Assembly (NCBI RefSeq): GCF_014646215.1 | Contig: NZ_BMNA01000008.1 | Span: forward strand, 1 to 64,000 | Source of the DNA: Nakamurella endophytica | Lineage (GTDB): Bacteria; Actinomycetota; Actinomycetes; Mycobacteriales; Nakamurellaceae | Length of the DNA stretch: 64,000 nucleotides | Reading direction: 5' to 3' | Part shown: one piece after another, positions 1 to 64,000 of the stretch | How the letters are laid out: each line of letters begins with the position of its first letter | Position numbering within the stretch: the first letter of the stretch is position 1 | The notes under the pieces: generated by a model | Told to the model about the DNA's origin: nothing | What the model saw: only the letters and a program-made list of their open reading frames with translations | Databases searched by the model: none | Made by a program: the position numbers and the translations under genes

Positions 1-61
1 ACACCGCAATCGGGAACCAGGCCCCGGTCACCCGCTTAACCAACCTGTCCGGTCAGTACAG

Positions 62-1165
62 CTAGCCGGTGGGGACCGCGGGCAGCGGGCGCGCGCCCAG
101 GCCGAGCAGCGACCCGGTCAGGGCCGTCCCGTCCGCGGCCCACAGCGTGCAGGTCACCCGGGTCGCGGCGGGTCCGGGTCGCGGGGGTGACACCGCGTCC
201 ATCGCCAGCTCGACCCTGGTGCGGCCGCCGAAGGTCTCGTCGGCGACGCCGACCGCGGCACGGGCCGCGGTCCGGCACTGCTGCAGCAGGTCGTCCCGGT
301 CTATACCGCCGGGGCCCGTGCGGCCCGTGCCCGGGACGCCCGCGCCGCCCGACGCGACCGGGGGCGCCGGAGGCAGGACCCGGCCGGCGATCAACTCGCC
401 GGCGTGCCGTGCGGTGCAACCGGTGAGCAGGCGGCTGCGGGCGCTGCGGTAGCACTCGTGCAGCGTGTGCACACCGGTCGCAGCCCCGGCGCCGGAGTCC
501 TCGGCGGAGCCGGTGCCCTCGGCGGAGCCGGTGCCGTCGGCAGAGGCAGAGCCCTCGGCGGAGTCGGAGCCCTCGGCGGATCCGGCACCGGTCGGCGCGG
601 GCTCGGCCGGGGTCAGCGCGGCGATCCGCCCCGTGACGGCACCGCCGCCGCCGGTGCCGCCGGGCGTCGGGACCACCAGGCAGGCGAGCGCGGTGGTCGC
701 CGGCTCGCCGGGGGTGACGGGACCCGGCACCACGCGGACCCGGTAGTCGACGTCGGCGACCGCCCACCCGGTGTCGCCGGTGGCGGCGGCGAGGGCCGCG
801 GCGTCACGGACGTACCCGGGCAGGCCGGCGAAACACGGGTAGCGGGCGCTCCAGCTCCACGACCGGCTGCCCCCGCCACCGGACGACCTCGGCGACCCGG
901 ACGACCCCGGCGATCCGGACGACCCCGGCGACCCGCCGGCCGGCGCGGGGACCAGGGCGGTCACCTCGGCGGTGTGGGGCTCGGCGCAGGGCACCACCAC
1001 CACCGACTCGGGACGCAGCTGGACCACGCAGTCGCCGACCGCAGGCGCAGAGAGGTCAGGGGGCAGCGGCCGCCCGGCGACGTCCGGCCGCAGGGCCGCG
1101 GGCGCGACGGCGGCCAGGACCACCGTCACGGCCAGCACCGCCACGCCCTGCATCACCCGTTGCAC
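62..1165 (-). CDS. Septum-formation-family secreted or membrane-anchored protein
   Basis: Unknown biochemical role; probably extracytoplasmic. The 367-residue product starts with a hydrophobic segment (MQGVAVLAVTVVLAAVAPA) and carries paired Cys/His motifs of the actinobacterial 'septum formation' type: an N-terminal VGDCV followed by VPCAEPHTAEV, and a later GCTARHAGE. Two low-complexity stretches of Gly/Ser/Pro and Ser/Ala/Glu/Gly separate the blocks and are encoded by 18-bp tandem repeats. I chose GTG at 1165 because TACCGT lies exactly 7 nt upstream, the leaderless pattern seen repeatedly in this window. An upstream in-frame start at 1276 would add about 37 residues that look non-coding. 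Family assignment is by motif only. Confidence 0.62.
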   Translation of the reverse strand: MQRVMQGVAVLAVTVVLAAVAPAALRPDVAGRPLPPDLSAPAVGDCVVQLRPESVVVVPCAEPHTAEVTALVPAPAGGSPGSSGSPGSSGSPRSSGGGGSRSWSWSARYPCFAGLPGYVRDAAALAAATGDTGWAVADVDYRVRVVPGPVTPGEPATTALACLVVPTPGGTGGGGAVTGRIAALTPAEPAPTGAGSAEGSDSAEGSASADGTGSAEGTGSAEDSGAGAATGVHTLHECYRSARSRLLTGCTARHAGELIAGRVLPPAPPVASGGAGVPGTGRTGPGGIDRDDLLQQCRTAARAAVGVADETFGGRTRVELAMDAVSPPRPGPAATRVTCTLWAADGTALTGSLLGLGARPLPAVPTG

Positions 1166-1172
1166 CGCACCG

Positions 1173-1178
1173 ACGGTA
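1173..1178 (-). promoter_or_regulatory. Leaderless -10 element for the septum-formation-like gene
   Basis: TACCGT on the minus strand, 7 nt before GTG 1165. Fits the TANNNT-N6/7-start pattern of leaderless actinobacterial transcripts. Confidence 0.4.
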
Positions 1179-1400
1179 CGGCGGCCGGCGGAGAGGGCGG
1201 CCGGGTGAGACCCGCGGGAGGCCGGCCCGCCGGCTGGTGCAGCCGGCGGGGCGAAGCCGCGGAGCCGCACCGGCACGGGGGCATCCGGGCATCTGTCCCC
1301 GGACGGGCACTGGGCGGACGGGCGATCCGCCTGCCGGCCGGTGGCGGCGCTGATCGGGTGGCGTCACCCCGCCAGCCGCGCGACTGTCGGGACCTGCCCC

Positions 1401-1406
1401 TAGAGT
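1401..1406 (+). promoter_or_regulatory. Leaderless -10 element for the MetE-like gene
   Basis: TAGAGT followed by 7 nt and GTG 1414. No Shine-Dalgarno is visible, so a leaderless mRNA is likely; it also favours 1414 over GTG 1405 as the start. Confidence 0.45.
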
Positions 1407-1413
1407 GCCGCTC

Positions 1414-2538
1414 GTGTCGGACGGACTCCTCACCACCCACGTCGGTTCGTTGCCCCGGTCGGCGGAGGTGACGGAGCTGATCTTCGCCGCCGAGCGCGGC
1501 GACCCGGTCGACCCGGACCGGTTCGACTCCGTCATCGGTGCCGCCGTCGACGAGGCGGTCCGGCGCCAGGTCGAGGCCGGCATCGACCTGGTGTCCGACG
1601 GCGAGATGTCGAAGATCTCCTACGCCACGTACATCAAGGACCGGATCACCGGCTTCGACGGCGACAGCCCCCGCGAGCCACCGGCCGACCTCGAGGACTT
1701 CCCGTCGTTCCTGCAGCGGCAGGCCAAGGGCGGCGGCACGCCGACCTACCGGCGTCCCAAGTGCGTCGGGCCGGTCGCACCCCGCACGCTGCAGCCGTTG
1801 CACGACGACGTGCGCCGGTTCGCCGCGGCGACCGCCGCGCACCCGTCGGCCGGCGCGTTCATGAACTCCGCGTCGCCCGGCGTCATCGCGCTCTTCCAGC
1901 CGAACGAGTACTACCCGTCGCAGGACGAGTACCTGGAGGCCCTGGCGGAGGCCATGCGGCCCGAGTACGAGGCCATCGTCGCCGCCGGGCTGATCCTCCA
2001 GCTGGACTCGCCGGACCTCGGGCTGGGCCGCCACATGATGTACAAGGGCCGCAGCGACGAGGAGTACATCTCGCTCATCGCCGTGCACGTCGAGGTCCTC
2101 AACCACGCGCTGCGGAACGTGCCCGCCGATCGGGTGCGGATGCACGTGTGCTGGGGCAACTACGAGGGCCCGCACACCCACGACGTCGAGATGGGCGTCA
2201 TCCTGCCGACCCTGCTGCGCGCCAAGCCGGCCGGCCTGCTCTTCGAGACGTCGAACCCGCGGCACCAGCACGACTGGACCTACTTCCGCGAGCAGGCGGC
2301 CGCCATCGGTGACGACAAGGTCCTGATCCCCGGCGTGCTGGACTCCACCACCAACTTCGTCGAGCACCCGCAGGTGGTGGCGCAGCGGCTCCGGCTGTTC
2401 ACCGACGTCGTCGGGCGGGACCGGGTCATCGGCGGCACCGACTGCGGGTTCTCGACCTTCGCCGGCTTCGGCGCGGTCGACCCGGACATCGTCTACGCCA
2501 AGCTGGCCGCGCTCGCCGAGGGCGCCGCGCTGGTCTGA
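1414..2538 (+). CDS. Cobalamin-independent methionine synthase-like (MetE C-terminal domain) protein
   Basis: A stand-alone, 374-residue homologue of the catalytic C-terminal barrel of MetE, probably transferring a methyl or related group to a thiol. It opens with TTHVGSLPRS, typical of the family, and keeps all four zinc ligands: His244 and Cys246 in RMHVCWGNYEGPH, Glu278 in LLFETSN and Cys344 in GGTDCGFSTF. The N-terminal half of full MetE is absent, so the methyl donor may not be methyl-tetrahydrofolate polyglutamate. It stands alone between a minus-strand gene and the large VWD gene. Start GTG 1414 rests on the leaderless promoter; GTG 1405 is possible. Physiological substrate cannot be told from sequence. 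Confidence 0.85.
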   Translation: MSDGLLTTHVGSLPRSAEVTELIFAAERGDPVDPDRFDSVIGAAVDEAVRRQVEAGIDLVSDGEMSKISYATYIKDRITGFDGDSPREPPADLEDFPSFLQRQAKGGGTPTYRRPKCVGPVAPRTLQPLHDDVRRFAAATAAHPSAGAFMNSASPGVIALFQPNEYYPSQDEYLEALAEAMRPEYEAIVAAGLILQLDSPDLGLGRHMMYKGRSDEEYISLIAVHVEVLNHALRNVPADRVRMHVCWGNYEGPHTHDVEMGVILPTLLRAKPAGLLFETSNPRHQHDWTYFREQAAAIGDDKVLIPGVLDSTTNFVEHPQVVAQRLRLFTDVVGRDRVIGGTDCGFSTFAGFGAVDPDIVYAKLAALAEGAALV

Positions 2539-2677
2539 CCGGCCGGCGGCCCGCACCGGGGCCCCGGAGTCCGCCCGGTCCGTCGGTCCTGCCGGCCGCC
2601 GGAGCGGCCGTATCACCGCCGTCGCCCGCCGCTCCTGGCGTCCGCCGGCCCGCCGTGACACCCGCCCGGGAGACCGC

Positions 2678-5600
2678 ATGACCCGACGCACCACCGCCCT
2701 GGTCGCCGTCGGCGCCGTGCTGCTGGCCGCTGCCGTGGTGGTGCTCGTACGCACCTCCGGTCGCACGTCCGGCCCTGCAGCCCCGGCGAGGTCCACACCG
2801 GCGGCTGCGCCGCCCGGGCCCGGCACGTCCGGCACAGCGCCCACGTCCGCGGCGTCCAGGGCGTCCACCGGGTCGACGCCGCCGGCGGGTGGCGCGCCCG
2901 CCGACCCGGTCACGGCGCTGCTCGACCGGGCGCCCGACGGACGGCGGGACGTCGACCGGTCCCTGCAGGCGGCCGCGTACCTGTTCGGTCCGCTGCCGGG
3001 CGTCGTGCTGCCGGCCGGGCTGCCCCGCCCGCCCGCCAAGGTCCCGGCCGGCGACGTCGTCCGCGAGCTGCTCGGGCACTGGACGGAGCTGTCCGCCGCC
3101 CAGCGGTCGGCGGTGGCCGCGCTGGTCCTCCCGGGGCCGGCCGACGCGCCGCGGCTGCGCGGTGCGGCGCGGTGGGCGCTGGCCGACCCCAAGGACGACG
3201 CGGCGGCCCGGCTCAGGCCGCAGCTGGACACCATGACCGGCGAGATGGCCACCCGGCTGGGCCGGCCGGTGCCCGACCGCGTCGAGCTGTACCTGGTCGA
3301 CGCGGAGCGGCCGGGCGCCGCGGCGTGGACCCAGGTGCTGGCCGCCGGCGAGGGCCGCACGGCCGACGGCAGCACCGTGGTCGACGAGCAGGGCGGCGCC
3401 GCCGACCGGTGCGAGGTGTTCCTGCCGCCGTCGATGTGGCAGGGCGGCGCGCTGGACGCGGGACGGCGCAACGTGCTGTACCACGAGCTGATCCACTGCT
3501 TCCAGGGGTTCGCCTACCCCGACCTGGGCGCATACCGGACGGCGCCGGGCTGGCTGATCGAGGGCACCGCCGAGTTCGGCGGAGCAGACCTGGCCGGCAC
3601 CACCCACGGCGAGCCGTCGAACTGGCTGTTCTACCTGCGCGACCAGGCGCCGCTGTTCGTCCGGACCTACTCGGCGTTCGGCTGGTGGTTCCACCTGCAG
3701 CACACCGGCCACGATCCGTGGAAGGTCCTCGGGCGGATCTGGTCGCTCGGCCTGGCCGGGGCGGACGCGTACCGGGAGGCGGGCGGCGCCGCCCAGGACG
3801 TCGAGGACAGCTGGGGATCGTCGCTGCTGCGCCAGCCGGAGTTCGGGGACGCCTGGCAGGTCCACGGCGTCGCGGTCACCGACACCGTCCCGCCCCGCAC
3901 CACCGTCGGCGCGGTCGGCGGCCGGTTCGTGGTCGAGCCGTACGACGCAAGGGCCGCGGTGGTCACCGCCGGCGGGCTGGCGGGCGGCGTCGCCGACGGC
4001 ATCGTCCGGGTCACCTCGTCCCGGCCGGTGCGGGTGCACGACGCCGCGACGTTCGAGGACGTGCACATCACCCGCGGCGACTACTGCGTCAGCGGCGACT
4101 GCCGGTGCCCGGACGGGTCGGCGGCGGCCGGACTCGACGTCACCCCGGCGCAGCTGCCGCTGTACCTGGGCGTCACCGGAGGAGCGACCGGCGCGACGGT
4201 CGCCACCGACGTCGTGGACCTGGACGAGTACTGCCGCGAGCAGCCGGCCCGCCGGCCGCCGGTGCCGCGCTACCCCGCGGAGCCCGGTTCCGCCCCGCCG
4301 GCCAATCCGCACGCCCGATCCGGCGGCCCCGACGACGACCCGGCATCCGGCTCCAGCAACGGCGACCCGCACCTGGTGACGTTCGACGGCTACCGGTACG
4401 ACTTCCAGGCCGGCGGCGAGTTCGTGCTCGCCACCGCCGGTGCCGGCGACCTCGAGGTGCAGGCCCGGCAGGAACCCGTGCGGGCCGCGGACGGCGCGGA
4501 GCGGCTCGACGCGTCGATCACCACGGCGGTGGCGGTCCGGATCGGCCGGAGCCGGGTGACCGTCGCGGTCGCCGATGCCCTCCGGCCGGAGCTGCGGATC
4601 GACGGCGCCGGCCGCCGCCCGCGGCAGCCCGTCGCCCTCGCCGGCGGCGGCACCGTGGCGCCGGACACCGGCGGCTACCGGCTGACCTGGCCGGACGGCA
4701 CGGTGCTGCGGGTGCTGCCGATCGGCGACGCCGGCCTCAACGTCGTGCTGGAACCCGACCGCGGCCGCATCGGCACCCTGTCCGGGCTGCTCGGGCCGTA
4801 CACCGGCCGACCGGGCTCCACGCTCCTCGACCGGTCGGGCACGGCGTACCCGGACCCGGCCGCGTCGGCGCCGACGGACCCGTTGTACACCCGGTTCGGC
4901 GCGAGCTGGCGGGTCACCGCCGGCACGTCGCTGTTCGACTACCCGGCCGGCCGGTCCACCGCGGACTACCAGCGCACCGACATGCCGTCCAGGGTGCTCA
5001 CCCTGGAGGACCTGCCCGCCGACGTCCGGGCGGCGGCCGACCGGGCCTGCGGGACGCTCACCCCCGCAGCGCGGCGGGACGCCTGCGTCTACGACGTGGC
5101 GGTCAGCGGCGACGAGGCGTTCGCGGACGGCTACCGGGTCCTGCAGACGGTGGCGCCGGACACCGCGTCCCCGACCGGCCCGTCGTCGCGCCCGTCGTCC
5201 GACCCGGCCACCACGGCGTCAGCCGGCGCCGTCCGGGTGGGCGGCTCCATCCCGGCCGTCACGCTGCGACCGGGCGAGACCCGCAGCTGGACGGTCGACG
5301 ACCCGGCCGCCACGGCGCTCTACTGGGCCTCCGACGCGGAGTGCGCGGCGTCCGTGCCGGTCTTCTGGCGGGTCACCGCGCCGGACGGCACGGAGAGCCT
5401 GCAGATCCCGGGGTGCCAGGACGGCGGCCGGATCACCACCGGGTCGCCCGGGACGTGGCGGGTCGACGCGTTCGTCGACGCCGGCTCGAGCGACGGCGGC
5501 AGCTGGGCGTTCCACGTCGTGGCGGCCGGACCGGAGCGCTCCCGGCCGTCGACGCTGCCGTTGACCGTCGCCGCCGGCGACGCGGTGCTCGCCGGGGCCG

Positions 5601-5860
5601 GCGCGACCGACCGCTGGACGTTCGACGGTCTCGCCGGCGACGTGGTGACCCTGCGGGCCGCGGACGGCTGCCCGGCCGGCAGCGCGGTGACGTGGGGACT
5701 GGCCGACCCCGGCGGGACCGTGGTGACCCTGCGCACCGGCATCTGCGACGACCCGAACCCGCAGACCCTGACCTCCGACGGGCGGTGGAGCGTCGTGGTG
5801 GTCAACGACACCGACACCGCGGGTCCGTACCGCTACGGGTTCACGGCGACGCGGTCCTGA
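2678..5860 (+). CDS. Large secreted protein with gluzincin-like peptidase motif and von Willebrand factor D domain
   Basis: 1060 residues; ATG 2678 has GGGAGA just upstream. The N-terminus is a signal/membrane segment (ALVAVGAVLLAAAVVVLV), followed by a Ser/Pro/Ala-rich linker to about residue 80. A zinc-peptidase motif HELIH occupies 269-273, and WLIEGTAEF at 292-300 supplies a third ligand (Glu295), the gluzincin arrangement. From residue 561 a VWD-like domain begins (NGDPHLVTFDGYRYDF) and runs about 180 residues. After a second Ser/Pro/Thr linker near 830, the C-terminus is beta-rich and resembles two pre-peptidase-C-like copies. The combination suggests a surface-exposed or released protease or adhesion protein, but no substrate is known. 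Cys pairs are common, as expected for an extracellular protein. Confidence 0.8.
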   Translation: MTRRTTALVAVGAVLLAAAVVVLVRTSGRTSGPAAPARSTPAAAPPGPGTSGTAPTSAASRASTGSTPPAGGAPADPVTALLDRAPDGRRDVDRSLQAAAYLFGPLPGVVLPAGLPRPPAKVPAGDVVRELLGHWTELSAAQRSAVAALVLPGPADAPRLRGAARWALADPKDDAAARLRPQLDTMTGEMATRLGRPVPDRVELYLVDAERPGAAAWTQVLAAGEGRTADGSTVVDEQGGAADRCEVFLPPSMWQGGALDAGRRNVLYHELIHCFQGFAYPDLGAYRTAPGWLIEGTAEFGGADLAGTTHGEPSNWLFYLRDQAPLFVRTYSAFGWWFHLQHTGHDPWKVLGRIWSLGLAGADAYREAGGAAQDVEDSWGSSLLRQPEFGDAWQVHGVAVTDTVPPRTTVGAVGGRFVVEPYDARAAVVTAGGLAGGVADGIVRVTSSRPVRVHDAATFEDVHITRGDYCVSGDCRCPDGSAAAGLDVTPAQLPLYLGVTGGATGATVATDVVDLDEYCREQPARRPPVPRYPAEPGSAPPANPHARSGGPDDDPASGSSNGDPHLVTFDGYRYDFQAGGEFVLATAGAGDLEVQARQEPVRAADGAERLDASITTAVAVRIGRSRVTVAVADALRPELRIDGAGRRPRQPVALAGGGTVAPDTGGYRLTWPDGTVLRVLPIGDAGLNVVLEPDRGRIGTLSGLLGPYTGRPGSTLLDRSGTAYPDPAASAPTDPLYTRFGASWRVTAGTSLFDYPAGRSTADYQRTDMPSRVLTLEDLPADVRAAADRACGTLTPAARRDACVYDVAVSGDEAFADGYRVLQTVAPDTASPTGPSSRPSSDPATTASAGAVRVGGSIPAVTLRPGETRSWTVDDPAATALYWASDAECAASVPVFWRVTAPDGTESLQIPGCQDGGRITTGSPGTWRVDAFVDAGSSDGGSWAFHVVAAGPERSRPSTLPLTVAAGDAVLAGAGATDRWTFDGLAGDVVTLRAADGCPAGSAVTWGLADPGGTVVTLRTGICDDPNPQTLTSDGRWSVVVVNDTDTAGPYRYGFTATRS

Positions 5861-5928
5861 CCGCGGCCGGGGACGGCACCGAGGACAGCGCCGAGGACAG
5901 CGGCGCGGACGGGACCGGGACGGCGCGA

Positions 5929-7365
5929 TCAGCGGGCACCGTCGGCGCCGGCTGGGTCCAGGCCGTCCAGGCCGTCCAGGCCGCGCAGCCGTCGCGGCCG
6001 GATTCCGCCGACCCCTGCGACCCCGTCGATCGTTCCCTCACCGTCGACGCGGTCCGCCCGGTCGATCCCGTCGATCCCGTCGATTCCGTCGACCGCCTCC
6101 GCGTCGGAACCCGGGTCCGTCGCGACCGCGGTGGCCGCCCTGGTACGGGCCGGGTCCGCCGCCGTCGTGACCCGTCCGGTGGCCCGGTCCTCCCGGCGGG
6201 CGGTGGCGCGGCGGGCGACCCAGCGGCCCAGCGGGTCGCCGGCGCGGGCGACCAGCGGCCCGGCCACCGCCATGATCAGCACGTAGGTGGCCGCCAGCGC
6301 GCCCAGGCCGGGAGCCACCACACCGGCCGCCCCGGTGGCCAGGCCGGCGACGACGATGTTGAACTCGCCGCGCGAGACGATCACGGTGCCGGCGCGGATC
6401 TGGCCGGCTGGGCCGATGCCGGTCCGGCGCGTCGCCCACACCCCGACGCCGATCTTGGTCAGCGCCGTCACGGCGCCCAGAGCCAGCGCGGGCAGCAGCA
6501 TGCCGGGGATGTCGCCGGGATGGGTCTGCAGCCCGAAGAAGACGAAGAACACCGCGGCGAACAGGTCGCGCAGCGGCGCCAGCAGGGTGTAGGCGCTCTG
6601 GGCGACCCGGCCGGACAGGGCGATGCCCACCAGGAAGGCGCCGACCGCCTCGGACACCTGCAGCTGCTGGGCGGCGCCGGCCACCAGCAGCGCCAGGCCG
6701 AAGACGATGAGCAGGAGGACCTCGGAGCTCTCGGTCCAGATCAGCCGGCCGAGCTGCTGCCCGAACCGCAACGCGACCACGAGCGCCACCGTGATGGCGA
6801 CCAGCGCGATGCCCACCGAGATCGTCCCGGACAGCAGCCCGGCGCCGGCGAGAAGGGCGGTGAGCACGGGCAGGTACACGGCCATCGACAGGTCCTCCAG
6901 GACCAGCAGCGACAGCACGACCGGGGTCTCCCGGTTGCCGAGCCGGCCGAGGTCGCCGAGCAGCTTGGCGGTGATCCCGGAGCTGGTGGCGTAGGTGATG
7001 CCGCCCATGGCGACGACCGCCGGAGCGGACCAGCCCAGGATCAGCCCGACGGCGACGCCGGGCGCGGAGTTGGCGACCAGGTTGACGATGCCGGCCGGCG
7101 CCTGCTGCCGGAGGTTGGTCATCAGCTCCGGGGCGGAGTACTCCAGTCCCAGCAGGAGCAGCAACAGCACGACGCCGATCTCGGCGCCGGTGGAGATGAA
7201 CGACTCGCTGGCGCCCAGCGGCAGCAGGCCGCCGTCGCCGAAGGCCAGGCCGGCGAGCAGGTAGAACGGCACCGGGGACAGGCCGATCCGCCCGGCCAGC
7301 CGGCCCAGCAGGCCGAGCACCAGGATGACGGCGCCCAGCTCCATGAAGATGACGGCCGAGTGCAC
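5929..7365 (-). CDS. khtU: Cation:proton antiporter membrane subunit (CPA2, KhtU-like)
   Basis: Likely exports K+ in exchange for H+. The 478-residue protein has about 12-13 hydrophobic segments of the CPA2 fold through residue 390, with the conserved GLEYSAPEL and AVGAFLVGIALS regions. A hydrophilic tail then carries repeated DGI and GLD tripeptides (GIDGIDGID, GLDGLDGLD) encoded by 9-bp tandem repeats; this tail is unusual for the family. GTG 7365 is preceded by GGAGGGAG. The gene follows the KhtT-like regulatory subunit in the same direction, 145 bp apart, so the two probably form one transport complex. No TrkA-N domain is present in this subunit, consistent with regulation by the separate partner. 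Confidence 0.85.
   Translation of the reverse strand: MHSAVIFMELGAVILVLGLLGRLAGRIGLSPVPFYLLAGLAFGDGGLLPLGASESFISTGAEIGVVLLLLLLGLEYSAPELMTNLRQQAPAGIVNLVANSAPGVAVGLILGWSAPAVVAMGGITYATSSGITAKLLGDLGRLGNRETPVVLSLLVLEDLSMAVYLPVLTALLAGAGLLSGTISVGIALVAITVALVVALRFGQQLGRLIWTESSEVLLLIVFGLALLVAGAAQQLQVSEAVGAFLVGIALSGRVAQSAYTLLAPLRDLFAAVFFVFFGLQTHPGDIPGMLLPALALGAVTALTKIGVGVWATRRTGIGPAGQIRAGTVIVSRGEFNIVVAGLATGAAGVVAPGLGALAATYVLIMAVAGPLVARAGDPLGRWVARRATARREDRATGRVTTAADPARTRAATAVATDPGSDAEAVDGIDGIDGIDRADRVDGEGTIDGVAGVGGIRPRRLRGLDGLDGLDPAGADGAR
5956..5982 (+). repeat. 9-bp tandem repeat (gtccaggcc x3) in khtU 3' end
   Basis: Three exact copies of gtccaggcc, in frame with the antiporter gene, encoding GLDGLDGLD in its C-terminal tail. 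Confidence 0.9.
6061..6087 (+). repeat. 9-bp tandem repeat (gtcgatccc x3) in khtU 3' end
   Basis: Two exact and one variant copy (gtcgattcc), encoding GIDGIDGID in the antiporter tail. Confidence 0.9.
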
Positions 7366-7510
7366 GTCGCTCCCTCCAGATCGCCGCGTCGCGGCCGGTC
7401 GGCCGCGGTGGCGGCGTCCGGGGATCGGCGTCGATCACCCCTTGCGGACGGGGTCGGTGACCCGTGCCGGTGGCACGGGTCGGGTCGGCCGGTGTCCGGA
7501 CCGGCGGACG

Positions 7511-8002
7511 TCAGCCGGCGACGAGGTCGCGCAGCGTCTCGATGGACTCGGCGGTCCCGACGACGATCAGCACGTCGCCGCCCGTCAGGCTGCGCTCGGG
7601 GTCCGGCGACGGCACCATCTCGCCGTCGTGCAGCACCGCCACGACGGACGCCCCGGTGCGCTTGGCCTTGATCGCGGTGAGGGCCAGGCCGTCGAACCGG
7701 GAGCCGTGGGCGACCTTGACCTTGCCCACGGCCAGGCCCGCCACCTGCTCGGACAGGTTCGCCAGGCGTTCGATGACGCGCCGGTTGCCCAGGAAGCCGG
7801 CCAGCGCGTCGGCCTCCGGGCCGGAGAGGGTGACGACCTGGGAACAGGAGTCCGGGTCGTCCTTGCTGAACACCACGAGGTCCCGCTTGCCGTTGCGGTG
7901 GGCGACCACGCCCACCCGGCGGCCGGCGTCCGTGAGGAAGTCGTGCCGGATGCCCACCCCGGGCAGCCGGGTCTCGGAGACCTCGACGTCCTCGTCGAAC
8001 AT
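7511..8002 (-). CDS. khtT: Cation:proton antiporter regulatory subunit (KhtT-like, RCK_C domain)
   Basis: A 163-residue cytoplasmic regulator of the adjacent KhtU-like antiporter. The first 70 residues form the KhtT-type N-terminal domain (VSETRLPGVGIRHDF) and residues from about 85 form a TrkA-C/RCK_C domain ending in GGDVLIVVGTAESIETL. In Bacillus the equivalent domain binds c-di-AMP; whether it does so here cannot be seen. ATG 8002 has AAAGG upstream. An in-frame open stretch continues to 8200 but reads as non-coding Arg/Pro/Gly-rich sequence, so the shorter start is preferred. It lies upstream of khtU and is probably co-transcribed. Confidence 0.88.
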   Translation of the reverse strand: MFDEDVEVSETRLPGVGIRHDFLTDAGRRVGVVAHRNGKRDLVVFSKDDPDSCSQVVTLSGPEADALAGFLGNRRVIERLANLSEQVAGLAVGKVKVAHGSRFDGLALTAIKAKRTGASVVAVLHDGEMVPSPDPERSLTGGDVLIVVGTAESIETLRDLVAG

Positions 8003-8215
8003 CACGTGCCTTTCTGCTCGGAAGTGGCGTCGCGGCGTCCCGCTCCGCCCCGCCGGCGGCCCGGTGACAGCCGTCCCGGCTGTCCTGACCTGCTCCGACG
8101 TGCCCGGTGCAACGCCGGACGGGACCAGATTAGTCCTGCCGTGGCCGGGGCGCGGACGGTCGACCGGGGCCGGCCGCAGGCCCCCGATCGGTCCGTCCAA
8201 AAGGCCCGCGAGCGG

Positions 8216-8896
8216 TCAGTCCAGCAGGCCCTGCCGCATGGCCTCGGCCACGGCGGCGGCCCGGTCGGACACCCCGAGCTTCTCGTACAGCCGCTGGGTG
8301 TGGGTCTTCACCGTGCTCGGCGCGAGGAACAGCTCGCCGGCGATGGCCGGGATCGACCGGCCTGCGGCGAAGGCGCGCAGCACCTGCTGCTCCCGCTCGG
8401 ACAGCACCGGGGCGGACGACTGCGCCCGCATCCGGATCTGGCCGACCAGGCCGGCGGCCAGCGCCGGCGGCACCACGGTCTGCCCCCGGGCGGCCTGCTG
8501 CACCGCGTCGACGATCTCGGCCCGGCGCGCGTCCTTGGACAGGTAGCCGGCGGCGCCCTCCTCGAGGGCCCGGTACACCACGCCGGCGTCGGTGACCGCC
8601 GAGAGCAGCACCACCCGGGTCGGCAGGTGGTCCCGGACGACCGCGTGCAGCACGGCCAGGCCGTCCATGTCCGGCATCTGGTAGTCGACCAGGGCGACGG
8701 CGGGGCGCAGCTCGGTGATCATCTCGACGGCCTGCCGGCCGTCCTCGGCCTGCCCGACGACGTCGACGAAACCGCTCTGCTGCAGCCCCCGCGTCACCCC
8801 GTCGCGGAAGAAGGGGTGGTCGTCGGCGACGACGACGGTCACGCGTTCCCCGGTCGCCGACGACCGGGACGGCCCGGCCCCCGTCGGATGGCCCAT
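8216..8896 (-). CDS. NarL/FixJ-type response regulator (LuxR family)
   Basis: A 226-residue DNA-binding response regulator. The receiver domain (about 18-135) has the acidic pair DD at 25-26, phosphoacceptor Asp71 in VALVDYQMPDMDG, and LLSAVTD with the conserved Ser. The C-terminal LuxR-type helix-turn-helix includes LSEREQQVLRAFAAG and PSTVKTHTQRLYEKLGV. It is divergent from a DesK-like histidine kinase gene 105 bp away, which is almost certainly its partner. ATG 8896 is used; GTG 8905, three codons upstream and nearer to AGAGGGAG, is an equally good start. Target genes are unknown; the membrane protein gene after the kinase is a candidate. Confidence 0.9.
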   Translation of the reverse strand: MGHPTGAGPSRSSATGERVTVVVADDHPFFRDGVTRGLQQSGFVDVVGQAEDGRQAVEMITELRPAVALVDYQMPDMDGLAVLHAVVRDHLPTRVVLLSAVTDAGVVYRALEEGAAGYLSKDARRAEIVDAVQQAARGQTVVPPALAAGLVGQIRMRAQSSAPVLSEREQQVLRAFAAGRSIPAIAGELFLAPSTVKTHTQRLYEKLGVSDRAAAVAEAMRQGLLD

Positions 8897-9001
8897 CGTC
8901 GCCACCGCTCCCTCTCGTGTCCGTCGGCCGCCGCGGGACCCGTGCGACCATCGGTGCGGCGCCGGACCGACGCCACGCGGATTCCAGACAGGACCCGACA
9001 G

Positions 9002-10315
9002 ATGACCGCGTCGACCCACTCCGCGACCGCCGGTGCGACCGCCGCGCCGTCGGCACCTGCGACCACCCGTGCCGGCCGGCCCGGGCGGCGGGCGCCGCGG
9101 TCCGACCTGGAGCGGATCGTAGCCGAGCACGCGGTGCGCGGCGCCCTGCTGCACGTGTGCCTGCGGGCCGTGCTGGCGGTGTTCGCCGTGGTCACCGTGC
9201 TGTGGGAGCCGCCGCAGTACTACAGCGAGCTGTGCCTGGCCATCGCGGTGGCGTACGCGGTGTGGGCGGTCGCCGTCGGTCTGTGGCTGCGGCTGGACGC
9301 CGAGCACCTGGTGGGGCTGACGTGGCTGGTGCTGACCGTCGACCTGCTCTTCTTCGGCATCCTCAACCAGGTCAGCGGCATCTCCGACGCGCTGAGCTGG
9401 ACCCCGTACATCCTGTCCAACGGCCTGGTGCTGATCCCGGTGCTGGCGGCGGCGCAGCTGCGGGTGGCGACCGGCGTGGTCATCGGCGTGGTCACCACCG
9501 TGCTGTACCTGCTGTCCAGCGTCGCCGCGCGCAGCTACAACGGCTCGCCGGGCACCGACGGTGAGCCGTGGTCGTCGGTGGTGCTGCGCACGGTGGTGGT
9601 GGCCGCGCTCTCGGCCGGCGCCGTCGGGTTGTCGGCGATCCAGCGCCACCGGGTGGCCGAGATCGGCCGGCTGGCGGGTCAGCGGGCCGAGCTGCTGGCG
9701 CAGCTGACCACCCTGGCGGACCGGCAGCGTCGGGAGATGGCCGAGCACCTGCACGACGGTGCCCTGCAGTACGTGCTCGGGGCGCGGCTGGAGCTCGAGG
9801 ACGCCCGCGACACCGGCGATCCCGGCGCCTTCGACCGGGTCGATCAGGCGCTGGTCACGGCCGCCGAGCTGCTCCGGTCGACGGTCAGCCAGCTGCACCC
9901 GGCCGTGCTGGCCCAGGCGGGGCTGGCCCAGGCGCTGCGGGACCTGGCGACCGCACCGGAGGTGCGTGGGCGGGTGGCCGTGCAGGTCCGGGTAGAGCCG
10001 CCCGACGACGACCGCCGGCTGCCCAACGACCTGCTGCTGTACTCGGCGGCCCGCGAGATGCTGATCAACGTCGTCAAGCACGCCCGGGCCCGGCACGCCT
10101 GGATCGAACTGCGCCGGGACGCCGGTGGCAGCACCGTGACGGTCACCGACGACGGGACGGGCGTCGACCCGGACCGGCTGGCGCAGCGCCTGGCGGAGGG
10201 GCACATCGGCGTGGCCTCGCACCGCCTGCGGATCGAGGCCGCCGGCGGCCGGCTGACCCTGGACCGGGGCACGCCGGGCGGCACGGTCGCCACGGTGAGC
10301 CTGCCGGCCGCGTAG
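9002..10315 (+). CDS. Sensor histidine kinase (HisKA_3 / DesK-NarX type)
   Basis: A 437-residue membrane kinase. Residues 45-225 form about six transmembrane helices with no large extracellular loop, suggesting that it senses membrane or cell-envelope state. The dimerisation/phosphotransfer box contains HLHDGALQYVLGARLEL with phospho-His251, followed by a HATPase_c domain with REMLINVVKHA (N box) and VTDDGTGVD (G1). ATG 9002 is preceded by AGGA at 8-nt spacing. The much longer open frame upstream is a shadow. It faces the LuxR-type response regulator across a 105-bp shared promoter region, so the two form a two-component system. Confidence 0.92.
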   Translation: MTASTHSATAGATAAPSAPATTRAGRPGRRAPRSDLERIVAEHAVRGALLHVCLRAVLAVFAVVTVLWEPPQYYSELCLAIAVAYAVWAVAVGLWLRLDAEHLVGLTWLVLTVDLLFFGILNQVSGISDALSWTPYILSNGLVLIPVLAAAQLRVATGVVIGVVTTVLYLLSSVAARSYNGSPGTDGEPWSSVVLRTVVVAALSAGAVGLSAIQRHRVAEIGRLAGQRAELLAQLTTLADRQRREMAEHLHDGALQYVLGARLELEDARDTGDPGAFDRVDQALVTAAELLRSTVSQLHPAVLAQAGLAQALRDLATAPEVRGRVAVQVRVEPPDDDRRLPNDLLLYSAAREMLINVVKHARARHAWIELRRDAGGSTVTVTDDGTGVDPDRLAQRLAEGHIGVASHRLRIEAAGGRLTLDRGTPGGTVATVSLPAA

Positions 10316-10462
10316 CCGGGGGACAGCGGTGTCCACCGGTCGGGGGACGGCGCAGCTCCACCGCCGGGACCACCGGCCGGCCGACGGTCCGGTGCGCGGC
10401 CGCGGAACAGACTCGATGCAACCGGCCGATACCAGCGCCGGATCCCTTCCGAGGTGAGTGCC

Positions 10463-11077
10463 ATGACCCAGACCGTCGACCCCCGGGCGCCCTGGACGCC
10501 CGACCACACCGAGCTGCTGCGTCCCGCCGCGCCGCAGGCCGACCTGCGCCAGCCGCCGGCCGCACCCGGCTACCGCCCGGCGCCGCCCGCCGGCGACCCG
10601 CTGTACGTGCCGACCACCTGGAGCCAGCCGGGCTACCGGCCGGAGCCCGTGGACCTGCCGATCAGCCGCGGTCCCCGGCTGGACCAGGCGCGCTTCTGGG
10701 TCGGGTCGATCCTCACCGCCGCGGTCGCCGGCATGGCCGGCGTCATCGGCATGGTGGTGGCCCAGGGCGTGCTGCGGGTCCCGGTGGTCCTGCCGGACAC
10801 CGACGCCGCGCTGCACATCGGGACCTACGGCATGATTGCCGCGCTGATCTCGATGCTCGCGGCGCTGGTCTACGACGGGATGGTGGCGTTCGCGCCGCGG
10901 CCGACGATGTACTACGGCTGGTTGACCGGCCTGCTCACCGCGCTCGCCGTGCTGCTGCCGTTCACCACCACGGCGTCGCTGGTGTCGCAGCTGGTGCTGG
11001 CCGGCACGAACCTGGTGGTCGGTGTGGTGATCATGACACTGGTCCCGGTGGCCGCCTCCAACGCCCGGCCCCGCTGA
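10463..11077 (+). CDS. Four-helix membrane protein, DUF6069-like
   Basis: A 204-residue protein of unknown function. The first ~75 residues are Pro/Ala-rich and cytoplasmic or disordered, followed by four hydrophobic helices (ILTAAVAGMAGVIGMVVAQ, YGMIAALISMLAALVY, GLLTALAVLLPFTTTASL, LVLAGTNLVVGVVIMTL). The layout resembles DUF6069 proteins of actinobacteria. GAGG lies 8 nt before ATG 10463; an in-frame GTG at 10454 is less likely. It follows the histidine kinase by 147 bp and may be a target or accessory of that system, which is inference. Confidence 0.6.
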   Translation: MTQTVDPRAPWTPDHTELLRPAAPQADLRQPPAAPGYRPAPPAGDPLYVPTTWSQPGYRPEPVDLPISRGPRLDQARFWVGSILTAAVAGMAGVIGMVVAQGVLRVPVVLPDTDAALHIGTYGMIAALISMLAALVYDGMVAFAPRPTMYYGWLTGLLTALAVLLPFTTTASLVSQLVLAGTNLVVGVVIMTLVPVAASNARPR

Positions 11078-11093
11078 CCCCGGGAAGGGACGG

Positions 11094-12155
11094 ATGACAC
11101 CGCTGACACCGCACACGTCGCCGCGGCCGCGGCGGCCCGAGGTCTGGATCCACGGATTCCCCTCCCCGGGCCGCACCGCGGCCGCGGCCGCGTCCGTCGA
11201 GGAGCAGGGCTTCGACGGGATGCTGCTCGCCGACAGCCAGCACCTGGTCGCCGACCCGTACGTCGAGCTGGCGCTCAGCGCCCGCACGACCAGCCGGCTG
11301 GGGCTGGGCACGGGCACCACGAACCCCGCCACCCGGCACCCGGCCGTGACGGCGGCCGCCATCGCGACGGTCCACGCCGAGTCCGGCGGCCGGGCGGTGC
11401 TCGGTATCGGCCGGGGCGACTCCGCGCTGGTGCAGGCCGGGCTGCCAGCCACCACCACCGGAGAGCTGGAGCGGTACCTGACCGACGTCCGCGCCCTGCT
11501 GCGCGGGGAGCCGCCGCCGAGCGGGTCCGGTGCAGCGATCGGCTGGATCGCCGGGCTGGGTCTGTCACCGGTTCCGGTGGAGGTGGCCGCGACCGGCCCA
11601 CGCACCGTCGCGGTGGGCGCCGTCCGGGCCGACGGGGTGCTGCTCACCGTGGGCGCGGACACCGCCCGGATCGCGGCGGCGGTGGCCGCGGCGCGGGCGG
11701 CCAGGACCGCGGCGGGACTCGACCCGGCCGGGTTGCGGCTCGGCGCCTACGTCAACGTGGCCTGCCACCCCGACGTCGCGACGGCCTGCGACCTGGTCCG
11801 CGGCAGCACCGCGATCTTCGCCCACTTCTCGAGCATGTCCGCCGGTGCCGGGCGGGACGTTGCCGCGGCGGACCGCAGGGTGATCGAGCAGGTCGGTGCC
11901 GGCTACGACACCGCACGGCACGGGCTCGGCGGGTCCCGGCAGACCGCCGTGCTGGACGACGACTTCGTCGCCCGGTTCGCCGTCGTCGGGCCGCCGGAGC
12001 GCTGCCTGGAGCGGCTGGGGGCGCTGCTGGACCTCGGGCTCGACCGGATCGTCGTGGTGGCCGGGTCCCGCGACGCCAACCCGGCGCTCGTCGCCCGGAC
12101 CACCGAGCTGTTCGCCCGCGAGGTGCTCCCGGAGCTGCACGGCCTCCGCGGCTGA
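11094..12155 (+). CDS. LLM-class flavin/F420-dependent oxidoreductase
   Basis: A 353-residue TIM-barrel oxidoreductase of the bacterial luciferase-like superfamily. Family hallmarks include the N-terminal EEQGFDGMLLADSQH, the TSRLGLGTGTTNPATRHPAV segment and GRAVLGIGRGDS. Such proteins in actinobacteria usually use coenzyme F420, but the cofactor is not provable here. GGAAGGGACGG precedes ATG 11094. It lies 16 bp after the DUF6069-like gene and may share its transcript. Substrate unknown. Confidence 0.85.
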   Translation: MTPLTPHTSPRPRRPEVWIHGFPSPGRTAAAAASVEEQGFDGMLLADSQHLVADPYVELALSARTTSRLGLGTGTTNPATRHPAVTAAAIATVHAESGGRAVLGIGRGDSALVQAGLPATTTGELERYLTDVRALLRGEPPPSGSGAAIGWIAGLGLSPVPVEVAATGPRTVAVGAVRADGVLLTVGADTARIAAAVAAARAARTAAGLDPAGLRLGAYVNVACHPDVATACDLVRGSTAIFAHFSSMSAGAGRDVAAADRRVIEQVGAGYDTARHGLGGSRQTAVLDDDFVARFAVVGPPERCLERLGALLDLGLDRIVVVAGSRDANPALVARTTELFAREVLPELHGLRG

Positions 12156-12165
12156 CAAGGCGTCG

Positions 12166-12184
12166 GGCTGCCGAGCGGGCAGCC
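12166..12184 (+). terminator. Small hairpin between convergent genes
   Basis: GGCTGCC / GGCAGCC, 7-bp stem with 5-nt loop, just after the LLM oxidoreductase stop and before the end of the convergent copC. No T-tract. Confidence 0.35.
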
Positions 12185-12262
12185 ACCCCCCGACCCGCGG
12201 CCGCCGCCCGGCACCGCCACCTCCGGGGCGGCGGCGTCGAGCGGCGGCCCGTGCGCGGACCG

Positions 12263-12925
12263 TCAGGAGCCGGCGGCTCCCGTCCGGCGGCGCGGGCCGC
12301 GGACGAGCACCACGACCGCCGCGCCGAGCAGCACGACGGCGACCGCCAGGCCGATCCACAGCCACGCGGACAGGCCGGACGAGGCGGCCGCGGACGGCGC
12401 GGCGGAGCCGGCCGGACCGGTGGTGGCGCCCGCGGACCCGGTGGTGCCCGACGCGGACGCGATGGGATCGGTGGCCGCCGTCGCACCGCCCGACCCGGCC
12501 GGCCCTGCCGTCGACCCGGTGGTGACGGTGAACCGGACCTCGCCGGTGACCGGGTGACCGTCGGCGGAGACCACGCGGTAGGCGGCAACCCACTGCCCGG
12601 CCGGACCGCCCGACACCGCACTGCTCACGACGTTGCCGTCGACCTGGACCGGCCCGCTGCGGTGCTGCTGCCCGTCCGGTCCGATCAGCGACACCACCGG
12701 CTCGAAGTTCTGCACCGGCTGGTCGAAGGTGAAGGTCACCGTCGAGGGCGGGGTCGCCAGCGTGGAGTTCGCCGCCGGGCTGCTCGAGATCAGCACGTCG
12801 TGGGCGGACGCCGGGCCCGCGGCGACGACCGTCGTCGCCAGCACGGCGGCGACCACGGCGACCAGCCGGGCGACGGTGGCTGCAGCCCGGCGGTGCGGCC
12901 GCTGGGCGGCGGCGCTGGGCCTCAC
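12263..12925 (-). CDS. copC: CopC-domain copper resistance protein, membrane anchored
   Basis: A 220-residue secreted copper-binding protein. After a signal peptide cleaved near ASA-HDV, the mature N-terminal His (HDVLISSSPAANSTL) matches the amino-terminal copper ligand of CopC. The immunoglobulin-like domain continues to about residue 145 with WVAAYRVVSADGHPVTGEVRF. A Gly/Ser/Ala linker leads to one C-terminal membrane helix (LWIGLAVAVVLLGAAVVVLV). GTG 12925 overlaps the ycnI stop in a GTGA arrangement, so the two are translationally coupled. No CopD domain is fused, unlike many relatives. Confidence 0.88.
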   Translation of the reverse strand: MRPSAAAQRPHRRAAATVARLVAVVAAVLATTVVAAGPASAHDVLISSSPAANSTLATPPSTVTFTFDQPVQNFEPVVSLIGPDGQQHRSGPVQVDGNVVSSAVSGGPAGQWVAAYRVVSADGHPVTGEVRFTVTTGSTAGPAGSGGATAATDPIASASGTTGSAGATTGPAGSAAPSAAASSGLSAWLWIGLAVAVVLLGAAVVVLVRGPRRRTGAAGS

Positions 12926-13746
12926 GAGCCCGCACCTCCGCGGCGACTGCGCAGCGCGACGGCCGCCAGCAGGGCTCCTGCGGCGCCGACGACGATCCCC
13001 ACGACGCCGAGGGTACGGGCCGCCCCGTCGCTGTCCCCGGCAGCGGCGGCCGGCGTCGCGGTCACCGTGACGGTCGGCCCGGCCGCCGCCGTGTCCGCCC
13101 CGGAGGAGCTGCTCGCGGCACCCGAGGAAGTGGCCGCAGCGCCCGTCCCGGGGGACGACGTCGCGGACCCCGGCGCGGTCGACGAGGCCGCCGCCGGCGT
13201 CACGGCGAGGGTCGGCACCGGGTGTTCCGGCTCCTCACCGGAGGCCGGCGTCGGCTGGTTCCACCGGACGACGGTGCCGTCGTCGTAGGTCTGGACGGCC
13301 GGGAAGGACAGCTCGCGCACGTCGGGCACCGGGCCGACGCTCAGATCGAACTCGACGTACTGGCCCAGCGCGATCCGGGAGGACGCGTCGGCCCGCCAGG
13401 TGACGGTGGTGACGGCCTCGGTGATGGTGGCGTTGTCGTCGTCGGTGACGGGGTTCTGCAGCTTGGTGCGGGTCAGGGTTGCCGTCCAGCCGGGCAACTG
13501 CCGGGCGGAGACGGAGGCGAACGGGTGGTCGGACGGCAGGGTGACGGCGACCTCCGAGGTCTTCGCCGTGGCGGACTCGTTGGGCACCTTGAACGCCAGG
13601 ACGGAGTAGGTGCCGGCCGTGATGGACGCCGGGCCGACGGTGACGTGAGCGAGCGCGGCGGTCGCCGGGACGGCCAGCCCCAGGACGGTCAGGGTGGAGA
13701 GGGCGAGCAGGCGGGCGCCGAGGCGCCGCCGGGGTGGATGCGACAC
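12922..13746 (-). CDS. ycnI: YcnI-family (DUF1775) copper-binding membrane protein
   Basis: A 274-residue protein with a signal peptide cleaved before HVTVGPASITAGTYSVLAFKV; the mature N-terminal His and the conserved Trp (LPGWTATLTR) are the copper-binding elements known for YcnI. The DUF1775 fold covers roughly 35-185, followed by a Ser/Ala/Thr-rich stalk and a C-terminal helix (LGVVGIVVGAAGALLAAVAL). GTG 13746 has AAGGA at good spacing. It is coupled to copC downstream, forming a periplasm-side copper handling unit. Regulation by copper is expected but no CsoR-type operator is recognised. Confidence 0.9.
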   Translation of the reverse strand: MSHPPRRRLGARLLALSTLTVLGLAVPATAALAHVTVGPASITAGTYSVLAFKVPNESATAKTSEVAVTLPSDHPFASVSARQLPGWTATLTRTKLQNPVTDDDNATITEAVTTVTWRADASSRIALGQYVEFDLSVGPVPDVRELSFPAVQTYDDGTVVRWNQPTPASGEEPEHPVPTLAVTPAAASSTAPGSATSSPGTGAAATSSGAASSSSGADTAAAGPTVTVTATPAAAAGDSDGAARTLGVVGIVVGAAGALLAAVALRSRRGGAGS

Positions 13747-14053
13747 GAGAGTTCCTTCTTCAGGTCTGTGGACGAGTGGACATCGGTGCCGCGGTGCCGG
13801 CCGGACGGACCCGGCCCGGGCCGCAGCCGGTGCCGCCGGGCCGCCGGCCAGCCTGCGGTGCCGTGCGGTGGCGTGCTGTCAGCGACGGACGGCAGCAGCA
13901 CGCAGACGCTGTCCGTCTCCGGGTGCACGCGCGGTGACATCGGCCGCCGGCCGGTGCGCGGCCGAGGGCGGGTGACGCCGCCGAGGTCGGGCAGCAGGCA
14001 ACCGCCGGCCTGCCGGAGCGGCGGGCGGGACGGGAGGCGAGCCGCGGCCGGGA
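13747..14053. other. Intergenic stretch without a gene
   Basis: 307 bp between the membrane-protein stop at 14054 and the ycnI start. Both strands read only as short Arg/Pro/Gly-rich frames. It presumably holds the ycnI-copC promoter, but I recognise no defined motif. Confidence 0.5.
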
Positions 14054-14680
14054 TCAGGCCGGCAGCGGGCGCGCGCCGGCCGGCGGACCCCGCCGGGGCG
14101 CGCACCGGGCGAGCAGCGCGGTCCGGGCGGCCGCGGCCGGCCGGGAAGCCGGCAGCGCGCTCGGCCCGGGGATCGCGACGGGCGGTGCCGCGGTGAGCGC
14201 ACGGACGACGGCGCGGCCGGCGCGGCGCAGGGCCGCAGCCGCGGCGTCGCCGCGGGCCAGCACCACCCCGGTGACCAGCGCGGCGACCGCGTGGAAGGCG
14301 AGCAGCCCGGCGGGGTGGCCGGCGGGGTGCCCGTGGTGCAGCGAGAACAGGACGTGGAAGAGGAGCTGGGCACCGGCCAGCAGGGCGACCGTCTCAATCC
14401 ACCGTCGCCGGCCGCGGGCGGCGGTTGCGGTCAAGGTCCCGACCCCCAGACCCGCGGTCACCAGCACGGCCGGGTCCGGCAGCCCGCCGCCGCCCAGCGC
14501 GTGCCCCATGGCGGCCGTCACCGTGCTGGTGGCGGCGAAGACGGCGGTGCGGGCGAGCCGGACCGCCGCAGGATCCGCGTCACCGAGGCGCCGGGGCACC
14601 GCGCGATCGCGGGGGGACGGTCCGGGGAGCCCCGACCGACCGGGCGGCGCGGCCGCACGGCGGGACGGGGCGACCGGCAC
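14054..14680 (-). CDS. Small membrane protein, unknown function
   Basis: A 208-residue protein with about four hydrophobic helices between residues 40 and 145 (LARTAVFAATSTVTAAMGHAL, PAVLVTAGLGVGTLTATAA, TVALLAGAQLLFHVLFSLHH, LLAFHAVAALVTGVVLA). A His-rich turn HHGHPAGHPAG sits between helices three and four, which would suit metal binding. Arg/Pro/Ala-rich tails flank the core. GTG 14680 is 11 bp after the preceding gene's stop with GAGG between them. Position upstream of ycnI-copC in the same direction suggests, but does not prove, a copper-related role. Confidence 0.65.
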   Translation of the reverse strand: MPVAPSRRAAAPPGRSGLPGPSPRDRAVPRRLGDADPAAVRLARTAVFAATSTVTAAMGHALGGGGLPDPAVLVTAGLGVGTLTATAARGRRRWIETVALLAGAQLLFHVLFSLHHGHPAGHPAGLLAFHAVAALVTGVVLARGDAAAAALRRAGRAVVRALTAAPPVAIPGPSALPASRPAAAARTALLARCAPRRGPPAGARPLPA

Positions 14681-14691
14681 CGGGAGTGGCC

Positions 14692-15210
14692 TCAGGCCGA
14701 GGTGTTGACGAGGTACGTCAGCAGGGCCGATTCCAGCCGGCTGATCTCGCCGCCGATGGCGCGCAGGGTGACCCGGCGGCGTCCCGGCGGCATGGGGGCG
14801 GCGGCGTGCGCCGCGGCCCGCAGGTCGGCGAACCGGCCGCGCGCGGTGTCGGCGAAGCCGGCGACCCTGGTGTCGCCACCGCGCCGGCGGCGCAGGTCCT
14901 CGACGGCCTGTTCCAGGGTGTCGATGCGGGCCAGGGACGGCCCGGCCGGCCCCCGGTAGGCCGCCACCTGGTCGACCGGCACGCCCAGCTTCGCCGCGCG
15001 CCGGTGGTCGATGAGGCTGCGGGCGGCGGTGGACGCCCGCAGGGCGAGCGGCGCCAGCGCCGGGCCGGCCAGGCGCGCCACGGCGACGGCGTTCCGCGCG
15101 GTCTTCGGATCGGTCAGCGTGGCGATGGCCCCACGCGGCTGCTCGGGTGCCCGCTGCTTGCCGTCCTTACCGCTCTTGCCGCTGCGGCGGGACTTCTTCG
15201 AACGGAGCAT
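14692..15210 (-). CDS. Conserved hypothetical cytoplasmic protein (possibly DUF6474)
   Basis: A 172-residue basic, helical protein. It begins with a Lys/Arg/Ser-rich stretch (MLRSKKSRRSGKSGKDGK), has a weakly hydrophobic Ala/Leu segment (VAVARLAGPALAPLALRAS) and ends with amphipathic helices (GEISRLESALLTYLVNTSA). ATG 15210 with GAGG upstream gives the best start. Similarity to the actinobacterial DUF6474 group is an impression only. It is the first gene of a minus-strand run leading through the His-rich membrane protein toward ycnI-copC. Confidence 0.6.
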   Translation of the reverse strand: MLRSKKSRRSGKSGKDGKQRAPEQPRGAIATLTDPKTARNAVAVARLAGPALAPLALRASTAARSLIDHRRAAKLGVPVDQVAAYRGPAGPSLARIDTLEQAVEDLRRRRGGDTRVAGFADTARGRFADLRAAAHAAAPMPPGRRRVTLRAIGGEISRLESALLTYLVNTSA

Positions 15211-15394
15211 GGGGCCGACCTCTGCTTCCTGTGCGTGCGGTGTCCCGCGCCGGATCGTTGCCGGGTCGCCGGCCGATCGGCGCCCCCGGGCAGCACGGCC
15301 CGACCTGTGGTCCGCCCAGCCTAGAGGCGGCGGTCCGGGTGGCCCAGCCCGGACTCGCCCCGCGCGCTGCACCCGGGCTGTCGGTGGGCGCTCC

Positions 15395-15400
15395 TACCCT
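15395..15400 (+). promoter_or_regulatory. Leaderless -10 element for the RecB-like nuclease gene
   Basis: TACCCT followed by 7 nt and ATG 15408; no Shine-Dalgarno visible. Confidence 0.45.
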
Positions 15401-15407
15401 GATCGGC

Positions 15408-17324
15408 ATGCAGGCAGACACGGTGGCGCAGCTCGGGGCGGAGGTGGCCGCGGCGGGGTCCGTGCCGGTGCAGGTCCCGGCCGCCGTGCTGGTCGGCGGG
15501 TCGGCTCGGGAGGCCCGGCCACCCCGGCTCGGCGCGGTCGCCGCCGCCCGGTGCCGTCGCCGGGTGCACCTGGACGCGGACCCGACCGCTCCCCGCGAGC
15601 GGCAGCTCCCCGCGGACGACGGCGTGCGCCAGCGGTGGGCCGACGCGGCCGAGCACCGCAACCGGATCCTGGCCGGCGTCCTGGCCCAGCCCGGCGCCGT
15701 CGCCGGCGCCGACTGGGACCCTGGCGATCCAGGGGACCGCCCGGCCGTCGTCGTCCGCCCCCAGCTGTCCTCGGCCACCCGGGACGGCAGCCCGGACCTG
15801 CTCCTGCGGGCCACCGACGGCGGCTACCTGCCGGTGCTGGTGCGCAACCACCGCACCACCGACGCCGGGTCCGGTGCCCGGCTGTCGGCGGTGGCGTCGA
15901 TGGCGGCCGCCGCCGTCGCCGCCGCAGCGGGGTCGTCGGGAGCGGATCCCGTCGAGCCGGGCCGGTTCGAGCACACTGGGCGGCGCATGCGCTCGCACCC
16001 GGAGGACGCGCTGGCCCTGGCCCACCACGTGCGGCTGCTCCAGGAGCTGGGCCTGGCCACCGCCCTGCCCGCGGGCGGGGTGATCGGGCGGGGCCCCGGG
16101 ACCGACGAGTCCCCGCACGAGGACGCCGGGTACGTGCTCTGGCACGAGCTGTCGGCGAGCGGGGTGCTGGCCGAGTACGACAGCCGCTTCGCGGACCGGC
16201 TCGCCGTGGCCGCCACCGCGGCCACCGGCGCGGCCGCGCTGGCCGAACCGTCGCGGATCGCGGAGTGCCGGCGCTGCCCCTGGTGGCCGGTGTGCGAGTC
16301 GCAGCTCGTCGCCTTGCGCGACGTGTCGTTGCTGGTCTCCGGGACGGACGTGAGCGCGCTGCGGACGGCCGGCGTGCGCACGGTCGACGAGCTCGCCCAG
16401 GCGCCGGCGGAGCTGCTCGGGTCGCTGCCGCTGTCGAACGGGCTGGCCGGCACCGCCCGGGTGCGCGCCAAGGCCTGGATCAGCGGCGCTCAGCTGGTGC
16501 GTCGCGGTGCGTCCGCGTCGGTGCCCCGCGCCGACCTGGAACTCGACGTCGACATGGAGTCCTACCTCGACGACGGCGCCTACCTGTGGGGGACCTACCT
16601 GTCGGGGCCCGCCGTGCAGCGGTTGGGGTTGCGGCCGGGCTACCGCCCGTTCGTGACCTGGCGGCCTCTGCCGGATAGGGACGAGGGCCGCGCCTTCGCC
16701 GAGTTCTGGGCGTACCTGCAAGGCATCCGGTCCGCGGCGGCCGCGCACGGCCTGACGTTCGCGGCGTACTGCTACTCGCGGCAGGCGGAGGAACGTTGGC
16801 TGCGGTCCGCGCCCCGGCGCTTCCCCGACCAGCCCGGGATGCCGCCGGCTGCGGAGATCGACGCGTTCTGCTCGGGTGGCCAGTGGGTCGACATCTACCA
16901 GGAGATCCGCGACCAGTTCGTCGTCCCGGGATCGATGAAGCTCAAGGTGCTGGCCCCGCTGACCGGGTTCGGCTGGCGCGACCGGGAGCCGGGCGGCGAG
17001 AACTCGATGGCCTGGTACCGGGTGGCGGTCGGCGCGGCCGGGAGCCTCGGCACGGACGGCACGGACGGCATGAACGGCACGGCCGGCACGGGGTCGACCG
17101 CCCACGCCGGCGCCGGTCCGGTGGAGCCGGTCGACGCTGCCATGGCGCGGCGGATCCTGCAGTACAACGAGGACGACGTGCGCGCGACCCTGGCGCTGCG
17201 CCGGTGGATCACCGAGCGGTCCTGGTCGGTGCCGTCCGCCGCGGACCTGGACGGCCCTGCGGCTGCGGGGCTGCAGCAGTACGGTCCGGCGGCCGCAGCG
17301 GTGCCGGCCGCGGCCGGCCGCTGA
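15408..17324 (+). CDS. TM0106-family RecB-like putative nuclease with RNase H-like domain
   Basis: A 638-residue putative DNA nuclease. The N-terminal half resembles a RecB/Cas4-like region ending in a Cys cluster (AECRRCPWWPVCESQ), suggestive of an iron-sulfur or structural Cys site. A helix-hairpin-helix-like stretch (SALRTAGVRTVDELAQAP) follows, then a YprB-type RNase H-like exonuclease domain with ELDVDMESY and later YNEDDVRATLALRRW. A Gly/Thr/Asp linker at 17049-17093 is encoded by five 9-bp repeats. ATG 15408 is supported by TACCCT 7 nt upstream. It stands alone, convergent with ino1. Role in DNA repair or processing is inferred from the family. Confidence 0.82.
   Translation: MQADTVAQLGAEVAAAGSVPVQVPAAVLVGGSAREARPPRLGAVAAARCRRRVHLDADPTAPRERQLPADDGVRQRWADAAEHRNRILAGVLAQPGAVAGADWDPGDPGDRPAVVVRPQLSSATRDGSPDLLLRATDGGYLPVLVRNHRTTDAGSGARLSAVASMAAAAVAAAAGSSGADPVEPGRFEHTGRRMRSHPEDALALAHHVRLLQELGLATALPAGGVIGRGPGTDESPHEDAGYVLWHELSASGVLAEYDSRFADRLAVAATAATGAAALAEPSRIAECRRCPWWPVCESQLVALRDVSLLVSGTDVSALRTAGVRTVDELAQAPAELLGSLPLSNGLAGTARVRAKAWISGAQLVRRGASASVPRADLELDVDMESYLDDGAYLWGTYLSGPAVQRLGLRPGYRPFVTWRPLPDRDEGRAFAEFWAYLQGIRSAAAAHGLTFAAYCYSRQAEERWLRSAPRRFPDQPGMPPAAEIDAFCSGGQWVDIYQEIRDQFVVPGSMKLKVLAPLTGFGWRDREPGGENSMAWYRVAVGAAGSLGTDGTDGMNGTAGTGSTAHAGAGPVEPVDAAMARRILQYNEDDVRATLALRRWITERSWSVPSAADLDGPAAAGLQQYGPAAAAVPAAAGR
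17049..17093 (+). repeat. 9-bp tandem repeat in the RecB-like nuclease gene
   Basis: Five in-frame 9-bp units of the ggcacggac type, encoding GTD/GMN/GTA/GTG tripeptides inserted in the exonuclease domain. Confidence 0.85.
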
Positions 17325-17387
17325 CCTGCCGGTCGCCCCGCCGCGCACCGCGCGCGGCGGCCGCCTACCGCTGACTGCCGCTGACCG

Positions 17388-17426
17388 GCGCGCGGTGCGC
17401 CCGCGGTGGGCGGGCGCACCGCGCGC
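17388..17426 (+). terminator. Strong bidirectional hairpin between nuclease gene and ino1
   Basis: Perfect 17-bp stem (17388-17404 with 17410-17426) and 5-nt loop, starting 4 bp after the ino1 stop. It can serve both convergent genes. Confidence 0.65.
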
Positions 17427-17430
17427 GCGA

Positions 17431-18531
17431 TCAGGCGTCGAGCTCGCCGCGGATGAAGCGCTCGACGTTGTCCCGGGCCAGGTCGTCCGGGAACTGCTGG
17501 GGCGGGGACTTCATGAAGTACGACGCCGCCGAGTACAGCGGGCCCGAGATGCCGCGGTCCAGCGCGATCTTGGCGGCGCGGACGGCATCGATGATCACGC
17601 CGGCCGAGTTCGGCGAGTCCCAGACCTCGAGCTTGTACTCCAGGTTCAGCGGCACGTCGCCGAAGGCCCGGCCCTCCAGCCGGACGTAGGCCCACTTGCG
17701 GTCGTCGAGCCACTGCACGTAGTCGCTGGGGCCGATGTGCACGTTGCCGGAGCCCATCTCGTGCGGCACCTGCGACGTGACGGCCTGCGTCTTGGAGATC
17801 TTCTTGCTCTCGAGCCGGTCGCGCTCGAGCATGTTCATGAAGTCCATGTTGCCGCCGACGTTCAGCTGCATGGTGCGCTCCAGCACCACGCCGCGGTCCT
17901 CGAACAGCTTGGCCATCGTGCGGTGCGTGATGGTGGCGCCGACCTGGCTCTTGATGTCGTCGCCGATGATCGGCAGCCCGGCGGCGCGGAAGCGCTCGGC
18001 CCATTCCGGCGTGCCGGCGATGAAGACCGGCAGCGCGTTGACGAAGGCACAACCGGCGTCGATCGCGCACTGCGCGTAGAACTTCGCGGCCTGCTCGGAC
18101 CCGACGGGCAGGTAGCAGACGACGACGTCGACGGCGGCCTCGCGGAGCGCCGCGACCACGTCGACCGGCTCGGCGTCGGACTCGGTGATGGTCTCCCGGT
18201 AGTACCGCCCCAGGCCGTCCAGGGTGGTGCCCCGGGCGACGGTGACGCCGGTGGCCGGCACGTCGGCGATCTTGATGGTGTTGTTCTCGCTGGCGCCGAT
18301 CGCGTCGGCCAGGTCGAGGCCGACCTTCTTGGCGTCCACGTCGAACGCGGCCACGAACTGCACGTCGCCGACGTGGTAGTCGCCGAACCGGACGTGCATC
18401 AGGCCGGGGACACGGGTGTCCGGGTCGGCGTTGCGGTAGTACTCGACGCCCTGGACCAGCGAGCTGGCGCAGTTGCCGACGCCGATGATGGCTACCCGGA
18501 TCGGGTGCGCCGGCGGGGATGCAGTCGTCAT
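17431..18531 (-). CDS. ino1: Inositol-3-phosphate synthase
   Basis: Converts glucose 6-phosphate to 1D-myo-inositol 3-phosphate with NAD, the first step toward phosphatidylinositol, mycothiol and related inositol lipids in actinobacteria. The 366-residue protein has the NAD-binding start [18 protein letters not shown] and the family signatures [34 protein letters not shown] and [16 protein letters not shown] 18531 has AAAGGA upstream; the longer in-frame start at 18651 would cover the promoter region. It is monocistronic, ending at a strong hairpin. The AT-rich leader carries paired TGACAT elements that may bind a regulator. Confidence 0.97.
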
Positions 18532-18560
18532 GAGGGGTCCTTTGGGTGATGGGGTGGCGG

Positions 18561-18614
18561 CCCCACCATACAAACGTGCAGCTATGTCAGCGAACAAAGA
18601 CTGCACCATGTCAA
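18561..18614 (-). promoter_or_regulatory. AT-rich ino1 promoter/operator region with direct TGACAT repeats
   Basis: Read on the minus strand, TGACATGGTGCA and TGACATAGCTGCA start at 18613 and 18589, 24 bp apart. Such spacing, about two helical turns, suits a regulator binding the same face. A TATGGT at 18570-18565 is a possible -10. Confidence 0.4.
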
Positions 18615-18663
18615 CCCGGCGCGGGCCGTCGATGCCGGCCCACTCGACCACCCTCGGAGCCGC

Positions 18664-19479
18664 TCAGCGCGGTGGCATGCGCAGTCCGCCGTCCAGCCGC
18701 ACCACCTCGCCGTTGAGGTAGTCCTGCGCGGCGAAGGCGAGCACCAGCGCCGCGTACTCGTCGGGCCGGCCGAACCGCCGCGGGAACTGCACGGTCGCGG
18801 CCAGCGCGGTCCGGAACTCCTCGGTGATGCCCGCCATCATCGGCGTGTCCAGGATGCCCGGGGCGATCGTCATCACCCGGATGCCGCTCCCCGCCAGGTC
18901 GCGTGCCAGCGGCAGGGTCATCGCGGCGACGCCGCCCTTGGAGGCCGAGTAGGCGGCCTGGCCGATCTGCCCGTCGAACGCCGCTACCGAGGCGGTGTTC
19001 ACCACGAGCCCGCGCTGGCCCTCGTCGTCGACCGGGTCGGTGGCGGCCATGGCCTCGGCGCAGAGCCGGACGACGTTGAACGTGCCGATCAGGTTGATGC
19101 CGACCACGCGGGCGAACTGGTCGAGGTCGTGCACGCCGCGGCGTGAGAGCACCCGCCCGGGCGTCGCCACCCCGGCGCAGTTGACGGCGATCCGCAGCGG
19201 AGACCCGCTGCCCGTGGCCGCGGCGACGGCGGCGGCGACGTCGTCCGGCTCGCGCACGTCCCCGGCGACGGGCAGCACCCGTCCGGGCGCGGCCGTGCGG
19301 TCGGTGGCACCGGGGGTGTCCCCGCCGCCCGCGGCGTCGGTGAGCGGTGCCCGCTCCCACCCGGCCGCCAGGTCCAGCCCGACGACGGCGGCGCCGGCGT
19401 CGGCCAGCGCCCGGGCGGTGGCGGCCCCCAACCCCGACGCGGCTCCGGTGACGACGGCCGAGATACCGGCGACCTGCAT
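18664..19479 (-). CDS. SDR-family oxidoreductase (3-hydroxyacyl-CoA dehydrogenase type-2-like)
   Basis: A 271-residue short-chain dehydrogenase. The cofactor motif is TGAASGLGAA, the catalytic Ser lies in VNTASVAAFDG and the Tyr/Lys pair in AAYSASKGG (YxxxK). The segment RVMTIAPGILDTPMM is typical of the HSD10-like branch that acts on hydroxyacyl-CoA or steroid-like substrates. AGGAG stands 8 nt before ATG 19479. It is downstream of nothing on its strand and separated from ino1 by 130 bp. Exact substrate cannot be assigned. Confidence 0.9.
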   Translation of the reverse strand: MQVAGISAVVTGAASGLGAATARALADAGAAVVGLDLAAGWERAPLTDAAGGGDTPGATDRTAAPGRVLPVAGDVREPDDVAAAVAAATGSGSPLRIAVNCAGVATPGRVLSRRGVHDLDQFARVVGINLIGTFNVVRLCAEAMAATDPVDDEGQRGLVVNTASVAAFDGQIGQAAYSASKGGVAAMTLPLARDLAGSGIRVMTIAPGILDTPMMAGITEEFRTALAATVQFPRRFGRPDEYAALVLAFAAQDYLNGEVVRLDGGLRMPPR

Positions 19480-19879
19480 GCACGACTCCTGACGGCGGGG
19501 GTGCGCCGGGCCGACACCTGCCACCCGGCGCACACGTGGGCGGGACGGGAACGGTCTACCAGAGGCGCGGGACGGGACGACCCGGCGGCGGGCGGACCGG
19601 GCGGCAGGGGACCGGGCGACGACCGAGGCAGTCCCGGCGTCCGGGAGCAGCGACCGGCCCCGGCGCGGGGTGGGTCGGCGGCACAATCGTCCCGGTCGGA
19701 CGGCGCGTCCGGTGTCACCCGGCCTCCGCGCCGTCCGCGACAGCGCGGGTGGGCAGCGCGGGTGGGCGGCGCGGATTGCCGGTCGGCGACACCGACACCG
19801 CGCCGGGACCGTGAGGCCGACGGCCAGGGACCCGGCGGACGCCAGCACCAGATCGGGCGAGGGGACGGGGGACGGACCG
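19480..19879. other. Divergent intergenic region between SDR and arr
   Basis: 400 bp that must hold promoters for both divergent genes. It is strongly GC-rich with short imperfect repeats (gcgcgggtgggc twice near 19745-19770). No clear gene or motif is seen. Confidence 0.5.
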
Positions 19880-20485
19880 ATGGCGGACACCGCCGACACC
19901 GAGAACCCGGCCGGCACCGCCGGCACGGCCGGCACGGGCGGCACAGGCGGCACTGCCGGCACGGGCGGTACGGCCGGGATCAGCGACACGGCCGGCACCG
20001 GGAGCCCGGAGACGACCGGTGCGACCGGTCCCGCCCGGGCCGCCGATCGGCCCGTCACCTTCGCCACCTGCGGGCGCGTGCCGGGCCCGTTCTTCCACGG
20101 CACCCGGGTGGCGCTGGCCGTCGGTGACGAGCTGGTCCCGGGACGGGAGTCGAACTTCCAGCGCGGCCGGGTGTCCAACAACGTCTACTTCACCTCGGTG
20201 CTCGAGACGGCCGTCTGGGGCGCCGAACTCGCCGCGGCGCTGGCCCGCGACGGCCGGCCCGGGCGCATCTACGTGGTGGAGCCGTCCGGCCCGTTCGAGG
20301 ACGATCCGAACGTCACCGACAAGCGGTTCCCGGGCAACCCGACCCGGTCCTACCGGTCCCGGGACCCCCTGCGCGTCGTCGGCGAGGTGGCCGACTGGCC
20401 CGGCCACGAACCCGAGGTGCTCCAGCGGATGCTCGACGGGTTGGCCCGGCTGCGCCGGGAGGGCCGGGACGTCATCGAGGACTGA
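19880..20485 (+). CDS. arr: NAD+-rifampin ADP-ribosyltransferase (Arr)
   Basis: Inactivates rifamycins by ADP-ribosylating the C23 hydroxyl with NAD. The C-terminal ~145 residues match Arr closely: PFFHGTRVALAVGDELVPG with the conserved His, SNNVYFTSVLETAVWGAELA with the conserved Tyr, and EDDPNVTDKRFPGNPTRSY with the essential Asp region. Unlike known Arr proteins, about 55 residues precede this core, a Gly/Thr/Ala-rich stretch encoded by seven 9-bp repeats at 19913-19975; a start nearer the core cannot be excluded. The 201-residue product is chromosomal with no mobile element nearby, which suggests intrinsic resistance. Confidence 0.92.
   Translation: MADTADTENPAGTAGTAGTGGTGGTAGTGGTAGISDTAGTGSPETTGATGPARAADRPVTFATCGRVPGPFFHGTRVALAVGDELVPGRESNFQRGRVSNNVYFTSVLETAVWGAELAAALARDGRPGRIYVVEPSGPFEDDPNVTDKRFPGNPTRSYRSRDPLRVVGEVADWPGHEPEVLQRMLDGLARLRREGRDVIED
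19913..19975 (+). repeat. 9-bp tandem repeat in arr N-terminal region
   Basis: Seven units of the ggcacngsc type encode GTA/GTG tripeptides ahead of the catalytic domain. Confidence 0.85.
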
Positions 20486-20509
20486 CGGTCCGGGCGACCC
20501 GCGCCGAAC

Positions 20510-22696
20510 TCAGTGCCGGACCACCGCCAGCATGTCGCCCAGGCCGGCCGTCGGCAGGTAAGCGCGGGTGATGGCGACGCCGATCCGCGGCAGGTCGGCC
20601 TCGTCCCGGAACACCATGTACATCGGCGAGAGCCGCGGCTGGAACTTGGCCTTGAAGGCGTGCAGCGACCGGAAGCCGTAGACCGGCTCGAGGGTGCCGC
20701 CGAGGCTGTCGAGCAGCTTGTCGACGGCCGACTCGCCGCGGTCCGGGTCCGGGGTGGAGCGGGCCAGCGGCGCCCCGGACAGGGACACGAACTGCGCGCC
20801 CTGCTCCTTGAAGTACAGGCAGGACGAGGCGATCAGGAACTCCATGGTCGCCCGGAAGCCACCGTCCGCGCGCCGCATGAGGTCCAGGGTCCACCCGACG
20901 ATGCGGTCGTCGCCGCCGTAGACCGGCATCCACGACGTCACGCCGTGCACCTTGCCGGCCGCGTCGACAGCCAGGCCGACCTTGACGTCCGGGTCGAGCG
21001 CCTCGGTGAGACCGCCGAGCGTGAAGCCCATCTCCGGCAGCTTCTTGTCGCCGAGCCACTCCTGGGACAGGTGCTCGACCTGGCGGACCAGCGACCAGGG
21101 CTGCTCGGCCAGGGTGACCATCCGGAACTCGATGCCCTCCTTGGGCGCCTTGTTCAGCGCCGTCCGGATGTCCTGCCACTTCTTGCCCTTGAACTCCAGC
21201 TGCGGCAGGTCGACGAGGTTGTCCTCGGCCACCTGCGCGCTCTGCCAGCCCAGCCGCTCCGTCTCCGCCGCCGTCCGCGCGGTGCAGGAGAAGATGTACG
21301 GCACCATCCCGGCCCGGTCGCACAGCGCGACGAACTCGTCGAGCGTGGATGCCAGCGCCTCCGGCGGGCCGACCGGGTCGCCCAGGGCCACGGCGACCCC
21401 CGCGTGCCGGACGAAGGCCATGTAGGACTCGCCGTCCTGGGTGATCATGTGCCGGTTCTCCGGCCAGGTGGTCATCCAGGAGATCGTGTCGCCGCCCCAC
21501 CGCCGCAGCAGCGCCTTGGCCGCGTCGGGCTGCGACGACCCCGTCGCCCGCTTGCGCTTGCCGCGCCGCGGGACCGCGAACGACCGCCGGGCGGCGATCA
21601 GCAGCACGAAGAAGGCCAGCGAGAACAGCGAGCTGGCGGCGAACTGCAGGACGTCGTCGAGCGTGATGTCGGCGTCGTCGACGAACTGCGCCGCCACGAG
21701 CAGCACGATGACGCCGAGCGCCAGCAGCAGCGGGATCGCCAGCACGACGACCTCGACCCACCACGCCCACCGGTAGCCGCGGCGCAGGCCGTTGGCGATC
21801 AGTAGCGCGATCAGGAGGTTGAGCGCCAGCGCCCACCACACGCCGTCGCTGCCGTCTTCGGCCGGCCCGAACGGGGTGAGCCGGTCCGGCAGCAGCGCGC
21901 CGAGCAGCTGGGACAGGGCGACCACCACGGCCGTCACGAAGGCCAGCAGCCGGACCTCGTGACGGGTGGGCCAGGCCCGGGCGCGCCGGGCGCGCGGGCC
22001 GGCGAGCCGGGTGGAGAACGGCAGGCTCAGGCAGACCGCGGCCAGGTGCTCCGCGTCGGCCATCTGCCCGATGTAGGCGATCGAGAACAGCACGTAGGCC
22101 CAGATCGCCAGCCGCAGCCGCAGCCGCCAGGGCGGCGGCACGGTGGCGCTGGCCACGCCGACGACCGCCATCATCCCGGCCGAGAACCCGACGTCGGTCT
22201 CGGTGCTGCGCTGCGCCACCCAGTCCCAGCCGGTGTTGCGGAAGGCGAGGAAGAACAGCGCGACCAGCAGCACGGCAGCGAGCTGGTAGACGATCGTCAG
22301 CACCGCGGTGCGCGCCGTCCCCAGCCGCCACTCGGCGAAACCGGTGAGCAGCGCGAAGGCACCGGCGACGAACACGTAGTAGACGGGGTAGAGCGCGAAG
22401 AACACACCGGTGACCAGGGTGTGCCACCGGCCCTGCTCGAAGGCCGGCAGGCCGTAGGCCACCCAGCCGTACCAGGACTTCTGCTCGATCCCGGACCACA
22501 GCGTGCCGAACGCGACCGACAGCACCAGCGTGATCACGACGTAGGCCGTGGTGAACGGCAACCGGCGGGCCAGCACCAGGATCCTCGGTGGCTGCCGGGC
22601 GGGCTCGACCGGCTGGGCGCCGCTGTGCTGCTGCCGGTCGGGCGGCGGCTCCGCCGTCGTGATCGTCGCTGCTGCCGGGGCGGTCTCGTCGTCCAC
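20510..22696 (-). CDS. MprF-like phosphatidylglycerol lysyltransferase-domain membrane protein (DUF2156)
   Basis: Likely adds lysine from lysyl-tRNA to phosphatidylglycerol or a related lipid, reducing susceptibility to cationic peptides. The N-terminal half has about ten hydrophobic helices; the first six look rhomboid-like (FEQGRWHTLVTGVFFALYPVYY, then ATVPPPWRLRLRL). The C-terminal ~330 residues form the DUF2156 GNAT-like catalytic domain, starting LRRWGGDTISWMTTWPENR and ending with YGFRSLHAFKAKFQPR. GTG 22696 has AGGA 5 nt upstream; an open frame to GTG 22813 is an alternative. It converges on arr, leaving only 24 bp between the stops. Confidence 0.82.
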   Translation of the reverse strand: MDDETAPAAATITTAEPPPDRQQHSGAQPVEPARQPPRILVLARRLPFTTAYVVITLVLSVAFGTLWSGIEQKSWYGWVAYGLPAFEQGRWHTLVTGVFFALYPVYYVFVAGAFALLTGFAEWRLGTARTAVLTIVYQLAAVLLVALFFLAFRNTGWDWVAQRSTETDVGFSAGMMAVVGVASATVPPPWRLRLRLAIWAYVLFSIAYIGQMADAEHLAAVCLSLPFSTRLAGPRARRARAWPTRHEVRLLAFVTAVVVALSQLLGALLPDRLTPFGPAEDGSDGVWWALALNLLIALLIANGLRRGYRWAWWVEVVVLAIPLLLALGVIVLLVAAQFVDDADITLDDVLQFAASSLFSLAFFVLLIAARRSFAVPRRGKRKRATGSSQPDAAKALLRRWGGDTISWMTTWPENRHMITQDGESYMAFVRHAGVAVALGDPVGPPEALASTLDEFVALCDRAGMVPYIFSCTARTAAETERLGWQSAQVAEDNLVDLPQLEFKGKKWQDIRTALNKAPKEGIEFRMVTLAEQPWSLVRQVEHLSQEWLGDKKLPEMGFTLGGLTEALDPDVKVGLAVDAAGKVHGVTSWMPVYGGDDRIVGWTLDLMRRADGGFRATMEFLIASSCLYFKEQGAQFVSLSGAPLARSTPDPDRGESAVDKLLDSLGGTLEPVYGFRSLHAFKAKFQPRLSPMYMVFRDEADLPRIGVAITRAYLPTAGLGDMLAVVRH

Positions 22697-22860
22697 GTCG
22701 GTCCTGTCGATGGGCTCCGACGCCCGGGCGCGGGCCGACCCCGCCGGGCGATGTTCCGCAAAGTCTAGGAGCCGGCGCCCCGACGGCACCCGGTGACTCC
22801 CCGATGTGTACACGCGACGGTCCGTGATGAGCAGCGCGGTGGGTCGCGGTAGGGCAGTGA

Positions 22861-23031
22861 CCGCCGGGCGCCGCCCCGGTGGAGCTCGAGCTGGCGCTGC
22901 CGGTGGACGTGGCGCCAGCGCGCGTCGCCGCGGCCGTCGCCGCCGGTGGTCGGCCCTTGGACGGATCCACGGAGCGGTGGCGGGCTGCGGACCCGGAGGG
23001 CAACGGGGTGGTCGTCGTCGCCAGGCCGTGA
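22861..23031 (+). pseudogene. C-terminal relic of a VOC/glyoxalase-like gene
   Basis: An open stretch bounded upstream by TGA at 22858 encodes ELELALPVDVAPARVAAAV, AAGGRPLDGSTERW and RAADPEGNGVVVVARP before a stop. The ADPEGN ending and preceding 'AAV/AAGG' helix are typical of the last ~50 residues of VOC-family or pterin-dehydratase-linked VOC proteins. Nothing upstream continues the fold in any frame, and there is no good start. I read it as the remnant of a deleted gene between the MprF-like gene and the TetR gene. Confidence 0.5.
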
Positions 23032-23045
23032 TGGGAGGGGCCGGA

Positions 23046-23648
23046 TCAGGAGCTGGCGTACCGCTGCAGGTGCCGTCGGATCACCGCGCGGGCGCGCGCG
23101 GGGTCGAGCCGCGATCCGGGCAGGTAGGCCTGGACGACCAGCCCGTCGAGCAGGGCGACCAGCTCGACGGCCGTCTCGGCCGGGTCGTCCACCGTCAGCG
23201 ACCCGTCCTCGACGCCCCTGGTCAGCAACCGCTCGACGAGCTCGTGCAGCTGCCGGTAGACGCGGGACTGCCATTCCGCGTACCGCGGCTGGTGCGCGGC
23301 CAGGGTCCAGAAGTCCAGCCACAGCTTCCAGTGCTCGTGCGCGCGGTCGTCCGGGGCGAGCAGCCCGTCCAGCAGCGAGGCCAGACCGTCCCGGCCGCTG
23401 GCCGCCTGCGCCGCGCGTGCCCAGATCGGGTCCGAGTAGCTCTGCATCTCCAGCTCGAGCACCCCGGCCAGCACCTCGGCGATGCCGGAGAAGTGATACG
23501 TCACCGTGCCGACCGCGACCCCGCCGGCCGCCGCGACGTCGCGCACCGTCGTCGCGTGCAACCCGCGGTCGGCGATCACCGACCGCGCCGCCTCGAGCAG
23601 CATGGACCGCCGCACGTCGGGCGGCTGCCGCCGGGTCGCCGAGGTCAC
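23046..23648 (-). CDS. TetR-family transcriptional regulator, BetI-like
   Basis: A 200-residue regulator with an N-terminal TetR helix-turn-helix (MLLEAARSVIADRGLHATT, VRDVAAAGGVAVGTVTYHF) and a C-terminal domain resembling the BetI-type TetR_C_6 group (HWKLWLDFWTLAAHQPRY, ending VIRRHLQRY). GTG 23648 is chosen because TACGAT lies 6 nt upstream, giving a leaderless mRNA; earlier in-frame starts read as non-coding. That -10 is inside an inverted repeat at 23652-23675, so the protein probably represses itself. The same repeat sits before the proline dehydrogenase gene, making proline or an osmolyte the likely ligand class. That is inference. Confidence 0.88.
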   Translation of the reverse strand: MTSATRRQPPDVRRSMLLEAARSVIADRGLHATTVRDVAAAGGVAVGTVTYHFSGIAEVLAGVLELEMQSYSDPIWARAAQAASGRDGLASLLDGLLAPDDRAHEHWKLWLDFWTLAAHQPRYAEWQSRVYRQLHELVERLLTRGVEDGSLTVDDPAETAVELVALLDGLVVQAYLPGSRLDPARARAVIRRHLQRYASS

Positions 23649-23651
23649 GGG

Positions 23652-23675
23652 GTGATCGTACGACCGTCCGATTAC
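23652..23675. promoter_or_regulatory. Putative TetR operator overlapping its own -10
   Basis: Inverted repeat GTGATCGT-N8-CCGATTAC. The TACGAT -10 of the tetR gene lies within it. It matches the palindrome at 28295-28332 over ATCGTACG-N6-CGATTA, 16 of 20 positions. Confidence 0.6.
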
Positions 23676-24043
23676 GAGCGGGCCGACGGCGTGCCGGGGT
23701 GCTGGCATCCCGGGGCGCGCGCCTGCGGGGGCGGGGCGGTCGGCGCACCCGGGGAGCGTCGACGGCCGTGTCGGCCCTGCCGCGCACCGGCCGAGCGCTG
23801 CTCGGCGTGCGTCCTTTGCGGTCAGCCGAGCAGGGCTGCGCTGGTGCGTGATCGCTGGGAGTGCTTCTTCGCCGTCCGGATGGTAGTGAACGCCGTCGCG
23901 CTGGTGGCCGAGGCGGGGGCGTCCTCCTGACCCGCCGCCTCGGGAATGTCGCGGTAAAGGTTGGGTCAACGGCCCGCATCCATTCCCGGTGAGGTCGGGG
24001 TAGGGGGAGCGAGAAGGCACTGCACCCCACTCGAGGAGGACGC
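23676..24043. other. Intergenic region upstream of the DUF4397-sortase operon
   Basis: About 370 bp without a convincing gene; a 28-codon frame ending at 23930 has no supporting features. At 23943-23967 a GGAAT-N17-GTC pair resembles an ECF-sigma promoter directed at the DUF4397 gene. Confidence 0.4.
23943..23967 (+). promoter_or_regulatory. Possible ECF-sigma promoter for the DUF4397-sortase operon
   Basis: GGAAT at 23943-23947 and GTC at 23965-23967 separated by 17 nt, about 75 bp before ATG 24044. The pattern fits generic ECF promoters, not the mycobacterial SigK consensus. Confidence 0.3.
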
Positions 24044-24853
24044 ATGAAGCGCTGGATCTCCCTGGCCGGAGTTGCCTGCATCGCCGGTGCGACGGCCGTG
24101 CTCGGCGCCGGGACCGCATCGGCCGCCGACACCGGCACCGTCTACGTGGTCCACAGCATCCCGGGCACCCCGGTCGACGTCTACGTGGACGGCACCAAGG
24201 CTCTCGACGACTTCCAGCCGGCGACAGCGCAAGGGCCGCTGCAGGTTCCGGCAGGCGCGCACCAGATCGCCATCACTGCAGCGGATGCCGCGGACGACAG
24301 TTCGCCCGTACTGTCCGGCACCGCGGACGTCGTTGCCGGGAGCAACGTCTCGCTGGTCGCCCACCTGGACGCCGACGGTGCGCCGTCGCTCACCGCGTTC
24401 AACGACGACGTGTCGGCGGTGCCCGCCGGGCAGGCGCGACTCGTGGTCCGGCACACCGCGGCCGCACCAGCGGTGGACGTGCGGGCCGGCGGCACCGTGG
24501 TGCTGTCCGACGTGACCAACGGCCAGCAGGGTGCGCTCGTCGTGCCGGCCGGCACCGTCTCCGCCGACGTCGTGCTCGCCGGGACCGACACCGTGGCCAT
24601 CGGCCCGGCCGACGTCGACCTGGCCGAGGGCACCGCGACCTTCGTGCACGCCATCGGCAGCGCGTCCGACAAGACGCTGGCGCTGGTCAGCTTCACCGTC
24701 GACGGGCTCGGCTCCGCTCCGTCCGGCGTCCCTGCAGGCACCGGCCCGCAGGACAGTGCCGTCCCCGGCACGGTGGTGGCCGCCCTCGTGGTGGTCGGCG
24801 CCGGCCTCGCCCTGGTCAGCGCCCGCCGGCTGACCGCCGGGCGGGCACGCTGA
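24044..24853 (+). CDS. DUF4397-domain secreted, membrane-anchored protein
   Basis: A 269-residue surface protein. A signal peptide (cleaved near SAA-DTG) precedes two DUF4397 repeats: the first from TVYVVHSIPGTPVDVYVDG, the second from ARLVVRHTAAAPAVDVRAGG. A Gly/Pro linker leads to one C-terminal helix (GTVVAALVVVGAGLALV) and a basic tail. This looks like a cell-wall or membrane anchor, but no LPxTG-type sorting motif precedes the helix. A GAGGAGG-like sequence precedes ATG 24044. The stop overlaps a candidate CTG start of the sortase gene, so it is the first gene of a four-gene operon. Confidence 0.88.
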   Translation: MKRWISLAGVACIAGATAVLGAGTASAADTGTVYVVHSIPGTPVDVYVDGTKALDDFQPATAQGPLQVPAGAHQIAITAADAADDSSPVLSGTADVVAGSNVSLVAHLDADGAPSLTAFNDDVSAVPAGQARLVVRHTAAAPAVDVRAGGTVVLSDVTNGQQGALVVPAGTVSADVVLAGTDTVAIGPADVDLAEGTATFVHAIGSASDKTLALVSFTVDGLGSAPSGVPAGTGPQDSAVPGTVVAALVVVGAGLALVSARRLTAGRAR

Positions 24854-25863
24854 CCGTCCCCGACGTCCCGCCCGGTGGCCCCTCCACCGGGCGGGACCCC
24901 GGACGGGCGCACTCCCGGGACACCCGTCGCCGGGCCGCGTGGACCGGCCTGGCGGCGGGCCTGGTCCTGCTGCTCTGCGCCGGTGTGATCGCCTTGCTGC
25001 CGGGGCCGGCGCCGGCCGGGCAGACGGTGACCGAGGTGGGCGCCGCGGCGGCCGAGGCGCTGGCACTCGAGTCCGGTGACCCCGGCCCCGACGCAACCGG
25101 CGCCACCGGTGGTCTCGCCGCCGGAGCCACGACAACGCCGACCACCTCGAACCTTTCTACGGCTACGGTGCCAACCGGCGCGGCGGCCGCCGCGACCACG
25201 TCCCGGCCGGCGGCCGCGGGCCGCCCGCGACCGTCCCGGACCCCGGCGACGACGGCGACCACGCCGGGTCGGGACACCGCCGGCACCGGCCCCGCGCCGA
25301 CCCGCAGCACTGCCACCGCCCGTCCGCGGGCAACCGGGGAGCGTCCGCCGGGAATCGCGGACCGTCCGGCGGCAGCCGACCGTCCGGCCGCCGTGCGGGA
25401 CGTCGCACCGCCCGCCCCACCGGAGCGGCTGCGGATACCGGCGCTGGGGGTGTCGGCTCCGGTGGACGCCGTCGGCGTGGACGGCGACGGCAACGTCGAC
25501 ATCCCGCGGGACGTGCGCCGCACCGGGTGGTACCGCTTCGGCCCCGCACCCGGGTCGGCCCGCGGGTCGGCGGTGATCACCGGCCACGTCGACGACCACG
25601 AGCAGGGGGTCGGGGTGCTGGCCCGGATCGGCGACCTGGCACCAGGCGATCGCATCGAGACCGTCGACGCGTCCGGCGCGGTCCGGCGGTTCACCGTCGT
25701 CGCCCGCGAGGAGTGGCACAAGACGGCGGTCCCGATGGACCGGCTGTTCGACCGCGGCGGCGCCTCCCGGCTGGTCCTGATGACCTGTGGCGGCGAGTTC
25801 GACCGCGACACCCTGAGCTACGAGGACAACGTCGCGGTCACCGCCGTCCCGGCCGGGACGTGA
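24850..25863 (+). CDS. Class F sortase
   Basis: A membrane-anchored cysteine transpeptidase. One N-terminal helix (GLAAGLVLLLCAGVIALL) is followed by a long Thr/Ala/Pro-rich stalk, then the catalytic domain from about RLRIPALGVSAPVDAVGV. Catalytic His is in VITGHVDDHEQG and catalytic Cys in LVLMTCGGEFDRD, the LxTCGG pattern of class F sortases. The first ATG/GTG in frame (24985) cuts through the membrane helix, so I propose CTG 24850 overlapping the DUF4397 stop as CTGA. A start at 24985 remains the conservative choice. The stop overlaps the sigma-factor start as GTGA. Confidence 0.8.
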   Translation: MTVPDVPPGGPSTGRDPGRAHSRDTRRRAAWTGLAAGLVLLLCAGVIALLPGPAPAGQTVTEVGAAAAEALALESGDPGPDATGATGGLAAGATTTPTTSNLSTATVPTGAAAAATTSRPAAAGRPRPSRTPATTATTPGRDTAGTGPAPTRSTATARPRATGERPPGIADRPAAADRPAAVRDVAPPAPPERLRIPALGVSAPVDAVGVDGDGNVDIPRDVRRTGWYRFGPAPGSARGSAVITGHVDDHEQGVGVLARIGDLAPGDRIETVDASGAVRRFTVVAREEWHKTAVPMDRLFDRGGASRLVLMTCGGEFDRDTLSYEDNVAVTAVPAGT

Positions 25864-26561
25864 CGCCGCCGGAGCACCCGATCGCGGCCGCGGCCCCGTC
25901 GGCGTCCTCGGTGCCGTCGGCGCCGTCCGTGGGGTCGTCGGTGCCCGGGCAGTGGCCGGGACCGAGCGCCCCGGTGGTCCACTACGCTGCCGGTGTGGGG
26001 TCCGCTGGGCGTCCCGGCCCCGAGCGGGACCCGGAACTGGAACGTCAGTTCGGCGCGGGGGATGCCGGTGCACTTCGCCAGGCGTACGACCGGTTCGGCG
26101 GGATGATCTACCGCATCGGTCTGCTGGCCCTGCACGACCACCACGACGCCGAGGATCTGGTGCAGCAGGTGTTCGTCCGGGCCTGGCGCGGCCGCGCCGG
26201 CTACGACCCGGAGCGCGGGTCGCTCGGCGGGTGGCTGCTCGGCATCACCCGCCGGCAGCTCGCCGATCGGCTCAGCGACCGGCAGCGCATCCTGCGCATC
26301 CAGACCAGGGTGGGCGGTCTCGCACAGCCGACGCAGCCGGTGGCGCAGGAACAGGTCGTGGATCAGGTGGTCGTCACCGACGGCATCAATCGTCTGCCGG
26401 TCGAGCAACGAACAGTGTTGCGGATGGCCTTCTACGACGGGCTGACGCACACGGAGATCGCCAGCACCACCGGACTGCCCCTGGGCACGGTCAAGAGCCA
26501 CATCCGGCGCGGGCTGACCCGGCTCCGCAAGCTGTGGGAGGTGGACGGTGCAACATCCTGA
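25860..26561 (+). CDS. ECF RNA polymerase sigma factor, SigK-like
   Basis: A 233-residue group 4 sigma factor. About 55 disordered N-terminal residues precede region 2 (DAEDLVQQVFVRAWRGRAGY) and region 4 (LPVEQRTVLRMAFYDG, TEIASTTGLPLGTVKSHI). GTG 25860 overlaps the sortase stop by 4 nt, implying translational coupling; GTG 25995 is an alternative closer to the domain. It overlaps the following anti-sigma gene by 14 bp. The neighbouring RskA-like protein indicates control by membrane-linked sequestration. Likely target is its own operon including sortase and DUF4397 protein. Confidence 0.9.
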   Translation: MTPPEHPIAAAAPSASSVPSAPSVGSSVPGQWPGPSAPVVHYAAGVGSAGRPGPERDPELERQFGAGDAGALRQAYDRFGGMIYRIGLLALHDHHDAEDLVQQVFVRAWRGRAGYDPERGSLGGWLLGITRRQLADRLSDRQRILRIQTRVGGLAQPTQPVAQEQVVDQVVVTDGINRLPVEQRTVLRMAFYDGLTHTEIASTTGLPLGTVKSHIRRGLTRLRKLWEVDGATS

Positions 26562-27444
26562 CGCCGCCGACCTCGCGCTGCTCGCGCTCGGCATCGACCC
26601 GGACGTCCCCGGCGCCGCAGACACCGCACGACCCGGGGACCGGGACCGGCGTGCCGGCGACGAGTCGGTCGCGCAGCACCTGGTCGGGTGCGACGAGTGC
26701 CGCACCGAGGTGGCGGAGCTGGCCCGCGCCGTCGACCTGGCCCGGCTGGAGGACCTGGGCGACCTCGTGCCGCCACCGCCGCGGGTCTGGTCCGCCATCG
26801 CCGCGGAGCTCGGTCTGGACGACCAGGACCGTGCCGGAGCGTCCCCCGACCGCCCGACGCCGGTCGCCGAGCCGGCCGGGACCGGGCGTGCCGGCGACGC
26901 GTTGGAAGCGGGCCCCGACCGCCGCGGCGACCGCGACCGGGTGGTCGCCCCGGCGACGGCGCCCCGGCGGGTGGCCGGCGGTCGCCCGGCGGCCGGTCCG
27001 CGCCGGGTGCGGCAGGCGCTGCTCTCGCTGGCGGCGGCCGTCGTGGTCGGCGTGGTGGGCGCGCTCATCGGCTACGCCGTCCGCGGCGCGGACGGGACCG
27101 GGCAGCCGGCGCCGGCGGCCACGGCCGCGCTGGCGGCCGTCCCCGGCGGGCCGGGCACGCCGGCCGAGACCGGGGTGGCGCGGATGTTCCGCACGTCCGA
27201 CGGCATGACGGTGACCGTCGCCGCAACCGGCCTGCCGCCGGTGAACGGGTCCTACGTGGTCTGGTTGCTCGGGTCCGACGGGCGGATGGTGACGCTCGGT
27301 GCCCTGACCGACGGCTCCGGCAGCTTCGCCGTGCCGCACGGCATCGACGTGTCCCAGTACTCGACCGTCGACATCTCGGACGAGCCGCCGGACGGCAACC
27401 CGGCGCACTCGGGCATCAGCATCCTGCGGGGTCGCCTGACGTGA
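26548..27444 (+). CDS. Anti-sigma factor, RskA-like
   Basis: A 298-residue membrane protein. The cytoplasmic N-terminus has a zinc-binding anti-sigma motif HLVGCDECRTEV (HxxxCxxC) that would hold the upstream ECF sigma. Following a charged linker, one membrane helix (ALLSLAAAVVVGVVGALIGYAV) leads to an extracytoplasmic RskA-type domain (VARMFRTSDGMTVTVAATGLPPVNGSY in part, ending with HSGISILRGRL). Regulated intramembrane proteolysis would release sigma, as known for the family. It is the last gene of the operon, followed immediately by a strong hairpin. Confidence 0.9.
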   Translation: MQHPDAADLALLALGIDPDVPGAADTARPGDRDRRAGDESVAQHLVGCDECRTEVAELARAVDLARLEDLGDLVPPPPRVWSAIAAELGLDDQDRAGASPDRPTPVAEPAGTGRAGDALEAGPDRRGDRDRVVAPATAPRRVAGGRPAAGPRRVRQALLSLAAAVVVGVVGALIGYAVRGADGTGQPAPAATAALAAVPGGPGTPAETGVARMFRTSDGMTVTVAATGLPPVNGSYVVWLLGSDGRMVTLGALTDGSGSFAVPHGIDVSQYSTVDISDEPPDGNPAHSGISILRGRLT

Positions 27445-27448
27445 GAAG

Positions 27449-27477
27449 CGGCCGGGCGGACAGTGTCCGCCCGGCCG
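27449..27477 (+). terminator. Terminator hairpin after the sortase-sigma operon
   Basis: 12-bp perfect GC stem (27449-27460 with 27466-27477) and 5-nt loop, 4 bp after the anti-sigma stop. Confidence 0.65.
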
Positions 27478-27552
27478 GGTCCCGGCGCGGTGCCGGTGTG
27501 CTGCAGGACCGGTCCGCGGCAGTGGTGGTGTGCTGCGGGGCCGTCCGCCGCC

Positions 27553-28056
27553 TCACCGGGCGGTGGCCGGCGGGGTCAGCTCGCTGAGCAGCGCGTGCGC
27601 CTGGGCCGCGAGCGAGTGCTCGACCAGGATCTGGTAGCTCGTCGCCCGCAGCTCCGTGCGGGAGGTGAAGTCCCGGGCACCGTTCCGGCTCACCGCGCTG
27701 TAGCCCAGAGCGCTCCACAGCAGGCCGAACAGGGCGCCGATCAGCGGCGTGACGGCGACGAGCGCCCAGGACAGGTGGCCCGTCAGCAGCACGAACGCCA
27801 GCGTGACGAACAGCCCCATCCACAGGCCGGACAGCGCGCCGGCGAGGGTGAAGCGCGCGCGGGTGAGCCGGCCGGTGACGCGCTCGACCGACCGCAGGTC
27901 CGTGCCGACGATCTGCACGTTGGCGACCGGGAACTGCCGCTCGGCGAGGTAGTCCACCGCGCGCTGGGCCTGGGTGTAGCTGCCGTAGGTGGCCACCGGC
28001 ATCGGGTACTGCAGGTCGAGAACGGTGTCGGCGGACGGGTAGGTGGTGGTGCTCAT
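27553..28056 (-). CDS. General stress protein (YflT-like domain), two-helix membrane protein
   Basis: A 167-residue protein with a YflT/general-stress N-terminal domain (VATYGSYTQAQRAVDYLAERQFPVANVQIVG in part) followed by two membrane helices (GALSGLWMGLFVTLAFVLLT, ALVAVTPLIGALFGLLWSAL) and a C-terminal soluble part (SYQILVEHSLAAQAHALL). Such proteins are common in actinobacteria and often stress induced; biochemical function unknown. ATG 28056 has GAGAGG upstream. It is divergent from the proline operon, so the operator at 28295-28332 could affect both. Confidence 0.85.
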   Translation of the reverse strand: MSTTTYPSADTVLDLQYPMPVATYGSYTQAQRAVDYLAERQFPVANVQIVGTDLRSVERVTGRLTRARFTLAGALSGLWMGLFVTLAFVLLTGHLSWALVAVTPLIGALFGLLWSALGYSAVSRNGARDFTSRTELRATSYQILVEHSLAAQAHALLSELTPPATAR

Positions 28057-28288
28057 GGCGGGTGCCTCTCTCGAGAGCTGATGACCTGCGGCGGTTGTCG
28101 CTGAGGACCACTCTGGTGGCCGGGACGGTCGCACGCCGTCCGCGGACCGGTGGACGCCGCGGTGGAATCCGGCCGTCCACCGGCCGGGGGACAGCGGGTC
28201 CGTCCGCTGGTCCGGCGCCGGGCCGTCGCGGCCCGATGAGCCCGCCGGGGCCGCGGGGCCGACCCGTGACGGCACCCCCGGCCCCTGC

Positions 28289-28294
28289 TACCCT
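28289..28294 (+). promoter_or_regulatory. Possible -10 of the proline catabolic operon
   Basis: TACCCT, same hexamer as upstream of the RecB-like nuclease. Transcription would start near 28301, at the left arm of the palindrome, placing the operator in the early leader. Confidence 0.35.
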
Positions 28295-28332
28295 GGCGGC
28301 CATAATCGTACGTTCGCACGATTATGGCCGCC
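28295..28332. promoter_or_regulatory. Perfect 15-bp inverted repeat operator before proline dehydrogenase
   Basis: Arms 28295-28309 and 28318-28332 are exact reverse complements around an 8-bp centre, with an unusually AT-rich core (CATAATCGT / ACGATTATG). The core repeats the tetR operator at 23652-23675. It is a likely binding site for that regulator. Confidence 0.65.
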
Positions 28333-28350
28333 GACACCGAGGAGACCCTG

Positions 28351-29298
28351 GTGTACCTGTTGCGCAAGCCGATCCTGGTGGTGTCCGACAGTGCCGCGGT
28401 CCGCGATCTGAGCACCCGGCTGCCGGTGACCCGCACGGTGGTGCAGCGGTTCGTCGCCGGCGAGACCACCGCCTCGGCGGTCGCTGCCGTCCGGTCGCTG
28501 CACGACGCCGGGCTGCAGGTCACCCTGGACCACCTGGGGGAGAACACCGTCACCACCGCACAGGCCGACGCCACCGTCGCCGCCTACCTCGAGGTGCTGG
28601 CCGCGCTCTCGGCCGCCGGCCTGGCCCGCGGCGCGGAGGTGTCGGTCAAGCTGTCGGCCATCGGCCAGGCCCTGCCGGCGTCCTCCGGCGTGGACGGCCA
28701 GCAGTACGCGGCCGTCGGCGCGCGCAAGATCGCGGACGCCGCCTACGGGTGCGGGGCCCGGATGAACCTGGACATGGAGGACCACACCACCGTGGACTCC
28801 ACGCTGGCGATCCTCCGGGAGCTGCGCGAGGCGCACCCGGACGTCGCCGTGGCGGTGCAGGCCATGCTGCGCCGCTCGGAGGCCGACCTGCGCGCGCTCA
28901 CCGGGCCGGGCTCGCGGGTCCGGCTGGTCAAGGGCGCCTACGACGAGCCGGCCGAGGTGGCGTACACCGACCGCGCCGAGGTCGACCTGGCCTACGTGCG
29001 GGGCATGAAGATCCTGATGGCCGGCCAGGGCTACCCGATGATCGGGTCCCACGACCCGCGCATGATCGCCATCGCCGAGCGGCTCGCCGCCGACCACGGC
29101 CGGACGCCGGACAGCTGGGAGCACCAGCTGCTGTACGGCATCCGGCCCGAGGAGCAGCGGCGGCTGGCGGCCGCCGGCCGGACCGTGCGGGTGTACCTGC
29201 CGTACGGGACGGACTGGTACGGCTACTTCACCCGGCGGCTCGCCGAGCGTCCCGCCAACCTCCTGTTCTTCCTGCGGGCGCTGGCCACCCGTTCCTGA
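28351..29298 (+). CDS. Proline dehydrogenase
   Basis: FAD enzyme oxidising proline to pyrroline-5-carboxylate. The 315-residue mono-functional protein has family signatures VSVKLSAIG, ARMNLDMEDHTTVD, VAVAVQAMLRRSEADL and VRLVKGAYDEP, and the C-terminal YGIRPEEQRRLAAAG and RVYLPYGTDWYGYFTRRLAERP. GTG 28351 is preceded by GAGGAG at ideal spacing; the in-frame ATG at 28324 lies inside the operator and lacks a ribosome site, so it is rejected. It forms a pathway pair with the P5C dehydrogenase gene 116 bp downstream. Control by the BetI-like regulator is inferred from the operator. Confidence 0.95.
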   Translation: MYLLRKPILVVSDSAAVRDLSTRLPVTRTVVQRFVAGETTASAVAAVRSLHDAGLQVTLDHLGENTVTTAQADATVAAYLEVLAALSAAGLARGAEVSVKLSAIGQALPASSGVDGQQYAAVGARKIADAAYGCGARMNLDMEDHTTVDSTLAILRELREAHPDVAVAVQAMLRRSEADLRALTGPGSRVRLVKGAYDEPAEVAYTDRAEVDLAYVRGMKILMAGQGYPMIGSHDPRMIAIAERLAADHGRTPDSWEHQLLYGIRPEEQRRLAAAGRTVRVYLPYGTDWYGYFTRRLAERPANLLFFLRALATRS

Positions 29299-29414
29299 CC
29301 GTCCCGTGCAGTCAGGTGCCGTCCCGTGCCACCTCGTGCCACCCCGTGCCCGGACGGCACCGCCCGCAGTCGCCCCGCACCACCACCGACCGCCGCACCA
29401 CCCGAGGAGCCGTC

Positions 29415-31037
29415 ATGGACGCCGTGACCCGACCGCCGCTGCCCGTCAACGAGCCGGTGCTGACCTACGCGCCCGGCAGCAAGGAGCGCGACGAGCTCGT
29501 CGCGGCGCTCGGCACCTTCGGCTCGCCGCGGCAGCTGGACGCCGTCATCGGCGGTGAGCGGCACCGGCCGTCGGGTCCGGACTTCGACGTGGTGGCGCCC
29601 TTCGACCACGCCCGCGTCCTCGGGCACAGCGCCCACAGCCAGCAGGACGACGCCAAGGCGGCCGTCGAGGCCGCACTGGCCGCGGCCCGGGCCTGGCGCG
29701 AGCTGGAATTCGACAGCCGGGCGGCCATCCTGCTGCGTGCCGCCGACCTGCTCACCGGCCCGTGGCGGGCCCGGATGAACGCCGCGACGATGCTCGGCCA
29801 GGCCAAGACGGCGTACCAGGCGGAGATCGACGCCGCCTGCGAGCTGGCCGACTTCTGGCGCTTCAACGTGCAGTTCGCCCGGCAGGTGCTGTCCGAGCAG
29901 CCGTCCGCGAACGCCCCGGGCGTGTGGAACCGCACCGACCACCGGCCGCTCGAGGGCTTCGTCTACGCGATCACGCCGTTCAACTTCACCGCCATCGCCG
30001 GCAACCTGCCGACCGCGCCCGCGCTGATGGGCAACGTCGTGGTGTGGAAGCCGTCGCCGACCCAGCAGCTCGCCGCGTCGCTGACCATGGAGCTCCTGGC
30101 CGAGGCCGGGCTGCCGGCCGGCGTGATCAACATGCTGCCGGGGGCCGGCCCGGAGATCTCCGAGGTGCTGATGACCCACCCCGAGCTGGCGGGCGTGCAC
30201 TTCACCGGGTCCACCCGGGTGTTCCAGCAGCTGTGGCGGACCGTCGGCGAGAACATCGCCGGGTACAAGGGGTATCCCCGGCTGGTCGGGGAGACCGGCG
30301 GCAAGGACTTCGTGCTCGCGCACCCGTCGGCCGACCTGGACGTGCTGCGCACCGCTCTCGTCCGCGGCGCTTTCGAGTACTCCGGGCAGAAGTGCTCGGC
30401 GGCCTCCCGGGCCTACATCCCGTCGTCGGTCTGGGCGCAGCTGCGCGATCCGCTGGTGGCCGAGGTCGAGTCGCTGACCATCGGGTCGGTCGAGGACTTC
30501 CGCAACTTCACGTCCGCGGTCATCGACGACCGGTCGTTCGCCCGGCTCAAGGGCGCCATCGACCGGGCCCGGACCACCGACTCGGTCAGCGTGCTCGCCG
30601 GCGGCAGCTACGACGACGAGGCCGGGTACTTCGTCCGGCCGACCCTGCTGCAGGGGACGGACCCGCGCGACGACATCTTCTGCACCGAGTACTTCGGGCC
30701 GATCCTGTCCCTGTACGTCTACGACGACGCCGACTTCGAGCAGGTCATGACCGAGATCGACAGCTCGGCCTATGGTCTCACCGGGTCGATCATCGCCCGG
30801 GATCGCGCCGCGGTCGCCGCCGCGGCCCGGTCGCTGCGGTACGCCGCCGGCAACTTCTACATCAACGACAAGCCCACCGGCGCCGTCGTCGGGCAGCAGC
30901 CGTTCGGCGGTGCGCGCGCCTCCGGCACCAACGACAAGGCCGGTTCCCCGGCCAATCTCATGCGGTGGACGTCCGCGCGGGCCATCAAGGAGACCTTCGT
31001 GGCGCCGACCTCGGTCGGCTACCCGCACCAGGGCTGA
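29415..31037 (+). CDS. pruA: L-glutamate gamma-semialdehyde (1-pyrroline-5-carboxylate) dehydrogenase
   Basis: Oxidises glutamate semialdehyde to glutamate with NAD, completing proline degradation. The 540-residue aldehyde dehydrogenase has catalytic Cys in YSGQKCSAASRAYIP, catalytic Glu in LVGETGGKDF, and the oxyanion Asn region FVYAITPFNFTAIAGN. C-terminal signature GQQPFGGARASGTNDKAG is typical of P5CDH. GAGGAG precedes ATG 29415. Upstream in-frame sequence is antisense-like and not included. It is the second gene of the proline operon, which ends at a 13-bp hairpin shared with the convergent pseudogene. Confidence 0.96.
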   Translation: MDAVTRPPLPVNEPVLTYAPGSKERDELVAALGTFGSPRQLDAVIGGERHRPSGPDFDVVAPFDHARVLGHSAHSQQDDAKAAVEAALAAARAWRELEFDSRAAILLRAADLLTGPWRARMNAATMLGQAKTAYQAEIDAACELADFWRFNVQFARQVLSEQPSANAPGVWNRTDHRPLEGFVYAITPFNFTAIAGNLPTAPALMGNVVVWKPSPTQQLAASLTMELLAEAGLPAGVINMLPGAGPEISEVLMTHPELAGVHFTGSTRVFQQLWRTVGENIAGYKGYPRLVGETGGKDFVLAHPSADLDVLRTALVRGAFEYSGQKCSAASRAYIPSSVWAQLRDPLVAEVESLTIGSVEDFRNFTSAVIDDRSFARLKGAIDRARTTDSVSVLAGGSYDDEAGYFVRPTLLQGTDPRDDIFCTEYFGPILSLYVYDDADFEQVMTEIDSSAYGLTGSIIARDRAAVAAAARSLRYAAGNFYINDKPTGAVVGQQPFGGARASGTNDKAGSPANLMRWTSARAIKETFVAPTSVGYPHQG

Positions 31038-31045
31038 TCCGCGCG

Positions 31046-31089
31046 GGTCCCGTTCGCATCCAGAGCGCCCGCCGGGTGCGAACGGGACC
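31046..31089 (+). terminator. Hairpin ending the proline operon
   Basis: Perfect 13-bp stem (31046-31058 with 31077-31089), 18-nt loop, 9 bp after the pruA stop and ahead of the convergent pseudogene end. Confidence 0.5.
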
Positions 31090-31119
31090 GTGGGCCGGGC
31101 CGAGGTCCGGTGCGGCGGG

Positions 31120-31829
31120 TCAGCCGGCGAGCGCTTGGACCTGGGCCCGGAACCGCTCGACGTCGACCTCCAGTGCCACCACGACGTCCCCGAGCCCGTC
31201 GGCCGGGGCGTTGCCGCCGGCCGGGTCCGGGATCCGCATCTCCGGCCGGGCGCGCCAGGCCAGCTGCCGCAGGTCCACGACGGTCTGCCCCCACGCGGCG
31301 CTCCCGCCGGTGTCCACGGCCACCGGCAGCACCGTGCTGCCGACGATGTCCGGCGTCACCGCCGCCATCGCGGCCAGCAGGTCGTGGCACGGCGTCTCGC
31401 CCGGGGCGCAGAACGCGCCACCGTGGCGGCGGTAGTGCAGCAGCGGCCGGTGCAGGAACCGGGCCGAGCGTGAAGATCGAGGCGCCGCGACGCAACTCGC
31501 GCAGCAGCACGTCGACCGCGGGCGTGACGGTGTCCGCGGCCCGGAGCGGGTCGGGGTAGCCGACGTCGCCGAGGCCGTCGTACCCGTGGATGGCGGGTGC
31601 CGGGCCCATCGGTGGCGCCGGGTCTGTCGGGTCCGCGCCGACGTACACCGGGACCTCCGATCGGCCCGCGGCCTCCAGCACCACCCGCAGGTTCCGCGCC
31701 GCCTGCCGCACCCCGACGTTGCCGCCGACGGCCGTCACCGCGGCGAGCTCGACGTCCGGCCGGCCGCAGGCCCAGAGCAGCGCGGCGGCGTCGTCGATCC
31801 CGCCGTCGCTGTCGATCAGCAGTCGCATG
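31120..31829 (-). pseudogene. Nucleoside hydrolase pseudogene (internal deletion plus frameshift)
   Basis: The 5' part encodes a clear inosine-uridine nucleoside hydrolase N-terminus: MRLLIDSDGGIDDAAALLWA (Ca-binding DxDxGxDD), VTAVGGNVGVRQAARN and SIFTLGP. At about 31455-31470 the frame shifts; the other frame then reads RFLHRPLLHYRRHGGAF, CHDLLAAMAAVTPDIVG and GQTVVDLRQ, the family C-terminus with its metal-binding HD. Some 90 central residues expected between these parts are missing. Original start ATG 31829. The enzyme cannot be functional unless the sequence contains an error. The convergent proline operon ends 82 bp away. Confidence 0.75.
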
Positions 31830-32037
31830 GGGCCTCCCGGGTGTCGACGCGCGATCGGTGCGTGTGGCGGGCTGGGGCACGGGTGTGGACGGGCGCTCGG
31901 GCAGACCCCCCGCCCGGCGTCGTCATCCTGCCGCCGGTGCGGGTCTCCGCCGCGGAGCCCACGCCCTGCGGCGTGCTGCGCCCCGGCCGGGTCGCGAGGC
32001 GGCCGGGGCGCCGGACGTCGTCTGACAGGGTGGAGCC

Positions 32038-33231
32038 ATGGCATCCCCGGCCCGGCCGCTCCTGACCTGGACCACCGTCGTCCCCGTCGTCGCCATCGTC
32101 GTGATGGTGTTCACCTTCGGCCGCGAGCTACCCGTACCGCTGGTGGTGCTGGTCGCGGTGGTGCTGGCCGGGTCCGTGCTGGCCGCGGTGCACCACGCCG
32201 AGGTGGTGGCGCACCGGGTGGGGGAGCCGTTCGGTTCCCTGGTGCTGGCGGTCGCGGTCACGGTGATCGAGGTGGCGCTGATCGTGACGCTCACCGCCTC
32301 CGGCGGCGAAGGTGCGCCGGAACTCGCCAGGGACACCGTGTTCGCCGCCGTGATGATCACCAGCAACGGCATCGTCGGGCTGTCGCTCATGGTGGCCTCG
32401 GTCCGGCACGGGCTCGCGGTGTTCAACGCGGAGGGCACCGGCGCCGCACTCGCCACGGTCGCCACGCTGTCGGGGCTAACCCTGGTGCTGCCCACCTTCA
32501 CCACCAGCCGCCCGGGCCCCGAGTTCTCGCCGGCCCAGCTGGCGTTCGCCGCGGTGGCGTCCCTGCTGCTGTACGGCGCCTTCGTCCTCACCCAGACGGT
32601 CCGGCACCGCGACTTCTTCCTGCCGGTGCCCGTCGGGGCGGGGGCCTCCGGGCCGGCCGGCCGGCCGGTGCACCGCACGGCCGCGGGCGACGACGCCCCG
32701 GCAGCCGAGCCCGGTTCCGAGCGCGAGGTCGCGGACCGGGGCGACGACGAGGACGACCACGCCCCGCCGCCGACCAACCGGGCGACGCTGCTCAGCCTGG
32801 CGCTGCTGCTGGTGTCGCTGGTCGCGGTGGTCGGCCTGGCCAAGGTCGAGTCGCCGGCCATCGAGTCGGGCGTCGCCGCGGTCGGGTTCCCGCAGTCGTT
32901 CGTCGGCGTGGTGATCGCCCTGCTGGTGCTGGCGCCGGAGACCCTCGCCGCGGTGCGCGCCGCCCGCCGCAACCGGGTGCAGATCAGCATGAACCTGGCA
33001 TACGGCTCGGCGATGGCGAGCATCGGCCTGACCATCCCGGTGATCGCCGCCGCGTCGGCCTGGCTCGACGGCCCGCTGAACCTCGGTCTGGGCCCGACGC
33101 AGCTGGTGCTGCTCGTCCTGACCGTCGCCGTCAGCGCCCTGACGGTGGTCCCCGGACGCGCGACCCGGCTGCAGGCGGCCGTGCACCTCACGCTGCTGGC
33201 CGCGTTCGTGTTCCTGGCGGCCAGCCCCTGA
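32038..33231 (+). CDS. ChaA-type Ca2+/H+ (cation/proton) antiporter
   Basis: A 397-residue CaCA-superfamily exchanger. Two halves of about five helices each carry the acidic alpha-repeats: GEPFGSLVLAVAVTVIEVAL in the first half and LVLAPETLAAVRAARRN in the second. Between them is an acidic cytosolic loop (DRGDDEDDHAPPP). ChaA-type proteins export calcium or sodium in exchange for protons. ATG 32038 has GGAG close upstream. It is monocistronic, converging with the ABC permease gene 65 bp away. Confidence 0.88.
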   Translation: MASPARPLLTWTTVVPVVAIVVMVFTFGRELPVPLVVLVAVVLAGSVLAAVHHAEVVAHRVGEPFGSLVLAVAVTVIEVALIVTLTASGGEGAPELARDTVFAAVMITSNGIVGLSLMVASVRHGLAVFNAEGTGAALATVATLSGLTLVLPTFTTSRPGPEFSPAQLAFAAVASLLLYGAFVLTQTVRHRDFFLPVPVGAGASGPAGRPVHRTAAGDDAPAAEPGSEREVADRGDDEDDHAPPPTNRATLLSLALLLVSLVAVVGLAKVESPAIESGVAAVGFPQSFVGVVIALLVLAPETLAAVRAARRNRVQISMNLAYGSAMASIGLTIPVIAAASAWLDGPLNLGLGPTQLVLLVLTVAVSALTVVPGRATRLQAAVHLTLLAAFVFLAASP

Positions 33232-33296
33232 GCCGGCCCCGCCTGGCCGGCCGCCGAGCCGGTCCGCCGGTGGCCGGTACCAAGCCGGACCAGTGA

Positions 33297-34460
33297 CTAG
33301 CGGCCTGCCTCGGCGTCGACGCGACCGTCGAGGGCGGCGGGGTCCACGGCGGCGTCCGCGGCACCGTCGGCAGCGACCGCACGGACAGCAGCACCGGCGC
33401 CGCCGGCCCCGACGGCCTCCGCACCGGAACCATCAGCACCTCCGGCCCCAGCACCGGCGCCGGAGGCCGCTGCACGGGCCGCCGCGCGGCGGGCCGCGCT
33501 GCGACGCGGCCGACGCCGGCTGCGGTCCAGCACCAGCGCCAGCACCAGCAGCGCCGCGTGGAAGACCTGCGCGGCGTAGGCGGTCACGTTGGCCAGCGAC
33601 AGGCCGTTGTCGATCACCGCGACGACGGCGACGGCCAGCACGGTGCCGCCGACCGAGCCGCGCCCACCGCCCAGCCGGCCGCCGCCGAACAGCACGGCCG
33701 CCAGCACGACGACCTCGACGCCCGTGGCGGACGTCGGCAGGCCGGTGCCGAGCTGCGACGTGCGGACCAGTCCGTCCAGCGCCGCGGCCAGACCGGTCAC
33801 GACGAACAGGCCGAGCACCCAGCGCCGCTCCCGGGGCGCGTCCAACCGGGTCGCGGCGGGCAGTGCGCCCACCGCGCGGGCGTCCCGGCCGACGGCCGTC
33901 ACCGACAACGCCCCGCCCAGCACGGCCAGCCCGGCGAACACCAGGGTGGGCACCGACAGCCCGAGCACCGGCCCGGCGCCGCCGAGCGCCCGGAAGCCGG
34001 ACACCGCCACGGCGAGCCCGCTCGGCACCCAGTACGCCAGCCCGCGCAGCAGCGCCATGGCGGCGAACGTGGTGGCCAGGCTGTCCACCCCGCCGACGGT
34101 GACCACCAGCCCGTTCACCAGCCCGACGACCGCGCCGGTCGCCACGCCCAGCAGCACGGCGACCGGCAGTCCGACCTCCGGCGCGGTCGCGCCGACCACG
34201 ATCCCGGTGAACGCGGCGACCGCGCCGACCGACAGGTCGACGTGCCCGCTCATCACCAGGAACGTCACCGGAACGGCCAGGATGCCGGTCACCGCGATGT
34301 CGTCCAGCAGGTTGACCAGGTTGTCGACCGACAGGAAAAACGGGCTGCTCAGGGCGAAGACGACCACCGCCAGGACACCGACGACCGCCAGGACGGTGCG
34401 GGTCACCGTCGCGGCGCGGTCCGGCGCGGTCGCGGCCGGCACCTGCGGGGAAGCGGTCAC
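33297..34460 (-). CDS. ABC transporter permease, RbsC/BPD_transp_2 type
   Basis: A 387-residue permease of the carbohydrate-uptake family. About nine helices from residue 25 contain VTFLVMSGHVDLSVGAVAAF and GLVNGLVVTVGGVDSLATTF, the typical substrate-transport motifs. After residue 320 a basic stretch and a long Ala/Gly-rich tail occur. GTG 34460 overlaps the stop of the binding-protein gene (GTGA), so both are translated together. No ATPase gene is nearby, so an ATP-binding subunit must come from elsewhere. Confidence 0.87.
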   Translation of the reverse strand: MTASPQVPAATAPDRAATVTRTVLAVVGVLAVVVFALSSPFFLSVDNLVNLLDDIAVTGILAVPVTFLVMSGHVDLSVGAVAAFTGIVVGATAPEVGLPVAVLLGVATGAVVGLVNGLVVTVGGVDSLATTFAAMALLRGLAYWVPSGLAVAVSGFRALGGAGPVLGLSVPTLVFAGLAVLGGALSVTAVGRDARAVGALPAATRLDAPRERRWVLGLFVVTGLAAALDGLVRTSQLGTGLPTSATGVEVVVLAAVLFGGGRLGGGRGSVGGTVLAVAVVAVIDNGLSLANVTAYAAQVFHAALLVLALVLDRSRRRPRRSAARRAAARAAASGAGAGAGGADGSGAEAVGAGGAGAAVRAVAADGAADAAVDPAALDGRVDAEAGR

Positions 34461-35638
34461 CGGGCCGGGCACTCGTCGGCCGGGTAGAGCGCGCGCACGG
34501 TCGCCGCCGTGACGAAGCTCGACGGCACCACCATGGCGCCGGGCACCGGGCGCCCGTGCAGGGCGTCGAGCAGCGCCGGCACGGCCACCTCGCCGTACCG
34601 GTCCGGGAACAGCGCGGCGTCCCCGGCCCAGCCGGTGTCGGCGGCCATCGCGCACCGGGCGCGCTGGTCGGCGCCCACCGCGGCGAGCGTGACCCGGCCC
34701 TCCCGGCCGGCCGGAACGGCGGCGGCCACCCCGAGCGCGCTGCCGTCGTCGACCGCGGCGACCAGCACGTCCCCGTCGTCGGGGACCGACGCGAGCGCGC
34801 CGGCGACGGCGCGGTGCGCGCTCTCCTGGGACCCGGCGTCGAGCACGACATCGTCCTGGGTGCGGCCGGGACACGCGGCGGCGAAGCCGGCGCGGATGCC
34901 CTCGACCCGGTGGCCGCTGGCCGGTTCCTCGGCACGGTCGGTGAGGATGAGCAGGGCGTCGCCCGCGCAGCCGGAGCCCTGCCGGGCCCGCACGCCGAGC
35001 GCCGTCCCGACCAGTTCGCCGGCCTGCCGGTCGTCCGCCCCGATGGCGGCCGTCTCGCAGCGGACCGGCGCCAGCCCGACGGTGATCAGCGGCACCTGCT
35101 GCGGCCCCGCCTCGCACATCGCGTCGCCCAGGTCGGCCGGCACCCGGGCGAACCAGCCGTCGACATGCTGCGTGGCCAGTCGCCGGGCACAGTCCAGCAG
35201 CAGCGCGGCGTTGTCACCCGGGTCGCACACGATCAGCTCCGCACCGGCCAGGTCGGCCTGCCGGGTGATGGATGCGGCGACCTCCCGGGCGAACGGATCC
35301 GAGGCCACGGGCAGCAGCACGCCGATACGCTGTCCGCGGGCACTGTCGGCGGCGACGGTCCGGAACGGGACCACGGTCGGCGGTGGGGGTGTGAAGGCGG
35401 ACGTACCCGCCGTGGAACCGGATGCGGTCGACGACGCCGTGGACGGCGTTGTCACGCCGGTCCCGCCCGTCGGTGCGACGGCACCGCCGCCGGTGCAGCC
35501 GGACAACGCCGTTCCGGCCACCGCCACGGCCAGCAGCGCCCACCCGCGGGCCGGCCGGGCGCACCAGCCGGCCCTCCCGGGGCGGCGGCCGCCGCGTCGG
35601 GGTGGGCGGGGCATCGGTGACACTGGCGTCGTCCTCAC
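34457..35638 (-). CDS. Substrate-binding lipoprotein of sugar ABC transporter
   Basis: A 393-residue periplasmic-binding-protein-like lipoprotein (Peripla_BP_4 type). A lipobox GTALSGC follows a hydrophobic segment, then a Thr/Ser linker and the ligand-binding core from GQRIGVLLPVASDPFAREVA. Features such as ELIVCDPGDNAALLLDCARR and PLITVGLAPVRCETAAIGAD match the ribose-binding-protein fold. AGGTGG precedes GTG 35638; ATG 35614 is the alternative. It is divergent from the GH76 lipoprotein gene, which could supply its oligosaccharide substrate; that link is inferred from position only. Confidence 0.82.
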   Translation of the reverse strand: MRTTPVSPMPRPPRRGGRRPGRAGWCARPARGWALLAVAVAGTALSGCTGGGAVAPTGGTGVTTPSTASSTASGSTAGTSAFTPPPPTVVPFRTVAADSARGQRIGVLLPVASDPFAREVAASITRQADLAGAELIVCDPGDNAALLLDCARRLATQHVDGWFARVPADLGDAMCEAGPQQVPLITVGLAPVRCETAAIGADDRQAGELVGTALGVRARQGSGCAGDALLILTDRAEEPASGHRVEGIRAGFAAACPGRTQDDVVLDAGSQESAHRAVAGALASVPDDGDVLVAAVDDGSALGVAAAVPAGREGRVTLAAVGADQRARCAMAADTGWAGDAALFPDRYGEVAVPALLDALHGRPVPGAMVVPSSFVTAATVRALYPADECPAR

Positions 35639-35709
35639 CCCCGTTCCCACCTGCCGACGGGCCCGGGTACCCGCGGTGCCGTCCACTGAACCAGACTCCG
35701 AGGAGGGTC

Positions 35710-36819
35710 ATGCGACGCCGTCGGTTCGCCCGCCTGCTGGCGTCGATCGTCGCCGCCGCCCTGGGCCTCACCGGGTGCGGCGCGCGGGCGCCGTCCGAGC
35801 AGCCCGCCGTCGACGCCCTCGTCGGCTTCTACGACCAGCGCAGCGGTGTCTGGCCGACGACGGGGTGGTGGAACAGCGCCAACGCGCTCACCGCGCTGAT
35901 CGATTACATGATCGAGTCCGGCGACCGCCGCTACTCCTGGGTGGTCGAGAACACCTTCACCCGGAAGCGCAACGCCGCTCTCGGCAACTTCGTCAACGAG
36001 TACACCGACGACACCGGGTGGTGGGCGCTGGCCTGGATCCGGGCCTACGACCTGACCGGTGACCGCAGGTACCTGGGTACAGCACGACGCGACGTCGACA
36101 TCATGTGGCAGCGGCGCGACGACAGCTGCGGCGACGGGCTGTGGTGGACCACCAACCGCAGCTACAAGAACGCCATCTCCAACGAGCTGTTCGTCCAGGC
36201 GGCTGCCCAGCTGGCCACGCGGGTCGGCGGGGACGGTCCGATCTACCTGCAGCGCGCGCAGCAGGTGTGGACGTGGTTCGACGGATCCGGACTGATCAAC
36301 GACGACGGCCTGGTCAACGACGGCCTCGACCCCGCGACCTGCCGGAACAACGGCCAGACGACGTGGACCTACAACCAGGGCGTCGTTCTGGGCGGGCTCG
36401 TCGCGCTCGCGGAGGCGACCGGGGACGACGCCTACCTGACCCGGGCCCGCCAGCTGGCCGACGCCTCCACCACGTCCACCGTGCTCAACGTCGACCGGAT
36501 CCTCACCGAGCCCTGCGAGGACACCGGGTGCGACATCAACGGGCCCAGCTTCAAGGGCATCTACATCCGCAACCTCGTCCAGCTCGACCGGGCGCTGGAC
36601 GACCACCCGTACCGCACCTACATCCTGGTGCAGGCGGCCACCGCGCTGGAGAACGACCGCACGCCGGACAACCAGTACGGCCTGCACTGGGCGGGGCCGG
36701 TGGAGCACATCGACGGCGCGACCCAGCAGAGCGCGGTCGACCTCCTGGTCGCCGCCCGGCCGATCGAGCAGGACACCGGGTCCCCGACCGCGTCACCGTC
36801 GCCGTCACCGACGCCCTGA
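35710..36819 (+). CDS. Glycoside hydrolase family 76 lipoprotein (alpha-1,6-mannanase-like)
   Basis: A 369-residue extracellular enzyme likely hydrolysing alpha-1,6-mannan backbones, as known for GH76. The lipobox LGLTGC places Cys23 as lipidated. The (alpha/alpha)6-barrel carries the catalytic acidic pair Asp100-Asp101 in NEYTDDTGWWALAW, plus GLWWTTNRSYKNAISNELF and TTWTYNQGVVLGGL. A Ser/Pro/Thr tail ends the protein. GGAGGG precedes ATG 35710. It could act on the cell's own lipomannan or on external mannan. The divergent sugar-binding lipoprotein may import products. Confidence 0.92.
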   Translation: MRRRRFARLLASIVAAALGLTGCGARAPSEQPAVDALVGFYDQRSGVWPTTGWWNSANALTALIDYMIESGDRRYSWVVENTFTRKRNAALGNFVNEYTDDTGWWALAWIRAYDLTGDRRYLGTARRDVDIMWQRRDDSCGDGLWWTTNRSYKNAISNELFVQAAAQLATRVGGDGPIYLQRAQQVWTWFDGSGLINDDGLVNDGLDPATCRNNGQTTWTYNQGVVLGGLVALAEATGDDAYLTRARQLADASTTSTVLNVDRILTEPCEDTGCDINGPSFKGIYIRNLVQLDRALDDHPYRTYILVQAATALENDRTPDNQYGLHWAGPVEHIDGATQQSAVDLLVAARPIEQDTGSPTASPSPSPTP

Positions 36820-36897
36820 CGGCGGACCACCCCGCCCGCCGGAGCGGGTCCGCGTCGGCAACCGTCCGCAGTGCCGCGGTCGGGGGCGTCGGGGGCG

Positions 36898-37905
36898 TCA
36901 GCGCTGCGGCGCGGGCGTCGGTCGGTAGCCCATGGGGTCGGGCGGCACGACGATCCCGTCGATCGCGGCCAGGTCCTCCGGGGTCGGCGTCCACGCCACC
37001 GCCGCGGCGGCGTTCGCCGCGACCTGCTCCGGCCGGGTCGCGCCGGCGATCACCGACGGCACCTGCGGGCGGGACAGCAGCCAGCCGAACGCCAGCTCGA
37101 CCATGGTGATGCCGCGGTCGTCGGCGAAGGCCTGCAGTCCCTCGACCACGTCCCACGGCGCGGACTCCAGCAGCGCCGGCTTGAGCTCCCGCAGCCGCGA
37201 GCCCTCCGGGGCCGTGTCCCGCCGGTACTTGCCGGTCAGCAGCCCGTTCGCCAGCGGGAAGAACGGCAGCACGCCCAGGCCGAAACGCTCGGCGGCCGGC
37301 AAGAGCTCGAGCTCGGGGCGCCGCTCCAGCAGCGAGTACTCGTTCTGCGCGGACACGAACCGGGTGCGGCCGGCGGTCCGGGCCAGCCAGTCCGCGTCGG
37401 CCAGCTGCCAGGCGGCGAAGTTCGAGTGGCCGACGTAGCGGACCAGGCCGTCCTGCACCAGCTCGTCCAGCGCGGCGAGGGTCTCCTCCAGCGGCGTCGC
37501 CGGGTCCGGTTGGTGCAGCTGGTAGAGGTCGATCCAGTCGGTGCCCAACCGGCGCAACGAGGCTCGGACCGCCTGCCGGATGTAGCGGCGGGACCCGCGG
37601 GCGCCGTCGTCCGGGCCGTTGGCGCCCTTGGCGTCCATCCCGAACTTGGTGGCCACCACGACGTCGGCGCGGTGACTGCCCAGCGCGGCGCCCAGCATGC
37701 TCTCCGACACCCCGGGCGCGGCGCCGTAGATGTCGGCGACGTCGAACAGCGTGACGCCGGCGTCCAGCGCCGCCTCGACCACCGCCCGGCTGCCGTCCAG
37801 GTCTGCCGTCGCAGTGCCGGCCCGCCCCAGGTTGTTGCAGCCCAACCCCGCCGTCGACACCGACAGCCCCGACCGTCCGACCCTGCGCAGCACCCGATCC
37901 GCCAT
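36898..37905 (-). CDS. Aldo/keto reductase
   Basis: A 335-residue NADPH-dependent aldo/keto reductase. The catalytic tetrad can be seen as Asp and Tyr in FDVADIYG, Lys in VVVATKFGMD and His in LYQLHQPDP. The C-terminal SVIAGATRPEQVAANAAA is the cofactor-binding signature. ATG 37905 is supported by TACGCT 7 nt upstream (leaderless); a longer frame to 38010 reads as non-coding. It is divergent from the UDP-glucose dehydrogenase gene. Substrate unknown. Confidence 0.92.
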   Translation of the reverse strand: MADRVLRRVGRSGLSVSTAGLGCNNLGRAGTATADLDGSRAVVEAALDAGVTLFDVADIYGAAPGVSESMLGAALGSHRADVVVATKFGMDAKGANGPDDGARGSRRYIRQAVRASLRRLGTDWIDLYQLHQPDPATPLEETLAALDELVQDGLVRYVGHSNFAAWQLADADWLARTAGRTRFVSAQNEYSLLERRPELELLPAAERFGLGVLPFFPLANGLLTGKYRRDTAPEGSRLRELKPALLESAPWDVVEGLQAFADDRGITMVELAFGWLLSRPQVPSVIAGATRPEQVAANAAAAVAWTPTPEDLAAIDGIVVPPDPMGYRPTPAPQR

Positions 37906-37912
37906 GCTCGGC

Positions 37913-37918
37913 AGCGTA
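37913..37918 (-). promoter_or_regulatory. Leaderless -10 element for the aldo/keto reductase gene
   Basis: TACGCT on the minus strand, 7 nt before ATG 37905. Confidence 0.45.
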
Positions 37919-38057
37919 CGATGGCCGCTCCGGCGCGCATCCGGCCGCATCCGGCCGGCCCGGCAGCACCGGCCGCGCCGGCCGCTCTGCGGCACCGGCA
38001 GCTCCGGCACCGCGGGTCCCTCCGCCCGCGTCCCGGCGACCGAGAGGAACCCCTGGC

Positions 38058-39392
38058 GTGATCGCGGTGATCGGCAGCGGCTACGTCGGCCTGACCACCG
38101 GCGCCTGCCTGGCGTCGCTGGGCCACCCGGTGGTGTGCGGCGACGTCGACCTGGACAAGGTCGAGCGGCTGCAGCGCGGCGAGGTGCCGATCCTCGAGGA
38201 CGGGTTGCCGGAGCTGCTGCACGCGGGGCTGGCGGCCGGCACGCTCGAGTTCGTGCACGGTGCCGTGGCCGCCGCGGAGCGGGCGGAGTACGTCTTCCTG
38301 TGCCTCCCGACGCCGGACGGCGGCGACGGCCGTGCGGACCTGCGGATCGTGCACGCGGTGGTGGCCGAGATCGCCCCGCACCTGCGTCCGGGCGCGGTGC
38401 TGGTCACCAAGTCGACGGTGCCGGTGGGCACGGCCGCGGAGATCACCGCCGCGGTCGACCGGCCCGATGTCGCCGTCGTGTCCAACCCGGAGTTCCTGCA
38501 GGAGGGCTCCGCGGTCCGCAACTTCCTGCACCCGGACCGGATCGTCGTCGGCTCCGACGACCGGGCCGCCGCGGCGGCGGTGGCTGCGCTGTACGCGCCG
38601 CTCGGTGCGCCGGCGGTGGTCACCTCGGCCGCGTCCGCCGAGCTGATCAAGTACGCCTTCAACGCGTTCCTGGCCACCAAGCTGTCGTTCGTCAACGCGG
38701 TCGCCGCGCTGGCCGAGGCGGTCGGCGCCGACGTCGCCGAGGTGACCCACGGGATGGGCTTCGACGAGCGCATCGGCCCGCGCTTCCTGCAGGCCGGACC
38801 GGGCTGGGGCGGTTCCTGCTTCCCCAAGGACACCAGGGCGCTGGCCACCATCGCCGACGACCACGGGGTGCCGTTCCCCGTGCTCGCCGCCACGGTCACC
38901 GCCAACGAGCTGGCCAAGGACCACGTCGCGGACAAGGTGCGGCGCGCGGCCGGCGGCTCGCTGGCCGGGGCGCCGGTCGCGCTGTGGGGGCTGACGTTCA
39001 AGGCCGGCACGGACGACCTCCGCGACTCGCCGGCCCTGGCGGTCGCCCAGCGGCTCGCGGCCGAGGGTGCGGTCCTGACGGCGTACGACCCGGCGATCGG
39101 CGCGGACCTGCCCGCCACCGCCGACCGACCGGCGATCCGCGTCGCCGCGGACCCGTACCGGGCCGCCGAGGGGGCCGCCGTCCTGGTGGTGCTCACCGAG
39201 TGGCCGGAGTTCCGCACCGTCGACCTGGCCAGGGTCGCCGCCGTGCTGGACGGCCGGACGGTGGTCGACGCCCGCGGGGTCGTCGACGAGGACGTCGCGG
39301 CCGCGGCCGGGCTGGCGGTGGTGCCGCTCGGCCGGCGGGGCCGGTTCGACCCCGACCGGTCGCCGGAGCCGGCCGGCGGTGCCGTCGCCTGA
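38058..39392 (+). CDS. UDP-glucose 6-dehydrogenase family protein
   Basis: Oxidises a nucleotide sugar, probably UDP-glucose to UDP-glucuronate, for envelope polysaccharides. The 444-residue enzyme has the NAD motif VIGSGYVGLTTGACLASLGH, VFLCLPTPDGGDGRADL, catalytic Cys254 in GPGWGGSCFPKDTRAL and the C-terminal WGLTFKAGTDDLRDSPALAV. GTG 38058 follows GAGAGGAA. It is unlinked to a recognisable polysaccharide cluster; neighbours are a reductase and a cyclopropane synthase. GDP-mannose as substrate is less likely. Confidence 0.93.
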   Translation: MIAVIGSGYVGLTTGACLASLGHPVVCGDVDLDKVERLQRGEVPILEDGLPELLHAGLAAGTLEFVHGAVAAAERAEYVFLCLPTPDGGDGRADLRIVHAVVAEIAPHLRPGAVLVTKSTVPVGTAAEITAAVDRPDVAVVSNPEFLQEGSAVRNFLHPDRIVVGSDDRAAAAAVAALYAPLGAPAVVTSAASAELIKYAFNAFLATKLSFVNAVAALAEAVGADVAEVTHGMGFDERIGPRFLQAGPGWGGSCFPKDTRALATIADDHGVPFPVLAATVTANELAKDHVADKVRRAAGGSLAGAPVALWGLTFKAGTDDLRDSPALAVAQRLAAEGAVLTAYDPAIGADLPATADRPAIRVAADPYRAAEGAAVLVVLTEWPEFRTVDLARVAAVLDGRTVVDARGVVDEDVAAAAGLAVVPLGRRGRFDPDRSPEPAGGAVA

Positions 39393-39431
39393 CGCGGGGT
39401 CACCCCCCACGCAGGCCCGCCCGACGGCGGG

Positions 39432-40865
39432 TCACCCCCGGCCGATGCCGAGCTGCCAGTCGTCGATGTAGCCGGCGGTGAAGCCGGCCTCGGAGTACGC
39501 CAGGTAGAAGTTCCACATCCGGACGAAGACGTCGTCGAAGCCCAGCCGGCGGACGTCCGCGAGCCGGTCGTTGAACCGGTGCCGCCACTGTCGCAGCGTC
39601 CGGGCGTACGACACGCCCAGCCGCCGGGTCTCCAGCACGCCCAGCGAGGTCCAGCGGGCCAGCACCTGGTCGATCGCCGGCAGCGAGGGCAGCATCCCGC
39701 CGGGGAACACGTACTTGTGGATCCAGGTGTAGCCGCGGCGGGTGGCGAGCATCCGGTCGTGGTCGATGGTGATGGCCTGCAGACCGAACCGCCCACCGGG
39801 GGCCAGCAGCCGGTCGACGCTGGTGAAGTAGGCGGGCCAGTACTTCTCGCCCACGGCCTCGATCATCTCGACGCTGACGACGGCGTCGTACCGTCCGCGG
39901 TGCCGCTCGGCGTGCGCGCGGTAGTCCTCGAGCCGGACGTCGATGCGGTCGGACAAACCGGCGGCGGCGATGCGGCGCTCGGCCAGGTCCTTCTGCTCGG
40001 TGGACAGCGTCAGGGTGGTGACCGTGGCGCCGCGCTCGGTGGCGGCCCGCATGGCCAGCGCCCCCCAGCCGGATCCGATCTCGAGCACCCGATCGCCCGG
40101 CCGTACCCGCGCGAGGTCGAGCACGCCGTCGATCTTGCGGAGCTGCGCCCGCTCGAGGTCGGCGGCGTCCGGGTCCTCGGTGGGACGGAGGCCACCGCCG
40201 GTCGCGCCGCCGGTCGCGCCGCCGGTCGCGGCGCTGACCGCCCCGCCCGCCACGGCGTCCGTCACGCTGATCTCGCCCGCTGCACCGTCGCGTGGTTCGA
40301 ACCAGGCGGCCGAGTAGGTCATCGACGGATCAAGGAACAGCTCGAACAGGTCGTTGGACAGGTCGTAGTGGCGGTGGATGTTCTCCCGCGCCCCGCTCGG
40401 CGTGTTCTCCTCCTCGCGCGGCGGCCGGGCCTGCCACACCCGGCGCAGCCAGTGCAACGGAGCGGGGACCAGCCGGGTCATCCGGCGGGCCAGGACCGTC
40501 AACGCGGCGACCAGCTCGTCGGTCGCCCGGTTCACCTGGTCGCCGGTGACCGGTACCTCGGCCCGCCAGTCGCCCGCGGTGAGGTCCCCGGTCATCCAGG
40601 CCTCGCCCAGCCCGATCAACCCGTCGCCGCCGAGCCGCCGGAAGAACCGCTCCGGACGCACCAGCTGCAGGGTCGGGCCGCCCAGTCCCCAGCGGGTGCC
40701 GTCCGGGAGCACCAGCGTCAGCGGCAGCCGGCGGACCGCCCGCTCCACCAGGGTCCTGGCCACCGCGGCGTGCAGCGGGCGGCGCGGGACGTCGTCCAGT
40801 CCGGGCCAGACCCCGGCCGAGGGCTGCGGGACGGTGCGGGGGCGGCCGGTGGACAGCAGGGTCAT
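39432..40865 (-). CDS. Cyclopropane-fatty-acyl-phospholipid synthase family protein
   Basis: An SAM-dependent lipid methyltransferase of 477 residues. The N-terminal lipid-binding domain ends near NIHRHYDLSNDLFELFLDP, a family hallmark, and MTYSAAWFEP follows. The SAM-binding motif is VLEIGSGWGALAMRAATERG, and SVEMIEAVGEKYWPAYF and IHKYVFPGGMLPS are typical of CFA synthases. An insertion between them contains 12-bp repeats encoding GGAT units. AAAGG precedes ATG 40865. Expected product is a cyclopropane or methyl-branched fatty acid in membrane lipids. Confidence 0.93.
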   Translation of the reverse strand: MTLLSTGRPRTVPQPSAGVWPGLDDVPRRPLHAAVARTLVERAVRRLPLTLVLPDGTRWGLGGPTLQLVRPERFFRRLGGDGLIGLGEAWMTGDLTAGDWRAEVPVTGDQVNRATDELVAALTVLARRMTRLVPAPLHWLRRVWQARPPREEENTPSGARENIHRHYDLSNDLFELFLDPSMTYSAAWFEPRDGAAGEISVTDAVAGGAVSAATGGATGGATGGGLRPTEDPDAADLERAQLRKIDGVLDLARVRPGDRVLEIGSGWGALAMRAATERGATVTTLTLSTEQKDLAERRIAAAGLSDRIDVRLEDYRAHAERHRGRYDAVVSVEMIEAVGEKYWPAYFTSVDRLLAPGGRFGLQAITIDHDRMLATRRGYTWIHKYVFPGGMLPSLPAIDQVLARWTSLGVLETRRLGVSYARTLRQWRHRFNDRLADVRRLGFDDVFVRMWNFYLAYSEAGFTAGYIDDWQLGIGRG

Positions 40866-41098
40866 GGTCGGCCTTTCGGGGCGGCCGCCGTGCGGCGACG
40901 GCGGGATGAGCGGGCATCGGCACGAGCCGCGGCGCGGGCCGCTCGGTGGCCCCCGCAGGCTCGTGACCGGGGACATTGTGCGGCCGGCCGGCACCGCGGG
41001 CAGGACCGGGGGTTGCGCCGTTCGGGACGGGTCGCCGTTCGGCCGTCCGGGAGCGCCGCCGGGTCCTGCGCCACCGGTCACGGCGGCGCCCACGCTCG

Positions 41099-41104
41099 TA
41101 CAGT
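41099..41104 (+). promoter_or_regulatory. Leaderless -10 element for msrA
   Basis: TACAGT followed by 6 nt and ATG 41111. Confidence 0.45.
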
Positions 41105-41110
41105 GGGGTC

Positions 41111-41788
41111 ATGAACCTCTTCGGCCGATCGACCGCGCTCCCGACCGCCGAGACCGCGCTGCCCGGGCGGGACCAGCCGCTGGTGGTGGCACCGGAACAC
41201 CTGGTCCTGCACCACCCGATGACGCCGCCGTACCCGGACGGCACGGAGATCGCCGTCTTCGGCATGGGCTGCTTCTGGGGGATCGAGCGGCTGTTCTGGC
41301 GGATGCCCGGGGTGTGGACGACCGCCGCCGGGTACGCCGGCGGCTGGACCCGGAATCCCACCTACCAGGAGGTCTGCTCGGGCCGCACCGGGCACACCGA
41401 GGTCGTGCTGGTGGTGTACGACCCGTCGGTGGTCACCTACGACGTGCTGCTCAAGGCGTTCTGGGAGAACCACGATCCGACCCAGGGCATGCGCCAGTGG
41501 AACGACGTCGGCACCCAGTACCGGTCCGCGATCTACACCAGCAACCAGGCCCAGTTCGACGCGGCGGTGGCCAGCCGCGACGCCTACCAGGGCGCGTTGC
41601 GGACCGAGGGCTACGGCGAGATCACCACCCAGATCCAACCGCTCGAGGCGACCAGCGGCTTCTTCTACGCCGAGGACTACCACCAGCAGTACCTCCAGAA
41701 GAACCCCGGCGGCTACTGCGACATGCACGGCACCGGCATCGCCTGCTCGATCACCGGGACTCAGGGACTGGGTGTCGCTGCCTCCTGA
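41111..41788 (+). CDS. msrA: Peptide-methionine (S)-S-oxide reductase MsrA
   Basis: Repairs oxidised methionine in proteins. The 225-residue protein has the active-site [13 protein letters not shown] (Cys54), [19 protein letters not shown], and the [11 protein letters not shown] and [13 protein letters not shown] segments. A 40-residue N-terminal extension ([13 protein letters not shown]) is usual in the longer MsrA group. TACAGT 6 nt before ATG 41111 suggests a leaderless mRNA. Its 3' end overlaps the mug gene by 17 bp, so the two oxidative/DNA-damage repair genes are co-transcribed. Confidence 0.96.
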
Positions 41789-42422
41789 CCCGGCCGTGCC
41801 CGCCCGCGACGGCGATGTCCGGCGCGGCCGGGCGCGCGGCGCGGTGCGCCGCGGCTGGACCAGGGCGGAGCTGGAGACGTTCCGCGACCTCCCCGTCGAC
41901 GACCTGATCGGGTCGGACTGCGCGCTGCTGTTCGTCGGGATCAACCCCGGGCTGTGGACGGCGGCGACCGGGACGCACTTCGCGCACCCCGGCAACCGGT
42001 TCTACCCGGCGCTGTTCCGGGCCGGCCTGATCGACTGGGCGGTGTCGGCCGGCGGCGGGCTGACCGACCGGGACCGGGAGATGCTGCTGCGCCGCAGGCT
42101 GGGCTTCACCAACCTGGTCAACCGGGCCACCGCCCGAGCCGACGAGCTCGACGCGGCCGAACTGCTGGCCGGTGCGGACCGGCTGCGCGACACGGCGACC
42201 CGGGTCCGGCCCGCGGTGGTGGCGGTCGCCGGGATCACCGCCTACCGGGCCGCCTTCGGCCGGCGCACCGCCAGGGCCGGCCGGCAGCCGGACGACCTGG
42301 CCGGAGCCCGGCTGTGGGTGGTGCCGAACCCGAGCGGGCTCAACGCCCACGACACCGTGGACACCCTCGCCGCCGCCTACCGCGACGCCGGCGTCGCGGC
42401 GGGCCTGGTGCCGCCGGACTGA
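41772..42422 (+). CDS. mug: G/U mismatch-specific DNA glycosylase (Mug/TDG family)
   Basis: Removes uracil or related bases from mismatches with guanine. The 216-residue protein contains [22 protein letters not shown], in which GINPG is the catalytic motif, [18 protein letters not shown], and [10 protein letters not shown], the second active-site motif. GTG 41772 lies inside the msrA gene, a 17-bp overlap in another frame. Mature function would be in uracil excision repair, which is important in very GC-rich genomes prone to cytosine deamination. Confidence 0.92.
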
Positions 42423-42463
42423 GGCCGCCGCCGCACCGCGAGTTGCGTGCCGCCGGCGCCGGT

Positions 42464-42497
42464 CCCGCGGCACCGTCCACCGGGGCGGTGCCGCGGG
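42464..42497 (+). terminator. Bidirectional hairpin between mug and the S53 peptidase gene
   Basis: Perfect 12-bp GC stem (42464-42475 with 42486-42497), 10-nt loop, between converging gene ends. Confidence 0.6.
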
Positions 42498-42504
42498 CGG
42501 CCGG

Positions 42505-43671
42505 TCAGAACGCGCTGGTGCCGTTGGGCGTGCCGAGCCCGGTCGGGCCGTCCCAGCCGGCGACCGCGTGGCACCACAGCGCCGGCGTGCAGGAGCCGTT
42601 CGACCCGCCGGTGGCGTCGAACAGGCCGGTGGCGTGGGACCAGGTGTACGAGGCCGGGTATCCGGCGGTGTTGCCCGACAGTGCGTACACCGACGCGATG
42701 ATCGGCGACGACGCGCTGGTGCCCCCGAACACCATCCAGCCCTTGGCGCCCTGGTAGGACGTCGAGTCGTACACCGACACCCCGGTGTTCGGATCGGCCA
42801 CGGCCGACACGTCGGCGTTCGCCTTCTTGGCGCACTGGGTGACCGAGGTCTGCCATCTCGGCTTGGCGTTGATCGTCGAGCAGCCCGAACCCGCGCCGCT
42901 CCAGGCGCTCTCGGACCACCCGCGGGCGGTGGACGCCTTGGTCAGGCTGGTCCCGCCGACCGCGACGACGGACGGGTAGGACGCCGGCGACTGCACGCCG
43001 TACCCGGAGTCGCCGGTCGAGGCGGTCACCGCGATGCCGGGGTGGTCGTAGGCCGAGGACGCGGACGAGTCGGATCCGCCGTAGGAGTTGCTGATGGCCA
43101 CCACACCGGGCTGCCGGGCGGCGACGTTCACCGCGGCGCCGAGGTTGGCGAAGGACGCCGACGAGGCCTCCACCAGCAGGATGTGGCAGTCCGGGCAGGC
43201 GGCCGAGACCATGTCCAGGTCCAGGCTGATCTCCTGCGCCCAGCCGGCGTTCGTCCTGGGCAGGCTGGTCGTGCTGCCGGTCTGCCCGACCTTGCGGAAG
43301 CAGCCGTTCGCGGTGGTGCAGGCCGGCAGGCCGAAGCGGGAGCGGTAGACCCCCAGGTCGGCCTCGGCGGTCGGGTCGTCGTAGGCGTCGACGATGGCGA
43401 CGGTGCGCCCGCCGCTGGACGAGCCGGCCAGCTTGTACGCCGACTGGATGTCGGCGGGGTTGTAGCCGGACGGGCCCGTGGTGGCCGCCGGGCGCCCCTG
43501 GTCGTCGAGCCGGACGAGCGCGGAGCACGCCGCGGTGCCGCGCGAGGCGACACTGCAGACGCGCCCGGCATGTCGGGTCATCGGTCGGGCGGCGGCCGAC
43601 GCGGAGGTGGCCGGGACGAGCAGGGCCGCGGCGACCGCCGCGAGGACGAACAGGACCGCCGGGCGACGCAT
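42505..43671 (-). CDS. Secreted S53-family (sedolisin-like) serine-carboxyl peptidase
   Basis: A 388-residue secreted endopeptidase. Signal peptide ends near SASA (residue 26). The catalytic domain begins at SGYNPADIQSAYKLAG; Glu147 and Asp151 (QEISLDLDM), Asp221 (STGDSGYGV) and Ser319 (FGGTSASSP) form the sedolisin set. The long pro-kumamolisin propeptide of classical S53 enzymes is absent: only about 40 residues separate signal and catalytic domains. Several Cys suggest disulfides. A perfect AGGAGG precedes ATG 43671. Extracellular protein degradation is the expected role. Confidence 0.9.
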   Translation of the reverse strand: MRRPAVLFVLAAVAAALLVPATSASAAARPMTRHAGRVCSVASRGTAACSALVRLDDQGRPAATTGPSGYNPADIQSAYKLAGSSSGGRTVAIVDAYDDPTAEADLGVYRSRFGLPACTTANGCFRKVGQTGSTTSLPRTNAGWAQEISLDLDMVSAACPDCHILLVEASSASFANLGAAVNVAARQPGVVAISNSYGGSDSSASSAYDHPGIAVTASTGDSGYGVQSPASYPSVVAVGGTSLTKASTARGWSESAWSGAGSGCSTINAKPRWQTSVTQCAKKANADVSAVADPNTGVSVYDSTSYQGAKGWMVFGGTSASSPIIASVYALSGNTAGYPASYTWSHATGLFDATGGSNGSCTPALWCHAVAGWDGPTGLGTPNGTSAF

Positions 43672-43792
43672 GGTGCCTCCTGATGAGGTGGGTCGGAGGT
43701 GCAGCGGCCTCATCATGCACTCAGTTGCGATGAAACAACAGTCCGTGACACTTGTTGAGCCGTACAGCACTTCGCACCCCGAAGACGCCGCG

Positions 43793-43821
43793 GGCCCGGA
43801 CCGCAGTGAGCGGTCCGGGCC
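43793..43821 (-). terminator. Terminator hairpin after pgi
   Basis: Perfect 12-bp stem (43793-43804 with 43810-43821), 5-nt loop, 13 bp past the pgi stop on the minus strand. Confidence 0.6.
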
Positions 43822-43834
43822 TGCAGGATGACCG

Positions 43835-45523
<1,689 letters not shown>

Positions 45524-45686
45524 GAGGCGCTCCTACGGATGTGGCTCGGACGGGCTGGGGACGTCGGGACAGCATCCCGCGCGGACCGCGGTGTGCGCGC
45601 GCCGGGGTCGGCGGTGGCCGCGCGGATCGCCGGGGACCGGTCCGCGGCGGGGTCCGCGGACACCGCGGATGCGGCGGCGCCTTCGG

Positions 45687-46652
45687 TCAGCCCAGATCGG
45701 CGAACCGGTCCGTGGCGGTGACCAGCGCATCGAGGATGCCGGGCTCGTCGAACGCGTGACCGGCGTCGGGCACCATGACCAGCTCGGATCCCGGCCAGGC
45801 CCGGTGCAGTTCCCAGGCCGTGACCGCCGGGGTGCAGACGTCGTACCGGCCCTGGATGATCACGGCCGGGATGCCGGACAGCGCCGCCGCGCCGTCGACG
45901 AGCTGCCCCTCGGTGAGCCAGCCCCCGTGCCGGAAGTAGTGGTTCTCGATGCGGGCGAAGGCCACGGCCTCCAGCGGCCTGTCGGCTTCCGCGGCGACGA
46001 GGTCCGCCCGCTCGAGCAGCCGGATGGTCGCCGTCTCCCACATCGACCACGCCAGGCCGGCCGGGACGTGGACGGCCGGGTCGGGATCGGACAGCAGCCG
46101 GTGGTAGGCGGCGATGCAGTCGTCGCGCTCGGCGACAGGGACCGGCGCGAGGAACGCCTCCCGCCGCTCCGGGAACAGGAACCCCGCCGGGCCCTCGTAG
46201 AACCAGTCGAGCTCCTTGCGGCGCAGGGTGAAGATGCCCCGCAGCACCAGGGTTCGGACCTGGTCCCGGTGCGTCTGCGCGTAGGCCAGCGCGAGCGTGC
46301 TGCCCCAGCTGCCGCCGAAGACGTGCCAGCGGTCGATGCCCAGGTGCTCGCGCAGCCGTTCCATGTCGGCGACCAGGTGCCAGGTGGTGTTCGTCGACAG
46401 GTCGGCGTCGGGCGCGCCGGCGTGCGGGGTACTGCGGCCGCAGCCACGCTGGTCGAAGAGCACGATGCGGTAGCGGGCCGGGTCGAACAACCGGCGGTGC
46501 CGCGCAGTGGTCCCGGCGCCCGGTCCGCCGTGCAGGAACACCACCGGTGCACCCGCGGGGTTGCCGCTGACCTCCCAGTACACCTGCTGGTCGTCGCCGA
46601 CGTCCAGCATCCCCGACCGGTCGGGCTCGATCTCGGGGTAGAGGGTGCGCAT
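45687..46652 (-). CDS. pip: Proline iminopeptidase
   Basis: Releases N-terminal proline from peptides. The 321-residue alpha/beta hydrolase has the oxyanion VFLHGGPGAGTTARHRRLFDP, the conserved DQRGCGRSTPHA, nucleophile Ser in FGGSWGSTLALAYAQTH, catalytic Asp in IQGRYDVCTPA and His in DAGHAFDEPG, a complete family set. TAGGCT lies 6 nt before ATG 46652, giving a leaderless transcript. Upstream of pgi in the same direction. Peptide-derived proline would feed the proline catabolic genes elsewhere in the window. Confidence 0.95.
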   Translation of the reverse strand: MRTLYPEIEPDRSGMLDVGDDQQVYWEVSGNPAGAPVVFLHGGPGAGTTARHRRLFDPARYRIVLFDQRGCGRSTPHAGAPDADLSTNTTWHLVADMERLREHLGIDRWHVFGGSWGSTLALAYAQTHRDQVRTLVLRGIFTLRRKELDWFYEGPAGFLFPERREAFLAPVPVAERDDCIAAYHRLLSDPDPAVHVPAGLAWSMWETATIRLLERADLVAAEADRPLEAVAFARIENHYFRHGGWLTEGQLVDGAAALSGIPAVIIQGRYDVCTPAVTAWELHRAWPGSELVMVPDAGHAFDEPGILDALVTATDRFADLG

Positions 46653-46658
46653 CGCGGC

Positions 46659-46664
46659 AGCCTA
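46659..46664 (-). promoter_or_regulatory. Leaderless -10 element for pip
   Basis: TAGGCT on the minus strand, 6 nt before ATG 46652. Confidence 0.45.
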
Positions 46665-46765
46665 GGCGCCCGGGCACCAGCCAGCGGGGCCGTGGCACGT
46701 CGGTGTCGTCGACACGGATGTCGAGCACTCTCGTCACCACGCCGCGCACCTGGGAAGATGGCGAC

Positions 46766-47215
46766 GTGGAACGGTGGCAGGCCGAGCAGGGCGAGCGCGC
46801 GCGGCAGGCTGCGGAGCGCGCCGGACAGCGTGCCCGTGAGCTCTTCGATCTCGAGATGCGTCGCGCCGGGGGCGGCGGAGGACATCCCGCCGCGAGCGAC
46901 GAGTCGTCACTGCGAGAAGCGCGGCGCCGCGCCGCCGACGCCCTGCGTCGCTCGGCCGTGGCGCACGAGGCGGCGGCGCAGATGCACGACGACGTCGCCG
47001 ACCATCTGCAGGCGCAGGCCGACCGCGGCGCGTCGCCGGACGCGGAGCTGGTCGGACGGATCCGCGAGCACCGGCGCGCGGCGGAAGAGGACCGGCGGGC
47101 CGCCGAGTCCGATCGTCAGCTGATCGTGGAGCGCGCCCGCGACGCCGCCACCGCGGCAGAGGACGGCGCGACCGACGACGACACCGGGACGGGGTCCGGG
47201 GACCCGACGCCGTGA
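46766..47215 (+). CDS. Hypothetical coiled-coil protein
   Basis: A 149-residue highly charged, Ala/Arg/Glu-rich protein predicted almost entirely helical, with a possible coiled coil across AARQAAERAGQRARELFD-like and REHRRAAEEDRRAAESDRQ stretches and a disordered acidic end. Function not recognised. GTG 46766 has a weak GGGAAG upstream; an in-frame ATG at 46703 is less likely. It converges with the ANTAR gene and sits at the edge of the CheB/CheR block. The small helical protein at 51376 resembles it in style. Confidence 0.6.
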   Translation: MERWQAEQGERARQAAERAGQRARELFDLEMRRAGGGGGHPAASDESSLREARRRAADALRRSAVAHEAAAQMHDDVADHLQAQADRGASPDAELVGRIREHRRAAEEDRRAAESDRQLIVERARDAATAAEDGATDDDTGTGSGDPTP

Positions 47216-47237
47216 TCCGCCGGGGTAGGGCCCACTG

Positions 47238-48128
47238 TCAGCGGCCGCGGAACGGGGGCGCCAGGTCCGATCGGCCGGACCTGTTCCCGGACACTGGTCC
47301 GGCTGCGTCCCGCAGCAGCCCGGACAGCTGGGCATCGAGCGGGTGGCCGTCCACCACGTGCGCCACGACGGCCGCCGCGATGTCCCGGACCTTGCGGTTG
47401 GACAGCTGCGACACCTGGACGAGCACCGACCAGGCAGTGTCCCGGTCGCACCCCAGCAGGAACATGAGCATGCCGACGACGTGCTCGGTCTCCGGCCGGT
47501 GGGCGAGGGCGTCCCGGAGCTGCGCCACCTGCTGCTCCAGCCGCTGTTCGGAGGTCTGTCGCCGCGGGGCGTCGACGTCCGGGCTGGTGGCTCGGCCGCC
47601 GTCCGTGCCGATGTCGTCGGTCCGTGCCGGGGTCGCGGCACGACGGGTGGAGCGCGCCAGCTCCTGCATCCGGGCGGCCCGTTCGCGCACGGCCCGCATC
47701 CGCGCGCGGGACCTGCGGAAGTCCTCGGTGACCCGGACCAGGTGGGCTCGGGTGGTGGCCAGGTCCTCGGTCAGGGACCGCACCGCCTCGTCCCGGTCGA
47801 CGGCACCGGCGAGCTGGGCGATGTCGTCGACCGCAGCAACAGGAGTCGAGCCGTGAGGGTCCGGATCACCCTGCGGATCCGCGGCGTCGGCCGTCCGAGG
47901 TGCGGCGCCGCGGCGTACGCCGTGCTCCAACTCCTGCGCCCCGGCGACGACCAGGGCGTCGGTCAGCTCACCGGGCGGCATCCAACCGAGCTCGAGCAGC
48001 GTGCCGACGACGCTCAGGGCGCTGTCCACCCGGATCGCCGCCGCGGCGCCGCCGTCGTCGCGGACCTCGGGGCGGTTGCCCAGCGCCTGGCGCAACGCTT
48101 CCACCAGACCCCTGTCGTCCGCACTCAC
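47238..48128 (-). CDS. ANTAR-domain protein (putative RNA-binding antiterminator)
   Basis: A 296-residue cytoplasmic regulator. The C-terminal ~70 residues form an ANTAR domain (QLRDALAHRPETEHVVGMLMF, then GCDRDTAWSVLVQVSQLSN and KVRDIAAAVVAHV) known to bind tandem hairpins in nascent RNA. Upstream are a helical region, likely a coiled coil (TRAHLVRVTEDFRRSRAR), and an N-terminal unknown part. No GAF or receiver domain is obvious. GTG 48128 has GAGGGG upstream. It lies downstream of cheB-cheR in the same direction, 97 bp after cheR. Confidence 0.82.
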   Translation of the reverse strand: MSADDRGLVEALRQALGNRPEVRDDGGAAAAIRVDSALSVVGTLLELGWMPPGELTDALVVAGAQELEHGVRRGAAPRTADAADPQGDPDPHGSTPVAAVDDIAQLAGAVDRDEAVRSLTEDLATTRAHLVRVTEDFRRSRARMRAVRERAARMQELARSTRRAATPARTDDIGTDGGRATSPDVDAPRRQTSEQRLEQQVAQLRDALAHRPETEHVVGMLMFLLGCDRDTAWSVLVQVSQLSNRKVRDIAAAVVAHVVDGHPLDAQLSGLLRDAAGPVSGNRSGRSDLAPPFRGR

Positions 48129-48225
48129 CGTCGACCCCTCGAGCTCACACCGGGCCACCGGGCGCGACCTTGCGTCATTGTGCCGGTACGGGTGACCTCG
48201 CGGCCAGGACGCGAGGGCGGGGATG

Positions 48226-50208
48226 TCAATCGGCCACGCCGCCGGCCGTCGGGACGCCGGGACGCATGACGACCAGCGCGCCGCGCTGCACGTCGTCCGG
48301 GATCTCCAGCGGCGCGACGCTGACCGAGAGCTCGACCGGCCGGCCGCGGCGGTTGATTGCGGACACGTGCATCTCGGCACGCCCGCCGTCCCCGGCCATG
48401 GCGTTGCGGAGCAGGGGCCGCAACTCGCCCACCGGCAGGCCGATGTCGAGGTTGAGCAGGTGGGTGCCGACCGCCTCGTCCGTCCGGACCCCCCACAGGT
48501 CCTCCGCCAGCTCGTTCCAGACCCGGACGGTGAGCTCCCGGTCGACCACCACGACCGCGAAGTTCATGCTGCCGAGGATCGAGCGCATGAACGTGTTCAG
48601 CGAGGCGACCTCGGCGCTGCGCTCCCGCAACTCGTCGTTGGCGCCCTGCAGCTCGTCGTTCATCGACTGGAGTTCCTCGTTCATCGTCTCGAGTTCCTCG
48701 TTCGTCGACTGCAGCTCCTCGTTGGTGGTCTCCAGCTCCTCGACGGTGCTCTGCAGCTCCTCGTTGGTGGTCTCGAGTTCCTCGTTGGTGGACTGCAGCT
48801 CCTCCGACGCGGCCTGCAGCTGCTTGGTCGCCTGCTCGAGCTCGTCCTGCACCAGCTGGTACCGGCTCACGTCGGTCAGCACCAGCAACGTCCCGGCCGA
48901 GCGGCCGCGCTCGTCCTGCATCGGCACGAACTCGATGTCGACGAACCGCGGGCTGCCCGGACCGCTGGGTCCGCGGTTCCAGGCCACGTCCCGCAACGAC
49001 CGCGGCGACCGGCTCTCCCGCGCCGACTCCAGGTACGGGCGGAGCTCCACGGGCCGGAACGACAGGTCCAGGTCGCTGAACTTCCGGCCGATGTCCCGGG
49101 CGCTGAGCCCGGTCAGCTCCAGGGCGCGGGCGTTGGCGACGGAGAGGTAGCCGTCGGCGTCGACCACGAGCTGCGCGACCGTGCTGGCCGTCAGGGCATG
49201 GGCCCGCAGGAGGTTCAGCTCGTCCACCGACGTCCGGCGCGGGACGACCCCGTGCGAAGGGGACAGCACCAGGGGCTCGGCCACCGCGGTCGCCGCCCGG
49301 CGGAAGAACCGCCGCTTGAGTTCGATCGGCTGGAAGGTGTCCGCATGGTTGAGCAGCATCTCGGCCTTGCCGAGGAACAGCACGCCCTCGGGACGCAAGG
49401 CGAAGGCCAGCCGTCCGACCACCCGCGCCTGGGTCTCGGCGTTGAGGTACATCAGGGTGTTCCGACAGGTGACCAGGTCGATGCGGGAGATGGGCGCGTC
49501 GCGCGTCAGGTCGTTGCGGCCGAAGATGACGCTGCGCCGCAGGTCCGGTCGGAACGTCGCGCCGCTGGACCCGGTGTCGAAGTACTTGTCCCGGAATTCC
49601 GCCGGGACGCTCGCCATCTCCCGGTCGCTGTAGGTGGCCTGCCGGGCATAGGCGAGCGCGTCCTCGTCGACATCGGTCGCGTAGATCTTGACCCGCTCCC
49701 GGAACGCCTCCACACCGATCGCCTCGGCGAGCACGATGGCCAGACTGTAGGCCTCCTGGCCCGCGGAGCAGCCGGCGCTCCACACCCGGATCGGCTCGGG
49801 GGCGGACCGGTGCAGCAGCGTCGGCAGTACCCGATCGGCGAGGTACTCCCAGGACTCGCGGTCCCGGAAGAAGCTGGTGACGTTGATCAGGATGGTGTTG
49901 AACAGCGCGACGAACTCGTCGGGGTTGGCCTGCAGGTAGTCGTGGTAGACGTCGAACGAGGTGATGCCGACCGTCTGCATGCGGTGTCGCACCCGCCGCT
50001 GCAGGCTCGGGCGCTTGTACCCGGTGAAGTCGAAGGCGCGGGTCTCGGCGAGGAAGGCGACGAGCGCCTCGAAGGCCGCGTCCTCCGGCCCGGGATCGCC
50101 CGTGCTGCTGTCGGCGTCGTCGGGCGCCGACCGGTCCTCGTCGTCCGAGCCGTCGGCGATGTCGTCCTCGAGGTCCACGGGGTCCGGGGCGGCGGAGTCG
50201 TCAGGCAT
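48226..50208 (-). CDS. cheR: CheR-type methyltransferase with PAS domains
   Basis: A 660-residue signalling protein. The CheR N-terminal domain and SAM domain cover about 50-320 (LINVTSFFRDRESWEYL, RVWSAGCSAGQEAYSLAI, DLVTCRNTLMYLN). A PAS domain (AQLVVDADGYLSVANARALELTG) follows, then a long heptad coiled coil of ELQSTNEELETTNEELQ repeats and a second PAS (NFAVVVVDRELTVRVWNELAEDLWG). ATG 50208 overlaps the cheB stop by 8 nt. No MCP, CheA or CheW genes lie nearby, so the pair probably acts on a non-chemotaxis pathway. Confidence 0.93.
   Translation of the reverse strand: MPDDSAAPDPVDLEDDIADGSDDEDRSAPDDADSSTGDPGPEDAAFEALVAFLAETRAFDFTGYKRPSLQRRVRHRMQTVGITSFDVYHDYLQANPDEFVALFNTILINVTSFFRDRESWEYLADRVLPTLLHRSAPEPIRVWSAGCSAGQEAYSLAIVLAEAIGVEAFRERVKIYATDVDEDALAYARQATYSDREMASVPAEFRDKYFDTGSSGATFRPDLRRSVIFGRNDLTRDAPISRIDLVTCRNTLMYLNAETQARVVGRLAFALRPEGVLFLGKAEMLLNHADTFQPIELKRRFFRRAATAVAEPLVLSPSHGVVPRRTSVDELNLLRAHALTASTVAQLVVDADGYLSVANARALELTGLSARDIGRKFSDLDLSFRPVELRPYLESARESRSPRSLRDVAWNRGPSGPGSPRFVDIEFVPMQDERGRSAGTLLVLTDVSRYQLVQDELEQATKQLQAASEELQSTNEELETTNEELQSTVEELETTNEELQSTNEELETMNEELQSMNDELQGANDELRERSAEVASLNTFMRSILGSMNFAVVVVDRELTVRVWNELAEDLWGVRTDEAVGTHLLNLDIGLPVGELRPLLRNAMAGDGGRAEMHVSAINRRGRPVELSVSVAPLEIPDDVQRGALVVMRPGVPTAGGVAD
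48650..48830 (-). repeat. Degenerate 21-bp repeats encoding the CheR coiled coil
   Basis: Around eight heptad-length repeats of the NEELQST / NEELETT type. They are coding repeats typical of CheR-PAS hybrids. Confidence 0.8.
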
Positions 50209-51214
50209 CGGGCACGGCCTCGTTGGTCTCGGGCACCGTCTCGAGCAGCTGTCGGACGAGGTCCGCGGCATGCGTCACGTCGTCCGCCTGGGCGCGGAAC
50301 CGCTCTGCGGTCAACAGGTTCCCACGACGCTGGGCGCTGTCGGCCAGCTGCCGGGACAGCGCAGCCTTCTCCTCGAGCCCGCGCAGCGCCATCCACAGTG
50401 CGCTGTCCAGGGCGATGGACTGCTGGATCATCAGGCCCCGGGTGGTCCATCCGTGCCCGACCCGGCACCGGAAACGGGTGAGCTCGCCGTCCTCGATCTG
50501 GAACAGCACTCCGTTGCAGTCCGGGCAGGAGTACCCCGAAGGAGTGCCGGGGCGGTCCGGCGCGTTCATCGCGTGTTCCTCCATCGTCGCGATGTCCGTC
50601 TCGATCGTCAGCAGATCGGAGCCGGCGGGGACGTCGGGCGCCACGACGTCGAGTCGACAGACCTGGTCCAGGAGGGCGCCCAGCTCCCGGACCGGCACGA
50701 TGTGGTCGACCCGCGCGTGCTCGATGGCGCTCGTCGGCATGTCCGGGTACAGGGCGTCGTCCGGGGTCTGGGCCACCAGCAGCCCCCCGCGGGATTGGAT
50801 GGCCCGCATTCCGGCCGTTCCGTCGTCGAGCACGCCGGACAGCACCACGCCGACCACTCGGGGACCCAGCGCGCGGGCGGCCGACCGGAACAGCACGTCG
50901 ACGGCGGGTCGGTGCCCGTTCTCGTTGGGTCCCCGCACGATCGACGCCTGGCCGTCGTCGGTGACCACCAGGTGGTAGTCCGGCGGTGCCACGACGATCT
51001 CGCCCGGTCGCAGGTGGGTGTGTGCGGTCGCGTGCCGCGCCGGCAGCCGTCCGGCGCGGCCGAGGATGGCCGGCAGCGCGCTGCTGCTCGCCGCCGGCAG
51101 GTGCAGGACGACCAGGACGGTGCCCGGGAAATCCGGCGGCAGACCGGCCGCCATGGCCTGCAGGGCCTCGACCCCGCCGGCCGAGGCGCCGACCACCACC
51201 ACGTCCCGCCGCAT
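50201..51214 (-). CDS. cheB: CheB-type protein methylesterase domain protein
   Basis: A 337-residue protein whose first ~190 residues form a CheB methylesterase domain lacking a receiver: nucleophile Ser in VVGASAGGVEALQAMAA, His in LVVLHLPAASSSALP and Asp in VVLSGVLDDGTAGMRA. Beyond residue 220 a zinc-ribbon-like motif (YSCPDCNGVLFQIEDG, FRCRVGHGW) and helical tail follow, as seen in CheB proteins fused or coupled to CheR-PAS. GGAGGA precedes ATG 51214. First gene of cheB-cheR-ANTAR run. Confidence 0.92.
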   Translation of the reverse strand: MRRDVVVVGASAGGVEALQAMAAGLPPDFPGTVLVVLHLPAASSSALPAILGRAGRLPARHATAHTHLRPGEIVVAPPDYHLVVTDDGQASIVRGPNENGHRPAVDVLFRSAARALGPRVVGVVLSGVLDDGTAGMRAIQSRGGLLVAQTPDDALYPDMPTSAIEHARVDHIVPVRELGALLDQVCRLDVVAPDVPAGSDLLTIETDIATMEEHAMNAPDRPGTPSGYSCPDCNGVLFQIEDGELTRFRCRVGHGWTTRGLMIQQSIALDSALWMALRGLEEKAALSRQLADSAQRRGNLLTAERFRAQADDVTHAADLVRQLLETVPETNEAVPDA

Positions 51215-51363
51215 TGGGTTCCTCCGATCACCGGTGGGATCCACCCTAACGGCGAGGGTCGGCCGGCTGGCTGCTCGGTCCCGGTCCGTGCCGAGGGTCG
51301 GTCGGTCCGGACGGGGGGGCGCCGGATGGGCGAGCCCGCTGCCCTGGGGGCCGTGGCGTTGTG

Positions 51364-51369
51364 CACAAT
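51364..51369 (+). promoter_or_regulatory. Possible leaderless -10 of the small helical gene
   Basis: CACAAT followed by 6 nt and ATG 51376. Confidence 0.35.
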
Positions 51370-51375
51370 GGTGGA

Positions 51376-51825
51376 ATGAGGCAAGAAGTCTACGCCGAGG
51401 CGTCGACGGCGGCGGCGCTGCGGGCCGCGGAGTGTCGCGCCCGCTCCGAGCGGCTGCGGGCCGGTGGGGGGGCGACGCCGGACGACGCGGCGCAGGCCCG
51501 CGAGCGGCTCGCTGTGGCACGTCGGCGGCAGGAGGTCGCCGCGGCTCGGGCGCGGTCGCTGGCCGAGCAGCAGGCTGCGGCGCGTGTTCTGGACGAGGGT
51601 GCCCGGCGCGTGACGGCCGTCGACGTGCTCGGTCCTGCCGATCTGCGGACCCGGATGGACGCCCTCGGGTGCCCGCTCGTCGACCTGTGGGCCGCCTACC
51701 TCGGACTGTGCGGCACCTGTTCCCCGCTGGAGCTCGACGCTGCGCTGCACGGTGCCCTGGTGCTGCCCGGCATCGAGTACCGCCGCCTCGACCAGGCGCT
51801 GTGGGAGATGGAGCACGCGCTCTAG
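51376..51825 (+). CDS. Hypothetical helical protein
   Basis: A 149-residue soluble protein with an Ala/Arg/Glu-rich N-terminal half, probably helical or coiled coil (ARERLAVARRRQEVAAARA), and a more globular C-terminal half with DLWAAYLGLCGTCSPLELDA and YRRLDQALWEMEHAL. I do not recognise the family. It is divergent from cheB across 161 bp and ends 29 bp before the convergent eis gene. CACAAT 6 nt before ATG 51376 suggests a leaderless mRNA. Confidence 0.65.
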   Translation: MRQEVYAEASTAAALRAAECRARSERLRAGGGATPDDAAQARERLAVARRRQEVAAARARSLAEQQAAARVLDEGARRVTAVDVLGPADLRTRMDALGCPLVDLWAAYLGLCGTCSPLELDAALHGALVLPGIEYRRLDQALWEMEHAL

Positions 51826-51854
51826 CGTCGTCCCACGCGCCCCCGGCGGCCGGT

Positions 51855-53078
51855 CTAGAACCAGGTGCTGCAGTACGGCGCCACCGCGGTGCGGAACAGC
51901 CGGTCGGCGCGGGTGACGGCGCCGGCCCGGTGCTCGTCCACCAGCCGAGCGTCGGCGAGCTGGCGGAGCGGGAACCCGCCGAGCGAGACCGACGACAGCG
52001 CCGACAGGCTTAGTGTCAGGTCCGGCTCCTGGTCCGTCGGGGCGCAGGCGGCGCCGTCGGGCCCGGCGTCCAGCCGGAAGCGGCCATCGGCGAGACCCAC
52101 GGGGTCTGCGAGCTCGAGCACCAGGACGTCCTCGACGTCGTAGCGCCGGGCGGACAGGAACGCGGCGGTGTCCAGCGGGCGCACCCAGAGCAGGTCGACG
52201 CGGTCGGACGGCCGGGCACGCCGCGCATCGGTGAGCAGCCAGGGCAGGGCCTCGTCGACGGGCCGGTTGCCGACCGACACCGTGGCCACCAGGTCGAGGT
52301 CGAGCAGGAAACCCCAGAGCAGGGCGTCCGCGGACGGGTCGGCGGTGACGAACACGTCCGCGGTGAGCTGCGACGTCGACCGGCGGTACTCCTCGGCCTC
52401 CTCGACCCGGTAGCGCAGCACGCCGACCGGGCAGCCCGCCGGGTCCCGGGCCACCACGTGGAAGGCCGGCCTGGCCGCCGGCCAGCTGGGCAACCGCACC
52501 ACGTCGAGTTCGAGGTCCCAGAGCCGGTCGTCGCGGGACAGGTCGCCGCAGCGCCGGCTGCGCTGCGCCTCGTACACGGCCGGAACCAGCGCACGGGCCG
52601 TCGCCCGGTCGACGAACTCCACCGTGCCGGGCGCCCGGTGGCGCAGCTGCGCACCCTGGCTCTGCACCGTCCAGGTCTGCACCTGGGTGGCCGCCCCGAA
52701 GCCGAACCGGCCGTAGATCGGCCACTCCGCGGCCAGCAGGGCCGCCGCGAGCTCGCCGCGGTCACGCGCGGCCCGCAGGTCGGCGGTCATCATCGCGGTG
52801 GCGTATCCCCGGCGGCGGTGCGTCCCGGAGGTGGTCACCGCGGTGACGGCGGACGTCGGCACGTCACCGCCGCCGGGCATGCGCAGGCCCACCGGGAAGC
52901 TGCGCAGCGTGGAGACGATGCGGTCCTCGTCGAAGCCCGCCCAGGTCCGCTCGAGAATGGTCCAGGGTCGCCGGGTCTCGGCGTCGACGTCGCCGGCGGG
53001 GTTGTGGAACCCGGTCAGCGCGGCGGCCGACCAGGCCGGGATGTCCTCGTCCCGCAAGGTGCGCACGTCGACGGCCAC
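51855..53078 (-). CDS. eis: Eis-family GNAT acetyltransferase
   Basis: A 407-residue Eis-type N-acetyltransferase; homologues acetylate aminoglycosides and protein lysines. Two GNAT-like domains and an SCP2-like C-terminal domain are expected: the acetyl-CoA loop is VTTSGTHRRRGYATAMM, followed by AEWPIYGRFGFGAATQ typical of Eis, and the C-terminus ends YCSTWF, the conserved terminal carboxylate region. TACGGT 6 nt before GTG 53078 suggests a leaderless mRNA. It is separate from arr, but both are resistance-type enzymes on the chromosome. Confidence 0.92.
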   Translation of the reverse strand: MAVDVRTLRDEDIPAWSAAALTGFHNPAGDVDAETRRPWTILERTWAGFDEDRIVSTLRSFPVGLRMPGGGDVPTSAVTAVTTSGTHRRRGYATAMMTADLRAARDRGELAAALLAAEWPIYGRFGFGAATQVQTWTVQSQGAQLRHRAPGTVEFVDRATARALVPAVYEAQRSRRCGDLSRDDRLWDLELDVVRLPSWPAARPAFHVVARDPAGCPVGVLRYRVEEAEEYRRSTSQLTADVFVTADPSADALLWGFLLDLDLVATVSVGNRPVDEALPWLLTDARRARPSDRVDLLWVRPLDTAAFLSARRYDVEDVLVLELADPVGLADGRFRLDAGPDGAACAPTDQEPDLTLSLSALSSVSLGGFPLRQLADARLVDEHRAGAVTRADRLFRTAVAPYCSTWF

Positions 53079-53084
53079 GCCGCG

Positions 53085-53090
53085 ACCGTA
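53085..53090 (-). promoter_or_regulatory. Leaderless -10 element for eis
   Basis: TACGGT on the minus strand, 6 nt before GTG 53078. Confidence 0.45.
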
Positions 53091-53174
53091 GCGAGACCGG
53101 CCGGCGGACGCCCGTGCATTTCCGGGGGTGCGGCACCGCCCTGCTCGGCCGGCCGGAGGCTGCCGGGTCGGAGC

Positions 53175-53939
53175 TCAGGCGGTCAGCACCACCGGGCCGT
53201 CCGGGGTGACGGCGACGGTCTGCTCGACGTGGACGGTCCGGCTGCCGTCCGTGCTGCGCAGCGTCCAGCCGTCGCCGTCGGTGCGGTAGGCCTTGCGGCC
53301 GCCGGCGAGGAACCACGGCTCGATGGCCAGGGTCAGTCCCGGCTGCAGCCGGAACCCGCGTCCGGGACGCCCGTCGTTGGGCACGGCCGGCGCCTCGTGC
53401 ATCGTCCGGCCGATGCCGTGACCGCCGTAGTCGGTGTTCACCTGGTACCCGGCCGACCGGACGACGGCGCCGATGGCGGCGGAGATGTCGCCGATCCGGC
53501 CACCGACCACCGCGGCGCCGATACCGGCCGCGAGGGCCTGTTCCGCAGTCCGGACGAGGGCGATGTCGGCCGGCCGCGGGGTGCCGACCGGGAACGTGAC
53601 GGCGGCGTCGCCGGTCCAGCCGCCCAGGGTCGCGCCGGCGTCGACGCTGACCAGGTCGCCGTCGGCGAACGGCACGGAACCCGGGATGCCGTGCAGGACG
53701 GCGTCGTTCACCGAGACGCACAGCACGGCGGGGAACGGCGGCATGGCCGGCGCCGGCCGGTAGTGCAGGAACGGCGAGCGGGCACCGCGGCGGGCCAGGA
53801 CGTCCCGGGCGGCCGCGTCCAGGTCCGCCGGCGTGGCCCCGGGGACCGCCACCGCCCGTGCGGTGTCGAGGATCTCGCGGACCACCTGGCCGGCGGCGCG
53901 CATGTCGGCCAGTTCGTCCGGTGTCTTCAGGTGGATCAC
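53175..53939 (-). CDS. map: Type I methionine aminopeptidase
   Basis: Removes N-terminal methionine from nascent proteins. The 254-residue pita-bread enzyme carries metal ligands Asp and Asp in DLVSVDAGATLGGWTGDAAV, His in YGGHGIGRTMHEAP, Glu in LAIEPWF and Glu in VHVEQTVAV. GGAGG precedes GTG 53939 by 8 nt; an in-frame ATG at 54010 would overlap the divergent gene. It is probably not the main MAP but an additional one, as it sits opposite an XRE-type regulator sharing a tandem operator rather than in a ribosomal cluster. Confidence 0.95.
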   Translation of the reverse strand: MIHLKTPDELADMRAAGQVVREILDTARAVAVPGATPADLDAAARDVLARRGARSPFLHYRPAPAMPPFPAVLCVSVNDAVLHGIPGSVPFADGDLVSVDAGATLGGWTGDAAVTFPVGTPRPADIALVRTAEQALAAGIGAAVVGGRIGDISAAIGAVVRSAGYQVNTDYGGHGIGRTMHEAPAVPNDGRPGRGFRLQPGLTLAIEPWFLAGGRKAYRTDGDGWTLRSTDGSRTVHVEQTVAVTPDGPVVLTA

Positions 53940-53973
53940 GGCCGGTCCCTCCGGACTGTCGGTGTCGTCATCT

Positions 53974-54000
53974 CGGTATAAGTATCCCGGTATTAGTATC
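53974..54000. promoter_or_regulatory. Tandem operator between map and the XRE regulator gene
   Basis: Direct repeats CGGTATAAGTATC (53974-53986) and CGGTATTAGTATC (53988-54000), 14 bp apart. They cover TAGTAT (53994-53999), which is 7 nt before ATG 54007 and thus its leaderless -10. Confidence 0.6.
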
Positions 54001-54006
54001 ACGGGC

Positions 54007-54291
54007 ATGGTGCGACCGCCGCTGACCGAGCAGGACCGGGAACGGGGCCGCGCGCTGGGCGCCGCGCTGCGCAGCGCCCGCGGCGAGCGCAGTCCGGTGG
54101 AGGTGGCCGTCGCCGCCGGGGTGTCGGTCGAGACGCTGCGCAAGATCGAGACCGGGCGCATCCCGACGCCGGCTTTCGGGACCGTGGCCGTGCTGGCCCG
54201 GGTCGTCGGGCTGGACCTCGGCGAGCTGGCCGAGCTGGTGCTACCCGCGGGCCTGCGGCCGCTGCCCGAGCCGGGCGCGCGGACCGCCTGA
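54007..54291 (+). CDS. XRE-family helix-turn-helix regulator
   Basis: A 94-residue DNA-binding protein. The HTH_3 domain spans most of it: GAALRSARGERSPVEVAVAA, GVSVETLRKIETGRIPTPAF and GTVAVLARVVGLDLGELAEL. The recognition helix with ETLRKIETGR is standard. Divergent from map with the tandem GGTATNAGTATC operator between, so it probably represses itself and map. The mRNA appears leaderless. Its last 51 bp overlap the end of the convergent lysR-type gene. Confidence 0.93.
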   Translation: MVRPPLTEQDRERGRALGAALRSARGERSPVEVAVAAGVSVETLRKIETGRIPTPAFGTVAVLARVVGLDLGELAELVLPAGLRPLPEPGARTA

Positions 54292-55191
54292 GGTCTGCGC
54301 CAGGAGGTCCAGCACCACGGTCAGCGGCGGCCAGCGGTTGCCGCGCACCGTCACCGCACGGGCACGCAGTCGCACGTCCGGGGACCGCAAGGGCAGCAAC
54401 GCGATCCCGGCCGGTACCGGCCACTCGGCCGGCAGCAGACCGATTCCCAGGCCTGCCAGCACGAGATCGAGGACCAGCTCGAGGCTGTCGGCCCGGTGGG
54501 CGATCACCGGCTCGACCCCGGCCATCGAGCAGACCGTGCCGATGACCTGCTCGTCCGCGGTGTTCCGGGAGTTGCCGATCCAGGGTCGGTCGCCGTGCCG
54601 GCGGAACACCTCGACCGCGTCCGGGGCCGGACCGGAGTCGACCGGCGTCGCCGTCCCGGCCGGCACGGCCAGCCCCCACGGCGCGGTCCAGAGCGGTACG
54701 GCGGTCGTCGCCGGGTCCGCCGGTGCCGGGGCCAGGTCGTAGTCGTAGACCAGTGCCAGGTCGACGTCGTGGGAGGCCAGCAGGGCCAGGGCCTCGGCCG
54801 GCTCGTGCTCGGCGATCCGCAGCCGGACGCCCGGGTGCCGGTCGGCCAGCGCGCCCGCGGCGGGTAGCAGGTCCCGCCGGATGGCCGTGGCGAAGCCGGC
54901 CACCCGCACGACACCCCGCGTCCCGGCGCGCGCATCGATGTCGGAGAGGGCGCCGTCCACCGCCGCCAGGATCCCGACCGCGCTGTCCGCCAGCCGCCGG
55001 CCCGCCGCGGTCAGCCGGACCCCGCGGCCCACCGGCTCCAGCAGCGGGACGCCGACCTCGCGGGCCAGGGCGGCGATCTGCTGCGAGACCGTGGAGGTGG
55101 TGACCCCGAGGTCCGCGGCGACGGCGCGCATGGAACCGAGCCGGTCGAGCTCGCGCAGGTACCGCAGCCGCCGGGTCTCCACGGCGGCCAC
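54241..55191 (-). CDS. LysR-family transcriptional regulator
   Basis: A 316-residue LTTR. The N-terminal winged HTH is LRYLRELDRLGSMRAVAADL and GVTTSTVSQQIAALAREVGV; the effector domain starts near TRGVVRVAGFATAIRRDLLP and ends in LPLRSPDVRLRARAV. GTG 55191 is used; GTG 55182 begins VETRRLRYL and is equally plausible. It overlaps the XRE gene end tail-to-tail and is divergent from an EamA transporter, which is its likely target. Confidence 0.92.
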   Translation of the reverse strand: MAAVETRRLRYLRELDRLGSMRAVAADLGVTTSTVSQQIAALAREVGVPLLEPVGRGVRLTAAGRRLADSAVGILAAVDGALSDIDARAGTRGVVRVAGFATAIRRDLLPAAGALADRHPGVRLRIAEHEPAEALALLASHDVDLALVYDYDLAPAPADPATTAVPLWTAPWGLAVPAGTATPVDSGPAPDAVEVFRRHGDRPWIGNSRNTADEQVIGTVCSMAGVEPVIAHRADSLELVLDLVLAGLGIGLLPAEWPVPAGIALLPLRSPDVRLRARAVTVRGNRWPPLTVVLDLLAQTSGGPRARLGQRPQARG

Positions 55192-55277
55192 TCTGCCTGA
55201 TCGTTCGGGTTCTGTGAACGGTGTGCTCGCCGGGACGACGTGGACGTGAACGGTCGACCCGTGCTGGAGTGGGTGCC

Positions 55278-56138
55278 GTGAGCAGCTCCAGCCGGACCGG
55301 CGCCGGGATGGCCGTCGCGTCGATGACCTGCGTGCAGCTCGGGCTGGCGCTGTCCGTGGGCCTGTTCGACCGCATCGGCCCGGAGGGCGCCGCCTGGCTG
55401 CGGCTGGTCTGGGCGGCCGTCGTGCTGCTGGCACTCGTGCGCCCCCGGCCGTCGTCCTTCACCCGCGGCGCGCTCGGCGCCTGCGCGCTGCTGGGGGTGG
55501 CGACGGCGGGCGTCACCCTGCTGTTCATGTCCGCGGTCGACCACCTGCCGCTGGGCACGGCCAGCGCGCTGGAGTTCCTCGGGCCGCTCGGCGTCGCGGT
55601 CACCCGGGCCCGCGGCGCGGGACGGGCGTGGCCGGCGGTCGCCGCGGCCGGCGTCGTGCTGTTGACCGAGCCCTGGCACGGGGGCGTCGACGTCGTCGGG
55701 GTCGGCTTCGCGCTGGGCGCGGCGGTGTGCTGGGCGGCCTACATCCTGCTGACCCAGCGGGTCGGGGACCAGGTGACGGGCCTGTCCGGGCTGGCCGTGT
55801 CGATGACGGTCGCCGGTCTGGTCGCCACCGCGGTGGCCGGACCGGCGGTGTTCGGCCGGATCTCGCTGCCGGTGCTGCTGCTCGGCCTGCCCCTGGCCGT
55901 GCTGCTGCCGGTGGTGCCGTTCGCGCTGGAGATGCTGGCGCTCCGGCGGCTGACCACCGCGGCGTTCGGGACGCTGATGTCCCTGGAGCCGGCGATCGCC
56001 CTGCTCGTCGGGTTCCTCCTGCTGCACCAGGCACCGGGCCTGCTGCCGGTGGTGGGCCTGCTGCTGGTGGTGACGGCGGGGATCGGCGCCGAGCGGGCCG
56101 GCGGTCGGGCGCCGGCCGAACCGGCGACGGTGGCCTGA
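55278..56138 (+). CDS. EamA/RhtA-type DMT-superfamily transporter
   Basis: A 286-residue membrane exporter with ten predicted helices in two EamA repeats; the first ends with [19 protein letters not shown], the second with [20 protein letters not shown]. These are close to RhtA-like threonine/homoserine exporters. GTG 55278 is preceded by GGAG. The divergent LysR regulator likely controls it in response to the exported metabolite. It ends 22 bp before the convergent PhzF gene. Confidence 0.9.
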
Positions 56139-56160
56139 CCCCGACGGCCCGGTCCGGGGA

Positions 56161-57003
56161 TCAGGGCATCCGGACGGCCGCGCCGGTGACGGCGATGCCA
56201 GCAGCGGGGTCGGCGCCGATGTCGACGGTCAGCACGCCGGGTCTGCCCAGGTCGTCGCCCTGGTGCACGGTGACGGTCGCCGGGACGGGGAGCAGCCCGA
56301 GCTCGCGCAGGTAGCCGCCGAGCGCGGCCGCCGCCGCACCGGTCGCCGGGTCCTCGACCACACCGCCCGGCGGGAACGGGTTGCGGGCGTGGAACACCGT
56401 CGGCGACTCCCGCCACACCAGGTCCACCGTGGTCCAGTCGTGCCGGGCCATGAGGGCCTGCAGCGCGGTCCAGTCGTAGTCCAGCTCGGCGAGCCGGCGG
56501 CGGGTCGCCGCGGCGAGCACCGGGTGGTGGGCGCCGGCGTACGCGACCCTGGGCGGCAGTGCCGGGTCGAGCTCGTCGACTCGCCAGCGCAGCGCGGCCA
56601 GCAGGTCGCCGAGCACGTCGTCGGGCAGCGGCCGGGTCCGCGGCGGCACGCTGACCAGCGTGGCCGACGTTGCTCCGTCCCGTCCGCGCCGGGTGGACAC
56701 CTCGACGACGCCGGCCCGGGTGACCAGGGTGACCGCGCCGGGACCGTCCCGCTCCGCCAGCGCGACCCCGGTGGCGATGGTCGCGTGCCCGCAGAACGGC
56801 ACCTCGGCCAGCGGGCTGAAGTAGCGGACCTCGAGCCGGCCGGCGGCGTCCCGCCCGGTGACGAACGCGGTCTCGGAGAAACCGACCTCGGCCGCCACGG
56901 CCAGCATGTCGGCGTCCGCCGCCCCGGCGGCGTCGAGCACCACACCGGCCGGGTTGCCGCCCGCGGGGTCCGCGGTGAAGGCGGCGTAGCGCAGCACCTG
57001 CAT
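56161..57003 (-). CDS. PhzF-family isomerase/epimerase
   Basis: A 280-residue protein of the PhzF (diaminopimelate epimerase-like) fold. Typical features are the N-terminal FTADPAGGNPAGVVLDA, EVGFSETAFV with catalytic Glu, RYFSPLAEVPFCGHATIATG and DPATGAAAAALGGYL. ATG 57003; CAGACT 7 nt upstream may be a leaderless -10. No phenazine genes are present, so it is a generic family member of unknown substrate. Divergent from the Fpg gene. Confidence 0.92.
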   Translation of the reverse strand: MQVLRYAAFTADPAGGNPAGVVLDAAGAADADMLAVAAEVGFSETAFVTGRDAAGRLEVRYFSPLAEVPFCGHATIATGVALAERDGPGAVTLVTRAGVVEVSTRRGRDGATSATLVSVPPRTRPLPDDVLGDLLAALRWRVDELDPALPPRVAYAGAHHPVLAAATRRRLAELDYDWTALQALMARHDWTTVDLVWRESPTVFHARNPFPPGGVVEDPATGAAAAALGGYLRELGLLPVPATVTVHQGDDLGRPGVLTVDIGADPAAGIAVTGAAVRMP

Positions 57004-57055
57004 GCCGGACAGTCTGCGGCACGCGCGGCGCACCGTCCGCTGGCAGGATGGGCGC

Positions 57056-57940
57056 GTGCCCGAACTGCCCGAGGTCACGGCGCTCGCCGAGTTCGTGGCC
57101 GCGCACGCCGGCGGGCAGCAGGTCGCGGCCTTCACCGTCGCCTCGCTGAACGTGCTGAGCACCTACGACCCGCCGCCCACGGCGCTGGTCGGCCGCACGG
57201 TCACCGGTGCCACCCGGCACGGCAAGTTCCTGGACGTGGTCGTGGGCCCGCCGCCGCCGGGGGGCCCTGGACCCGACGCGGAGCTGCACCTGGTCGTCCA
57301 CCTGGCGCGTGCGGGCTGGTTGCGCTGGTCGGACCAGCTGTCCCCGGCTCCGCCGAAGATGGGCGGACCGATCGCGCTCCGCCTGCGGCTGGCGTCGGGA
57401 GCCGGGTTCGACATCACCGAGGCCGGCACGAAGAAGTCGGTGGCGGCGGCGATCGTCACCGACCCGCGGTCGGTGCCCGGCGTCGCCCGGCTCGGCCCGG
57501 ACCCGCTGAGCCTGGACGTCGACGGGTTCGCCGCCGCCCTGCGCGGTCGCACCGGCCGGATCAAGACGGTGATCACCGACCAGACCGTGCTCGCGGGCAT
57601 CGGCAACGCCTACTCCGACGAGATCCTGCACACCGCCAAGCTGTCGCCGTTCGCGACCGCGGCGACCCTGACGCCGGACCAGCTGTTGCGGCTGTACACC
57701 GCGACCGTCGACGTGCTGACGGCCGCCGTGGCGCGCACGGTGGGTGCGGGGGCGGCCCGGCTCAAGGGCGAGAAGCGCACCGGGCTGCGGGTGCACGCCC
57801 GCACCGGGCTGCCCTGCCCGGTGTGCGGGGACACCGTCGCGGAGGTCTCGTTCGCCGACCGGTCGTTCCAGTACTGCCCGACCTGCCAGACCGGCGGGCG
57901 GTTGCTGGCCGACCGCCGGCTGTCCCGGCTGATCAAGTAG
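57056..57940 (+). CDS. Formamidopyrimidine-DNA glycosylase family protein (Fpg/Nei)
   Basis: A base-excision-repair glycosylase/AP lyase of 294 residues. The N-terminal catalytic PELPEV (Pro2, Glu3) follows the initiator codon. The H2TH region includes IKTVITDQTVLAGIGNAYSD, and a C-terminal zinc finger is formed by CPVC...YCPTC near the end. Conserved Lys is in RHGKFLDVVV. GTG 57056. Fpg versus Nei specificity cannot be told with certainty. It is co-directional with the rhodanese gene 113 bp downstream. Confidence 0.94.
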   Translation: MPELPEVTALAEFVAAHAGGQQVAAFTVASLNVLSTYDPPPTALVGRTVTGATRHGKFLDVVVGPPPPGGPGPDAELHLVVHLARAGWLRWSDQLSPAPPKMGGPIALRLRLASGAGFDITEAGTKKSVAAAIVTDPRSVPGVARLGPDPLSLDVDGFAAALRGRTGRIKTVITDQTVLAGIGNAYSDEILHTAKLSPFATAATLTPDQLLRLYTATVDVLTAAVARTVGAGAARLKGEKRTGLRVHARTGLPCPVCGDTVAEVSFADRSFQYCPTCQTGGRLLADRRLSRLIK

Positions 57941-58053
57941 GCGCGGCGCCCGGCGCCGGCAGCGGGGTACCGGGCGGGTCCGTCCCGCGCGTTCCACCGG
58001 TCCGGCCACCGCTGCCGCCCACGTGCCGCCGCCGCGGCTGGGAGGATGCGGGG

Positions 58054-58398
58054 GTGACCTCCTCACCGTCCGGGCTGCCGGAGACCGATGTCGCCCACCT
58101 ACCGGCCGATGCCGTCCTGCTGGACGTCCGCGAGGACGACGAGTGGGTCGCCGGCCACGCACCCGGCGCGGTGCACCTGCCGATGACCGAGCTGGCCGGC
58201 CGGCTGGACGAGGTGCCCGACGGCTCACCGGTGTACGTGGTGTGCCGCAGCGGCGGCCGGTCCGCCCGGGTCACCGAGTACCTCAACGGGAACGGCTGGG
58301 ACGCGGTCAACGTGGCCGGCGGGATGACCGCCTGGGCTGCGGCCGGCCGGCCGCTCGTGGCGGACGGGCCCGAGGGCACCACACCGTCGATCCGCTGA
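58054..58398 (+). CDS. Rhodanese-like sulfurtransferase domain protein
   Basis: A 114-residue single rhodanese domain with DAVLLDVREDDEWVAGHAPG and active-site loop VYVVCRSGGRSARV containing catalytic Cys, then AWAAAGRPL. Transfers sulfane sulfur, exact donor unknown. GGAGGA lies 7 nt before GTG 58054. It is followed 13 bp later by the DUF4328 gene, so the two are likely co-transcribed. Confidence 0.95.
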   Translation: MTSSPSGLPETDVAHLPADAVLLDVREDDEWVAGHAPGAVHLPMTELAGRLDEVPDGSPVYVVCRSGGRSARVTEYLNGNGWDAVNVAGGMTAWAAAGRPLVADGPEGTTPSIR

Positions 58399-58411
58399 CC
58401 CCGCAGGCTCC

Positions 58412-59770
58412 GTGACCCAGCCAAGCGCCGGCCGGCCGGCGGCCGTCCCCGTGGTGTGCCGTCGCTGCGGCCGCGTCGTGCCGCCACCGGCCGCGGGGGT
58501 CGCCTCGTGCGTCCACTGCGGGTACCCGCTGGGCGAGGCTGCGCCGGGGCCGTACCCGGGTCCCGCGCCCTCCTTGCCCCACTACCCGGGACCTGCGCCG
58601 TACCCGGGACCCCGGTACGCCCCGGCACCTGCGTACCCCGGCACGTACCCGGGCCCGGCCCCGTACCCGGGACCCGGGTACGGCCCGGCACCTGCGTACC
58701 CCGGCACGTACCCGGGCCCGGTCCCGTACCCGGTGGCGGGCGTGCCCGGCGCCGCGGGCGTCCGGTCCCCGATCGGCGTCCCGCCGGCGCCGGCCCGGCG
58801 GTGGCGCGCGACGCCGCCGCCCGGGACGCCGCCGGCGCGACGCGTGCCCCGCGCGCGGCCCTACCAGGGACCGCCGTCGTACGGGGACCGGCCACCCGAG
58901 TGGGGGTTCCCTGCGCTGGTGTGGCAGGCGCTGCCGGGGGAGCGGCCGGCGCGCGGGTCGGCTGTGCACCCGGAAGGACGGCTGCGCGCCGGCGCGCTGG
59001 CCGCCGGCTTGTGCGCCGGGGTCGCGGTGCTGGCCGCGGGCGCGGAGGTGTGGCGGTACGTCCTGCTGCTCCGCGGACGGCGGGAGGTCCTGCCGGGCAC
59101 GCCGGTCGCGGTCAGCGATGCCCTGGTCGTCGCCGCTGGCTGGACGGCCCTGCTGCTGGCGGTGGTGACCGTGCTGCTGCTCGTCCCCGCGCTGGTGCAG
59201 GCCCACGCGGCGGCCGCCCGCCGCCGCGGCCGCGGCCCGGCACGGCGGCCCGCGGCCGTGCTCGCCCGGCTGGTCGTCCCGGTGTGGAACCTCTACGGCG
59301 CCGGCCAGGTGCTGGCTGAGATCGACCGCACGCTCGCCGCGCCCGGAGGGCGGGACGCCGAAGGCGCCGGAGCGGGGGACAGCCAGGACGCGGACGGCCG
59401 GGACGGCGCGGAGGACGCGGCCGCCGACGGTCGAGCGGACGCGACGGTGCCGGTGCGCACCTCGCGCTGGGTCACCGGGTGGTGGGTGGCCTGGATCGTC
59501 GACGCGGTCCTGGTGGTGGTGACGCTGGGCCGCGCGTTCGGCGGCTCGCTGCAGGCCGTCGCGGACACGGTGGAACTGCACGTCGCGGTCGACGTGGTCG
59601 CGGCGGTGGTCGCCGCCCTGACCGCGGTCGTGGCCACCCGGTTCGCGACGCGGCTCGACGAGCGGACGCCCCGCCGCCTGGCGCGCTGGCAGGTGGCGCC
59701 GCCCGCGCCGACCAGCGAGCGCGGTCGCGCCGAGGCGGAGCCGGTGGTCGCCGGCAGCACCGGCGCGTGA
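58412..59770 (+). CDS. DUF4328-domain membrane protein with zinc ribbon and Pro/Gly/Tyr repeats
   Basis: A 452-residue protein. A zinc ribbon (CRRCGRVVPPP...CVHCGYPL) opens the protein; a Tyr/Pro/Gly-rich region (GTYPGPAPYPGPGYGPAPA) follows, encoded by a 63-bp direct repeat. The C-terminal half has a DUF4328-like set of about five helices (LAAGLCAGVAVLAAGAEVW, ALVVAAGWTALLLAVVTVLL, VPVWNLYGAGQVLAEI), split by an acidic Gly/Asp loop. GTG 58412. Function unknown; layout matches actinobacterial envelope-associated DUF4328 proteins. Confidence 0.85.
   Translation: MTQPSAGRPAAVPVVCRRCGRVVPPPAAGVASCVHCGYPLGEAAPGPYPGPAPSLPHYPGPAPYPGPRYAPAPAYPGTYPGPAPYPGPGYGPAPAYPGTYPGPVPYPVAGVPGAAGVRSPIGVPPAPARRWRATPPPGTPPARRVPRARPYQGPPSYGDRPPEWGFPALVWQALPGERPARGSAVHPEGRLRAGALAAGLCAGVAVLAAGAEVWRYVLLLRGRREVLPGTPVAVSDALVVAAGWTALLLAVVTVLLLVPALVQAHAAAARRRGRGPARRPAAVLARLVVPVWNLYGAGQVLAEIDRTLAAPGGRDAEGAGAGDSQDADGRDGAEDAAADGRADATVPVRTSRWVTGWWVAWIVDAVLVVVTLGRAFGGSLQAVADTVELHVAVDVVAAVVAALTAVVATRFATRLDERTPRRLARWQVAPPAPTSERGRAEAEPVVAGSTGA
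58621..58733 (+). repeat. 63-bp direct repeat in the DUF4328 gene
   Basis: Positions 58621-58670 and 58684-58733 match at 49 of 50 bases, period 63 bp (21 codons). It encodes the Tyr/Pro/Gly-rich segment. Confidence 0.9.
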
Positions 59771-59826
59771 CGGGTCGGCCGCCCGGCCCGGCGGCCGACC
59801 CGGACGGGGGCCCCGCTCGCGTCGGC

Positions 59827-59832
59827 TACCGT
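59827..59832 (+). promoter_or_regulatory. Leaderless -10 element for the DUF5926 gene
   Basis: TACCGT followed by 7 nt and GTG 59840, which supports that start over GTG 59831. Confidence 0.45.
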
Positions 59833-59839
59833 GACGCTC

Positions 59840-60784
59840 GTGGCGAGGAAGGCGAGAACGCAGGTCGGCGGCGGCTCCACCGGGACGTCGGTGCTGGAGA
59901 ACCCCCGCCGACCCTGCCCGTGCGGGTCGGGCCGCCGGTACAAGGCCTGCCACGGCTCCGCCGACGCCGCCGAGATGATCGTCGCCCGCCCGTTCGCCGG
60001 TCTCGAGGCGGAGACCGAGTTGATCGCGCTGCGCGAGTTCGTGCCGTCGGCCACCGCGCCGCTGACCCTCCGCGACGCCGCTCCCGACGCCCCCACGGTG
60101 ACCCTGGCGACGGTGCTGCCCGGTGCCGCCGCGGCGCTCACCCGCGCCGACGGCTCGGTGCTGCTCGGCCTGCAGGTGCAGACCCACTCCGGCGACCTGT
60201 CGCGCGACCTGGCCGCGGCGCTCGAGTGGGCGCTGGCCGCCGAGCCGTCGAGCGTGCTGACCGCGGTGGGCCGGCCGTCCACCGGCAACCGGTGGGGCGA
60301 CGTCGTGGTCGACGAGCCGCTCGACGTCACGGTCCACGACGACTTCGGCTGGTGGCTCGAGGAGGCGCCGGAGGAGGGCAGCGAGGTCGCGCTGTCCCTG
60401 GAGCGGGCCAACACCGCGATCATGCCCACGGCGCGGGTGGCCGGCCGGCCCGGCGCCTACTGGGTCGACGCGGGTGAGAAGGCACACCTGCGGTGGGTGC
60501 GCGCCGAGGACGAGCAGCCACTGATGTCGGCGCTGGCCCGGCTGGCCGCCGCGGACCGGCTCGACCTCGGCGAGGGGTCCCGGTACGTCGGCTCGTTCCG
60601 GGCCCACGGGCGGCTCGTCCCCGTCTGGGACCTGGACCGCGAGGCGCACCCGAGCGAGTGGGACGGTCCGGCGGTGGCGTTCGACGAGCGGCTGCAGGAG
60701 GCGCTGGCGGTGGACGAGCCGTTGACCGCCGACCAGCGCCGGGCGCGGGACGGCATCCTCGGCCGGCAGTTCACCCTGCGCTGA
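59840..60784 (+). CDS. DUF5926-family protein with SEC-C zinc motif
   Basis: A 314-residue cytoplasmic protein conserved in actinobacteria. A basic N-terminus precedes a SEC-C metal-binding motif, RRPCPCGSGRRYKACHG. The remainder is a mixed alpha/beta domain with ALEWALAAEPSSVLTAVGRP and DDFGWWLEEAPEEG, typical of DUF5926. Function unknown. GTG 59840 chosen through the TACCGT leaderless promoter. It is followed by a small hairpin and the convergent CPBP gene. Confidence 0.85.
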   Translation: MARKARTQVGGGSTGTSVLENPRRPCPCGSGRRYKACHGSADAAEMIVARPFAGLEAETELIALREFVPSATAPLTLRDAAPDAPTVTLATVLPGAAAALTRADGSVLLGLQVQTHSGDLSRDLAAALEWALAAEPSSVLTAVGRPSTGNRWGDVVVDEPLDVTVHDDFGWWLEEAPEEGSEVALSLERANTAIMPTARVAGRPGAYWVDAGEKAHLRWVRAEDEQPLMSALARLAAADRLDLGEGSRYVGSFRAHGRLVPVWDLDREAHPSEWDGPAVAFDERLQEALAVDEPLTADQRRARDGILGRQFTLR

Positions 60785-60786
60785 CA

Positions 60787-60803
60787 CCCGCCGTCGCGGC
60801 GGG
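60787..60803 (+). terminator. Small hairpin after the DUF5926 gene
   Basis: 7-bp stem CCCGCCG / CGGCGGG with 3-nt loop, 2 bp after the stop; between converging genes. Confidence 0.35.
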
Positions 60804-60839
60804 CGTTCCGGGCGCCCCCGCCGGCGGGCGATGCTGCCG

Positions 60840-61634
60840 TCACAGCCAGCTGACGTGCCCGTGCAGCAGGGGGTAGCCGACGAACACGACGATGTCGATC
60901 AGCGAGTGGGCCACCACCAGCGGCCAGATGCGTCGCCAGCGCAGGAACACGTAGCCGAAGACGAGCCCCATCAGGGCGTTGCCGACGAACCCGCCGTAGC
61001 CCTGGTAGAGGTGGTAGCTGCCGCGGAGCAGGGCGGCCAGCAGGATCGCGACCCACGGCCGGACGCGCAGGTGTTCCAGCCGGGTCAGCAGGTACCCGAC
61101 GACGAGCAGTTCCTCGAGCAGGCCGTTGCCCACGGCCAGCAGCACGGACACCGGCAGCCGCCACCAGGTGTCGGTGAGGCTGGAGCCCACGACGGTCAGC
61201 GACAGGTCGAGGGACCGGGCGAGCAGGTACAGGAACAGGCCGGGGATGCCGATGACGGCGGCCAGCCCGACACCGGCCGCCAGGTCGCGCCACGGCCGCC
61301 GCAGGTTCAGCCCCAGCCGGGCGGACAGGTCGACCCCGGCCCGCCAGAGCAGGTAGATGCCCAGGGACGCCCACGCCAGCTGCTGCACGACGACCAGCAG
61401 CTGCCGGACCAGGTCGATGACGTCGACGCTGGACCGCGGCGCCGCGACCGCGACCTGGACCTGCGACAGCCCGATCTGCGCCCGCGCGGCCTTGATCTGC
61501 GTCTCGATGAGCGACACCAGCGAGGTGAGCCCGGAGAACCCGAGGCTGACCAGGAAGACCAGGACGATCTCGGTGCGGACCGACGCGGCGGTGTCCCGGC
61601 GGGGCTGCAGCTCGACGGTCGGTGCGGTGCTCAC
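60840..61634 (-). CDS. CPBP-family intramembrane metalloprotease-like protein
   Basis: A 264-residue membrane protein with about seven helices. The CPBP motifs are GLLEELLVVGYLLTRLE (motif 1, Glu-Glu), LLRGSYHLYQGYGGFVGN (motif 2, His) and VVAHSLIDIVVF (motif 3, His). In motif 1 the usual Arg of EExxxR is replaced (EELLVVG), a variant I believe is frequent in actinobacterial CPBP proteins. GGGAGG precedes GTG 61634. Substrate unknown; divergent from the NodB-like lipoprotein gene. Confidence 0.9.
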   Translation of the reverse strand: MSTAPTVELQPRRDTAASVRTEIVLVFLVSLGFSGLTSLVSLIETQIKAARAQIGLSQVQVAVAAPRSSVDVIDLVRQLLVVVQQLAWASLGIYLLWRAGVDLSARLGLNLRRPWRDLAAGVGLAAVIGIPGLFLYLLARSLDLSLTVVGSSLTDTWWRLPVSVLLAVGNGLLEELLVVGYLLTRLEHLRVRPWVAILLAALLRGSYHLYQGYGGFVGNALMGLVFGYVFLRWRRIWPLVVAHSLIDIVVFVGYPLLHGHVSWL

Positions 61635-62040
61635 CCGGTGCCTCCCACGGTCGCGGCGCGGGACCTCGGTGGCGCCCCACCGGGATGCTGCACCGGCGCC
61701 GGCGTGCACAGCCGGTGCCAGCGTAGGACCGGCCGGATGGGCATCCGGTGGGGATCGGGTGTGCCGGCGGTGGGCCCGCCGTGGCGGGATCGCGGGTGCG
61801 GTTCACCGAGATCCGATCACCGGTGGTCCACACTGGTCGTCGGCCCGCGGGGGATTGCGGGTGAGCGGCCGGCAACCCGGACGCCCGGCCGGACGTCCTG
61901 TCCACCGTGCGCCGTCCCCTGGACGTGCGTTCCGCGGGACCGTCCGCGGGCGTCGGGACCGGCGCGGGACGGGACGCGAGCCGACGCGAGCGGTCGGGAC
62001 GGCATGCGCCCGGCGACGACGAGGGACGAACGAGGAGACG
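61635..62040. other. Divergent intergenic region without a gene
   Basis: 406 bp between the CPBP and NodB-like genes; presumably both promoters. No convincing ORF or defined site is seen. Confidence 0.5.
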
Positions 62041-63459
62041 ATGGTGCAGGCCAGGACCCGGTCGACGACGATCCGCAGGCGGACCAGGACACGGACGGCG
62101 GCGGCGGGCGCCGTCCTGACGTCGGTGCTGCTGGCCACGGCCTGCGGAGGCGGTGACTCCGGCGCGGTGGTGACGTCGACGGTGAATGTCACGGTCCCGG
62201 GGACCGCGGGGTCGACCGGCTCGGGGTCGTCGGGGTCCTCGTCGGCAGGGTCGTCCGCCGCCTCGTCGTCCGGGTCGTCGTCGTCATCGTCGTCGTCGGG
62301 GTCGTCCAGCTCCTCCGGCGGCGCGGGCAGCACGACGTCCACGTCCGGGTCGACCGGCGCGTCGGGCACCACGGGTTCCACCACGAAGACCTCGGGCAGC
62401 GGCGGACCGGGCACCCTGCCGGACGGTTTCACGCCGACCAAGCTCAAGCCCGGCCAGAAGCCGCCGCAGTTCATCGTCGTCAGCTTCGACGGCGTCGGCT
62501 GGCACGAGAAGTGGGAGTACTGGCGGTCCATCCAGGACAAGGTGCCGTTCCACTTCACCGGCTTCCTGTCCGGCACCTACATGCTGTCCGACCAGACCAA
62601 GGACAAGTACGCCGGTCCGGGGCACGGCGTCGGCAAGTCGTCGATCAGCTGGAACAGCCCGACCGACCTGCCCGTCGAGATCGACGACCTGAACGAGGCG
62701 CTCGCCCGCGGCGACGAGATCGGCTCGCACTTCAACGGGCACTTCTGCTCGGACAACCCGCCCGGTGGCAACGACTGGAACACCGCCGACTGGAACAACG
62801 AGCTGGACCAGTTCTTCTCGCTGGTGAAGAACGTCGACGCCAACAACGGCATCACCAAGAAGCTGAACCTGAACCCGAGCGAGATCAAGGGCGAGCGCAC
62901 CCCGTGCCTGGAGGGGCACGCCGAGGACCTGTTCCCGGCGCTCAAGGCGCACGGCATGACCTACGACAGCAGCTTCACCAAGCACGGCATCTCCTGGCCG
63001 GTGCAGTCCAAGGAGAACAAGATCTGGCAGATCGGGATGGCCGAGTTCCCGATCCACGGCACGCTGCCGGACACCTCGCCGGTCGACGCCAGCGAGCGCA
63101 AGAACCACTTCCAGATCACCATGGACTACAACTTCTGGTACTCCCAGGAGGGCGCCAAGACCGTCTCGCCGGCGCAGTCCAAGGCCGACTCGGAGCAGGT
63201 GCAGGCGACCTACCAGGACATGTACGACGCCACCTTCAACGGCAACCGGGCGCCGCTGATCCTGGGGAACCACTTCAACGCCTGGAACAACAACGCCTAC
63301 TCCGACGCGATCGCCAACTTCGTGCTGGCCAACTGCGGCAAGCCGGACACCTACTGCGTGCCCTTCCGCGACCTGATCGCCTGGATGGACGTCCAGGACC
63401 CGGCCCGGCTGGCGCAGCTGCAGGCCCAGGACCCGGAGGTCGGCCCGCCCGGTCAGTGA
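62041..63459 (+). CDS. Polysaccharide-deacetylase-like (NodB-fold) lipoprotein
   Basis: A 472-residue lipoprotein: Arg-rich start, hydrophobic segment and lipobox LLATAC, then about 75 residues of Ser/Gly/Thr linker. The NodB-like domain begins QFIVVSFDGVGWHEKW; motif 2 is DEIGSHFNGHFC (HxxxH metal ligands) and motif 3 GERTPCLEG (RxP). Motif 1 reads FDG rather than FDD, so the usual second Asp, a metal ligand, is absent. The core is rich in Lys, Asn and Trp, unlike its neighbours. GAGGAG precedes ATG 62041. Substrate may be an envelope glycan; activity is uncertain. Confidence 0.85.
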   Translation: MVQARTRSTTIRRRTRTRTAAAGAVLTSVLLATACGGGDSGAVVTSTVNVTVPGTAGSTGSGSSGSSSAGSSAASSSGSSSSSSSSGSSSSSGGAGSTTSTSGSTGASGTTGSTTKTSGSGGPGTLPDGFTPTKLKPGQKPPQFIVVSFDGVGWHEKWEYWRSIQDKVPFHFTGFLSGTYMLSDQTKDKYAGPGHGVGKSSISWNSPTDLPVEIDDLNEALARGDEIGSHFNGHFCSDNPPGGNDWNTADWNNELDQFFSLVKNVDANNGITKKLNLNPSEIKGERTPCLEGHAEDLFPALKAHGMTYDSSFTKHGISWPVQSKENKIWQIGMAEFPIHGTLPDTSPVDASERKNHFQITMDYNFWYSQEGAKTVSPAQSKADSEQVQATYQDMYDATFNGNRAPLILGNHFNAWNNNAYSDAIANFVLANCGKPDTYCVPFRDLIAWMDVQDPARLAQLQAQDPEVGPPGQ

Positions 63460-63498
63460 CCGCTGGTCGGCCCGGCGCCGACCCGACCCGCCGACGCA

Positions 63499-63535
63499 CG
63501 AACGGCCCCGGTCCCGATGGGACCGGGGCCGTTCG
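63499..63535 (+). terminator. Strong bidirectional terminator hairpin
   Basis: Perfect 17-bp stem (63499-63515 with 63519-63535), 3-nt loop, followed by CATTT. It separates the NodB-like gene from the convergent surface-protein gene. Confidence 0.75.
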
Positions 63536-63581
63536 CATTTCCGGGTGGCGGCACACACGGCGGCCTGCGCAGTGTCGACGG

Positions 63582-64000
63582 TCAGGGCGGCGGTCGGCTG
63601 TCGCGCTCGCGGCGCCCCACCCGCACCGCGCGGCTGCGGACCGCCTGCAGCACACCGCCCACGGCGACGAGCACGCCGCCGGCCACGGCCAGCGGACCGA
63701 TGTCGACGCCGGTGTCGGCGAGCTGGGGCGACTGCGCGGACGGCGGCAGCGACCTGCCGGATCCTCCCGGCGCCGTCGGCGCTGCAGTGGTCCGCACGGC
63801 AGTGGTCCGGACCGTCGAGGTCGGCGCCCGGGTCGTCGTCGGGGGCGTGCTGCCCGGGGAGGTCGTCCCCGTCGACGGCGCCGTGCTGGTCGGAGCGGTC
63901 GACGGACCGGGCGGCTGCGGCGCGGTCCCCAGCACCACCACCAGCTCCACCCCGGACGGGCGGGACCACCGGAGGAGATGGGCCGTGCCGTAGGTCAGCA
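63582..64000 (-). CDS. C-terminal part of a LAxTG-anchored surface protein (partial)
   Basis: The open frame continues past the right edge of the window, so only the last ~139 residues are visible. They comprise a short folded end (LTYGTAHLLRWSRPSG), a Thr/Pro/Ser-rich stalk and a cell-wall sorting signal: LADTG, then hydrophobic VDIGPLAVAGGVLVAVGGVL and a basic tail (RSRAVRVGRRERDSR). LAxTG is the class E sortase recognition motif in high-GC actinobacteria; the sortase in this window is class F, so the partner is likely encoded elsewhere. The start codon is not in the window; an internal GTG at 63950 is not a likely start. Confidence 0.75.
   Translation of the reverse strand, partial: LTYGTAHLLRWSRPSGVELVVVLGTAPQPPGPSTAPTSTAPSTGTTSPGSTPPTTTRAPTSTVRTTAVRTTAAPTAPGGSGRSLPPSAQSPQLADTGVDIGPLAVAGGVLVAVGGVLQAVRSRAVRVGRRERDSRPPP

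Follow-up and report, generated by a model that had tools for sequence, protein, structure and literature searches.

Gene organization and domain layout

The analysed window is a 64,000-nucleotide stretch of contig NZ_BMNA01000008.1 of Nakamurella endophytica. Near its start it carries a gene for a protein that joins a predicted zinc metallopeptidase head to a VWD-C8 module and a repeat-containing tail (Table 1). The GC contents at codon positions 1, 2 and 3 of the 2678-5860 ORF are 0.746, 0.615 and 0.962, and in the rival overlapping ORF at 3172-7671 the high-GC position falls at codon position 1. The third-position GC content together with the homologues rules out a chance or frame artefact, and the 2678-5860 ORF is a genuine gene.

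Table 1. Features of the metallopeptidase-VWD gene and its product (nucleotide positions are those of the window)
Feature	Position	Strand	Basis
Whole gene, anchored (probable) metallopeptidase-VWD protein, 1060 aa	2678..5860	+	ATG start; GC3 0.962; GGGAGA directly before ATG
Hydrophobic stretch at the N-terminus (residues 8-24), probably a membrane anchor; lacks a lipobox Cys	2699..2749	+	Read from the sequence by eye
P/T/S/A-rich linker, residues 25-78	2750..2911	+	P+T+S = 50% over residues 25-80
Gluzincin-type metallopeptidase domain (likely), residues ~85-402	2930..3883	+	AlphaFold2 head model, mean pLDDT 87.6, pTM 0.87; VIA-align
HELIH zinc/catalytic motif (predicted), residues 269-273	3482..3496	+	On model helix 187-205 (model numbering)
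WLIEGTAEF, residues 292-300	3551..3577	+	On next model helix 217-232 (model numbering); E295 predicted third zinc ligand
Beta domain with C470-x4-C475-x-C477, residues 408-514; C519 after	3899..4219	+	Model strands 334-440
VWD domain, residues 561-721	4358..4840	+	PF00094 31.7 bits against cut-off of 22.9; VIA-align Z up to 19.5
GDPH motif, residues 562-565; predicted cut D563/P564 (4366/4367)	4361..4372	+	Sequence; P564 is the first residue aligned to FCGBP D10 8qci_B, start 4081
Q577 (Asp+14)	4406..4408	+	By position equivalent to FCGBP Q4094
C8-like helical domain, residues 736-825, two Cys (C791, C803) only	4883..5152	+	Model helices 662-751; VWF/MUC alignments reach model residue 756
Two PPC-like beta-sandwich repeats, residues 863-1060, chain end	5264..5857	+	Homologous to tail of same-genus RHS-VWD protein, E 3e-16 (that pair)

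The protein is probably anchored at its N-terminus and extracytoplasmic, judging from its sequence. A first-pass annotation had described a peptidase and a VWD domain within one exported protein, and the hydrophobic N-terminus makes export probable. Among 42 related loci, 22 have a lipobox-like Cys after the hydrophobic stretch when read by eye. At the other end of the chain, PF04151 (PPC) gave no match to the window protein at E ≤ 1, while 17 of the 48 VWD proteins of the order match it. NCBIfam gave nothing above cut-off for the window protein, and a search of the genome contigs and viral contigs with this protein alone found no relatives.

The predicted metallopeptidase head

Gluzincins (clan MA(E)) have a zincin fold in which HExxH is followed by a Glu third ligand on the next helix. 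In the head model, H269, H273 and E295 lie on successive helices and the top VIA-align rows are M30 and M1 families; residues ~85-402 are therefore likely a gluzincin-type zinc metallopeptidase, as far as the model can be trusted. The gluzincin-like zinc site proposed earlier from HELIH and WLIEGTAEF agrees with this prediction, since both motifs sit in an M30/M1-like fold. HELIH was found inside the metallopeptidase-like fold and not outside it, the outcome that had been named as speaking against the proposal.

The best VIA-align match of the head model was lugdulysin (M30, 7bb8_A), with a Z of 13.7 and a loose rmsd of 4.5 Å over 273 aligned residues; M1 aminopeptidases reached a Z of about 10. 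The M30/M1 likeness comes from this second look with VIA-align, not from Foldseek. Foldseek of the head alone against the PDB gave no match at E ≤ 0.001, with glucuronidases and other non-peptidases in the first rows and the zinc metallopeptidase EryP at rank 41 (E 0.26). A head profile compared with PDB sequences returned two rows, at E 0.38 and 2.2. When the 560-residue head was shuffled 20,000 times, HExxH with a Glu 18-30 residues later appeared in 62 of the shuffles; taken by itself the motif is thus moderate evidence, and homology carries the case.

In the family alignment (36 sequences, the window included), HExxH, C245 and C274 are each present in all sequences, and position 295 is Glu in 35 and Asp in one; the HExxH and E295 counts are biased upward because the patterns that found the relatives covered these motifs. 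C470, C475 and C477 are each kept in 35 of the 36 and C519 in 31. Alignments A6 and A7 and the head tree leave out seven of the 42 loci (L109, L115, L132, L134, L135, L137 and L138) that are short, cut by a contig end or weak, and the head tree also leaves out L088 and L090, which duplicate L127 and L117.

The head points to a conserved family of peptidase-like lipoproteins whose checked members pass no Pfam cut-off: 26 heads scanned singly gave none above any cut-off. The BSP (PF04450) cut-off of 23.8 bits was not reached by the full window protein (18.2) or its head alone (19.9), and the best score among the relatives seen was 21.7 bits (L125). Peptidase_M91 (PF14891) gave no match to the window protein at E ≤ 1 and none in its genome at E ≤ 0.001. 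The sub-cut-off BSP scores and the absent M91 match exclude membership of the window protein in either family. The Pfam listing for 36 heads of the family at E ≤ 0.1 names 14 families, and M30 is not one of them; the likeness to M30 is one of structure. A profile comparison of the M91-type head with the window's head aligned only 24 columns, around HExxH. Among the heads of 48 VWD proteins, only those of the window protein and L013 matched the window-family profile at E ≤ 1. One further locus, L141, scores 133.9 bits against the A7 profile of this head family, and its genome was not listed by the phylum profile search.

The VWD-C8 module and its GDPH motif

The stretch NGDPHLVTFDGYRYDF begins at residue 561 of the window protein, and the earlier assignment of a VWD start to this residue holds by both the PF00094 score and VIA-align. 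The predicted fold of residues 561-830 resembles the VWD-C8 unit seen in mucins and VWF, with the highest Z, 19.5, for VWF (8d3d_A). Alignment to the self-cleaved FCGBP D10 (8qci_B) gave a Z of 17.9 and 2.4 Å over 170 residues, with P564 in register with P4081. The residues of the self-cleaving-VWD motif (D563, P564, H565 and Q577) are all present in register. In human FCGBP, Asp-Pro self-cleavage needs the D and H of the motif and partly the Q (Q4094) (PMC10880436). A Cys pair at the place of C791 and C803 is found in 62 of the 64 VWDs tabulated.

The D-P-H residues are kept in all 47 metallopeptidase-headed VWDs (45 GDPH and two ADPH) versus 16 of 31 others, and VWDs without such a head vary (GDTH, GDVH, GDIH and GEPH). 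A tree-aware comparison of D-P-H with head type was not significant, having one usable pair and low power. The "M91" label in these tallies means the HExxH[A/S] pattern plus L043, not the Pfam assignment (31 of 48), and L153 was dropped as the same gene as L131. VWD trees were made without L099 because its frame looks broken past the VWD. Gln at Asp+14 is absent in nine of the 13 VWDs tabulated for the window's head family. GDPH also occurs in four of the five peptidase-less VWDs opened outside Actinomycetota, and its retention there means that it may serve the fold.

Recurrence of the architecture

HExxH occurs upstream of the VWD in 35 of the 48 VWD proteins from 397 genomes of the order; shuffled heads gave a mean of 0.25 and a maximum of 3, and the VWD-plus-tail parts gave 0 of 48. 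Most of these heads are Peptidase_M91, unlike the window's head. Peptidase_M91 matches 31 of the 48 VWD proteins at E ≤ 0.01; the match of L010 (genome G010) is sub-threshold, with 18.5 bits against 25. Comparing two lists by hand showed that, of the 35 places in the order with an M91 match, 30 adjoin a VWD. In the window's own head family, a VWD is found in at least nine of 42 loci, a minimum figure since six of the loci have an open end. The culturable relative Desertimonas flava has two genes of this kind (L120 and L136).

Related bacteria have fused VWD to at least two different proteases. The architecture had been called unusual in the first-pass annotation; the peptidase-VWD pairing is indeed present, but it recurs in Actinomycetota with two head kinds, which rules out a one-off. 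In the class of genome G716, 10 of 12 VWDs are without a metallopeptidase head. The window genome has a single VWD, and one VWD of the same genus was found behind an RHS/YD shell.

Proposed mechanism and alternative readings

We propose that the protein is a tethered surface zinc protease with a VWD that nicks its own chain at D563-P564, and that it ends in the VWD-C8 and PPC-like tail, a reading drawn from sequence, model and analogy that has about an even chance of being correct. The N-terminal anchor would hold the gluzincin-type peptidase outside the cytoplasm, where the head would bind zinc and probably cleave extracellular proteins or peptides. The VWD-C8 and two PPC-like repeats would form a C-terminal tail that may bind a surface or a partner. 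After folding, the VWD would most likely cut its own chain, the D563 side chain attacking its own carbonyl with the assistance of H565 and Q577. There are no cysteines between C519 and C791, and therefore no disulphide is evident across the nick. The two halves could then be held by packing alone, or the tail of ~497 residues could leave the anchored enzyme. Self-processing, raised in the first-pass annotation, is accordingly plausible through the GDPH of the VWD itself and not through the peptidase.

The VWD tail may instead merely position an active surface protease, with no cleavage and with GDPH kept for folding. The GDPH motifs in peptidase-less bacterial VWDs, the D-P-H in about half of all VWDs without the head and the frequent loss of Gln at +14 in the window's head family are consistent with this. 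We consider it doubtful, since every peptidase-headed VWD keeps D-P-H where the others vary, although relatedness is still contained in that comparison. The head could also lack activity and serve binding alone, as the Pfam peptidase scores under cut-off might suggest; the conservation of H269, E270, H273 and E295 in a diverse family, even if ascertainment-biased, makes this very unlikely.

A toxin-like peptidase head released onto neighbouring cells would resemble the proposal made for myxobacterial metallopeptidase/prok-SAA/vWD proteins in PMC12419801. The Peptidase_M91 matches in the order, whose Pfam name is "Effector protein", and the same-genus VWD behind the RHS/YD shell fit such a role in antagonism. 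We regard it as improbable because the predicted cut would leave the head with the N-terminal anchor, PADLOC finds nothing in three proteins, and no shared immunity partner was seen. The last point follows from the neighbour genes of 13 loci, where no family besides the protein itself occurred in four or more loci (ORFs of at least 100 aa by a GC3 rule, which is rough, and some loci are short). Gel-forming mucins combine long PTS domains with cysteine-rich D assemblies, and the resemblance of the VWD-C8 fold to mucin D assemblies might suggest a matrix former in which VWDs drive polymerisation. The P/T/S-rich linkers measure only 41-56 residues each, and the entire VWD-C8 stretch has two Cys, so a disulphide-rich mucin assembly is missing; the genome also has one VWD. 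Linkers and Cys count lead us to reject a gel-forming mucin or mucin-like polymer, the mucin-like matrix suggested earlier is not supported, and polymerisation through the VWD is very improbable.

The self-nicking reading also invites a broader view, which we put forward as speculation that is rather unlikely to hold. GDPH-driven Asp-Pro self-cleavage may be an old bacterial device, with VWD-C8 serving actinobacteria as a self-cutting adaptor between exchangeable anchored metallopeptidase heads and a binding tail; the mucin and VWF D assemblies of animals would then be later, disulphide-reinforced forms. Within this view, the presence of at least two unrelated head families on VWD-C8 means that they were fused at least twice. 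In the literature surveyed, work on VWD-C8 units and on GDPH self-cleavage concerns animal proteins. A bacterial VWD-C8 that has few cysteines and retains the motif would offer a simple setting in which to study the purpose and age of Asp-Pro cleavage. That VWDs are paired with zinc peptidases repeatedly suggests a general role in Actinomycetota, namely to process or display surface proteases.

Relation to known systems

Among the open-access papers listed, one eLife 2025 paper (PMC12419801) was the only one that dealt with a bacterial VWD; it reports bacterial metallopeptidase/prok-SAA/vWD/Ig proteins. As described there, they are secreted like the window protein (in its case probably), with a zincin-like metallopeptidase at the N-terminus and a vWD at the C-terminus, but they carry prok-SAA Lipocone and Ig domains, none of which was found by Pfam in the window protein. 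No Pfam SAA match is listed for the window protein, and the stretch that links its peptidase to its VWD is predicted to be beta.

FCGBP D10 (8qci; PMC10880436) and the mucin and VWF D assemblies share with the window protein the VWD-C8 fold, the GDPH register and the Gln at Asp+14. The window protein differs in its few Cys, its single VWD, its PPC-like repeats in place of further D assemblies, and the lack of an evident disulphide across the predicted cut. Actinobacterial Peptidase_M91-VWD proteins have an HExxH head immediately followed by a GDPH VWD and, in several, a PPC-like tail, but the M91 head has its own conserved pattern, unlike the window's head. Lugdulysin (7bb8) has a zinc-peptidase fold in common with the predicted head model, at 11% identity, and the window's head has its own Cys pattern (C245/C274 and C470-C475-C477). 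Stand-alone HExxHC[FI]Q lipoprotein-like proteins, for example the hypothetical protein WP_012642829.1 of Thermomicrobium roseum, have no VWD and carry a Lipocalin_4-like stretch, below cut-off, in its place; their head and CxxxxCxC domain are as in the window protein.

Gene and domain layout of the window protein

The open reading frame at 2678-5860 (+) translates to 1060 residues. Its GC content at codon position 3 is 0.962 and GGGAGA lies upstream of the ATG, which together indicate a real gene. The chain contains 12 cysteines, and a lipobox-like cysteine was judged by inspection to be present in 22 of 42 related loci; both fit an extracytoplasmic protein, with a putative N-terminal anchor read by eye from the sequence.

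Layout of the window protein, its gene neighbours and other VWD proteins of the text
Feature	Position	Description
Cobalamin-independent methionine synthase catalytic domain protein	window 1405-2538 (+)	just upstream of VWD gene
Hydrophobic segment	residues 8-24	then P/T/S-rich linker
Metallopeptidase-like domain		after P/T/S-rich linker
Small beta domain		contains C470-x4-C475-x-C477; after metallopeptidase-like domain
Linker between beta domain and VWD		no cysteines past C519
VWD	starts residue 561	
C8-like helical part		C791 and C803; follows VWD
C-terminus		two PPC-like repeats
CPA2-type cation/proton antiporter adjoining separate TrkA_C-domain protein	window 5929-8200 (-)	downstream of VWD gene, opposite strand
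RHS/YD-shell protein, genome G014, same genus	L014 466-5853	lipobox-like start; C-terminal GDPH VWD and tail repeats homologous to window protein tail
Nonomuraea gerenzanensis protein	L001 4873-10776	GEPH, not GDPH, VWD, then PPC repeats; N-terminal part without Pfam name at E <= 0.01; hydrophobic stretch precedes VWD
VWD protein of genome G274	L019 3254-6832	strong NIDO domain (4.6e-21)

Metallopeptidase-like head

The sole Pfam match of the head, the part N-terminal of the VWD, is a sub-threshold BSP hit (18.2 bits against a cut-off of 23.8). When 26 heads of the window family (window, 5 and 20 relatives) were scanned singly, no Pfam family reached its cut-off in the head; the nearest were BSP at 21.7 of 23.8 (L125) and DUF6055 at 24.9 of 27 (L139). 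Scanning 36 members together at E <= 0.1 gave BSP in 17, DUF6055 in 7 and DUF2268 in 5.

The AlphaFold2 model of residues 75-526, built with 36 input sequences, has a mean pLDDT of 87.6 and a pTM of 0.87. HELIH falls within the helix at model residues 187-205 and WLIEG within the one at 217-232; protein numbering is 74 higher. The top match in a second look with VIA-align was the M30 zinc peptidase lugdulysin (Z 13.7, 4.5 Å, 273 residues), and most of those after it were M1 aminopeptidases, at Z about 10 and below. The model favors the zinc site that the first-pass annotation had proposed from HELIH and WLIEGTAEF. Because Foldseek gave no PDB match to the model at E <= 0.001, the predicted zinc-peptidase fold is a sound assignment that falls short of certainty. 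Residues C245, H269, E270, H273, C274, W292, A298 and G344 are invariant in 36/36 aligned heads and position 295 has Glu in 35 of them (Asp in the other), counts that are inflated at the motifs because the relatives were found by patterns covering HExxHC and WxxEGxA.

VWD-C8 fold and cleavage motif

In a predicted model of residues 75-835 (mean pLDDT 81.7, pTM 0.69), model residues 480-756, comprising VWD and C8, match VWF and mucin D assemblies with Z up to 19.5. The initial observation of a HELIH/WLIEG head and a VWD in one protein holds. The self-cleaved human FCGBP D10 (8qci_B) aligns to the window VWD with Z 17.9 (2.4 Å, 170 residues, 22% identity), the aligned range beginning at P564 of the window protein and 4081 of FCGBP. 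The Asp and His of the FCGBP GDPH motif are essential to cleavage and a Gln at Asp+14 assists (PMC10880436); the window VWD has D563, P564, H565 and Q577.

Among 78 VWDs, D-P-H is retained in 47/47 with a metallopeptidase head versus 16/31 others. For an earlier subset (47/47 versus 10/17), a plain Fisher test that ignores kinship gave 3e-5. An independent-pairs test found one pair on supported branches and seven on all, which puts significance out of reach, and Gln at +14 occurs in just 4/13 VWDs of the window head family. Self-cleavage of the window VWD is therefore likely but unproven. The cut parts of FCGBP are joined by disulphides, whereas no such bridge is evident in the window protein because the C519-C791 interval lacks cysteine. 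Of the functions first suggested, a protease joined to a VWD stands and self-processing is plausible, through the VWD, but a mucin-like matrix former does not. Elsewhere, GDTH replaces GDPH in a VWD clade with no HExxH head (L046, L047, L051, L052, L056).

Distribution of VWD proteins and their heads

The window's own genome has a single VWD, and 7/17 genomes of the genus have one each. The parts preceding these VWDs differ from protein to protein: the window kind, a related kind in G016 (L013), M91-like heads in G010 (sub-threshold match only) and G013, an RHS/YD shell in G014, and others. The tails of the window protein and the G014 protein are homologous (E 3e-16), and VWD plus tail looks like a single chassis on which heads can be swapped.

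At the order level, 48 VWD places were found in 44/397 genomes. An in-frame HExxH lies upstream of the VWD in 35/48 and within VWD-plus-tail in 0/48; shuffled heads gave 0.25 on average and never more than 3. Pfam matches at E <= 0.01 included Peptidase_M91 (31/48), PPC (17) and RGM_C (9). The reverse search of these genomes found 35 M91 places, 30 of which directly precede a VWD by coordinates compared by hand, many coming from one genus and not independent. In one of the 30 (G112, L043), head and VWD are adjacent but in different frames, which may be a real frameshift or an assembly error.

The phylum sample held 11 VWD places in 10/396 genomes. Four have window-type heads by profile score (window, G716, G738, G714) and two have M91-type heads (G030, G112); HExxH is absent from the other five. 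A three-head profile matched 26/396 of these genomes at E <= 0.001, mostly weakly or partially. The class of G716 has 12 VWD places in 11/385 genomes, two metallopeptidase-headed. Metallopeptidase head and VWD are thus coupled often but not always. Outside Actinomycetota, five VWD proteins were inspected: none shows HExxH in the part covered (incomplete for L147), and four contain GDPH.

History of the fusion

A search with alignment A5 of the window head family found 42 loci, at least nine of which continue into a VWD; seven of the nine are titled as or placed in Acidimicrobiia-type taxa. A VWD also follows in the closest relative, which comes from a MAG under the name Actinophytocola (48% identity), and in L013, L087, L089 and L141. 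Other loci belong to Actinomycetota, Chloroflexota, Thermomicrobiota, Myxococcota and Bdellovibrionota, among others. The VWD label needs four changes on the best head tree (bootstrap 3-5), and the starred branches alone force just one, so the VWD may have joined this family a single time.

On the tree of 64 VWDs, the M91 label needs three changes and the window-type label four, with starred branches forcing one and two. When their profiles are compared, the two head types align over only 24 columns, at HExxH (probability 60%), and at E <= 1 the window-family profile matches no order-level head beyond those of the window and L013, leaving 46 without a match. So short a shared region, with no match among those heads, points to at least two separate metallopeptidase-VWD fusions.

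Comparison with the literature

A bacterial metallopeptidase-vWD protein is described in the eLife 2025 Lipocone paper (PMC12419801), so the general pairing is already known and the finding is less novel. What adds to its interest is the recurrence of the fusion across unrelated heads, with the cleavage motif kept. Among the matches listed from the open-access literature, none reports the M91-VWD class, the window head family or bacterial GDPH cleavage. Plasmid records already use the annotation name 'VWD domain-containing protein'. As for the NIDO-VWD protein at L019, human MUC4 likewise combines these domains, going by the title of PMC5354666.
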